From a virus: 34,813 nucleotides of DNA. Positions 1 through 34,813 of the stretch are shown one piece after another. Each line of letters begins with the position of its first letter. The first letter of the stretch is position 1. The position numbers were made by a program, and so were the translations under genes. The stretch is taken from positions 1-34,813 of the IMG/VR virus record IMGVR_UViG_3300030060_005610; one strand, given 5' to 3'. The notes below the pieces were generated by a model. It was given only the letters and a program-made list of their open reading frames with translations. It did no database searches and had not been told where the DNA came from.

Positions 1-100
1 AATATTGGCGTGGATGGTAATTTTGAATTTACAAGTGGAACTGTTCAAGATGGAGTACTTATTCCTGACGTAAATTTGAATTTTGATAGAATAAATGATG
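1..100. repeat. Left copy of the 100-bp terminal repeat
   Basis: Matches 34714-34813 at 99 of 100 bases. It lies inside the tail hub gene, not at a packaging boundary, so it is an assembly closure point and not a physical genome end. Confidence 0.95.
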
Positions 101-2349
101 GAAATCCTAATACTTGTGTACAAATAGAAGGAAATTTTATAAGTATATTTAATACTGAATATGGAGCATTAGACAATTACCTTTTATCATCTACTGCTTT
201 TTTAAAATTTAATTTTGATTCCTTACCTTCCGATGTTAAGATTCAAATAAATGACAATTCATCTTGGACAAGAATAATAGCAAAAATAGAAAATTTAGAA
301 ACTTCATCAGATCAATTTGCAGGTATTACACAATTAGACTTAAACAGAATAACTTTGCCAGTTATTTCAGTTTTTCCATTATCAACAAATGCACCACAGT
401 CATTTGGAATTGCCATATTAAAAACTGGTTTTACTCCTCCTCAACCTCTTGTAAGATCGTTTATACAAAATGATTTTTGCAGACTTTTACATAAATTTGG
501 TTCATCGTTTGAACCACCATTAGGTACTAATTTTATACAAGCACCGCCTGTAGGTAGTAACGAACAAGCTTTTACGTCAGGTGATAATACCTATTTCCAT
601 ACATTTGCCACAAGTGAATCCGAATATAATAGTTATGATAGTGATGACATAGAAAATAATCCAATTAGTTGTATAAATCCTCAATTAGTTCCTGCTGAAT
701 CAAATTCATATTGTTTAGGACTGCCTAAGATTAGGCATTTAGGTAGTGGAGAAAATTTGCAAGATACTCCTATTAATATACCAGTTAAAATTAGAATTTA
801 CGAATCTCGTTTATATGCTTTTGGAACTATTGATAATTTATTAAAGAAAAACTTTTATGCAAATGTTTGGGGTAGAAAATCAGAGTTTAATTTTTACTCA
901 ACTTCTTCTATACTATATACATTCAATTTAGGACAATTTGCTAGTCCTTTACAAAATTTATTAAATACAATAATCAATGCTACTGATAGCGCAGAAGAAA
1001 TATTAGATGAAATTGAAAATGCTATGAATGATGCTTCACCTCTTTTAACATCAGAAATGCCTTACTCTTTTAATATAGTTCCTTTAAAAGCTGTGCAATA
1101 TAATTCATTAGGAGATGTTGAAAAAGAGGTAAATATTAAAAGTTGGAAATTTAACTTAATTAATTCAAATGATGTATACTATATAAATTTTGACTTTCAA
1201 GGATTAACTGAAAATGAAGACTTCGAAGAGATATTTATGATACAATTAGGTAATTTAAATGGAGAAATTGTAGATGAATATGAAATATCTATTGATTCTG
1301 ATAAGGAAAATATATTTATATCACCAATAGAAAATCCTGCTGATATAGTAAAGCATATATTAGAGGAAGAATGCAAGTATGATGGTGAGTTTAATGACGA
1401 TGAATTTAATGCAATAAAAGAATTACATCCTGACTGGACTTTTGCTTTTACGCAGAGCAAACTAATAAGTTCCAAAAAATTAATAGAAGATTTTTCAAGA
1501 TCAACAAAGTCTTTTCCAAGATTTCGAGCTGATGGTACTTTTGGTTGGAATGTAGTCAAAGATACTTATTCAAACGATGATATAGACTTAATAATAGAAG
1601 AATCAGATATTATTAACTATAAATATGATAGAACAAAATTAGAAGATGTAAAAACAAAAGTAAAGGTTTTATTTAATATTGACTATGCTCAAGGCAATCA
1701 TTTATTTTCTACAGATGAAATTTTGGCAACAGACTATGTAAATACTAGTATATATCAGTATTATGGTTTAGCGACTGACGATTCTGACTCTACTTTAAAC
1801 TTTGAAAGTGACTACATTAGAGATAGATATACAGCAGAACAGTTGCAAAATTGGTTACTTACTTGGAATATGAATCAAAAGAATTTAATTAGCCTTACTT
1901 TACCTATTAAGTATATTAAGTTAGAAGTTGGTGATGTCGTCGCTTTAGACAAAGAAATACAAGGAACAAAAATATTTGGTGAAACTTACACACAAACATC
2001 AATAGATAGAAATGGACAAGAAATATATCCATACTTTATGGTATATGAAACTAATAAGAATTTAGAAAAAGTAGATATAAAACTAATACAACTACACAAC
2101 CTAGATATTAATAGTTTAGGAACGGTTGAAGAGCCAGAAACACAACAAGAGGAATCTAATGTTGTATTGCCAACAGGTGATGTAAATGGCGATGGCAATA
2201 TAGATGTTGTAGATATAGTAAATGTAGTTAGTTTTGCTTTAGGAGTAAAGCAACCTACAGATGAAGAGTTTTTTCAAGCAGATATTAATCAAGACGGAAA
2301 TATTGATGTATTAGATGTGGTAACTTTAGTTAATATAATATTAGGATAA
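1..2349 (+). CDS. Tail hub/tip protein, C-terminal part, with type I dockerin-like module
   Basis: The frame is open from base 1, and the protein begins at 33742 at the other end of the circular contig; the joined product is about 1106 aa. The middle part shows features of phage tail hub proteins: long beta-rich stretches and, near 1920-1950, a KLEVGDVVALDKE segment like those that end many tail tip domains. The last 57 residues (bases 2176-2346) hold two 12-residue calcium-loop motifs, DVNGDGNIDVVD and DINQDGNIDVLD. Each is followed by a hydrophobic helix ending in LG, and an acidic Glu/Gln-rich linker precedes them. This duplicated loop-helix layout is that of type I dockerins. The hub role follows from its place right after the tape measure gene. 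The dockerin partner is unknown. A GTG at position 10 is not the true start. Confidence 0.85.
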   Translation, partial: NIGVDGNFEFTSGTVQDGVLIPDVNLNFDRINDGNPNTCVQIEGNFISIFNTEYGALDNYLLSSTAFLKFNFDSLPSDVKIQINDNSSWTRIIAKIENLETSSDQFAGITQLDLNRITLPVISVFPLSTNAPQSFGIAILKTGFTPPQPLVRSFIQNDFCRLLHKFGSSFEPPLGTNFIQAPPVGSNEQAFTSGDNTYFHTFATSESEYNSYDSDDIENNPISCINPQLVPAESNSYCLGLPKIRHLGSGENLQDTPINIPVKIRIYESRLYAFGTIDNLLKKNFYANVWGRKSEFNFYSTSSILYTFNLGQFASPLQNLLNTIINATDSAEEILDEIENAMNDASPLLTSEMPYSFNIVPLKAVQYNSLGDVEKEVNIKSWKFNLINSNDVYYINFDFQGLTENEDFEEIFMIQLGNLNGEIVDEYEISIDSDKENIFISPIENPADIVKHILEEECKYDGEFNDDEFNAIKELHPDWTFAFTQSKLISSKKLIEDFSRSTKSFPRFRADGTFGWNVVKDTYSNDDIDLIIEESDIINYKYDRTKLEDVKTKVKVLFNIDYAQGNHLFSTDEILATDYVNTSIYQYYGLATDDSDSTLNFESDYIRDRYTAEQLQNWLLTWNMNQKNLISLTLPIKYIKLEVGDVVALDKEIQGTKIFGETYTQTSIDRNGQEIYPYFMVYETNKNLEKVDIKLIQLHNLDINSLGTVEEPETQQEESNVVLPTGDVNGDGNIDVVDIVNVVSFALGVKQPTDEEFFQADINQDGNIDVLDVVTLVNIILG

Positions 2350-2351
2350 AT

Positions 2352-2831
2352 ATGAATTTGTTATATGGAAATGGTGAGGTAGTTTTAGAAGAAAATACAG
2401 AAGTTGTTGGTCTTCAAATACACTTTATGGGTAAAATAAATGTAGTAAGCAAACTTCCTGACAACTTTAATGTAATATTAGCAGATGGAAAGATGTTAAT
2501 ATATAGTTTAGAATTATTAGTTCTGCCTGAAATATTATTTACTTATAATGGCTCTTTAAGAATAACACAATGTATTGCTTCGACTAGTGAAGGAGTTAAA
2601 ATTAATGTAATTCCTGTAAATAATAATTTAGGTTTTTGGTCTATGACTTTAGGCACATATGATTCAGGTTCGGAATGGGAAAGCTATATAGGCGGAAATA
2701 GATTTGGTAAAAAAGTATTAAGACAAAAAAATAATATACCTAAATTAGAAAAAGGTACAAAAGTAGTTAAGAGAGAAAGTGTAGCAAGAAATGTGTTGCG
2801 ACAGACAACTAGAAGTAGTGGAGGTTATTAA
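2352..2831 (+). CDS. Hypothetical tail-associated protein (159 aa)
   Basis: This 159-aa protein starts two bases after the hub stop codon, and its TAA overlaps the next ATG by one base, so it is translated as part of the tail operon. The N-terminal two thirds is beta-rich, with a repeated pattern of short hydrophobic strands. The C-terminal 40 residues are rich in Lys, Arg and Asn. I do not recognise the family. Its position between the tail hub and another large tail-region protein suggests a tail tip or baseplate accessory, but nothing in the sequence proves that. Confidence 0.75.
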   Translation: MNLLYGNGEVVLEENTEVVGLQIHFMGKINVVSKLPDNFNVILADGKMLIYSLELLVLPEILFTYNGSLRITQCIASTSEGVKINVIPVNNNLGFWSMTLGTYDSGSEWESYIGGNRFGKKVLRQKNNIPKLEKGTKVVKRESVARNVLRQTTRSSGGY

Positions 2832-3943
2832 TGGCTAAATATCAAAACGTAGGTACGCCAAGATTTTATGTAGATTATTTTCAATATGCTTTGACGACAG
2901 GTATATTATCAGATGGAGATATATTTATAACAACTGGAAGTAATGAAAATTTAGATCAAATAAATAACTTATTTTACTTAAATCCTACAAAAACCAATAT
3001 AATAAAAGAGGAATATTTAACAGACTTGGTAGCTTTCAAAGAATTAAATATTGGAACTACAACCAATTTCAAGGCGACTGACTATGCTTTTGACTATTAT
3101 GGAATATTTAATCACAATTTAAAAGAAGTAGATACAGGATCAATACAAGGTGGAACTATTTCTTTAGGATATACAGAGAGTAATGAAGCTAATTATTCTG
3201 CTTTGCAAAACATGGAAAATAAATTTAAAATAAATATGAATGACAATACTGTTAATGCAAATGGCTTTTCATTTGTAGACTTAAAGTCATCCGATGATGA
3301 GATTAGTGCAATACCAATATCTACTTTTTTTAATTTTAGATTTGATCCAACCAATCAATTAAAATTGGGTGCATTAACTGCAGGATATTATTATGATATG
3401 CCTCACTCACCTGACTTAGACTTAACTCTTACAAGAGAATATGGTGGATCAACTAAGCAGTTTACTAAAGGTGGTGCGCTTTTAACAAATTACAACTATA
3501 CTCAACCACCTACTTGGGGAGATGCTGAGGCGTGGGGTACTTATATAGATACACCAAGAAAAGTACAGAAAAGAAGAGCAGGTAGGAGAAGATGGGATTT
3601 AAAATTTTCCTATATAGCATCGTCAGATTTAATGGCTGATATTGAAACATTAGACAATGATATTTTAGGAGAGTTAAATATACTTCCTCATACTTACAAT
3701 CAATTTGATAGTGGATCAACAGAGGATGGTCTTGATTTTGTATTTACACAAGACACAAGTTTCTTTACTCAATTTATGCAGAAAACTCTAGGCGGTAGTT
3801 TAAGGTTTATATTTCAACCAGATAAAACTGACTTTACTCCTGATGGCTTTGCTATATGTGTATTAGATCAAGACTCAATATCTTTCAAGCAGGTAGCTCA
3901 CAATACTTATAATGTAAGTCTTAAAATTCTTGAAGTCTGGTAG
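2831..3943 (+). CDS. Hypothetical tail/virion protein (370 aa)
   Basis: A 370-aa protein starting MAKYQNVGTPRFYVDY, a beginning I associate with uncharacterised proteins of uncultured marine phages. It is beta-rich and has a basic patch near residues 245-255 (KVQKRRAGRRRWDLKFSY) followed by a C-terminal domain ending in a beta-strand. It is the last gene of the rightward structural operon. Its end overlaps by 23 bp, tail to tail, with the end of the leftward operon. A minor tail or distal tail structural role is inferred from position only. Confidence 0.75.
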   Translation: MAKYQNVGTPRFYVDYFQYALTTGILSDGDIFITTGSNENLDQINNLFYLNPTKTNIIKEEYLTDLVAFKELNIGTTTNFKATDYAFDYYGIFNHNLKEVDTGSIQGGTISLGYTESNEANYSALQNMENKFKINMNDNTVNANGFSFVDLKSSDDEISAIPISTFFNFRFDPTNQLKLGALTAGYYYDMPHSPDLDLTLTREYGGSTKQFTKGGALLTNYNYTQPPTWGDAEAWGTYIDTPRKVQKRRAGRRRWDLKFSYIASSDLMADIETLDNDILGELNILPHTYNQFDSGSTEDGLDFVFTQDTSFFTQFMQKTLGGSLRFIFQPDKTDFTPDGFAICVLDQDSISFKQVAHNTYNVSLKILEVW

Positions 3944-4286
3944 GATCAGGTAAAGGAAAGTCTAAAAACTGAGCCGACCATCTAATAATTCTATCAAGAT
4001 ACTCTTGAAACTCATCTTGTGATAATTTACTAGTAGACTGCACATCAAACTTAAACTTTAATACCTCGTGCATCTTATTATCAGAATAACCTAGATGTTG
4101 TGCTAACAGTCTTACTATTACGCCTCTATAGTAGTTATTTTGTTTGCTAGTTTTTTTCTTTGGTAGTTCTTTTACAGTTAAGACAACATCTCCATGTAAC
4201 TTATACAAATCGTTTTGAAAATCGTCTTTATTATTTAAGGTTAGCTTACCATTCTTAACCTTGCCAAATACTCTAATTTCAATCAA
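3921..4286 (-). CDS. NinB/YqaN-like recombination protein
   Basis: I place the start at the TTG at 4286. A TAGGAG ribosome site lies eight bases upstream, and the protein then begins MIEIRVFGKVKNGKL, as usual for this family; the upstream ATG at 4328 lies deep inside the previous gene. The 121-aa product has the layout of NinB-like phage proteins: an N-terminal strand region, the motif KTSKQNNYYRGVIVRLLAQH in the middle, and a C-terminal helix ending in FLDFPLPDP. NinB-type proteins bind single-stranded DNA and act in phage recombination. It is the last gene of the leftward operon, beside HNH and resolvase genes, which fits. Family assignment is by motif pattern and is moderately sure. Confidence 0.6.
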   Translation of the reverse strand: MIEIRVFGKVKNGKLTLNNKDDFQNDLYKLHGDVVLTVKELPKKKTSKQNNYYRGVIVRLLAQHLGYSDNKMHEVLKFKFDVQSTSKLSQDEFQEYLDRIIRWSAQFLDFPLPDPTRLQEF

Positions 4287-4548
4287 TAAAATATCTCCTA
4301 AGTAGCTTAAATGCTTCTTTCCATACATCTATACGATAATGCTCGTTAAATCGTTTAATACCCATGCCATGCCTATCCTGGTGATGTTCTCTACATAGAG
4401 GTATACAACTGAAGTCTTTAGGTGTTTGTTTGTTTCTATTATTGCCCATACCTATAGCTTCTAGGTGATCAGGATCAACAGGTGTGCCGCCACATATTAG
4501 ACAATGTTGCGATTTAATATACTTTAAGTATTCTTTCGTGTCGATCAT
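4279..4548 (-). CDS. HNH nuclease, Ref/DUF968-like
   Basis: An 89-aa protein with a complete zinc-HNH layout: CLIC at residues 16-19, DPDH at 25-28, then PLCREHH at 50-56 and H60. The glycine-rich GMG segment and the RFNEHYRIDVW tail resemble the DUF968/Ref group of RecA-dependent or recombination-linked HNH nucleases of phages. It overlaps the cytosine methyltransferase upstream by four bases and the NinB-like gene downstream by eight, so these are translationally coupled. A recombination or DNA-processing role is more likely than homing, because the gene sits in an operon and does not interrupt another gene. Confidence 0.8.
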   Translation of the reverse strand: MIDTKEYLKYIKSQHCLICGGTPVDPDHLEAIGMGNNRNKQTPKDFSCIPLCREHHQDRHGMGIKRFNEHYRIDVWKEAFKLLRRYFID

Positions 4549-5138
4549 TTATTTGCCTCATAAAATGCCTTAGCAAAACCTTGCGGTGTTATTGATCTTC
4601 TTTCTAGCCTTGTTAATTTACCAAAATATTCTGGATGAATTTCTTTACTCTTTAACCTATCAAATTTTGGTTTATCACAAATTATTCTTTTTTCTTTAGG
4701 CTTATTAAAATAACCCCATAAACAAGTTCTTTTTTTATAATTATCACCAAAATAATAAGGATCAAACTCATAATGTGGATGTCCTAAAAATCTTTTGAAC
4801 AAACCCTTTGGATTTTCTAATGCCCAAAATTTTAAAGTAGTGGTCTTTGCATATGGACTAGGTATATCATATTGACATTTTGCAATTATATTCAAACAAG
4901 CATTTACAACCTGATATGCTTTTTTTAAATCTCGTGGCTTTCCTGTTGTTTTTGCAAAACTAAATTGATCACAAGGTGGTGCTGCAAGTATTCCATAAAC
5001 ATTTTTTGGTGGATTAAAATGCCTAACATCATTTTTAGGTAAAGTAACTAGTCTAACATCATACCCATTATCTTTGTATGGTTTACTCCAAGAGCCAGTT
5101 CCTCCACATAAGTCTAATATTATTTTATTATTACTCAC
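4545..5138 (-). CDS. DNA (cytosine-5) methyltransferase, short phage type
   Basis: A 197-aa protein with the core C5-methyltransferase motifs. Motif I is ILDLCGGTGSWSKPY (residues 7-21). Motif IV is APPCDQFS with the catalytic Cys at 56. A motif VI-like ENP at 108-110 replaces the classic ENV. KKRTCLWGYF resembles motif VIII and ITPQGFAKAFY at the C-terminus resembles motif X. The target recognition region is very short, so the enzyme may be non-selective or need a partner. It would transfer methyl groups from S-adenosylmethionine to cytosine in phage or host DNA. Four-base overlaps on both sides couple it to the resolvase-like and HNH genes. Confidence 0.85.
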   Translation of the reverse strand: MSNNKIILDLCGGTGSWSKPYKDNGYDVRLVTLPKNDVRHFNPPKNVYGILAAPPCDQFSFAKTTGKPRDLKKAYQVVNACLNIIAKCQYDIPSPYAKTTTLKFWALENPKGLFKRFLGHPHYEFDPYYFGDNYKKRTCLWGYFNKPKEKRIICDKPKFDRLKSKEIHPEYFGKLTRLERRSITPQGFAKAFYEANK

Positions 5139-5464
5139 TTACTTAATTCGTATATCTTATCGTGTAATTCTTTTTTTTCTTTTAAATAATCAACTGCTCT
5201 CATCATCAAGTATGTTTCACCACGATCCTCTTTAAAAGCTACCATATCTACATTATCTGTCATACCTAGAAACTTTGGTATCTGTTTTCTGCATTTAGCT
5301 TGTACTTTAGTTTCACCTTCAACAAGCAAATCAACTTCTTCAGGCAGTCCTAATGACTTACCATTACTTCCCCAAGCTCGGACAGCCTTAAATTTAAATG
5401 ACTCAAACAACATAACAAGTTGTCTTTCAAATCTATTACCCTTCTCTTTGGATTTGTTCGGCAT
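5135..5464 (-). CDS. Hjc-like Holliday junction resolvase (PD-(D/E)XK)
   Basis: A 109-aa protein starting MPNKSKEKGNRFERQL. The pattern KGNRFERQL, WGSNGKSLGLPEEVDLLVEG, then VQAKCRK matches archaeal/phage Hjc-type nucleases: E13, D45 and the Q55-A-K57 pair sit where the catalytic residues lie. Its length is typical for the family. An AGGAG box lies seven bases before the ATG. It overlaps the preceding small gene by 29 bases and the methyltransferase by four. A role in resolving branched DNA made during ERF-driven recombination is inferred. Confidence 0.72.
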   Translation of the reverse strand: MPNKSKEKGNRFERQLVMLFESFKFKAVRAWGSNGKSLGLPEEVDLLVEGETKVQAKCRKQIPKFLGMTDNVDMVAFKEDRGETYLMMRAVDYLKEKKELHDKIYELSK

Positions 5465-5648
5465 CTGATTCTCCTAATGTTTTGTTAAACTTCATTATTA
5501 CATCATTTAATTCACCATCACTTAAATCATTAATTTTAAAATGTGGCGAATCATTCTGTACTTCTAGTTGATGTAGTGGTTTGCTTTTATGATATAAGCC
5601 TAAATTTGCCCATATAAGGAACTTTTTTATTATACTTATAGTGAACAT
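5436..5648 (-). CDS. Hypothetical protein (70 aa)
   Basis: Small protein with a mildly hydrophobic N-terminus (FTISIIKKFLIWANLGLY) and a helical acidic C-terminal half. Its ATG has a strong TTAGGAG site. That site is part of a small hairpin, CCTAA-GAG-TTAGG on this strand (5669-5657), which could modulate translation. I do not recognise the family. It is coupled by overlap to the resolvase-like gene. Confidence 0.6.
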   Translation of the reverse strand: MFTISIIKKFLIWANLGLYHKSKPLHQLEVQNDSPHFKINDLSDGELNDVIMKFNKTLGESDAEQIQREG

Positions 5649-5809
5649 GGTATTCTCCTAACTCTTAGGTGTAAAAGCCTTGTTTTTAAAATGTCTATCA
5701 TATCTTTAGTGATCTCAATATTATAATCGGTAATTTTTCCTAAATTTTTTTGATAATCTTCAATCATTATCTCATATGTTTCTATTACTACATGGTTTTT
5801 TTCTTTCAT
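5636..5809 (-). CDS. Hypothetical small protein (57 aa)
   Basis: A 57-codon frame starting MKEKNHVVIETYEIMIEDYQ and ending LRVRRIPCSL, with an AAAGGAT site before the ATG like other genes of this operon. It is mostly helical and charged. It overlaps the next gene by 13 bases. It lies 17 bases downstream of the candidate structured RNA at 5827-5933, which may control it. No family recognised. Confidence 0.55.
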   Translation of the reverse strand: MKEKNHVVIETYEIMIEDYQKNLGKITDYNIEITKDMIDILKTRLLHLRVRRIPCSL

Positions 5810-5826
5810 TGTATCCTTTGTTTTGT

Positions 5827-5933
5827 ACGGACTGATGCGGAAGGCAACATATACATATAGATTTGACTCCTCAATATAGTTCTATACACTTCCGCACTAT
5901 CTAGTAGTTACCAACAACTGACGAACAGTCCGC
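5827..5933 (-). ncRNA. Candidate structured RNA or cis-regulatory leader (nested two-stem element)
   Basis: On the minus strand an outer stem GCGGACTG (5933-5926) pairs with CAGTCCGT (5834-5827), eight pairs with one G-U. An inner stem TGCGGAAG (5896-5889) pairs perfectly with CTTCCGCA (5843-5836). The 3' sides of the two stems are separated by a single T, so they can stack coaxially. The 29-nt 5' linker can form a small hairpin (AGTT-GTTGGT-AACT), giving a three-way junction. The inner loop holds TTGAGGAG, a ribosome-site-like sequence. The element is more GC-rich than its surroundings and lies just upstream of the 57-aa gene. Function is unknown; a regulatory leader or a small RNA are both possible. 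Confidence 0.5.
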
Positions 5934-6002
5934 TTTGTTATGTAAGGAGTTTTTATCCTGCAACTTCCAGCCAGTAAATTTTGAAAATGAGCCAAGCCAC
6001 AT
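5901..6002 (-). CDS. Possible 33-aa ORF overlapping the structured RNA
   Basis: An ATG-started frame (MWLGSFSKFTGWKLQDKNSL and onward) runs into the 5' part of the candidate RNA structure and ends at a TAG inside it. An AGG lies six bases before the ATG. It could be a leader peptide whose translation opens or closes the structure, or it could be chance. Low confidence. Confidence 0.25.
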   Translation of the reverse strand: MWLGSFSKFTGWKLQDKNSLHNKADCSSVVGNY

Positions 6003-6013
6003 TCAAACCTGAC

Positions 6014-6208
6014 TCATTTTCTTTTCGTTCTCTCCCAGAGTTTCTTACCACTTTCTCTCCTAGCGCAACTCTCACAAATTATTTGTTCTTCCCATTCCAC
6101 TTCTTTAAACATAGCCTTCATTAAACTTTTATCATCTTTATACATATGTGTTCCATATTTACTACACATATCGCATTTACTATCGAGTTTGCCTAAATAA
6201 TAAATCAT
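6014..6208 (-). CDS. Small zinc-knuckle protein (64 aa)
   Basis: I choose the ATG at 6208 because a GGAGT site lies seven bases upstream; the longer frame from 6247 lies inside the preceding gene and has no such site. The protein carries two Cys pairs, CDMC and CESC, separated by about 30 residues, so a single zinc-binding site is likely. The C-terminus is basic (RRESGKKLWERTKRK). DNA or RNA binding is possible. The stop codon lies in one arm of an inverted repeat (GAAAATGAG, 21-nt loop, CTCATTTTC; 5979-6017). Confidence 0.6.
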   Translation of the reverse strand: MIYYLGKLDSKCDMCSKYGTHMYKDDKSLMKAMFKEVEWEEQIICESCARRESGKKLWERTKRK

Positions 6209-6644
6209 CTTTTTTACTCCATTTAACTGCAATATTATCTGCAACATTAATAGGCAAAAGATAACCTTTACTTGTTTTTGTTTCTGTATTTTTATATTTA
6301 TTTTTTTTATGTAGAGTTTTTAAAGTACGGATTGGAAATTTCCAATAATTATCATAATCTCCAATTAAATATTCTTCAGATTTATCTTTTCTATATATGC
6401 CACTTTCAGTCCAATTCTTAATATTTTCATTTGTTTTTTCATGAGTTTCAATATATAAATTTCCTGTTTTTTTATAATTACAATCTAATTTAATTTCAAT
6501 ATTTAAATTATTTTCTCCAACTTCAAATTGAAATGTTTTAGTTTGATAAAAAAACATATTTATACCTTTAGATTGATATAATTCTTGGATAAATGTAGCA
6601 TATTTATCTCCTTTTTCCATCATTTTATCATAATATAAGGTCAT
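6180..6644 (-). CDS. PD-(D/E)XK nuclease-like protein (154 aa)
   Basis: The start at 6644 makes a four-base ATGA overlap with the methyltransferase stop, with GGGGA upstream; a start at 6668 would lie wholly inside that gene. The middle holds LNIEIKLD followed by KKTGNLYIE. This arrangement is typical of a phage PD-(D/E)XK-like family in which E-x-K (E50, K52 in this numbering) is catalytic and TGN-x-x-x-E follows. Glu and Asp residues in the first helix could supply the remaining metal ligand. Tight coupling to an adenine methyltransferase suggests they act on the same DNA. A nuclease is my best guess, not proven. Confidence 0.55.
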   Translation of the reverse strand: MTLYYDKMMEKGDKYATFIQELYQSKGINMFFYQTKTFQFEVGENNLNIEIKLDCNYKKTGNLYIETHEKTNENIKNWTESGIYRKDKSEEYLIGDYDNYWKFPIRTLKTLHKKNKYKNTETKTSKGYLLPINVADNIAVKWSKKDDLLFRQTR

Positions 6645-7600
6645 ACTTGATTTCCCCAAACATCCCAATCATCTACTTTTTTTCTGCTAAAAAGTTCAAT
6701 TTTATTGCTATAAGGATATAAGGTATTTATTATTTCTCTAAATTCTTCAGGTTTTTCACTATGTTTATTTGTTTTTTCAATACTTTGTACACTATCAAAA
6801 AGTTTAATATTTTGAGGCGTATAGCTTCCTCTAGTACAAATTAATAAAAATTCATGCCTTACGGAGTTGTAATGCCCCATATTATGTTTTACTTTATCCC
6901 ATACAAATGAAGATTTGTAATTAAATCCCCAAGCATTAATGACTAAAAAGGTATCTTCAAGAAGTGGTGATGTAGTCCATAAAAATAAAATAGAATTTTT
7001 ATCTGCTATCTCACCTATATCTAATTCACAAAGTTCATCTATTGACATCGTAGGATAATGTTTTTCTGCACCACCTAATTTTTCTGTATTTTGTTGATCA
7101 TTATATTTCCATGGTGGATCAGCATATATAACTTGATAAATACCTTCAACCTGTTGAGGATTAGATTTTTTAATTTCTTCTATTTTTTCTTGCCTTTCTA
7201 TCTGCCTTGCTACTCTTATTGCTCCACTAGTAGATAGCTCTTTTTCAACCTCTAAATAATTTTCAAACTTTTCTTCAGGTATGTTTGCTATTTTTTGCCA
7301 TCTTGACGATTGATTTTTAGAAATACCCATGTTTTTTAGCGCAGGAGCAACGGTACCAGCCTGGTACCGTTGATATTCTCCTGGTTTTTGCAATTCAGTT
7401 TCCTTTAATAGTTCTCCTGCTCTTCTTTCGGCACGAAGTTTAATTTCTTCTGCCTTTCTTATAACTTCTGGCGACTCTTTAGCTTGTTTTAAGGCATACC
7501 TATAAGCCTCAGCTTTATCTCGCAGTTGTTTTATCTCATCTACAGAATGACACTCTACTACTGCGTTTTTCATTTTATTCCATAATATTAACTCACTCAT
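6641..7600 (-). CDS. MT-A70-family adenine-N6 DNA methyltransferase
   Basis: A 319-aa protein in two parts. Residues 1-150 are mainly helical and charged, with the segments AEEIKLRAERRAGELL and GISKNQSSRWQKIANIPEE that often precede phage MT-A70 enzymes and may bind DNA. Residues 150-319 form the methyltransferase domain, with VIYADPPWKY (DPPW at 161-164), FLWTTSPLLE, NYKSSFVWDK, GHYNSVRHEFLL and the HSEKPEEF segment typical of the family. It would methylate adenine N6, perhaps to evade host restriction. It is coupled upstream and downstream by overlaps. The coding sequence contains a 25-nt perfect palindrome at 7348-7372. Confidence 0.9.
   Translation of the reverse strand: MSELILWNKMKNAVVECHSVDEIKQLRDKAEAYRYALKQAKESPEVIRKAEEIKLRAERRAGELLKETELQKPGEYQRYQAGTVAPALKNMGISKNQSSRWQKIANIPEEKFENYLEVEKELSTSGAIRVARQIERQEKIEEIKKSNPQQVEGIYQVIYADPPWKYNDQQNTEKLGGAEKHYPTMSIDELCELDIGEIADKNSILFLWTTSPLLEDTFLVINAWGFNYKSSFVWDKVKHNMGHYNSVRHEFLLICTRGSYTPQNIKLFDSVQSIEKTNKHSEKPEEFREIINTLYPYSNKIELFSRKKVDDWDVWGNQV
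7348..7372. repeat. Perfect 12-bp inverted repeat with 1-bp centre
   Basis: CAACGGTACCAG, a single C, then CTGGTACCGTTG. The arms are exactly complementary and each holds GGTACC. It lies inside the methyltransferase gene, encoding part of RYQAGTVAP, and is far more GC-rich than the flanks. It can form a cruciform or an mRNA hairpin. Its role is unknown. Confidence 0.85.
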
Positions 7601-7895
7601 TGTTTTCCTTGCATTTTTTGCATATTTTTTTTGTTTTTCCTAATGATGTAATATCGTAATACATCAATTCCTTGTTTAAATTCATGAACATAGGTGGTAT
7701 TTCCCATACTTTCTTACATTTTGTACAGTATCTAAGTTTTTTATCGACTGAAGGCTCTTGTTGGCGTTCATGCTTTCGATGAGTGTCGTGCCTTGATGGA
7801 TATAAGTCTTGAAAATAGTCATTAACCCACCATCCGTTTGGAAACTTTGGACATAATTTTTCTAATTTCTTCTGGAGATGCAGATCGTTCTTCAT
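7593..7895 (-). CDS. Small zinc-ribbon-like protein
   Basis: The frame holds CTKCKKVWE and, about 35 residues later, CKKCKENNE at the end, a two-pair zinc-binding layout common in small phage proteins. The N-terminal part has KLCPKFPNGWWVNDYFQDLY. The start is uncertain: the ATG at 7895 (about 100 aa) and another at 7949 both lie inside the end of the replication-protein gene and lack a good ribosome site. The stop overlaps the methyltransferase start by eight bases. Function unknown. Confidence 0.6.
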   Translation of the reverse strand: MKNDLHLQKKLEKLCPKFPNGWWVNDYFQDLYPSRHDTHRKHERQQEPSVDKKLRYCTKCKKVWEIPPMFMNLNKELMYYDITSLGKTKKICKKCKENNE

Positions 7896-8574
7896 ATTTT
7901 TGTTGTTGTTTACGAAATTGTCGTCTTTCTTTCTGCATTTTCTCATCACTCAAATCTACAATATTATTTTTATTATTTTCCATATTATTTTTATTCCAGT
8001 TTCCTGCCGCCATATGCCAATTCCTCATCTTATTCTTACCTACCATCCAACCTTTAGACTCGTAAAAGTAATAAAACTTTTCTGCTTGGTTCTTAAAGTC
8101 AGGATATTTCATTTTTTTAAAGTAATTTATAATTTCATCTAAGCTTGGACTTTTAAACCTAACATCCTTTTTAACTTTAACTTGATCCTTATCCTTATCT
8201 TTATCTTTAACTCCTAATGAAGAGTTGTTTAAGGGTTGATTAAGAGTTGAATTTATAATATTATGTTTAGTTAAAATACCTATAACAGACTTATGTGCAT
8301 TAACATTAGGATTTAAAGTTCCGTATTGAAATTCACAAAAATCATTTAACCAATATTTTTTATCACTTATTTTTATAATTTGCTTTTCAAAGCTTTTTGG
8401 TAGTTTTGTAACCTGGAAGCCAACCATAAACGAGGTCAGCTTCCAATTTACTTCCCAAATACCTGCATGATCGCAAGAATCGGTCATATATATCCACAAA
8501 AGCTTATCTTTAGGCTCTAAGTCCATAAACCAAGACTTGTTCCATTTTTGAGTATCTGTGAATCGTTTAGCCAT
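7822..8574 (-). CDS. Replication initiator-like protein (winged-helix/DnaD-like)
   Basis: A 250-aa protein whose start, MAKRFTDTQKWNKSWFMDL with LLWIYMTDSCDHAGIWEVN, matches the N-terminal winged-helix domain of phage replisome-organiser proteins. A low-complexity charged linker (DKDKDKDQVKVKKD, near 123-136) leads to a second domain with YFYESKGWMVGKNKMRNW and WHMAAGNWNKNN, the pattern seen at the C-terminus of such initiators. The tail is basic. It probably binds the phage origin and recruits host helicase, since no phage helicase or polymerase was found. Its TAA overlaps no conserved feature; its ATG overlaps the SSB-like stop by one base. Confidence 0.7.
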   Translation of the reverse strand: MAKRFTDTQKWNKSWFMDLEPKDKLLWIYMTDSCDHAGIWEVNWKLTSFMVGFQVTKLPKSFEKQIIKISDKKYWLNDFCEFQYGTLNPNVNAHKSVIGILTKHNIINSTLNQPLNNSSLGVKDKDKDKDQVKVKKDVRFKSPSLDEIINYFKKMKYPDFKNQAEKFYYFYESKGWMVGKNKMRNWHMAAGNWNKNNMENNKNNIVDLSDEKMQKERRQFRKQQQKYEERSASPEEIRKIMSKVSKRMVG

Positions 8575-8804
8575 TAGAATGGCATTCCATCATCTTCGGA
8601 CTTTAAATTATCAGCTAAATTTATACTTAGAGATAAGAAAGCTTTGCCACTATTTGTAGCAACTTTTTTCCAAGCAGCGATGCGAAATTCTGCACCATCT
8701 ACATTTAGCTTACCTGTCATATCAGGCTTTTTATCGTCTGGATTATTTGTGTCTTTTCCGTCATTTACAAATAAAACACCTTTGTTTGTGTTGTCATATT
8801 CCAT
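8574..8804 (-). CDS. SSB-like protein with acidic DDGMPF tail
   Basis: A 76-aa protein with the core KPDMTGKLNVDGAEFRIAAW and GKAFLSLSINL, a beta-strand pattern like small phage single-strand DNA-binding or DUF736-type proteins. It ends EDDGMPF, closely resembling the DDDIPF tail by which bacterial SSB recruits partner proteins. It is much shorter than bacterial SSB (about 170 aa), so it may be a minimal OB-fold. It sits between an initiator-like gene and the ERF gene, which supports a replication/recombination role. An AGGAG site precedes the ATG. Confidence 0.65.
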   Translation of the reverse strand: MEYDNTNKGVLFVNDGKDTNNPDDKKPDMTGKLNVDGAEFRIAAWKKVATNSGKAFLSLSINLADNLKSEDDGMPF

Positions 8805-8813
8805 TTTATCTCC

Positions 8814-9071
8814 TTATGATTTTGACATTTCTGTGCCATTCATGGCAGTTTTTAAATAGGCATTTACTTTTAGCTTAACTTGTTCATCGGTTTCGTACAT
8901 TAACATTTGTTGCATGGTGCTTTGTAATAAGCAACCAAATAGCATATGTGCATTATCTTCATCAAAATATTCAAACTTATCATTTGTAATAATATAATTC
9001 ATAAATCTAACATTTTCTTTGTGAATACCATGTGCGGCTATGTTATATTTCATATTTTCTTCTAACTCCAT
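8814..9071 (-). CDS. Hypothetical protein (85 aa)
   Basis: A predominantly helical, acidic 85-aa protein with a Met- and Gln-rich segment (LLQSTMQQMLMYETDEQVKL). A GGAG site precedes the ATG. It is in the replication operon between the ERF and SSB-like genes. I do not recognise it; an accessory to annealing or an inhibitor protein are both possible. Confidence 0.65.
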   Translation of the reverse strand: MELEENMKYNIAAHGIHKENVRFMNYIITNDKFEYFDEDNAHMLFGCLLQSTMQQMLMYETDEQVKLKVNAYLKTAMNGTEMSKS

Positions 9072-9086
9072 AATTACTCCTTTAAT

Positions 9087-9563
9087 TTATAATTCGTTTA
9101 TATCGAATTGTATTTTCTTTTTACTATAACTCTTACCTGATTTATTCAAAGGTAAATCATCTTTTGGTATAGACATTTCATTGCCATCATCATCTTTTTG
9201 TCCAAGTCCAAGCATCGCAGTTAGTAAATATCTTCTACCATATGTCATAGCTTGTCCAACTGTATGAGGTGTTACGTTACCTTTTCTATCTTTGACAGGC
9301 ATCATTATTTCTGATGACAACATTTGACCTGATGTGTGCATTAATTTGCAAGTGACCAGGAAGACACCATCGCGCCATTCTGATCCTTGTGTAACTGATA
9401 AGCCATACTTAGGTAGTATTTCAAGACTTGTTTCTAAAACTGCTTTTAAGTCTGCATAGTCTGAACCAAAATGTGGATTCTTTGAATTTTTTACAACTCC
9501 ATTTACTAACTCTTTTTGAGCTTCCATTAATGCAGTTGCTATTTCGTTTAAGTAATTTGTCAT
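9087..9563 (-). CDS. erf: ERF-family single-strand annealing protein
   Basis: A 158-aa protein with the diagnostic ERF pattern: an N-terminal helix with MEAQKELVNGVVKNSKNPHF, then YADLKAVLETSLEILPKYGL, a beta segment (GVFLVTCKLMHTSGQ), and GQAMTYGRRYLLTAMLGLGQ followed by KDDDGNE. ERF proteins (phage P22 type) anneal complementary single strands and help circularise or recombine phage DNA. The C-terminus is a short basic tail. AGGAAAT precedes the ATG. It is the first large gene downstream of the array of tiny genes and probably central to genome replication by recombination. Confidence 0.92.
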   Translation of the reverse strand: MTNYLNEIATALMEAQKELVNGVVKNSKNPHFGSDYADLKAVLETSLEILPKYGLSVTQGSEWRDGVFLVTCKLMHTSGQMLSSEIMMPVKDRKGNVTPHTVGQAMTYGRRYLLTAMLGLGQKDDDGNEMSIPKDDLPLNKSGKSYSKKKIQFDINEL

Positions 9564-9654
9564 TTATTTCCTTTCATTTGTAAGTAACCTACAAATACAT
9601 CTATATTTGTATGGTAGTTTTAATGTTAATTCCTTTCATTGTTTATCGAAGAAC

Positions 9655-9684
9655 AAGAGCCTTTCATTAGGCTCTTTTTCTTTT
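9655..9684 (+). terminator. Hairpin followed by T-rich run, antisense to the operon
   Basis: AAGAGCC (9655-9661) pairs with GGCTCTT (9670-9676) around an eight-base loop, followed by TTTCTTTT on the plus strand. The T-run is on the plus strand although all nearby genes are on the minus strand; read leftward the hairpin is followed by a weaker GTTCTTC. It could stop antisense transcripts or attenuate the leftward operon before erf. Confidence 0.5.
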
Positions 9685-9709
9685 CAAAATAATATCCTTA
9701 TTTATAATT

Positions 9710-9835
9710 CTAACTTGCATAGTTTTTTATCAAATCTATCAATTTTTGTTTGATAGTAATATTATCTTTTGCAGTTTTAACTTTTAGTTTAGTCCATAAG
9801 TCAGAATCAACTTGCAGTAAATATTTTTTATCCAT
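9710..9835 (-). CDS. Small ribbon-helix-helix-like protein (41 aa)
   Basis: A 41-codon frame: MDKKYLLQVDSDLWTKLKVK, then TAKDNITIKQKLIDLIKNYA and a final Ser. The strand (YLLQV), a first helix (DSDLWTKLKVKTAK) and a second helix (TIKQKLIDLIKNY) match a minimal Arc/CopG-type DNA-binding fold. A GAAAGGAATAAA leader precedes the ATG. It could be a transcriptional regulator of the early region. Confidence 0.65.
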   Translation of the reverse strand: MDKKYLLQVDSDLWTKLKVKTAKDNITIKQKLIDLIKNYAS

Positions 9836-9846
9836 TTTATTCCTTT

Positions 9847-10101
9847 CTATATTATGTCTGTTAATATCCAAGATGTTTGTCTTTGTCGAGGCAGTCTTGC
9901 AACTTTCTTTACTTGGACTATACTATCTTGTCGCATACTACGAAACTCACGTTCATAGCTACTGCTGCTACCTAGTCTTTTTCCAAACCTCTGTAAACCT
10001 TCAAAGCTTAAGTCTTGTATGTCAGACGTTCTAAAGGTCTTTTCTCCAATACTTTCTTTAACCTGGTAGAGGTAATTTAATATATGCTTTCTGATTGTCA
10101 T
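9847..10101 (-). CDS. Winged-helix-like small protein (84 aa)
   Basis: An 84-aa protein starting MTIRKHILNYLYQVKE, with a helix-turn-helix-like stretch (FRTSDIQDLSFEGLQRFGKR) and a basic wing region (VKKVARLPRQRQTSW). The layout resembles small phage winged-helix DNA-binding proteins, and is similar in shape to the 158-aa protein at 11669-12145. AAAGGATAAAC precedes the ATG. Target unknown. Confidence 0.55.
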   Translation of the reverse strand: MTIRKHILNYLYQVKESIGEKTFRTSDIQDLSFEGLQRFGKRLGSSSSYEREFRSMRQDSIVQVKKVARLPRQRQTSWILTDII

Positions 10102-10114
10102 TGTTTATCCTTTC

Positions 10115-10252
10115 TTATTTTATAGTTCTAAATATGAAATATATCTTGTCCATTATATCGTAAATCAATACTAACATACTTAAATTAGTTATCAAAATTA
10201 TAATAATAATTATAAGTATAAAAGTAAAATATTTATCAATTTTATAATTCAT
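10115..10252 (-). CDS. Single-pass membrane microprotein (45 aa)
   Basis: Starts MNYKIDKYFTF, followed by a very hydrophobic stretch of about 20 residues (residues 9-31, dominated by Ile and Leu) and a short charged end. It overlaps the end of the 61-aa gene by 11 bases. No clear ribosome site, so translation may be coupled. Function unknown. Confidence 0.45.
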   Translation of the reverse strand: MNYKIDKYFTFILIIIIIILITNLSMLVLIYDIMDKIYFIFRTIK

Positions 10253-10427
10253 CGATATACCATTTTTCTTTAAATTGATCTATCTGTGATTTGATGTATG
10301 ATGGATTAGAGTTATGATCTATATCTAAACATATTTTTAGCAATTCGTAAAATTTAGTTTGATATTCACATAATATTAAGTCCATATCAGTCATCTCATC
10401 TGATTTAGTACCAAAAGTCATTTTCAT
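10242..10427 (-). CDS. Hypothetical protein (61 aa)
   Basis: I choose the ATG at 10427 because AAGGAG lies six bases upstream; an in-frame ATG at 10442 would place that site inside the coding sequence. The protein is helical and acidic (DLILCEYQTKFYELLKICLD). It overlaps the zinc-knuckle gene upstream by 23 bases. Family not recognised. Confidence 0.55.
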   Translation of the reverse strand: MKMTFGTKSDEMTDMDLILCEYQTKFYELLKICLDIDHNSNPSYIKSQIDQFKEKWYIDEL

Positions 10428-10542
10428 CGTAATCTCCTTCATCTTTTAGTTTTTTAACATAGCAAGTTGAACAAAATAACTCTGTTCCTTCTGATATACT
10501 TGCTTTTGATTCGTAACAAGTGTCGCACAATGCTTCGTTCAT
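10405..10542 (-). CDS. Zinc-knuckle microprotein (45 aa)
   Basis: A 45-codon frame starting MNEALCDTCYES, with a second pair at FCSTCY. Two CxxC pairs 15 residues apart make a plausible minimal zinc ribbon. The C-terminus is acidic and aromatic (DYDENDFWY). GGAGGA directly precedes the ATG, a strong site, and the start overlaps the upstream stop (ATGA). Possible nucleic-acid or protein binding. Confidence 0.62.
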   Translation of the reverse strand: MNEALCDTCYESKASISEGTELFCSTCYVKKLKDEGDYDENDFWY

Positions 10543-10685
10543 TTTTCCTCCTCAAATACATTTTCTAATATGTCAAATATTGCCACGTCATTTAACAACA
10601 TTGCTCCGTCATTCCAAATCCTGGATTCGGTTAGTGCCGCCTCAAATTCTTTTTTAAGTTTTTTGTATGTATTTTGTTGATTCAT
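10539..10685 (-). CDS. Hypothetical small protein (48 aa)
   Basis: Begins MNQQNTYKKLKKEFEAALTE and ends NVFEEEK; helical and acidic. The GAAAGGATAAACA leader is shared with neighbours. ATGA overlap with the zinc-knuckle gene shows coupling. Function unknown. Confidence 0.55.
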   Translation of the reverse strand: MNQQNTYKKLKKEFEAALTESRIWNDGAMLLNDVAIFDILENVFEEEK

Positions 10686-10717
10686 TGTTTATCCTTTCTA
10701 AAAATTATTTAGTGTTT

Positions 10718-10900
10718 TTATAATTTATACTTTTCAATTTTAACATCATCATAGCCATCTTGTATATATTGATTTGCCAAATCTTCTGCTTGTTTTTTAT
10801 GCATATAATAATCATTAATTTCTGTGCCGCCAATCCATACACTATAGCCTACAAATTTCCATATTGCTTTGTTATGTTTAAAAAAACTTTTTTCTTTCAT
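10718..10900 (-). CDS. Hypothetical protein (60 aa)
   Basis: A 60-aa basic protein with an aromatic centre (AIWKFVGYSVWIGGTEINDY) and the helix MHKKQAEDLANQYIQDGYDD, a shape seen in small phage proteins that form an alpha-beta fold. AAAGGAAAAAC precedes the ATG. No family recognised. Confidence 0.55.
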   Translation of the reverse strand: MKEKSFFKHNKAIWKFVGYSVWIGGTEINDYYMHKKQAEDLANQYIQDGYDDVKIEKYKL

Positions 10901-10936
10901 TTGTTTTTCCTTTCATTTTTAAAATTATTTGTGTTT

Positions 10937-11143
10937 TTATAATTTATCTAATTGTTTAAGTGTACCTTTAAAAATTGGTATTTCTTTATACTGATTTGCA
11001 ACGACATCTATAGTTTTTATACTATACTCTATACCTTCAATAATACCTTCGTTTATGTGTTGTTCTTTAAGGTTAATAGGTTTATCATCGTTTTTAACCT
11101 CATTAAGATAGTCGTTTAATAGTCTTTTAATTTCATCTAACAT
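10937..11143 (-). CDS. Hypothetical helical protein (68 aa)
   Basis: Acidic-to-neutral helical protein with N-terminal MLDEIKRLLNDYLNEVKNDD and a second helix around IIEGIEYSIKTIDVVANQYK; a helical hairpin is likely. GAAAGGATAAAAA leader. Function unknown. Confidence 0.55.
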   Translation of the reverse strand: MLDEIKRLLNDYLNEVKNDDKPINLKEQHINEGIIEGIEYSIKTIDVVANQYKEIPIFKGTLKQLDKL

Positions 11144-11212
11144 TTTTTATCCTTTCAAAATATGAAGTAATATTTATAATTAAAATTATTAATATAATTT
11201 ATAATATACAAG

Positions 11213-11368
11213 TTATTTATAAACTTGGATAACATCACCATTTTTTAAAGTATATGATCCGTCAAAATTTGTTTTGACAATATGTTTTTTAATTTCTTGG
11301 AATTGCTTATTCGTAAAGTCTATATGTATTTTATCTGCATTTTTTAAGTATATGCTACATTTTATCAT
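11213..11368 (-). CDS. Hypothetical small protein (51 aa)
   Basis: A 51-codon frame starting MIKCSIYLKNADKIHIDFTN and ending GSYTLKNGDVIQVYK. The alternation of short strands around one helix suggests a small beta-rich fold. It carries the repeated AAAGGATAATTTAAAATG leader. Function unknown. Confidence 0.55.
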   Translation of the reverse strand: MIKCSIYLKNADKIHIDFTNKQFQEIKKHIVKTNFDGSYTLKNGDVIQVYK

Positions 11369-11387
11369 TTTAAATTATCCTTTTTAT

Positions 11388-11630
11388 TTATTGTTTTTTT
11401 TTATGCAATTTAGTATAATAATTAATTGATTTGCCCATTTTATCAAACCAATCATTATATTCATAATAATTATAATGTTTATCTAATTCATAGGCAAATA
11501 ACTCTATGTGAGTATCAAATATTTCGTTATCATATTTAATTTTCTGATCTATTTCAATGTTTACTAAATCCTCAAAAGGTTTTAATAATTCATTATAAAT
11601 ATTACTAGCAACTTTTTTAGCTATTTTCAT
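11388..11630 (-). CDS. Hypothetical protein (80 aa)
   Basis: Mixed-charge helical protein, with a Tyr/Asn-rich stretch (DKHYNYYEYNDWFDKMGK) and a basic end (LHKKKQ). It has one of the clearest copies of the repeated leader, AGAAAGGATAATTTAAAATG. Family not recognised. Confidence 0.55.
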   Translation of the reverse strand: MKIAKKVASNIYNELLKPFEDLVNIEIDQKIKYDNEIFDTHIELFAYELDKHYNYYEYNDWFDKMGKSINYYTKLHKKKQ

Positions 11631-11668
11631 TTTAAATTATCCTTTCTATTTATAATTGTTAAAATATG

Positions 11669-12145
11669 TTATCTAACTAATTTTATGCCTAAAACATTGG
11701 CAACTTTATTTAATAATATATTTGTATAATATTTTTTATCTGTTGTCATTTCATTAACAAAGCCTTGCTCAAATAAATATTCAATAGCATCAATACATTG
11801 TTTATCATTAACATCATTTAATTGTGAATATTTAATTCTATTTAGTTCATGAAATGTTTTATTTAATGTTTTAGATAGTTTTTTATTTTGTTCGATAAAA
11901 AAATCATAGCCTTTTTTATAAGGTGTTTCAATGTTTTTAAAGCCTCTTTTGGTTATATAATATTTTTTATTATTATCTTGTTTTATAATTCCTAATCGTT
12001 TCATTTCTGTAATATTTGTACAATAATAACCTCTTGGGGCTTTGCCTTTATTGTTATTTATTTTCCAAATAATGTTTTGAAATTCAGTATATCTGAATTT
12101 ATTTTTGCCTATTTTTTTAAGTGCTTTTGTCATAATGTTTTTCAT
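11669..12145 (-). CDS. Winged-helix-like DNA-binding protein (158 aa)
   Basis: The largest member of the small-gene array. The first half (FRYTEFQNIIWKINN, RGYYCTNITEMKRLGIIKQD, KKYYITKRGF) has the helix-helix-wing pattern of a winged helix. The second half repeats a similar pattern (ECF-like helices, then GFVNEMTTDKKYYTN), suggesting a tandem fold. Highly basic and Asn/Lys-rich. It could regulate early transcription. Leader AGAAAGGATAATTTGAAATG. Confidence 0.55.
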   Translation of the reverse strand: MKNIMTKALKKIGKNKFRYTEFQNIIWKINNNKGKAPRGYYCTNITEMKRLGIIKQDNNKKYYITKRGFKNIETPYKKGYDFFIEQNKKLSKTLNKTFHELNRIKYSQLNDVNDKQCIDAIEYLFEQGFVNEMTTDKKYYTNILLNKVANVLGIKLVR

Positions 12146-12164
12146 TTCAAATTATCCTTTCTTT

Positions 12165-12287
12165 TTATAATTCTTTTTTTACAATTTCTTTACATTTTTT
12201 TGAATTACATATATTATAATAATTCAAAGTCCTATACTCTATTTTTTCATTTACTTTTGTTTTTTTACCACATATATCACAACTCAT
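12165..12287 (-). CDS. Zinc-knuckle microprotein (40 aa)
   Basis: Begins MSCDICGKKTKVNEKIEYRT and continues with CNSKKCKEIVKKEL. One CxxC and one CxxxxC pair could bind a single zinc ion. Basic. Leader AGAAAGGATAATTTTAAAAT. Similar in style to the knuckles at 10405 and 6014 but not clearly homologous. Confidence 0.58.
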   Translation of the reverse strand: MSCDICGKKTKVNEKIEYRTLNYYNICNSKKCKEIVKKEL

Positions 12288-12307
12288 TTTAAAATTATCC
12301 TTTCTAT

Positions 12308-12454
12308 TTATAAGAAATATCTTTTGTTAGTGTCTAACTTATAAGCGATGCCAAAACAAATTAATGCCGCAGGATACACAATCAAATGTTCCGATCCACT
12401 CAAAGCAAGAACAAAAAATATTGTTAATAGTGTTTTAATTATTAAGTGTTTCAT
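12308..12454 (-). CDS. Membrane microprotein (48 aa)
   Basis: Starts MKHLIIKTLLTIFFVLALSG, a hydrophobic segment that could be a signal anchor, then a second hydrophobic stretch (LIVYPAALICFGIAY) and a basic end. Probably two short membrane helices. Leader TAGAAAGATATAAAATG. Function unknown. Confidence 0.5.
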   Translation of the reverse strand: MKHLIIKTLLTIFFVLALSGSEHLIVYPAALICFGIAYKLDTNKRYFL

Positions 12455-12465
12455 TTTATATCTTT

Positions 12466-12558
12466 CTATTTTTTTAATGCTTTTTTTATTTCTTTAGCAA
12501 TTATATTGTCTATTTCTTTAATGGTTTTTTTGCTTAATGGTTTTAATTTGTGTTTCAT
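12466..12558 (-). CDS. Basic microprotein (30 aa)
   Basis: A 30-aa frame, MKHKLKPLSKKTIKEIDNII then AKEIKKALKK. A Lys-rich amphipathic helix. It has a GAAAGGGC site and a four-base overlap with the upstream gene. Shares the MKH start with its neighbour at 12454. Confidence 0.45.
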   Translation of the reverse strand: MKHKLKPLSKKTIKEIDNIIAKEIKKALKK

Positions 12559-12692
12559 TTTATGCCCTTTCTAAATATGTTTTTAAGCTTGTAATAATAC
12601 TTTTTTAATGTATATAAAATTAAACTTTCTTTATCTTGCAATAAGTTGTATTTATCCGATGAAATAAACATTTCTAATTCTTTTTTATTCAT
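12555..12692 (-). CDS. Hypothetical small protein (45 aa)
   Basis: Starts MNKKELEMFISSDKYNLLQD and ends NIFRKGIK; helical and basic at the C-terminus. TAGAAAGGATAAAAAAC leader. ATGA-coupled to the 30-aa gene. Confidence 0.5.
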   Translation of the reverse strand: MNKKELEMFISSDKYNLLQDKESLILYTLKKYYYKLKNIFRKGIK

Positions 12693-12707
12693 TGTTTTTT
12701 ATCCTTT

Positions 12708-12869
12708 CTATTTATAGTTATTTACAAAATTATCAATAATGTTTAATAACTCTTTAAATTCAATATTTTGTGTTATTTCTTTTTGATTTTCGTTTAATTC
12801 GTTTAATTCTTCATCTAATTGTGTTAAATCGTCATAAATTCTATTTATTATATTTTTTATATGATACAT
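12708..12869 (-). CDS. Coiled-coil small protein (53 aa)
   Basis: Starts MYHIKNIINRIYDDLTQLDE followed by a Glu/Asn/Leu repeat (ELNELNENQKEITQN) with heptad-like spacing, so a short coiled coil is likely. Its stop codon TAG is part of the next gene's leader. Function unknown. Confidence 0.52.
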   Translation of the reverse strand: MYHIKNIINRIYDDLTQLDEELNELNENQKEITQNIEFKELLNIIDNFVNNYK

Positions 12870-12883
12870 TTTTTATCCTTTCT

Positions 12884-13183
12884 TTAATAATTAGCTATTA
12901 TAAATTTATCTTTATTAACTCTAATAACTTGTGTATACTCCTCAAGGTCGTCAAGTGTTTTTATTTCTTCGTTTTGATATTCGTTTTGATATTCCTTAAA
13001 GTTTTCGTATTCTGTAAATTCACAACAAAATCCGATAACATCAAATATAACTTCTGTATCTGTACTTTCTTCGTATTCTTCAATATAGTCGAAAAATGCT
13101 TCTAAAGCTTCATAACTGAAGTTATTTGGTCTAATATCTAAAAAATCTCTTATAAACATTTCTTTTGTTACTATTGTTTTCAT
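12884..13183 (-). CDS. Conserved phage hypothetical protein (99 aa)
   Basis: A 99-aa acidic protein with the segments FLDIRPNNFSYEALEAFFDY, then VIFDVIGFCCEFTEYENFKE. The same order (a helix with NNFS, then an I-x-CCEF motif) occurs in hypothetical proteins of many phages of Gram-positive and marine hosts. Its role is not known to me; the acidic, DNA-mimic-like charge hints at a host-inhibitor role, but this is speculation. The ATG overlaps the upstream stop by one base. Confidence 0.65.
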   Translation of the reverse strand: MKTIVTKEMFIRDFLDIRPNNFSYEALEAFFDYIEEYEESTDTEVIFDVIGFCCEFTEYENFKEYQNEYQNEEIKTLDDLEEYTQVIRVNKDKFIIANY

Positions 13184-13359
13184 TATTTAACCCCTTGCAT
13201 TATTTGAATTATTAAAACGCTATAAAACCCAATAAAAGACACTAAAAAACAAGTAAACGAAACTATAAAACAAAATTTTATAAAATTATTTTGCTCATTT
13301 TTAAATGATCTTGTTATTACATTTAATATATTAGATATTGTTTTAAATAATATTAACAT
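13183..13359 (-). CDS. Membrane microprotein (58 aa)
   Basis: A 58-aa frame starting MLILFKTISNILNVITRSFK with a strongly hydrophobic C-terminal half (FIKFCFIVSFTCFLVSFIGF) that should form a membrane helix. GAGG precedes the ATG. TAATG overlap couples it to the 99-aa gene. Confidence 0.52.
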   Translation of the reverse strand: MLILFKTISNILNVITRSFKNEQNNFIKFCFIVSFTCFLVSFIGFYSVLIIQIMQGVK

Positions 13360-13388
13360 TTTTTTAACCTCTATTTATTTATTAAGTT

Positions 13389-13529
13389 TTAAAAGTCTAA
13401 GCCTTTAACGGAAAAACTTATTCCATTATATATAAAACATATCATCGTTATAAATTGTAAAAATAATAATGATAAAGTAAAAAAAGATATTATATGCATT
13501 AAGTTAATTTTATTAAGTAAGTATTTCAT
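13389..13529 (-). CDS. Membrane microprotein (46 aa), first gene of the leftward operon
   Basis: Begins MKYLLNKINLMHIISFFTLS, with one hydrophobic span over residues 12-34, and ends GISFSVKGLDF. An AAAGGAATTAAAAAC leader precedes the ATG. It is the promoter-proximal gene of the leftward operon. Function unknown. Confidence 0.5.
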   Translation of the reverse strand: MKYLLNKINLMHIISFFTLSLLFLQFITMICFIYNGISFSVKGLDF

Positions 13530-13588
13530 GTTTTTAATTCCTTTTGTTTATTGTTATTTTAATTACTTACATAAGTTAAATAATAAAT

Positions 13589-13594
13589 ATTATA
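13589..13594 (-). promoter_or_regulatory. Putative -10 box of the leftward early promoter
   Basis: On the minus strand a perfect TATAAT (in TTTATATAATATTT) lies about 60 bases before the first leftward gene. No good -35 is seen at the right distance, only AT-rich sequence. In so AT-rich a region this is weak evidence. Confidence 0.3.
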
Positions 13595-13873
13595 TAAACC
13601 AAATACTTTTAAATAAAAGTTAATTTTTTTTATTTTTATGAGGTGAAAAAAGTTTAATAAATATCTAAAATGCGACGGCATCAATACAACTTCATATATA
13701 TAAGACTATAAACAATAATAACTGTTTTTAAATAGCTTTTTAAGCGTTTTAAATATCTTTTAATATATCTTTTAAAGTCTTTATTTAGTTTTTAAAATGT
13801 CTTTATTTAGTGCGATCACTCCACTTATAAACGCAAGTAATTTGTCTATTTTTTTTATTTGTATGGTTAAAGT

Positions 13874-13888
13874 ATCACTTTAAGTGAT
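13874..13888. promoter_or_regulatory. Perfect palindrome, likely operator
   Basis: ATCACTT-T-AAGTGAT: seven-base arms around one central base. A half-site-like GATCACT recurs at about 13816. Symmetric sites of this size are typical for dimeric repressors. It may bind one of the small helix-turn-helix or ribbon-helix-helix proteins of the array. Confidence 0.5.
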
Positions 13889-13908
13889 CCAGGTAACTTA
13901 ATTTATGG

Positions 13909-13948
13909 TAAGTAAGTGTTTACTTGCTAAGTAAGTGAGTATTTACTC
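13909..13948. repeat. Direct repeats TAAGTAAGTG with embedded inverted repeats
   Basis: TAAGTAAGTG occurs at 13909-13918 and 13928-13937, 19 bases apart. The first overlaps the inverted repeat AAGTAA-GTGT-TTACTT (13910-13925), and the second runs into GAGTA-TT-TACTC (13937-13948). Two phased copies suggest a cooperative protein-binding site or iteron-like element. Confidence 0.6.
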
Positions 13949-13952
13949 CAGG

Positions 13953-13970
13953 ATCGTGCATATCGTGCAT
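13953..13970. repeat. Tandem 9-bp repeat ATCGTGCAT x2
   Basis: Two exact adjacent copies of ATCGTGCAT, more GC-rich than their surroundings, lie about 120 bases before the small terminase gene. They could be a binding site for terminase or a regulator, or part of a packaging or replication origin. Confidence 0.55.
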
Positions 13971-14051
13971 AGGGGCGTATAGGCAAAAAAGGTGTAGGAG
14001 AGATACCAAAACTCACAAATATGTCAAAATGAGTCAAGTCCTTAAAACAAG

Positions 14052-14081
14052 TTGTAATTTTGTCAAAAAAAATTCTATATT
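14052..14081 (+). promoter_or_regulatory. Putative promoter for the small terminase gene
   Basis: TTGTAA (14052-14057), an 18-base spacer and TATATT (14076-14081) form a sigma-70-like promoter. Transcription would start at about the ATG at 14087, giving a leaderless message, in agreement with the lack of any ribosome site there. Confidence 0.35.
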
Positions 14082-14086
14082 TGACT

Positions 14087-14731
14087 ATGCCGAAATTAAT
14101 TAAAAAAGAAGTTAAAGATAGAGCTATGCAAATGTTGGCTGAAGAACCAAATGCGTCTTTGGCGTCAGTTGCAGATGCTTGTGGTATTGGAATTACTACG
14201 CTTAAGACCTGGAAGGCTGATGCAGGTTTTAATGAAGCTGTGTATACTAAGTATATGAGTACATCAGGTTTTAAGATGACGCAGGTTATGGATGCCGCGT
14301 TTAGAGAAGCTAAGCTAGGTAATGTATCTGCTATGAGGTTATGGGCAGAAATGTCAGGTAAACTTGTTAAACGTATTAGTATTAAGAATGAAAGTCCATA
14401 CGAAAAGTTTATAAATATGAGCAATATTGAAGATGCCGAAGTTATGGACTATGAAATTACTTCAGAATTGCCTGAGAGAGATACAAGCAATGATAAGCCT
14501 AGAGTAAAGGCTAAAAAGGAGCGAGAAAGCTTAAATAACGCCATAAAACGTGGTTATAAGAAAGAAGTATCGCCAGAACAACGCGCAAAGAATAGAAAAA
14601 AGAGTTTAGAGTCGTACAAAAGGCAACAAAGAGCTAAAAAAGTAGGTTTAGAGCCTTTAGGTAGACGCACAGGTCAAGCTAGAGAAGAATGGTATGCAGA
14701 ATTGGATCGTAGAGAAAAGGAGAATAGATGA
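14087..14731 (+). CDS. terS: Terminase small subunit
   Basis: A 214-aa protein from the ATG at 14087 (MPKLIKKEVKDRAMQML). The N-terminal half has a helix-turn-helix (ASLASVADACGIGITTLKTW) and then a helical domain with FREAKLGNVSAMRLWAEMSG and KL, the order found in phage small terminases that recognise packaging sites. The C-terminal half is highly charged, mainly Lys/Arg/Glu. A longer frame reaches a TTG at 14060, but neither start has a ribosome site. The gene is alone on this strand, pointing toward the terminase-portal block, whereas small and large terminase genes normally sit side by side. Confidence 0.75.
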   Translation: MPKLIKKEVKDRAMQMLAEEPNASLASVADACGIGITTLKTWKADAGFNEAVYTKYMSTSGFKMTQVMDAAFREAKLGNVSAMRLWAEMSGKLVKRISIKNESPYEKFINMSNIEDAEVMDYEITSELPERDTSNDKPRVKAKKERESLNNAIKRGYKKEVSPEQRAKNRKKSLESYKRQQRAKKVGLEPLGRRTGQAREEWYAELDRREKENR

Positions 14732-14958
14732 TATTTGCTACATGGTTAATGGTTGTTATTGGTACTATATCGGTAAGTGAGTGCTTAAATTGTTACTATC
14801 CTAGAATAGAAGAAACATATGATAGCGAAGGCTTTATGTGTTCTTGGGAGTTAGATGACTTCGAGTATGACGAAGTAAATGGCTATGTCCTTAAGGAGTT
14901 TGACTCAACTGATAATTGTTTTGAGGCTAAATTTAGAGAGCTTAAGCAACGCCCATAA
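14728..14958 (+). CDS. Small secreted or membrane-anchored Cys-containing protein (76 aa)
   Basis: The first 18 residues (MIFATWLMVVIGTISVSE) look like a signal peptide or anchor. The rest is acidic, with four Cys (19, 22, 38, 64) that could form disulphides. It overlaps the small terminase gene by four bases (ATGA) and ends convergently, with 17 bases of overlap, against the next leftward gene. An envelope-targeted role such as superinfection exclusion is possible but unproven. Confidence 0.55.
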   Translation: MIFATWLMVVIGTISVSECLNCYYPRIEETYDSEGFMCSWELDDFEYDEVNGYVLKEFDSTDNCFEAKFRELKQRP

Positions 14959-15223
14959 AAGTTATACTATCTATGTCGCAGTCCTCGCATATCTCTCTGT
15001 AAACATCATAAGGAATTGGAACATCTGCTATGACTTCGTCTGAAGGTCGTGTTTCTTCTTCTAAAATTTTTAAAAATCTGGTATTTTGACTTGTTTCTTT
15101 GATAAGTTTCTTTATGTTTTTATCCACTCTGAGCAGGTAGGTTATCATTATGATCTCTAATTTACTTAATTCTTCGTCAGAACTTGCTAACTTTTTCTTC
15201 ATAAGCTCTATAAGCTCTTCCAT
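14942..15223 (-). CDS. Coiled-coil hypothetical protein (93 aa)
   Basis: The N-terminal 60 residues are a long charged helix (EELIELMKKKLASSDEELSK and following) with leucine spacing fit for a coiled coil; the C-terminus is acidic, with Cys at two sites (ICEDCDIDS). It is the last gene of the terminase-portal operon. A structural or scaffold-like accessory is possible. Family not recognised. Confidence 0.6.
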   Translation of the reverse strand: MEELIELMKKKLASSDEELSKLEIIMITYLLRVDKNIKKLIKETSQNTRFLKILEEETRPSDEVIADVPIPYDVYREICEDCDIDSITFMGVA

Positions 15224-15230
15224 ATGACTC

Positions 15231-15743
15231 CTAGTCTTTTAAAAACCTTCTTATGTTCTTGTATAGGTTTTTATTTAATTTTTTAAATTCAGTCTTTACA
15301 TTATTTGTAAAATTACCTTTTCCTGTTATTGGTAAGAAGTTTCTAGCTTGAACTGGCGCAAAATCTAGTAATATATTTCTTTTTTCCATAGCCTTAGTCC
15401 ACTTATTAGGTCGTATTTGTTGATATTTTAAGTGATATTTACCATATTCTAACATAGATACACCTCCATCTACTGCTTTAATAGAATTTAGAAGCCTTCC
15501 TGTGTGTATTAATGGTTTTTCACTTGTAGTTTTGAAGTTTCTAGCGTGTCCTGATAAGCCTTCTCGTCTAATTCTTTTTGTTGTTTCGGATAAAGGCTTA
15601 AATTTTCCAGACTTTATGTTTTGCTTTGCTGCTTTTGCAACAATTTTTGCTCTTAATTGTGAGTCTGCACCTATTATTTTATCTAAATTCTTAAATAATT
15701 TAGCAAAATTTAAGTTATTTACTTTAAGTTCTATTCTGCTCAT
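15231..15743 (-). CDS. Virion morphogenesis / tail completion protein (Mu gpG-like)
   Basis: A 170-aa basic protein with the segments FKPLSETTKRIRREG, PLIHTGRLLNSIK, a central strand (EYGKYHLKYQQ) and ARNFLPITGKGN. These match the order of the phage virion morphogenesis family (Mu gpG-like), which completes the head-tail joint or tail. It overlaps the portal gene by 20 bases, which supports a neck role. Confidence 0.72.
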   Translation of the reverse strand: MSRIELKVNNLNFAKLFKNLDKIIGADSQLRAKIVAKAAKQNIKSGKFKPLSETTKRIRREGLSGHARNFKTTSEKPLIHTGRLLNSIKAVDGGVSMLEYGKYHLKYQQIRPNKWTKAMEKRNILLDFAPVQARNFLPITGKGNFTNNVKTEFKKLNKNLYKNIRRFLKD

Positions 15744-17007
15744 TCAATATTTCTTGATTGACTACTGCATTAGCATTGACTATCTGTTCGGCTTCTTCTA
15801 AAGACAAGTCTGTATTAATTTCGTTAAGCAATTTAGGTCTAGTTGTTAGGTTGTTACTTAGTCTATAAGTATTCCAAGCAATTTGATCTTGGATTGACTG
15901 AGGATATTCAGGTTCAACGAAATTAACACCAAAATTATTAGGAAGATTGATATTATTTGCTTGACCAACTGCCTTTTCAACAATAAAAAACTCCTCTTCA
16001 TACATTCTAAATAGCTCAAGATCATCATAGTAATCCTCTGTTCTTTCTAAGTCTTTAATCATAAGACTAACACCTGATGGCATTTCGCCACCTTGCTCTG
16101 CCCAATTTATCATTAAATGGTTGTTAGATGCAACGAGTTCTATTTGGAACTTTACATTTTCAATAACTGCGTTAATATCACCTTCAGGAGCAACTATATC
16201 AAATGTAGAACCTTCTGGCAAACCTAATATACTATCTGATCCTGTTCTAATAGTGTTTACATCTATGTCTGCACCTGTAGTTACTGGCTGTCCGAACATT
16301 TGAAACCTTAAACCAAGTTGCATTTCAGTCATCGTTATATTTACTTGCTCGTTTACATTGACAATATCGTTAGCACCTTCAACAAAATGTGAGTCTATTT
16401 GATCTTCTCTGTGTGTAAATACAAATGGTAGCATTCCAAATCCATGCTCGTATTGCATTGTTATGTTTCCATCTTCATCATATTGAGCATAATGAGTGTC
16501 ATCCCAATAGGCATATTCTAATTTTCCTGAATCAGATATGTCGTTTACAGGGAGGAGTAGCGGATAGGTTATTGCCATAGGCAAAAACGGATCGTCATCA
16601 AAGAACGCATTGTAATAATATATAGGTCTATAGTCAAAAAAAGTACCATTGGCATCTTCTTTGACCATTACCCTGTTTGCTATTGTACCAACAAGCCTCG
16701 TCATTCGTTCTATGTGCTTCATTCTAGCGTTCTTCTTGCGTGTTAAAGAGAGGTACTCATCGCTGACATTCCTATCCGCTCCTAAGGTATATATTCTCGA
16801 CATCTTATTAATAAATCTTCTTGTAAAATTCACAGAGTAAGGAGGTATCTCTCTAAATGCTTGAGAGTTAAAGTGATCTATTATATATTTATCTGTTTCA
16901 CAGTCTGTGTAGTAGTCTACCATGCGTCTTATTTCATCGCGCCTGGCGTTTGCAATTCTTAACTTTTCATTCTTTAACGAGTCTTGTATTATGTCTTGTG
17001 CAATCAT
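15724..17007 (-). CDS. Portal protein
   Basis: A 427-aa protein of the SPP1/HK97-like portal type, somewhat short for the family. Typical segments are the N-terminal helix with RRMVDYYTDCETDK, then FINKMSRIYTLGAD, FFDYRPIYYYNAFFDDDP, the GFGMLPFVFTHREDQ region with a following NDIVNVNEQVN helix, and a long helical C-terminus (LELFRMYEEEFFIVEKAVG). The portal forms the dodecameric ring for DNA entry and exit. It overlaps the large terminase gene by four bases, so both are made together. Confidence 0.85.
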   Translation of the reverse strand: MIAQDIIQDSLKNEKLRIANARRDEIRRMVDYYTDCETDKYIIDHFNSQAFREIPPYSVNFTRRFINKMSRIYTLGADRNVSDEYLSLTRKKNARMKHIERMTRLVGTIANRVMVKEDANGTFFDYRPIYYYNAFFDDDPFLPMAITYPLLLPVNDISDSGKLEYAYWDDTHYAQYDEDGNITMQYEHGFGMLPFVFTHREDQIDSHFVEGANDIVNVNEQVNITMTEMQLGLRFQMFGQPVTTGADIDVNTIRTGSDSILGLPEGSTFDIVAPEGDINAVIENVKFQIELVASNNHLMINWAEQGGEMPSGVSLMIKDLERTEDYYDDLELFRMYEEEFFIVEKAVGQANNINLPNNFGVNFVEPEYPQSIQDQIAWNTYRLSNNLTTRPKLLNEINTDLSLEEAEQIVNANAVVNQEILNEQNRT

Positions 17008-18308
17008 CTTTGTAGTATCCTAACTTCTCTTTTTTTAATTGGAAATCTATTAATGAAAAAATATCTTAAAGCATCACAACCATGATCGTGATAACCATCT
17101 TTGACTGGATCAGGCTTAAGTGGAAAACCTTCTTTAGGTTCAGGATAGCGATAGTTTTCTAAGTCCTCTGCTATACCTAAACATTTTTTATTTACATGAA
17201 GGAATCTCATACCTTCGGCATTTTCTATAAAACCTCTAACGTGAGATACACCTGCTTCAAGTTTTCTTGAAACTTTATCTCTAATTGTCCTTACGATAAT
17301 ACCATGCCTTCTAAAAATCTCTATATCTCCTAAACCTGTTTGACCTTGAGCTTGTCCACCTGCAGGATCGCCAAAGTAAACAACACCTTTGTAATGTTTT
17401 GCTTTAATTCTTTTAGCAAGTTCATCTGTTTTAATATCTCTGTCGTGTATAATTTCATCTATTATTTTGACGTGCCACATACCTGCTTCTCTATATGTTT
17501 GCATCCACAATACAGCAGGTTGCCTATATCCAAAGTCTATACTGCAAAAAGTAGGCAAACCAGGATCATATTTAAAATCACCCATATCAAGATTACGATC
17601 AAACGGATAAACTCTACCTGCAAAACTTGTAAACTTTGCTCCATACTCTTGATCATAAACTTCTTTTGCCAAATTTCGCTTAGCTTCTAGTAGATCGGCA
17701 TCGCGACTACCATCAGGATAAGCATAATTATTTTCATAACTAGGACTGTTAAATGAATGCCACATCTCATCCTTTTGTCCAAGCAAGTATAAATCATATA
17801 TCCAATTAAATCCTTGTGGCGTTGTTATAAAAAGAGCTTTACCTTTTCTATCAGATAGCGTAGGTCTTAAATACATTTCCCACGTCTTTTTCTTTATTTT
17901 AGCAGCCTCATCTAGTATAAGTAAGTCTAAACCTTCACCAACTAAGCTATCAGGCTTGTCGGCACTTTTACCTTCTACTACGCTACCCCATTCAAATTCT
18001 ATATATTGGTCTTTGTATGAAGCTCTAGTTGTTTCAAAACCTTTTTCCACAACCATTTTATGCCAAATCTCTCTAAATATCTTTTCAGAACCATCATAGG
18101 TTGGCGCAACGCACCAAACTCGTTTATTAGGTTTCGCAAGTATAATTTGAGCCTCTATAGATGCGCTTACAGACTTTCCCCATCTCCTACCACAGACTGC
18201 CACACAAAATCTCCAATCTTTGTTTGGAAAGTGCAACTTTTTTTGTCCGTTGTGAGGAACATAGTCTATAAAATCAAACCAATTTTCCTTAAATTCTTTA
18301 TTTTCCAT
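17004..18308 (-). CDS. terL: Terminase large subunit
   Basis: A 434-aa protein with both terminase domains. ATPase: Walker A-like GRRWGKSVSA (residues 40-49), VWCVAPTYDGSEKIFRE, and Walker B LLILDEAAKI (129-138) followed by the coupling motif FITTPQGF. Nuclease: FCSIDFGYRQPAVLW with D258, GVVYFGDPAG with D314, and a C-terminal HDHGCDALRYF. It packages DNA into the prohead and cuts the concatemer. Length and motifs are normal, so it appears intact. Its ATG is preceded by no clear ribosome site (CTTGACTACTAAGT). Confidence 0.95.
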   Translation of the reverse strand: MENKEFKENWFDFIDYVPHNGQKKLHFPNKDWRFCVAVCGRRWGKSVSASIEAQIILAKPNKRVWCVAPTYDGSEKIFREIWHKMVVEKGFETTRASYKDQYIEFEWGSVVEGKSADKPDSLVGEGLDLLILDEAAKIKKKTWEMYLRPTLSDRKGKALFITTPQGFNWIYDLYLLGQKDEMWHSFNSPSYENNYAYPDGSRDADLLEAKRNLAKEVYDQEYGAKFTSFAGRVYPFDRNLDMGDFKYDPGLPTFCSIDFGYRQPAVLWMQTYREAGMWHVKIIDEIIHDRDIKTDELAKRIKAKHYKGVVYFGDPAGGQAQGQTGLGDIEIFRRHGIIVRTIRDKVSRKLEAGVSHVRGFIENAEGMRFLHVNKKCLGIAEDLENYRYPEPKEGFPLKPDPVKDGYHDHGCDALRYFFINRFPIKKREVRILQR

Positions 18309-18351
18309 ACTTAGTAGTCAAGCGAATTTAATATTATTTTCACAAAATTAC

Positions 18352-18363
18352 ACTATATATAGT
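18352..18363. promoter_or_regulatory. Palindromic TATA-like element in the divergent promoter region
   Basis: ACTATATATAGT is a perfect 12-bp palindrome in the 127-bp gap between the leftward terminase operon and the rightward capsid operon. It could serve as a -10 element for either strand or as an operator. The rest of the gap (18309-18435) is AT-rich with no gene. Confidence 0.35.
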
Positions 18364-18435
18364 ATGTTTTGTCCGAATTATTATTAATATACCACCATAT
18401 TTTGAACACAAATCAGTTAAAAATAGGAGGGCAGT

Positions 18436-18930
18436 ATGTCCGAAGAAACAAAAGTAGCAACCGAAACAGTTAGTGAGGAAACTACACAAGAAGCACCTAC
18501 AAACACTCCTGATGTAGGTTCATTAATTGCAGAAAGCAAGAAGTATAGACAAAGGAGTCAGGAAGCTGAAGCTAAACTTGCAAAACTTAAGTCTAAGTTA
18601 GAAGAACAAGAAAAAGCTAAAATGGTAGAAAAAGAAGAATGGAAGAGTTTGTACGAAAGTGAGAAAGGCTATAAAGATAAATATCATAGCCTGGTAGATC
18701 AGCGAAAAGCTCAACTATTAGAAAATCTACCTCCTGAACAGCAAGAACGATTTGGCAATAAGGACTTGGATGTTATTGAGTTTATGGTAAACGAGTTAAA
18801 GAAAGCAACTCCAAAAGAAGTTACTGCGGTTGGATCAATCAATCCAGTAGTTTCTAAAAAACCATATTCTCAAATGAATGATCAAGAACGAAGAGCCTAT
18901 TATAACGAAATGCTTACCAAAAAAAGGTAA
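18436..18930 (+). CDS. Capsid scaffolding protein
   Basis: A 164-aa acidic protein with the usual scaffold layout: a Thr/Glu-rich disordered N-terminus, a long charged coiled coil (residues 35-85, with AEAKLAKLKSKLEEQEKAKM), and a short basic C-terminal helix (ERRAYYNEMLTKKR). It lies directly before the major capsid gene. An AGGAGG site precedes the ATG. It would guide prohead assembly and be removed before packaging. Confidence 0.85.
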   Translation: MSEETKVATETVSEETTQEAPTNTPDVGSLIAESKKYRQRSQEAEAKLAKLKSKLEEQEKAKMVEKEEWKSLYESEKGYKDKYHSLVDQRKAQLLENLPPEQQERFGNKDLDVIEFMVNELKKATPKEVTAVGSINPVVSKKPYSQMNDQERRAYYNEMLTKKR

Positions 18931-18949
18931 AAAAATTTAGGAGAATAAA

Positions 18950-20023
18950 ATGGCATTAGCAGGAACAAATAATATAGCACTAGCAGGAGGTTTGCAAGAT
19001 AGTACCGCTGAAGCAACTTTGCAAAACTTTATACCCGAAGTGTGGGGCGCATCAATTATGGACTATATGGAAAAAAGTCTAGTATTTGGTGCAATAGCAA
19101 ACGATCTTTCAGCATTAGTTGTTGCAGGTGGTGATAAAATTCACTTACCTAAACATTCTGAGCTTACTGCTTCAGATACCTATGGATCAGGTGTAGTCGA
19201 AACATTGATTGACAATAACCTAGCATTCGCTAAAACAACAGGTGCAGAAGATGAATATACTTTAGATATTAATCAAGCAATTCATAGCGCAATCGCTATT
19301 ACTGATGTAGCAAAAATGCAATCAAGTTTTGATGTAATGGATATTTACACACAAAAACTAGGTTACGCTTTAGCTAAAAAAACAGATCAGTATTTAGCAC
19401 TTAAAATATTCGAATCTATTGCATTTAACTATGCAAATGGTACAGATGATGGCGCACAAGCAGGTAATACTATTGAGTTAAACACAACTCATGATGGAAC
19501 AAATATTATCCAAGCAGGTGTTGCAAATATGTTAGAAGCTATCTATACTAATGACTCTATTGCAGATGACTACAATATGATCTTAACACCACAAACATAT
19601 GCAAGTTTATTCAAATTAGATCAATTTGCAAACTATGATGGTGTAGGTTCATCATTTGGAAATGAAGTTCCATTTATTAGTGGCTTTGCAGGAAAACTTG
19701 CAGGTGTAAATGTTATTGTTTCAAATAACTTTATGCACTATGGTGCAGGTTCTGCCTCTTCTGCTCAATCAGCTACACCAGTAGGTAATTTTAGTGCTAA
19801 TGGTGTTACTGACGAATCAGAAAAGTTATTAGGATACTTAATACATAACGACGCATTACATATTGCTTATGCTTCTGGCATGAAAGCTAGAGTACAAAGC
19901 GACTATCACCTTGCTTCATTATCTACAAGATTTGTAGCAGATAGTGTTTATGGATGCACAATAACAGGAAGTACAACAAGTGGAAATAAAAGAATTTTCG
20001 CTTTAGTAAGTCCTGCATCTTAA
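18950..20023 (+). CDS. Major capsid protein
   Basis: A 357-aa protein following the scaffold gene after 19 bases, with a TTTAGGAG site. The N-terminal part (FIPEVWGASIMDYMEKSLVF), the central helix with QAIHSAIAITDVAKMQSSFD, and the C-terminal NVIVSNNFMHYG plus ASGMKARVQSDYHLASLSTR pattern fit an HK97-fold coat protein of the P22/N4 gp56-like type. Ala-, Asp- and Gly-rich with few Cys. A strong terminator follows the gene, as expected for separately expressed coat protein. Confidence 0.9.
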   Translation: MALAGTNNIALAGGLQDSTAEATLQNFIPEVWGASIMDYMEKSLVFGAIANDLSALVVAGGDKIHLPKHSELTASDTYGSGVVETLIDNNLAFAKTTGAEDEYTLDINQAIHSAIAITDVAKMQSSFDVMDIYTQKLGYALAKKTDQYLALKIFESIAFNYANGTDDGAQAGNTIELNTTHDGTNIIQAGVANMLEAIYTNDSIADDYNMILTPQTYASLFKLDQFANYDGVGSSFGNEVPFISGFAGKLAGVNVIVSNNFMHYGAGSASSAQSATPVGNFSANGVTDESEKLLGYLIHNDALHIAYASGMKARVQSDYHLASLSTRFVADSVYGCTITGSTTSGNKRIFALVSPAS

Positions 20024-20036
20024 TAGTTAAACTAAG

Positions 20037-20066
20037 TGGAGAGGATGTAATGTCCTCTCCATTTTT
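20037..20066 (+). terminator. Rho-independent terminator after the major capsid gene
   Basis: TGGAGAGGA (20037-20045) pairs perfectly with TCCTCTCCA (20053-20061) around a seven-base loop, followed by TTTTTAT. Nine pairs and a T-run make this the strongest hairpin in the window. It would limit read-through into the fibre and lysis genes and so raise capsid yield relative to them. Confidence 0.85.
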
Positions 20067-20077
20067 ATGGAGAAATT

Positions 20078-20221
20078 ATGAAATTATTTATTACTAAAAA
20101 AAATGGCACAAAACTGCAAAAAGAATTTGTAGGAGAAAATATTGAAAAAGCAAAGGCTTTAGGTTGGACAGAACAAGAAAAGAAGGTAGTTAAAAAAGAC
20201 ACTAAGAAAAAAGGAAAGTAG
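20078..20221 (+). CDS. Basic small protein (47 aa)
   Basis: A 47-codon frame starting MKLFITKKNGTKLQKEFVGE, with the helix NIEKAKALGWTEQEKK and a Lys-rich end (KKDTKKKGK). It lies just past the terminator, with a TGGAGAAATT site before the ATG. Proteins of this style (a helix with KALGW) often sit beside capsid genes and may be head-decorating or DNA-contacting. Unproven. Confidence 0.6.
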   Translation: MKLFITKKNGTKLQKEFVGENIEKAKALGWTEQEKKVVKKDTKKKGK

Positions 20222-20575
20222 ATGTTTAATAATAATACAGAAGTAGGAAATACTACGCTTGGACAGGTAGGATGCGCTTATACGAAAGATAGTTCCGATG
20301 CAATTAAACCACCTTCAGGTAAAGTCTTTGTTGCAATTACTATGTTAGCTGACACAGTTTTTGATTCGTCTGGTGGATTAATATCTGAAACTGCTACAAA
20401 ATTTATAAATACTGAAACTGCAGCTAATGATGCCGCCGATGGTAGTGAAACAACTGGACAAGGTTCAGGCGGACAAGTAGTAGACTCAGTAACCTTTCCT
20501 AAAGGAGTTACTATCTTTGGTAGATGGACAGAAATAGATGTTAATTCTGGCTCTGTAGTAGCCTATATAGGTTAG
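20222..20575 (+). CDS. Virion-associated protein (117 aa), post-capsid type
   Basis: A 117-aa protein with an N-terminal strand region (VGNTTLGQVGCAYTKDSSDA), a Ser/Gly-rich linker and the C-terminal VTFPKGVTIFGRWTEIDVNS, a signature I associate with small proteins following the capsid gene in uncultured marine phages. Only one base separates it from the next gene. A head-decoration or fibre-linker role is inferred. Confidence 0.65.
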   Translation: MFNNNTEVGNTTLGQVGCAYTKDSSDAIKPPSGKVFVAITMLADTVFDSSGGLISETATKFINTETAANDAADGSETTGQGSGGQVVDSVTFPKGVTIFGRWTEIDVNSGSVVAYIG

Positions 20576-20576
20576 T

Positions 20577-22490
20577 ATGTTAGGATTAGGATTAGGCACA
20601 TCTAAAGGTGGATTTGTAGATGCCCTCGCAGAGGTAACCAACACCAAATCAATAATATTTGATGGTGGCGATGAATTCATATCTATTGCAGACAATGCAA
20701 ATTTAGGTGGTATGTCAGAGCTATCTATATCATTTTGGATAAAAATAGATGGTGATAATATATCTACAGGTGATGTAATTATAGACAAAGGACATTCAGA
20801 TACATATCAGATCAAAATAAACTCAAATAATAGATTGCAAATTTTTGTTAATGGTGATAATATGAGTTCAAACAATGACTCTGTTCTTCATAATATTTGG
20901 AATCATATAGTATTTACTTATGATTCTTCAGGAAGTGGAGAGGGAAAAATATATGTAAATGGAAGTTTAGATAAGACTGATTCAAGTTTTAGTGGTTCAG
21001 CTATAGGTGATAATTCTAATGTATTAAAAATTGGAAATCATCAGACGTCATCAAAATTTTATGTTGGCAATATAGATGAGGTGGCTATATGGAATGATGT
21101 TTTAACTGCTACTGAAGTTGCACAAATCTACAATACTAATAAAGCAAATTTAGATTTATCTACTGACACAGGTAATTATTCATCAAGTGCTAATCTTAAA
21201 ATGTGGTTAAGAATGGGCGATGAAGCATCTACAAGAGTAGTAGATGACAATGCTAACAACCTTGTAATACCTGATATGAGAAAAACATTCTTTACAGGTA
21301 AAAGTATAGATTTTGATGGTAGTGATGATTTTATAGATTGTGGAGATGTAAGTTTTATGAATAATGCTTCAGCACTTTCTATTTCATTTTGGGCAAGAGT
21401 CAATCAATTAGGAGTAATTCAAAATTTTTTTTCAAAAGATGCAGGTGATAATATTGATCAATTTAATATGAGAATTGCAAGTAATAATAAGCTTTTTATG
21501 GAAATAGAAAGAGATAATAGTTATGCTTCTGCATTTACATCTTCGGTAATTCTTTCTGATACAAATTGGCATCATTATGTAATTATTTTTGATGGTAGTC
21601 AAAGTGCGAGTACTGATAAGATTTCTTTATATGTAGACTCTCAATCTCAAACTACATCTGCAAGTGGCACTATTGCTACAACATTAGCAGATTTATCAGG
21701 TGTAAGTCTTTTGATTGGAAAACGAAGAACAATTGAATATGGAGGAAAGATTTGTGATTTTGCTATTTGGAATACAGTTTTAGATGCCAACACAGTAGCA
21801 TCTATTTACAATTCAGGTGAGCCAAACAATTTATTATTATCTGCAAGTTATACAGCAGGTAGTGGTGTAGACAAGACAGCTAACTTACAAGCCTATTATA
21901 GAATGGGTAATGGCACTTTAGATTTGGATAGTTCTTCAGGATCATCAAATAGTGCATTACTTATTGCAGATCAAACCAATGCAACATTAGGAAGTGAATT
22001 AATAACTGATCCTACATTTTCTTTATCAGGAACTCAATCAGCAAGTACAACAGGAACTTATTGGGAAACAGGTGCAGATTGGAGTATAGGTAGTGGTGTT
22101 GCAACACATGATGGATCAGGAACATCAAATTTGAAAGCACTTGCTATTATAGATGATGATGGAATATATAAAATATCATTAACTGTTGGAGGAACATCTA
22201 CACCTGAAGTTAAATGTCAAATTGGAAGCACATCAGATCATTCAGGTAATTTAGGTGTAGGAACACATACTTTTATTTTAAAATCTTCAAATGCACACGA
22301 TGATTTAATTATAAGGCACGTAGGAGGTGCGCCAACAATAGATGATGTGAGTTGTAAAAAAATTCAAGGCAATGCAGGTGTAATGGAAAATATGAGTGCA
22401 TTTGATATAGTAGATCACGCACCTAATCGTAATTCAGGCGATATGATTAATTTTGATGCGACATCCGATATAGAAACAGATACACCATAA
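20577..22490 (+). CDS. Virion fibre protein with two LamG/concanavalin-A-like domains
   Basis: A 637-aa protein starting MLGLGLGTSKGGFVDALAEV, a start common in marine phage virion proteins. Residues about 25-170 and 243-414 each form a laminin-G-like beta sandwich: IIFDGGDEFISI, ELSISFWIKI, IWNHIVFTYD and NIDEVAIWNDVL in the first, and DFDGSDDFIDCG, ALSISFWARV, NWHHYVIIFDG and CDFAIWNTVLDANTV in the second. The C-terminal 180 residues are a third beta-rich region with LGSELITDPTFSLSGT. Such domains bind sugars, so host surface binding is likely. The ribosome site is weak. Confidence 0.85.
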   Translation: MLGLGLGTSKGGFVDALAEVTNTKSIIFDGGDEFISIADNANLGGMSELSISFWIKIDGDNISTGDVIIDKGHSDTYQIKINSNNRLQIFVNGDNMSSNNDSVLHNIWNHIVFTYDSSGSGEGKIYVNGSLDKTDSSFSGSAIGDNSNVLKIGNHQTSSKFYVGNIDEVAIWNDVLTATEVAQIYNTNKANLDLSTDTGNYSSSANLKMWLRMGDEASTRVVDDNANNLVIPDMRKTFFTGKSIDFDGSDDFIDCGDVSFMNNASALSISFWARVNQLGVIQNFFSKDAGDNIDQFNMRIASNNKLFMEIERDNSYASAFTSSVILSDTNWHHYVIIFDGSQSASTDKISLYVDSQSQTTSASGTIATTLADLSGVSLLIGKRRTIEYGGKICDFAIWNTVLDANTVASIYNSGEPNNLLLSASYTAGSGVDKTANLQAYYRMGNGTLDLDSSSGSSNSALLIADQTNATLGSELITDPTFSLSGTQSASTTGTYWETGADWSIGSGVATHDGSGTSNLKALAIIDDDGIYKISLTVGGTSTPEVKCQIGSTSDHSGNLGVGTHTFILKSSNAHDDLIIRHVGGAPTIDDVSCKKIQGNAGVMENMSAFDIVDHAPNRNSGDMINFDATSDIETDTP

Positions 22491-22499
22491 GGAGAATAA

Positions 22500-22748
22500 A
22501 TGTTTAGTAATAGAAAATGGGTAATAATAACTTTGGCTGACTACAATGATGAGCAGTTAGAAGAATTAGTATCTAATGCAATACAAACAAGTTCATCTAC
22601 ATTGAGAAAGTCAGTAGATGGAACTAAAGCAATATTGAAGTGGGATGGCGACACACCATCTTGTTTTGATGGTATGGTAACATACAATCACACACAAATA
22701 TTAACCACTTTGGCGACATCAGAGTGGACAGTTGAGGAAACAGAATGA
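22500..22748 (+). CDS. Hypothetical protein (82 aa)
   Basis: An 82-aa protein starting MFSNRKWVIITLADYNDEQL, with an alpha-beta pattern and the segment KAILKWDGDTPSCFDG. An AAGGAG site precedes the ATG. It overlaps the lysozyme gene by four bases. Such small proteins between a fibre and a lysin gene may be fibre-assembly or adhesin partners; unknown. Confidence 0.65.
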   Translation: MFSNRKWVIITLADYNDEQLEELVSNAIQTSSSTLRKSVDGTKAILKWDGDTPSCFDGMVTYNHTQILTTLATSEWTVEETE

Positions 22749-23146
22749 GCTTAATAGAATCAATAAAAGAAAATGAAGGATATAAATCTACCGTTTATAC
22801 CGATACCCTAGGTTATGATACTATAGGATATGGCTTCGCAATTAAAGACTTAGAATTAGATGAAGAAGTTTGCGACTTAATACTAGATAAAAAGTTAGAT
22901 AAACTTATAGATGCTACGAATAAGAAGTTTCCATTTTTAAGAGAATTGCCACAGGATAAATGTGAGGTAGTATTTGAGATGGTCTATCAGCTAGGTTTGA
23001 ATGGTGTTAGTCGGTTTAAAAAAATGCTCAAAGCTTTAGAAAACAAAGACTATGATAAAGCTGCCGCAGAAATGTTAGACAGCTTATGGGCTAAGCAGAC
23101 ACCTAACAGGGCTATTAAACTTAGCAACCAAATGAAAAAATGTTAG
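22745..23146 (+). CDS. Endolysin, GH24 T4-lysozyme-type
   Basis: A 133-aa muramidase. The catalytic triad of T4 lysozyme is seen in order and at the same residue numbers: E11 in KENEGYK, D20 in YTDTLGY, T26 in DTIGYG. The later part has VVFEMVYQLGLNGVSRFKKM and SLWAKQTPNRAIKLSNQM, the usual second lobe. No signal peptide, so it needs a holin. It overlaps the upstream gene by four bases and the small membrane protein by seven. It cleaves the glycan chain of peptidoglycan, pointing to a Gram-negative-type host. Confidence 0.92.
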   Translation: MSLIESIKENEGYKSTVYTDTLGYDTIGYGFAIKDLELDEEVCDLILDKKLDKLIDATNKKFPFLRELPQDKCEVVFEMVYQLGLNGVSRFKKMLKALENKDYDKAAAEMLDSLWAKQTPNRAIKLSNQMKKC

Positions 23147-23286
23147 ATACTTTACGAACAGCAGGTGTAGGAATAGCAGGAAGCGCGTTGCATTGGACAG
23201 AATATGTGCCGCCGATAATGAGTGCTTTGGCGGCATTGGCAACATTAGTTTATATGCTTATTAAAATTAATAAAGAGATAGAATAG
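23140..23286 (+). CDS. Putative holin (48 aa)
   Basis: A 48-codon frame starting MLDTLRTAGVGIAGSALHWT, then a hydrophobic span (PPIMSALAALATLVYMLI) and a charged tail KINKEIE. Size, a membrane span (perhaps two) and the overlap with the lysozyme gene make a pinholin or small holin likely. A second membrane protein lies downstream at 24054. Confidence 0.6.
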   Translation: MLDTLRTAGVGIAGSALHWTEYVPPIMSALAALATLVYMLIKINKEIE

Positions 23287-23293
23287 AGGTAGG

Positions 23294-24067
23294 ATGGCGA
23301 AAGTTTTAAAAAGAGCAATCGTTACACCAGATAAACATTTTCCTTTACATTCACAACCTGCTATAAATTGTGTTATACAGACTATAGAAATTATAAAGCC
23401 TGACATATATGTAGATTTGGGCGATAGTGGAGAATGGGGTAACTTTTCGCATTGGAAATGGAAAAGAAAAAAAAGACCACCATTAGAAGTAATAATACCA
23501 ACATTAGATCAAGACGTTAATGATGTTAATAAAGGTATGGATCAAATAGATGAGGCGTTAGATAAGGCAGGATGCGAAACTAAACACTTTATTGAAGGTA
23601 ATCACGAACTATGGTTAGATCAGTTTGTAGAAGAACATCCTTACTTGCCTCAGTATAAGCCACAGAATTGTTTGAAGTTAAAGGAGCGTGGATATAAATA
23701 TCATCCTTGTGGCAAGTTTTTAAAGATAGGTAAATTAAATTTTTATCATGGACATTTGTATGGAGGTCAGTATCATACTGCTAATCATCTAAGAAAGTTA
23801 GGTGCTAATGTTATGTATGGTCATTGGCACGACATCCAACAAATGAGTGCTACACATATAGACGGACAAAAGTCAGCTTGGAGTATAGGTTGTTTAAAAG
23901 ATATGTCCGATGCTAGTAATGAGTGGTTAGGTGGTAGAGAGCATAATTGGTGTCATGGTTTTGCAATAGTAGACTTTTTTGAGAAAGGTTACTTTTCTGT
24001 ACATCTTATGCAAATTATAAACGGAGTTACAAGCCTTTATGGAGAAAAGATAGATGGCAATGTCTAA
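23294..24067 (+). CDS. Calcineurin-like metallophosphoesterase
   Basis: A 257-aa protein with the metal-ligand series of calcineurin-like phosphoesterases: D13-x-H15 (VTPDKHFP), GDSGE with D44, GNHE with N103 and H104, HGH around 152-154, and GHWH with H177 and H179. It carries Trp-rich and Lys-rich insertions (FSHWKWKRKKRPP). Substrate unknown; candidates are DNA ends, nucleotides or cyclic nucleotide signals. It sits in the lysis cassette instead of the replication genes, which is unexpected. AGAGGTAGG precedes the ATG. Confidence 0.85.
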   Translation: MAKVLKRAIVTPDKHFPLHSQPAINCVIQTIEIIKPDIYVDLGDSGEWGNFSHWKWKRKKRPPLEVIIPTLDQDVNDVNKGMDQIDEALDKAGCETKHFIEGNHELWLDQFVEEHPYLPQYKPQNCLKLKERGYKYHPCGKFLKIGKLNFYHGHLYGGQYHTANHLRKLGANVMYGHWHDIQQMSATHIDGQKSAWSIGCLKDMSDASNEWLGGREHNWCHGFAIVDFFEKGYFSVHLMQIINGVTSLYGEKIDGNV

Positions 24068-24488
24068 ACAAGAAATAGAAGCAAAAAAGAAGGAACGAGC
24101 TGCGGCTAGAAGGCTGTTAATAGATAAGTTGCGTTTTTGGGTAGGTGTATTTAGTGTGCCTACTATATTAATTATGGCTTGTATGTTGATTGCCGCCGCT
24201 TATTATCTTGGTGAAAGTCAATTAGCGGTTGTAACTGGTTTGATCTCTACAATTACTTTAGGATTGATAAATGTATTAACATCTATGGTCGCACCACCGC
24301 CACCTGAAGATCCGTTGGCAACAGTAGCAAAAGACTTAGTTCATCACTTGCAAGAAACAAACAAAAGTGCAGAAATTATGATGGATAAAAACCACATAAA
24401 AATAGGTGGTAATGGTATGAAAGTAGCAACAAGTAACGATAAAGATTTAGTATGGGGAGATGATGAAAAACCAAGAAAAAGGAAGTAA
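24054..24488 (+). CDS. Membrane protein with two transmembrane helices, possible holin
   Basis: A 144-aa protein with a basic N-terminal helix (KQEIEAKKKERAAARRLL), two hydrophobic spans (about residues 28-50 and 55-80) and a charged, Pro-rich cytoplasmic tail (APPPPEDPLATVAKDL) ending KPRKRK. It overlaps the phosphoesterase gene by 14 bases. It may be the main holin, with the 48-aa protein as a partner, or an antiholin. Confidence 0.6.
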   Translation: MAMSKQEIEAKKKERAAARRLLIDKLRFWVGVFSVPTILIMACMLIAAAYYLGESQLAVVTGLISTITLGLINVLTSMVAPPPPEDPLATVAKDLVHHLQETNKSAEIMMDKNHIKIGGNGMKVATSNDKDLVWGDDEKPRKRK

Positions 24489-24606
24489 CCATATTTACCA
24501 TCAAAGAAAAGCTCAGTTAGATGCTTTAAATGGTGAATATAATGGATGGTGGATATATGAGTATTGTAAAGATGCAATAATTAGGTATCAGCCAGAAGGC
24601 AGATAA
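24460..24606 (+). CDS. Hypothetical small protein (48 aa)
   Basis: Starts MMKNQEKGSNHIYHQRKAQL, then DALNGEYNGWWIYEYCKDAI and a short basic end. It overlaps the end of the membrane protein gene by 29 bases, with GGGGAG immediately before the ATG pair. Helical with an aromatic centre. Unknown function. Confidence 0.45.
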   Translation: MMKNQEKGSNHIYHQRKAQLDALNGEYNGWWIYEYCKDAIIRYQPEGR

Positions 24607-24607
24607 T

Positions 24608-24730
24608 ATGTTCATGCTTGAGGTATTATCATATTTAGTATCTGTTTTTTTAATAGCATTTCCAATTTGGATATTATATTTAGTATTTAAGGTTGGAGTA
24701 ATACATATTATAGATAAATATAAGAAATGA
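24608..24730 (+). CDS. Membrane microprotein (40 aa)
   Basis: Starts MFMLEVLSYLVSVFLIAFPI and continues WILYLVFKVGVIHIIDKYKK: one long or two short membrane helices with a basic end. It could be a third lysis-related membrane protein or an Rz-like accessory. No clear ribosome site. Confidence 0.42.
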   Translation: MFMLEVLSYLVSVFLIAFPIWILYLVFKVGVIHIIDKYKK

Positions 24731-24801
24731 ACAATGTATCGGTATCAAATCTACCAGTTTTTTATATAGACAATAGAATAACCTTTAAGATGGAGAAAGT
24801 A

Positions 24802-25098
24802 ATGAATTTTAATGAAATAAACACTTTATTAGACAAAGTCGGAGTAGATGGCGATGAAATTAAGAATAATTTTAAAGACGCTGTTGAAAAACAGATAAAA
24901 AAAGCTGAAGATAAAATATCTTTATCTGTAAAAGATAAAATTATGTATTATTTTGAAGATGAAAAAGGTAAGAAAATTTTAGTTGATAAAGTTAATAAAG
25001 CTATTGATATTCCATTTCTTTCTGAAAAGGTTGAAGAAAAGATTTTTACTATTATATTTGAAGTTATAGGTGGAGTTTTAAAGAAAGTTCTTAAATAA
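24802..25098 (+). CDS. Hypothetical helical protein (98 aa)
   Basis: I prefer the ATG at 24802 (MNFNEINTLLDKVG) because GGAG lies six bases upstream; an ATG at 24727 would overlap the previous stop as ATGA and add 25 residues. The protein is Lys/Glu-rich and helical, ending in a hydrophobic amphipathic helix (KIFTIIFEVIGGVLKKVLK) that could touch the membrane. Its last base overlaps the next start. Confidence 0.6.
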   Translation: MNFNEINTLLDKVGVDGDEIKNNFKDAVEKQIKKAEDKISLSVKDKIMYYFEDEKGKKILVDKVNKAIDIPFLSEKVEEKIFTIIFEVIGGVLKKVLK

Positions 25099-25886
25099 TG
25101 AGTTTAACCAACAAAACAATAGCCAGTAGTTACAAAGACTTATTGCAGATAGACAATGGTAATAACGGTGTATCTACATCTACAAAGCAAATAAAGAGTG
25201 GTGATGGTACTAATTCTTGTGCGTCTATATCAGATGATCAATTAGCAATAAAGCCACAGAACGACAATACAACGGATGTTTTAACTGTTAAAAACGCAGG
25301 TGGTACAAACTTACTACAAGTAGATAGCACTAATACAAAAGTAAAAGCATTAGGGCAGTTTGTTAATACACAAGTAAAACAATTTATGTTATCATCTGTA
25401 AACTTTCAACCAACAACAACAAATTGGACTATGTTAGATTCTGTTGGTGGCGGAAGATTTAATACAACTGCACCAAGTATGGGTTCTGGATCAACGCCTG
25501 ATACATCACTTACAATATCAACTACAGCAGATGATGTAGTGCAATGTTTGTGGTATTTACCGTTTAACATAACATTAAACCAAGTAATTGTTTGGTTTGG
25601 AGCTGATGTAAGTTCTGGTGATGATGTTCAATTTAGTTTAATGAGCTATGACATTGATACAAGTAATGGTAGTACAGGTGGTGATCTAAGTAACGGTACA
25701 GAAGTTGCAGTTTCACCATCAGCCATAGTAGGCGCAGGTTATGAACAAGCTTATTTTCAAACTTTAAATATAAGTAGTGCAGATGTAAATTTAGGTAAGG
25801 CAATAACTGCAAATGTCAAGATGGATGGAACTTCGGCTGATTTGACAATATCAATGCAGGTAATATACAGTTTAAGGAGCGCGTAA
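25098..25886 (+). CDS. Tail fibre-like virion protein (262 aa)
   Basis: A 262-aa protein whose N-terminus (TIASSYKDLLQIDNGNNGVS, then STKQIKSGDGT) resembles marine phage fibre proteins, where it acts as a trimer-forming attachment segment followed by a Ser/Asp-rich repeat (LTVKNAGGTNLLQVDSTNTK). The C-terminal 160 residues form a beta-rich head. One-base overlap with each neighbour. Host binding is inferred. Confidence 0.68.
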   Translation: MSLTNKTIASSYKDLLQIDNGNNGVSTSTKQIKSGDGTNSCASISDDQLAIKPQNDNTTDVLTVKNAGGTNLLQVDSTNTKVKALGQFVNTQVKQFMLSSVNFQPTTTNWTMLDSVGGGRFNTTAPSMGSGSTPDTSLTISTTADDVVQCLWYLPFNITLNQVIVWFGADVSSGDDVQFSLMSYDIDTSNGSTGGDLSNGTEVAVSPSAIVGAGYEQAYFQTLNISSADVNLGKAITANVKMDGTSADLTISMQVIYSLRSA

Positions 25887-27454
25887 TGGCAAATTTAAAT
25901 ACACAATTAGTGTTAAGTGCAAATGGTAAAGAGTTTGAATTTCAAAACTCTAGTACATATAATGAAATATTTAATGTTGAACAATCGGTATCTGAGGTTG
26001 ATAATTTTGTTCGTTTAATAGCTTTTGATCCATTATCAGATGGTGGTACTGCAGGTGTTATAGAAAATCCACAGTTTATTTGTGTTTATAATTCTTCAAA
26101 TCAACCTGCAGAAATTCAACACATAGTACAAGGCATAACTTCAGGAGCAAGTGATACAACAGGCGCGACAGATGGCAACATACAAATGCTACTTAGACCT
26201 TTAGAATATTACATTATACCTCACGCTATGCTTGTTAATTATAATGCTACAACTTCAGCTATGAATGGAACTACGGTTGCTGTAGATAATGCAACTCCAG
26301 ATTCTAATATGTATGGTGGAGTAACAGCTTTTGTGGATGGATCAGGATTGGCAAGTGATGCTTCTGCTACGTCTTTCGATATAGATGATAATGCAGGTTC
26401 TCCATCAGGAACAGCAGGATTGTTTAAAGTAGGAGATTTAATTAGAATTGAAAATGAGATAATGGAAATAACAGCTATAACAGACTCTGGTGGTACTGAA
26501 GATACTTTAACAGTTAAAAGAGGTCTATTTGGTTCAACTGCCGCAACACACGCAGATAATACGCAAATAAGACTTCCATTTTTTAATAATTTTGACGATT
26601 TTAATACATATTCTACAGCATCTACTGATGTGTCAGGTAACTATAAGTCTACAAACTTTTTTGCTAAATATAGAACTGTTGCATCTAGCACTCTAGATGG
26701 TTTGTGTAGAGGTACTGTAGCTATTAAATTTTTTGAAGCAGGATTTCAAGAGTTTGGACTTTCAGGTATTACATCAGCAACAAAAACAGGTTTAACTGCA
26801 TCTACACAATACTTTGTTAAAATTGGTATAGATGGAGCGACAGCAGACGAAATATCAATTACAACAGATTCTAGTATAGATACTTTTGGTGGTGCAAATG
26901 GTTTTGTAGCAAAATTACAAACTGCTATAGATGCTTTATTTTCAGATGCTAGTAAGAATAATTTTCAGAAAGGAGCGACAGTATCTATCGTAAACGGAGA
27001 TATAAGGGTAACCTCAAAGCAACATCTTTCTACATCCGCTATCGCGCTAACAGCAGGAACAAGTGGTTCAGACACAACAACAGAAATATTTGCACAAGCA
27101 ATAGGTAGATTACCTGCAGCACCAGAAGGAGCAGTAGCAGCCAAACTTCCTGATGATAATATTGTAAAAGATGGAATATCAGTTCCTAACTCTGAAGCAT
27201 ATTTAATGGATGATGGTTTTGGAAACTTGATTGGAGGATCATTAACACAAGGTAGCGGAACAATAGATTATGATACAGGTGCTTTGACGCTTTCAGGATG
27301 TCCAAGTAGAGCAGACTTTGTTTTTTCTGCTAATGGTAATTCAGGACTAGCTTGTGGCGGCAACACACAATTAAACACTCTTACAAGTATAAGAGCAAGA
27401 AGTACAAGTAATAAAAGAAAAGCGAAAATACAGATAATAGCATTTAATAAATAA
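25886..27454 (+). CDS. Virion structural protein (522 aa)
   Basis: A 522-aa, low-Cys, Thr/Ser/Asp-rich beta protein. The region LFKVGDLIRIENEIMEITAI followed by LTVKRGLFGSTAATH is a short beta module frequent in phage tail and fibre proteins. A later repeat-like region has FVKIGIDGATADEISITTDS. The C-terminus is basic (RARSTSNKRKAKIQIIAFNK). It probably forms part of a fibre or capsid appendage with the previous gene. No enzyme motif seen. Confidence 0.68.
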   Translation: MANLNTQLVLSANGKEFEFQNSSTYNEIFNVEQSVSEVDNFVRLIAFDPLSDGGTAGVIENPQFICVYNSSNQPAEIQHIVQGITSGASDTTGATDGNIQMLLRPLEYYIIPHAMLVNYNATTSAMNGTTVAVDNATPDSNMYGGVTAFVDGSGLASDASATSFDIDDNAGSPSGTAGLFKVGDLIRIENEIMEITAITDSGGTEDTLTVKRGLFGSTAATHADNTQIRLPFFNNFDDFNTYSTASTDVSGNYKSTNFFAKYRTVASSTLDGLCRGTVAIKFFEAGFQEFGLSGITSATKTGLTASTQYFVKIGIDGATADEISITTDSSIDTFGGANGFVAKLQTAIDALFSDASKNNFQKGATVSIVNGDIRVTSKQHLSTSAIALTAGTSGSDTTTEIFAQAIGRLPAAPEGAVAAKLPDDNIVKDGISVPNSEAYLMDDGFGNLIGGSLTQGSGTIDYDTGALTLSGCPSRADFVFSANGNSGLACGGNTQLNTLTSIRARSTSNKRKAKIQIIAFNK

Positions 27455-27465
27455 GGAGAATAGAT

Positions 27466-27537
27466 ATGCCAAGTCATTATGGAAAGAAAATGAATAAAGG
27501 TAAGAAAAAGAAAAAAGGAATGAAAAAGCGTAAGTGA
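27466..27537 (+). CDS. Highly basic micropeptide (23 aa)
   Basis: A 23-codon frame: MPSHYGKKMNKGKKKK, then KGMKKRK. Twelve of 23 residues are Lys or Arg and none is acidic. AAGGAG precedes the ATG with good spacing, and the next basic gene starts one base after the stop. Its place at the head of a run of basic genes argues that it is real. Confidence 0.6.
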   Translation: MPSHYGKKMNKGKKKKKGMKKRK

Positions 27538-27538
27538 A

Positions 27539-27796
27539 ATGGCTAAATATAGAGGCAGAACAGTTCGTTTAAATAAACCTTCTAGAATACGAAGAGGACA
27601 ACCAGGTTTTGGTCGTAAAAAGTCGCAAGTATTTGTTAAGGACAAAGGTCGAGTAAAAAGAATTACGTTTGGTGATCCTAATATGAGAATTAAAAAGTCA
27701 AGTCCTGCTAGAAGAAAGTCTTTTAGAGCTAGGCATAGATGTGCAACAGCAAAAGACAGAACTACTGCAAGATATTGGTCGTGTAAGGCTTGGTAA
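27539..27796 (+). CDS. Basic small protein with FRARHRC motif (85 aa)
   Basis: An 85-aa protein with 29 Lys/Arg and only three acidic residues. Two Cys, in SFRARHRCATAKDRTTARYW and the final SCKAW, flank the signature. I recognise this family (GxGxKK, FGDPNM, RKSFRARHxC, ARYWxCKxW) from other marine phages and some large viruses, where it is uncharacterised. It could bind the packaged DNA or a capsid surface. Second in the basic cluster. Confidence 0.72.
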   Translation: MAKYRGRTVRLNKPSRIRRGQPGFGRKKSQVFVKDKGRVKRITFGDPNMRIKKSSPARRKSFRARHRCATAKDRTTARYWSCKAW

Positions 27797-27799
27797 GAA

Positions 27800-27991
27800 A
27801 TGGCTAGAAAAAAAAGAAAAAAAAGTAGAGTAAATGAAGCAGGTAACTATACTAAACCTACGATGAGAAAAAGATTATTCTATAGGATTAAAGCAGGTTC
27901 TAAAGGTGGTAGAGCAGGTCAATGGAGCGCAAGAAAAGCGCAGATGTTGGCTCGTGCTTATAAAAAAGCAGGTGGAGGTTACAAGAAGTAA
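27800..27991 (+). CDS. Basic small protein with GxKGGRAGQWSARKAQ motif (63 aa)
   Basis: A 63-aa protein with 22 Lys/Arg and one acidic residue. It has KVNEAGNY-type and MRKRLFYRIKAGSKGG segments, then QWSARKAQMLARAYKKAGGG. The same pattern occurs in uncharacterised proteins of marine phages and large viruses, next to or fused with the FRARHRC protein. A DNA-binding, virion-packaged role is a reasonable guess. Confidence 0.7.
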   Translation: MARKKRKKSRVNEAGNYTKPTMRKRLFYRIKAGSKGGRAGQWSARKAQMLARAYKKAGGGYKK

Positions 27992-28236
27992 TGGCGCTTA
28001 GAAAATCACAAAGGTCATTAAAGAAATGGACTTCTCAAAAATGGGATTATGTAAGTAAAGGCGACAAGAAAAAGCCTAGAAGAAAAAGAGGTAGATACTT
28101 ACCTGCGTCTGTTAGAAAGTCAATGACAGCCTCACAAAAGGCATATGAAAATAGAAAGAAACGAGCAGCTAGTAGAAAAGGTAAACAAAGAGCTAAATAC
28201 TCTAGGTCTACAAGAAGAAAGATGCGAGGTAAATAA
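27991..28236 (+). CDS. Very basic small protein (81 aa)
   Basis: An 81-aa protein with 33 Lys/Arg (41%) and three acidic residues. Segments LKKWTSQKWDYVSKGDKKKP, RRKRGRYLPASVRKSMTASQ and AASRKGKQRAKYSRSTRRKM. The KWTxQKW and GRYLP motifs recur in marine phage proteins. It overlaps the upstream and downstream genes by one base each. It may condense DNA like a small histone or protamine-like peptide. Confidence 0.7.
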   Translation: MALRKSQRSLKKWTSQKWDYVSKGDKKKPRRKRGRYLPASVRKSMTASQKAYENRKKRAASRKGKQRAKYSRSTRRKMRGK

Positions 28237-29189
28237 TGGCAATAGCATATTGTACAGATAGAGAATTGAAAGACGTATATCCACATATTGATGACTTCGA
28301 CAATAAGACACCTATATATGGGTTTGAGAATACAGATACAACTAATCAATACCAGGCAAATAATACTGGATTAATAACTCATTTGTTTTTTGATGGTATA
28401 AAAGGTACATCTGTTACAGACTCTCCTAATGCAACATATGAGTATAATTATTCTTCTACTACAGATTCTGTGCAAGTTTTTCACGCTACAAAGAATCCTA
28501 ATGATATGCTTATAGAGGCAGGTGAAGATTGGGCGACTTTAAAACAAAGATATAGAGAAAACGCATCAAGATATTTAGAAAGCAAATTAGATAAAACTTT
28601 GCCTAGAGAACAATTTAAAGACAAAGATGGTAACTATGACTATATAATTGTACGAACAACAGCATTACTTGCCACAGTTTTTCTTATACGTTCTCATGAT
28701 CCTACATCTGAAGTGGCATCAAATATGATGGAGGAAGCACAAGCTGAGATAGATAAATTAAATAGTGGTGATAATGTGTTGTCTTGGATGAAAACCGCAG
28801 ACAGCTCAAAAGGAATAGTTAGAGAAGTTTCTGTAAGTGGTGGCTTAAAGATAGTTGATACTAGAGGTAGATATTATGGCGTTTATGATAGAGTAGGAGT
28901 GAAAATTACTACAGGTGGTGCATTAGGTACTGCTAAATACTCTGTATGGCGCAAAGATAGTGAAAATTTAGGCGCAGAAAGAATGAATAATGGTTTACCT
29001 GCAGACTTTGCTGATGAGGTGATAAATGGACAATATCAGTCTTTATCTGGAGGTTTAGAAATACGCTTTGGTGGCGACACCGCAGATACTGCAACACTAG
29101 GAGATAAATGGGAAATAGAGTTGTCAGGATATTTTGAAGAAGTAGATAATGCTTCTAGTATGAGATCAGCAAGGATGACTAGATTATAA
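28236..29189 (+). CDS. Head-tail connector/adaptor protein (317 aa)
   Basis: A 317-aa protein beginning MAIAYCTDRELKDVYPHIDD, a start typical of connector proteins that dock to the portal. The helical middle (WATLKQRYRENASRYLESKL and the TTALLATVFLIRSH helix) is like the gp6-type adaptor fold. The C-terminal third is beta-rich (GDKWEIELSGYFEEVD), perhaps an added tail-facing domain. It starts the neck-tail gene run, which supports the role. Confidence 0.65.
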   Translation: MAIAYCTDRELKDVYPHIDDFDNKTPIYGFENTDTTNQYQANNTGLITHLFFDGIKGTSVTDSPNATYEYNYSSTTDSVQVFHATKNPNDMLIEAGEDWATLKQRYRENASRYLESKLDKTLPREQFKDKDGNYDYIIVRTTALLATVFLIRSHDPTSEVASNMMEEAQAEIDKLNSGDNVLSWMKTADSSKGIVREVSVSGGLKIVDTRGRYYGVYDRVGVKITTGGALGTAKYSVWRKDSENLGAERMNNGLPADFADEVINGQYQSLSGGLEIRFGGDTADTATLGDKWEIELSGYFEEVDNASSMRSARMTRL

Positions 29190-29623
29190 TGCCAGTAACA
29201 TTTACAAATAATTGGAAGAATATAGTAGATAAACTACAGTCTATTTTGAGAACTGAGTTTGGCGGCAGTATGCCTGTATATAGAGGTATGCAAAAAACTA
29301 CAGGTAATCAATATTTAAGATTAGTTCCTGTAAGTAGTGATTTGTTAAATTACAATTCAACAAGTGAAACTAGGGAATTTACTATACAAGTTTTATATTA
29401 CTTTTTTGAGAAGAATATGAGAGAAACAGCTTTAGATCATGTAATGAGAATGACATCAAGAATTGAAGCATTGATACATGATAATATAACTATGACACTT
29501 GCAGATAGTTCAACATCGTTTAATTGTAGATTTAATACTACAACTTTAAACGCAGACGAGGAAGAAGAGGCATATGTTGTTGAATGGGAATGGAAAGGTC
29601 AGCATTTAGGAAATGTAACTTAG
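29189..29623 (+). CDS. Tail terminator-like protein (144 aa)
   Basis: A 144-aa alpha-beta protein with the layout of phage tail terminator (gpU-like) proteins: an N-terminal helix (WKNIVDKLQSILRTEFGG), strands MPVYRGMQ and YLRLVPVSSD, a TREFTIQVLYYFFEKN strand, a helix RETALDHVMRMTSRIEALIH and the final VVEWEWKGQH. It lies just before the tail tube gene, as expected. It would cap the tail tube during assembly. Confidence 0.68.
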   Translation: MPVTFTNNWKNIVDKLQSILRTEFGGSMPVYRGMQKTTGNQYLRLVPVSSDLLNYNSTSETREFTIQVLYYFFEKNMRETALDHVMRMTSRIEALIHDNITMTLADSSTSFNCRFNTTTLNADEEEEAYVVEWEWKGQHLGNVT

Positions 29624-29630
29624 GAGTATT

Positions 29631-29813
29631 ATGAAAGTAAAATTAAAAGCAAATGAAAAAATATCATCCATGAATAACTATTGTGGTTTAAATATGGATG
29701 ATTGGACAGCCTTAAATCAGGGCAAAGAGGTGGAATTAGATGAGATTCCAAAATTAATAAAAGAACAAGTAGAGATAGTAAAAACTAACTCTAAAGATAA
29801 AGGAGAGAAGTAA
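29631..29813 (+). CDS. Hypothetical small protein (60 aa)
   Basis: A 60-aa mixed-charge protein starting MKVKLKANEKISSMNNYCGL, with helix PKLIKEQVEIVKTNSKDKGE at the end. It lies between tail terminator and tail tube genes, a spot often held by small neck or tail completion proteins. Function unknown. Confidence 0.6.
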   Translation: MKVKLKANEKISSMNNYCGLNMDDWTALNQGKEVELDEIPKLIKEQVEIVKTNSKDKGEK

Positions 29814-30805
29814 TGGCTAACGCAGCATTTTCACCTAGAGATTTTAAGGCTTGGATCATAGAAGAAGCGACTCCTGGAACAATTCCTACTATAACATCAG
29901 GTTTGTATCAGTTAGATGTAGATTCGGTATCAATGCCATCTCTTAATGTGAATCAATTATTAGATGTAAGAACAAGTACAGGAAGAGTATTGAGTAGTGA
30001 GGATTTCTTCCAAGATAATAAAAATAGAGTAACAGAAGTATCTTTATCAGGTATATTTCACAAAGATATAGGTCATACTATGTTATTACAGAATGTATGT
30101 GGTGCAAGTATGGGTTCTGTAGCAGATGTATCATTAGCTTACAACGCTACTGGAGTTACAGGGAAATATGGAACTGCTCAGAATGACGCAACTTTTACAT
30201 TGGTTTTAGCTTCACCTGATACTACAGATGGATTTAATTTAATAGTTCCTGGAGCTATGTGTACTAATTTTCAAATAAGTGCAGACTCTACTGCTGATGG
30301 CGGTGTTTATAAATTTAGCGCTACTATACAATCAGGCAGAATACCTACTCTTGATGACACAACTACAGAAGCAGGAACAGCTTATACTGCAAATCCTATT
30401 TCTATATCAACATTAACAACAAAAAAGGTTTATAGTGCAGATGTGATCTTGTCTAATTTTGGCGTAACCATAGATAGTCCTGCTGTATATGCAGGTACTT
30501 CTGCTAATGGATACGAAGCATTTACTAGAGGTGCTGAAATTTCAGTTACTGCAACTGCTCAATCAAAGTATGATTCTGCAACAAGAGGCTTTATAAATTC
30601 TTTTGACGGACAAGTAGCAGGTGGTCATGATGCAGCCGACTCATTTACAATGACACAATCAACTGCAACAGACTGTTCTATTGATATACCTAGCGCAGTT
30701 TTAACAAATACTGCATTGAGTGAAGGTGATATTATGATGATAGATACAGAGTTAAAAGCTGTTAATATTGGTTCAGGTAATGTAATAACTTTTGACTTAG
30801 CATAA
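29813..30805 (+). CDS. Major tail tube protein
   Basis: A 330-aa beta-rich protein beginning MANAAFSPRDFKAWIIEEAT, with segments RVTEVSLSGIFHKDIGHTML, GAMCTNFQISADSTADGG and YKFSATIQSGRIP, which match the strand pattern of siphovirus tail tube proteins. A C-terminal 100-residue region may be an added domain. It forms the hexameric rings of the long tail. It lies directly before the tail chaperone genes, as is usual. Confidence 0.78.
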   Translation: MANAAFSPRDFKAWIIEEATPGTIPTITSGLYQLDVDSVSMPSLNVNQLLDVRTSTGRVLSSEDFFQDNKNRVTEVSLSGIFHKDIGHTMLLQNVCGASMGSVADVSLAYNATGVTGKYGTAQNDATFTLVLASPDTTDGFNLIVPGAMCTNFQISADSTADGGVYKFSATIQSGRIPTLDDTTTEAGTAYTANPISISTLTTKKVYSADVILSNFGVTIDSPAVYAGTSANGYEAFTRGAEISVTATAQSKYDSATRGFINSFDGQVAGGHDAADSFTMTQSTATDCSIDIPSAVLTNTALSEGDIMMIDTELKAVNIGSGNVITFDLA

Positions 30806-30817
30806 TAAAGGAAAATA

Positions 30818-31099
30818 ATGAAAGAAATAAAACTTAAAAATGGTAATAAGATAAAGTTAAAACAATTAACTTTAGATGATAGAGATTACTTACTAGATAA
30901 TACACAATACGTCATAGATAATGGTGAGATTAAAGAGGTAAAAATGATGCACTCTACTCTCACCAAATATCTAAGAAGAGGTATAGATGGCGACACATCT
31001 GATAAGACATTGATGGATATGTCATTTGAAGATAGAGTTGAAATATTCAAAGCTATACAAGGAAATATGTTGTTGGGGGAAGAGAATCCCTCAAGCTAA
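30818..31099 (+). CDS. Tail assembly chaperone, short form (G-like)
   Basis: A 93-aa protein starting MKEIKLKNGNKIKLKQLTLD, with the helical segment DRVEIFKAIQGNMLLGEENP. Position between the tail tube and tape measure genes and its short, helical, charged nature fit a tail chaperone. A GGGGGAA run at 31075-31081, just before the stop, is a candidate slip site. AAAGGAAA precedes the ATG. Confidence 0.75.
   Translation: MKEIKLKNGNKIKLKQLTLDDRDYLLDNTQYVIDNGEIKEVKMMHSTLTKYLRRGIDGDTSDKTLMDMSFEDRVEIFKAIQGNMLLGEENPSS
31075..31081 (+). promoter_or_regulatory. Probable -1 programmed frameshift site
   Basis: The zero-frame codons are TTG GGG GAA, and five G residues allow the P-site tRNA to re-pair as GGG after a -1 slip. 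The -1 frame is open from here through the next coding segment to 31527. Not a perfect X-XXY-YYZ heptamer, but the reading frames and position match tail chaperone frameshifting. Confidence 0.6.
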
Positions 31100-31527
31100 C
31101 TCTTAACATTCTTAATGAAAGTTGGTGCGAGGGTTGTCAGTACCATAATTTTCCTTACATAGCTACGCCACCTATAAGTGGTGCAAAACCACGACAGTTT
31201 AAGTGTATGGATGATGTATGGACAGTAGTAGATTTATTAGTAGAGGAGGTGAAAAAGTTTAATAGTGAGGGTAAGAGCTTTGATGTTGGTAAGTCTGTTA
31301 ATGCTCAGCTACCCTTTTTTACTTGCAAAAACTTATTTCATTCTTCAAAGAATCAAAAAGATATACAAAGATACATCTATTGCCAAGATTTTAATATTCA
31401 GCCATATCCAGGTAGCTATGGTGAACAACCTTTTAAATGGATAGAAAAAGCATTTATAATTAAGAGTACATTAGCAAAATTGAACAAGGATAAGATAGAA
31501 GATGTCAGAACAAAGCATAGTAGTTAA
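31078..31527 (+). CDS. Tail assembly chaperone, frameshifted extension (T-like part)
   Basis: This is a reading segment of about 149 codons, in the -1 frame relative to the preceding gene, starting at 31078. The first part has SWCEGCQYHNFPYIATPPIS and a later Cys in QFKCMDD, so it may bind metal; the rest is helical (VDLLVEEVKKFNSEGKSFDV, then KWIEKAFIIKSTLAKLNKDK). An ATG at 31207 has no ribosome site, so translation by frameshift is preferred. The fusion would be about 236 aa, normal for a GT-type chaperone. It overlaps the tape measure start by 26 bases. Confidence 0.65.
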   Translation, partial: GRESLKLTLNILNESWCEGCQYHNFPYIATPPISGAKPRQFKCMDDVWTVVDLLVEEVKKFNSEGKSFDVGKSVNAQLPFFTCKNLFHSSKNQKDIQRYIYCQDFNIQPYPGSYGEQPFKWIEKAFIIKSTLAKLNKDKIEDVRTKHSS

Positions 31528-33745
31528 ATTTAGAGCCACAGGTGATGCCGCGCTTAAAAAAGCAGTTATTGATTTAGAAAAAGCAACTGCAGCTTTAAAA
31601 GGAGAAACATCTAGACTTAAAGGTGTTAGCGATCAACATAATACAACTATGTTGAGGCAACAAAAAAACGCTTCTGGACTATCAAGATCATTTGCTACTC
31701 TAAGAAATAAAATGTTATTGTTTAGCTTTGCCATGTCTTTAGGTGGTAGACAGTTAATTAGGTTTACAAGAGATGCCGCTAGAGTTGATACTATGTCAGA
31801 TGCTTTTTCTAGTATGGTTGGTGGTACACAAAATGCAGAAATAGCTTTAAACAAACTCAAAGGTGCAACAAACAATACTATGTCTGAGTTTGACTTATTC
31901 CAACAAGCAAACAATGCTATGGTGCTAGGTATAACTAAAAACTCTGATGAGATGGCAGTTATGTTTGACAAGGCACAAAAACTAGGTGCAGCTTTAGGTA
32001 AAGATACAAGACAATCTGTCGAATCTTTAGTTACTGGTATTGGTCGTCAATCAAGGCTGATGTTAGATAATATTGGTATTATCGTAAAAACAGACGAAGC
32101 GTATAAGGACTTCGCAGATGCTAACAATACTACAGTAGCGGCTTTATCAGATACTGAAAAAAAACAAGCATTTTTAAATGCTACTTTAGATGCCGCAGAT
32201 ACAAAGTTAGCCGCTTTAGGACAAAAGTTTGGCGATACAGGTGATGAAATTTTAACTAATGAACAACAATTACAAAGAATTGATGCAAGTTTAGCAAATT
32301 TTACAGATACTATAGGTAGAGCATTTATACCTGCTATAGAACCTGCAGCAGATTTAATTGTTGCATTTACAGAGTCTGTTGATCCTGAAGATGTAAGAAT
32401 TTTTACAGCTTCTATAGTTACAGGAACAGGAGCTATATTGGCTATTAATGCAGGTACTACGATAGGAACTACTGCTGTTAATTTATATAGAGGTGGATTG
32501 GTTAAGGCAACAATAGCTATGAAAGGCTTTACTATAGCAATGTTGAAAAATCCTTTTGGAATAGCCGCAATAGCCATAGCAGGAGCTACAGCGGCAGCAT
32601 TGAAACATTCAGGTGTTTTGAAAAACATGGATGATACAATGAATAAGTTGATAGGCACTTCTAAAGAATTAACTGGAGAGTTTAATAAAGATGTGTTTGT
32701 AAAAGCTTCAGAAAATGCAGTTAAAATGGGTATGGCTTTAGAAAAACTTGAACTTTCAAACAAAAAACTATCTGACAATGAAAAGAATAGAATTTTATTA
32801 GAAAAAGAACATGAATTATTATTAAATCAACAGTTATTTATACAAAAAGCCTTAGGCGAGGATACTCAAGAATATTCAGATATTTTGTTCAAACTTATAG
32901 AAAATGAAACAAGAAGAAATGAATTAGCTCAAAAAATAGCAGAAGATACAGAAAAAGAAGCAGAAGCAACAAAGAAAAAAAACGATGCAAACAAAGATGC
33001 AAATGAAAAACTATTAGAAGAAATTGAACTATTACAAGCAAGAAAAGATAATTTTGGTGATGAATTAGGTTTTTTAGAAGCTGAAATTGAAATAATGCAA
33101 AAACAAGCAGATGCTCTTGGAAATACTAATGAAGCTAAAAAATTACAATTAGAAATTGATATAAAACAATTAGAATTGGATGAAAAAAGAAGTGAGCGTA
33201 TAATAGAAGAAACTATTAAAACAAAGTTATTAAAAAGTTCTATAGACTCTATGTCAAGTGCATTGGCAAGTGCAGCTTTAAATGGAGATCATATGGGAAG
33301 ACAAATAGAAAAAGCTTTAAAAAGAATTGCAGCACAAATATTGGCTAAGGCAGGTGCTTTTGCTTTGCTTACTGCTATTTTTCCTGGAGCTGCAGCTGCG
33401 GCAGGTTTAAAAGGTATAAATCCATTTGCATTTGCATTAGGTTTAAATACTGCTCATACAGGTGGCTTTATAAAAGACAACAAGGTTCAAAAGTTTGCTA
33501 CAGGTGGAGTTGTTCAAGGTGAGGATAATGTACCTATTCTTGCTCAAAATGGCGAGTTTGTTATGAGTAGAAATGCAGTAGAGTCTGTAGGTATAGAAAC
33601 TATGAATAGGATTAATCAAACTGGCTCGGCAGGTGTTACTGTTAATGTATCAGGCAACGTGATGTCGCAGGATTTTGTAGAAGGAGAACTTGCAGAGAGA
33701 ATAAAAGAAGCAGTCCGTAAAGGCTCTAACTTTGGGATGTCATGA
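31502..33745 (+). CDS. Tail tape measure protein
   Basis: A 747-aa protein with the standard layout. Residues 1-70 are a coiled start (AVIDLEKATAALKGETSRLK). An Ala-rich helical domain with LFQQANNAMVLGITKNSDEM and GKDTRQSVESLVTGIGRQSR follows. Hydrophobic spans lie around 300-370 (SIVTGTGAILAINAGTTIGT, FGIAAIAIAGATAAAL). Then comes a long charged coiled coil (residues 410-570). The end has KVQKFATGGVV, PILAQNGEFVMSRNAVESVG and IETMN, a classic tape-measure C-terminus. About 1.5 angstroms per residue predicts a tail near 110 nm. It is followed by the hub gene with an ATGA overlap. Confidence 0.88.
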   Translation: MSEQSIVVKFRATGDAALKKAVIDLEKATAALKGETSRLKGVSDQHNTTMLRQQKNASGLSRSFATLRNKMLLFSFAMSLGGRQLIRFTRDAARVDTMSDAFSSMVGGTQNAEIALNKLKGATNNTMSEFDLFQQANNAMVLGITKNSDEMAVMFDKAQKLGAALGKDTRQSVESLVTGIGRQSRLMLDNIGIIVKTDEAYKDFADANNTTVAALSDTEKKQAFLNATLDAADTKLAALGQKFGDTGDEILTNEQQLQRIDASLANFTDTIGRAFIPAIEPAADLIVAFTESVDPEDVRIFTASIVTGTGAILAINAGTTIGTTAVNLYRGGLVKATIAMKGFTIAMLKNPFGIAAIAIAGATAAALKHSGVLKNMDDTMNKLIGTSKELTGEFNKDVFVKASENAVKMGMALEKLELSNKKLSDNEKNRILLEKEHELLLNQQLFIQKALGEDTQEYSDILFKLIENETRRNELAQKIAEDTEKEAEATKKKNDANKDANEKLLEEIELLQARKDNFGDELGFLEAEIEIMQKQADALGNTNEAKKLQLEIDIKQLELDEKRSERIIEETIKTKLLKSSIDSMSSALASAALNGDHMGRQIEKALKRIAAQILAKAGAFALLTAIFPGAAAAAGLKGINPFAFALGLNTAHTGGFIKDNKVQKFATGGVVQGEDNVPILAQNGEFVMSRNAVESVGIETMNRINQTGSAGVTVNVSGNVMSQDFVEGELAERIKEAVRKGSNFGMS

Positions 33746-34813
33746 TAAATAACGAAAAATTTAACCTAGCTACAGGCGGTAATACCTATAATGTAATGCC
33801 TTTAGTAATTATTACGTCTAATTCAGGCTTAAAATGTTTTTCAACACAATCTTTTAGTATTGATATACCATTTGCCGATCCTCTTAGTTTTGATCCATTA
33901 CTTCTTAATGTATCTTCTATAAAAGAGTCGGTAGATGTCGAAACTCGTAAATACAAAACATCATCCGTAACTGTTACACTTTCTAATTCTAAGTATCTAG
34001 GTAGACGTTTAAGTGATAGTTATGTAGATTTAATAAATGGTGATGTGCAAATTTTTTTTAAAACACAAAACATTAACGACCTTACACGAGCTATGTTGGT
34101 TTATAGAGGTACAGTAAGAAGAATATCTCAAACTGACACCACTCTCACTTTAAATGTAGAAGATGCTTCAGAACAAAAAGTACATAAAGATATACCAGAA
34201 AGCATAACTAGCGAAATAGATTTTACATCTAAATTTAAAAACAAACCTTTTCCAATGGTTATAGGTAAGGTTGATAGATCGCCTTGTGTAACATCATTTG
34301 GAACTACAGGTGAATATGACTTAGATGAAGATGGAGAGTTAGATAATTATGAGTTTGTAAGAGATGTATTTGCTGATAGAAAAGAATTATCTAAAATTAT
34401 TTCGGAAAACGTACAAGTAGGAAGAAATATAATTGGATCAACATCTTTATATGTAGAATCCGACGATACTTATGTAGGAATATATCCACGAACTGTAATT
34501 GATTTTGATAATGGATTAAACGCAGGACATATAAATTTTACAACTTTAGCCACTAATAATGGTTTTTGTTTTGTTAATTTATTTAACGATCAACCAGAAC
34601 CTAATGAAGATGGTGAAATTACTATAGAAGAATTAGCGAAAAATGATACTGCGGCAAACAGAGGTAGAGTTTTAGTTCATCGCAAAGAAAATAAAATTGA
34701 AAGAAAAATAGAAAATATTGGCGTGGATGGTAATTTTGAATTTACAAGTGGAACTGTTCAAGATGGAGTACTTATTCCTGACGTAAATTTGAATTTTGAT
34801 AGAATAAATGACG
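33742..34813 (+). CDS. Tail hub/tip protein, N-terminal part (runs off the window end)
   Basis: Starts with ATG overlapping the tape measure stop (ATGA). It is open to the end of the window and continues in frame at position 1, since the last 100 bases repeat the first 100. The first 150 residues show the hub domain pattern: SITVTLSNSKY-like strands (TSSVTVTLSNSKYLGRRL), DGDVQIFFKTQN-type, MLVYRGTVRRISQTDTTLTL and VEDASEQKVHKDIP. Together with 1-2349 it forms a protein of about 1106 aa ending in the dockerin module. The hub probably seals the tail tip and carries host-binding parts. Confidence 0.85.
   Translation, partial: MINNEKFNLATGGNTYNVMPLVIITSNSGLKCFSTQSFSIDIPFADPLSFDPLLLNVSSIKESVDVETRKYKTSSVTVTLSNSKYLGRRLSDSYVDLINGDVQIFFKTQNINDLTRAMLVYRGTVRRISQTDTTLTLNVEDASEQKVHKDIPESITSEIDFTSKFKNKPFPMVIGKVDRSPCVTSFGTTGEYDLDEDGELDNYEFVRDVFADRKELSKIISENVQVGRNIIGSTSLYVESDDTYVGIYPRTVIDFDNGLNAGHINFTTLATNNGFCFVNLFNDQPEPNEDGEITIEELAKNDTAANRGRVLVHRKENKIERKIENIGVDGNFEFTSGTVQDGVLIPDVNLNFDRIND
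34714..34813. repeat. Terminal direct repeat of positions 1-100 (assembly overlap)
   Basis: Bases 34714-34813 equal bases 1-100 except one change, C at 34812 against T at 99, silent in the Asp codon it lies in. This is the usual sign of a circular or circularly permuted genome assembled as linear. The copy should be counted once, giving about 34,713 bp. Confidence 0.95.

Follow-up and report, generated by a model that had tools for sequence, protein, structure and literature searches.

The window analysed here, the whole 34,813-nt stretch of IMG/VR record IMGVR_UViG_3300030060_005610, carries on its minus strand an early operon encoding DNA methyltransferases, an Erf-like annealing protein, a RusA-like resolvase, an HNH endonuclease and a NinB-like protein. 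Among the gaps that separate main genes of this operon, the second longest (positions 5810–6013, 204 nt) lies between a 77-aa gene directly upstream (6014–6247, minus strand) and a 57-aa gene directly downstream (5636–5809, minus strand). Both genes are small and lack a family, and the latter has a relative in L114. The list of open reading frames, the gap table and the folding statistics indicate that a minus-strand RNA fills the whole gap. The fold z of the whole intergenic RNA (5822–6024) is −3.73, with 0/200 shuffles as good. The GC content is 0.42 in the RNA, compared with 0.30 in its surroundings, as an earlier note had remarked, and 0.31 in the window. The longest of the gaps separating the operon's main genes (9564–9846, 283 nt) could hold another element, and includes a plus-strand terminator-like hairpin (9655–9676).

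The earlier note had proposed a candidate new structured RNA at 5827–5933 (minus strand), made of two nested 8-bp stems with one unpaired base between their 3' sides. Both stems are present: the outer pairs GCGGACTG (5933–5926) with CAGTCCGT (5834–5827), the inner pairs TGCGGAAG (5896–5889) with CTTCCGCA (5843–5836), and a single unpaired T at 5835 separates their 3' sides. This 107-nt piece alone has a fold z of −2.67 against dinucleotide shuffles, 3/200 of which equal it. Homologues of the neighbouring genes led to three near-identical versions of the intergenic region (94–99% identical) and to one distant relative, L087/L114, with the same gene order. In this relative both stems are rewritten (GTAGGGA/TCCCTAC and GGAGAGG/CCTCTCC) with the same single T between them, and the architecture of this 3' domain is kept, with unrelated sequences, in the window, L114 and L106.

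A further hairpin (5983–6021, minus strand; arms 5983–5994 and 6010–6021) starts at the upstream gene's stop codon, and L114 has a hairpin of other sequence at the same place. In addition, UUUGAAUGUG (5998–6007) and UACAUAACAAA (5934–5944) may pair as a stem, P0 (5934–6007, minus strand), with nine pairs and a 1x2 internal loop. This tentative P0, read from the sequence, would cross the upstream hairpin and form a pseudoknot. At the equivalent site L087/L114 has CCTTGTTAT/ATAATAAGG.

The other features that had been pointed out in the two-stem domain were overrated. The third hairpin (AGUU/AACU) exists, but comparison lends it no support: its fourth pair becomes C·A in L100 and L102, and its remaining pairs are invariant. 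The ribosome-site-like TTGAGGAG is indeed in the inner loop, but is unlikely to be used because it is missing from the loop of L114; the 57-aa gene has its own AAAGGA ahead of its ATG. A 33-aa leader reading frame (5901–6002) does overlap the RNA, but it is not what is conserved, because in 58 of 60 members stop codons interrupt the frame within 60 nt of the core. What the earlier note missed was the upstream hairpin and a 29-nt core at 5946–5974, so that the conserved heart of the RNA is located just outside the coordinates it had assigned.

The core (5946–5974, minus strand) is composed of strand A, CTGGCTGGAAGTTGCAG, a G, and strand B, ATAAAAACTCC. It is the sole copy in the window at up to three mismatches, and the block is unchanged in L087/L114. 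Its stem S2 pairs GGA(A)GUU with AACUCC, and a CUG/CAG pairing would make it a possible H-type pseudoknot; the CUG/CAG pairing and the inner S2 pairs are invariant in all members, so comparison neither supports nor refutes them. The family consensus is CUGGCU-NN-AAGUUGCAG for strand A and AUAAAAACU-N'N' for strand B, where N'N' pairs with NN, and the only varying positions are NN/N'N', the K position and the last bases of B. This invariance is partly due to scans that fixed the core, and joint changes elsewhere would be missed. Scans were run with core positions 1–10 freed and, separately, with three A-strand positions or all S2 positions freed; beyond known members, the scan with the three A-strand positions freed returned only chance matches in coding sequence. 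Around the core are one or more variable hairpin domains, which in the window are the upstream hairpin and the two-stem domain. Comparison shows a two-strand core whose flanking helices vary freely with their pairing retained.

Scanning with the core pattern recovered 23 viral contigs; the same 23 came back when the pattern was shortened so that its 3' part alone was fixed. A scan with strand A only gave 93 stretches, which were read individually and comprise real members and chance matches in coding sequence. The class has at least 69 distinct members, all in uncultivated viral contigs, many of them linear fragments. In the contiguous form strand A is followed by strand B (22 distinct members, the window, which lacks P1, among them), and the final scan, with S2 free, added nine further members of this form, each with joint changes in the outer S2 pairs. 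In the insert form a hairpin, P1, lies between A and B (13 members, of which L126 and L129 have a slightly different B strand). In the circularly permuted form (25 members) B precedes A and P1 is the closing stem, in the layout GGTAAC-AG-TATAAAAACTC-[P0 hairpin and more]-ATTGCCTGGCTGGAAGTTGCAG-GA-GTTACC. By inspection, L200, L206, L208 and L211 appear to have a P0-like hairpin after B and a separate outer stem closing the whole; in an automatic search, the P0-like hairpin beats shuffles only in L211. The core is found in at least two circularly permuted orders.

Two smaller elements recur near the core. The inserted P1 of L135, L139, L145, L158 and L126/L129 has a conserved loop of its own, GGGGATAATAAAGCC, whereas the sequence of the stem that bears it varies; this is a putative second sub-motif. 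GACGAAT or its complement ATTCGTC occurs in L105, L110, L113, L117, L139, L145, L185 and L106, with a TTCGTC version at 5919–5925 of the window, and might be a kissing or protein site.

The covariation check that the earlier note proposed is passed by the wider family. Across the 20 rows of the permuted set, all 10 of the 10 P1 pairs show changes on both sides, and 32 cells are changed on both sides, compared with 10 in shuffles (0/500 shuffles); this covariation is destroyed when the pairing partner is slid. S2, in 12 distinct rows, is 100% paired, with 13 double changes compared with 4.6 in shuffles (0/500), and its outer two pairs covary as GG/CC, TC/GA, CC/GG, GT/AC, GA/TC and AG/TT. The compensatory changes expected of a structured RNA thus exceed controls in both helices. 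The P0 of the permuted form also varies with its pairing kept (TAGATAGTA/TACTATCTG, TAAATAGCA/TGCTATTTG, TAGCAAATA/TATTTGCTG), and the insert-form P0 is paired with changed sequence in L145, L139, L181 and L189.

The RNA matches no Rfam family. A scan of the window and 18 related loci against Rfam 15, also proposed earlier, gave no matches at the gathering threshold, including none to hammerhead or twister models, and only sub-threshold chance matches at a relaxed E-value. No member was found in 50,697 phage records, where BLAST of the core, the permuted core and the GGTGAGCA type returned partial or chance matches only; BLAST of the core against plasmids likewise gave no member and only partial or chance matches. 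The core, searched in its GG form only, is absent from 84,980 GTDB species genomes, in which the one match was a chance occurrence inside a thiolase-like gene.

Several specific identities were set aside. A sigma-54 promoter (TGGC..TTGC) has its spacing off by one and is excluded by the permuted forms. A host attachment site is contradicted by the absence of the GG-form core from the 84,980 genomes and of an integrase among the proteins scanned. A ToxI-like antitoxin pseudoknot is disfavoured because permutation would not yield the same processed ends. Identity with the published HRIMA candidates, compared by description rather than by alignment, is unlikely because almost all of those are confined to metatranscriptomes.

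All but one of the 69 members (68/69) lie on the dominant coding strand, and 46 of 47 records have one copy. The exception, IMGVR_UViG_3300030451_002683 (104 kb), has copies L131 and L169 53.3 kb apart and is probably a doubled assembly of one genome. In 23 genomes sampled, usually 7–10 kb of codirectional genes precede the RNA and 2–5 kb follow it, with some contigs ending before either limit; its place is thus mostly within the final third of the early operon. The neighbouring genes differ, those downstream being unrelated across members and mostly small unknowns, and in many members the RNA ends 10–30 nt ahead of a Shine-Dalgarno sequence and ATG. At the BLAST level the window's lineage has few proteins in common with a group of 16 genomes united by their portal, capsid and terminase, and the RNA therefore crosses structural lineages. 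No protein family is common to all 23 sampled genomes, and thus no obligate protein partner was found. A metallophosphoesterase occurs in 19/23 and a DnaB-like helicase in 18/23 of these RNA-bearing genomes, although the former is possibly merely common in such phages; that of the window (23294–24067) is phrog_221. In a close relative, IMGVR_UViG_3300030372_003559 (L092, L096), the two ends of the contig each hold part of a RusA-like gene, and because of this the genome, of about 36 kb, seems circular or circularly permuted.

We conclude, with a probability of about 0.9 that leaves the mechanism aside, that these loci represent natural structured RNAs of a new class, transcribed together with the early operon of the phage. 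The class appears to be previously undescribed, with no Rfam match, and occurs as one copy per genome in dozens of viral contigs. Neither a linear DNA signal nor a coding function can account for a reversal of A and B that leaves the pairing intact. Accidental structure with conservation imposed by a short coding frame is scarcely credible: although the 33-aa frame overlaps the RNA in the window and the core can be read as TGWKLQ, the stops in that frame and the covariation of P1 and S2 contradict it, and the conserved short reading frame expected of a leader-peptide attenuator is not seen. A replication origin, packaging site or recombination site would fit a single element in the replication region of each genome; a DNA-level role is nevertheless very improbable given that A and B swap order between forms with RNA pairing kept, and that the outer S2 pairs covary. 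A metabolite riboswitch or a leader controlling the gene directly downstream is improbable as well. The pseudoknot-like A-rich core and the closeness of many members to a Shine-Dalgarno sequence and ATG are suggestive of one, and H-type pseudoknot riboswitches such as preQ1-I similarly combine a short stem with loop-tail pairing via an A-rich linker ending ...AAAAACU. However, preQ1-I has different conserved bases, and the genes downstream of the present RNA are not queuosine genes. Riboswitches are disfavoured because the downstream genes are unrelated, rather than belonging to one pathway, and because the Shine-Dalgarno sequence is unpaired in the window fold; no terminator switch or other expression platform is apparent, and no Rfam riboswitch matches.

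Two roles for a structured RNA deserve more weight, both of them unlikely on balance. One is a cis protein-binding element on the early transcript, such as an antiterminator resembling put or the binding site of a phage regulator. It would account for a near-invariant core that occurs once per operon, co-directionally and irrespective of the downstream gene, and core invariance beyond the outer S2 pairs could reflect recognition by a protein, with the caveat that the scans partly fixed the core. Small ribozymes are usually less invariant than this core. HK022 putRNA is a precedent, a known cis-encoded RNA of early phage operons for which the next gene is likewise irrelevant, but put is about 70 nt with two stem-loops near early promoters (PMC9378689), whereas the present RNA has circularly permuted forms and, in most genomes, lies towards the operon's end. 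A put-like antiterminator, expected just after an early promoter with terminators ahead and to bind the beta' zinc-binding domain of RNA polymerase, is disfavoured because of this position and because no minus-strand terminator-like site lies between the RNA and the operon's end. The other role, somewhat less likely again, is a trans-acting noncoding RNA processed from the early transcript, for instance a blocker of a host function. An RNA that takes up a whole intergenic gap, has several hairpin domains and is common to phages with different structural genes is compatible with it; yet no target or partner is known, no promoter of its own is evident, and permutation needs no free ends, whereas a processed RNA usually has fixed ones. 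GOLLD and ROOL, large ornate RNAs, are similarly phage-encoded and multi-domain with unclear function (PMC12286853), but the present RNA is much smaller, with a different core and no Rfam match.

Slightly ahead of the protein-binding and trans-acting roles we place self-cleavage or processing, because hammerhead and twister ribozymes, 5S rRNA and group II introns all have naturally permuted forms on record, and tmRNA, tRNA and SRP genes offer related cases (PMC10085705). Here the RNA would fold as an independent tertiary module and, either as a self-cleaving ribozyme or as a processing element, would cut the polycistronic early mRNA or mark it for cutting, and so detach the operon's final cistrons from the replication genes that precede them. 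The cutting or marking step, taken alone, is a tentative proposal; that the RNA is a new class of self-cleaving ribozyme, found in two or more circular arrangements and cutting the early message, is a shade more tentative. Like hammerhead and twister, the RNA has a small conserved core, freely varying helices and natural circular permutations, and is intergenic in phages (PMC3088659, PMC10085705); its core sequence, however, is unrelated to theirs. The combination of a conserved core, covarying helices and circular permutations is found here, but is no more than suggestive, as permuted forms of 5S rRNA and group II introns also exist, and in a published search ten ribozyme-like non-hammerhead candidate motifs failed to cleave (PMC10085705). 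The window form, which has no P1 and only a tentative P0, also counts against the overall explanation.

Because few RNAs in the open-access literature, notably hammerhead and twister, are known to be naturally permuted, a near-invariant core that is permuted, backed by covariation and restricted to uncultivated phages makes a strong candidate for a functional RNA of a new kind. That phages differing in their structural genes carry it as a single copy suggests a function required by most of them towards the end of the early operon. If the cleavage proposal is true, a ribozyme carried once per genome and cutting the early message would represent a new self-cleaving class.
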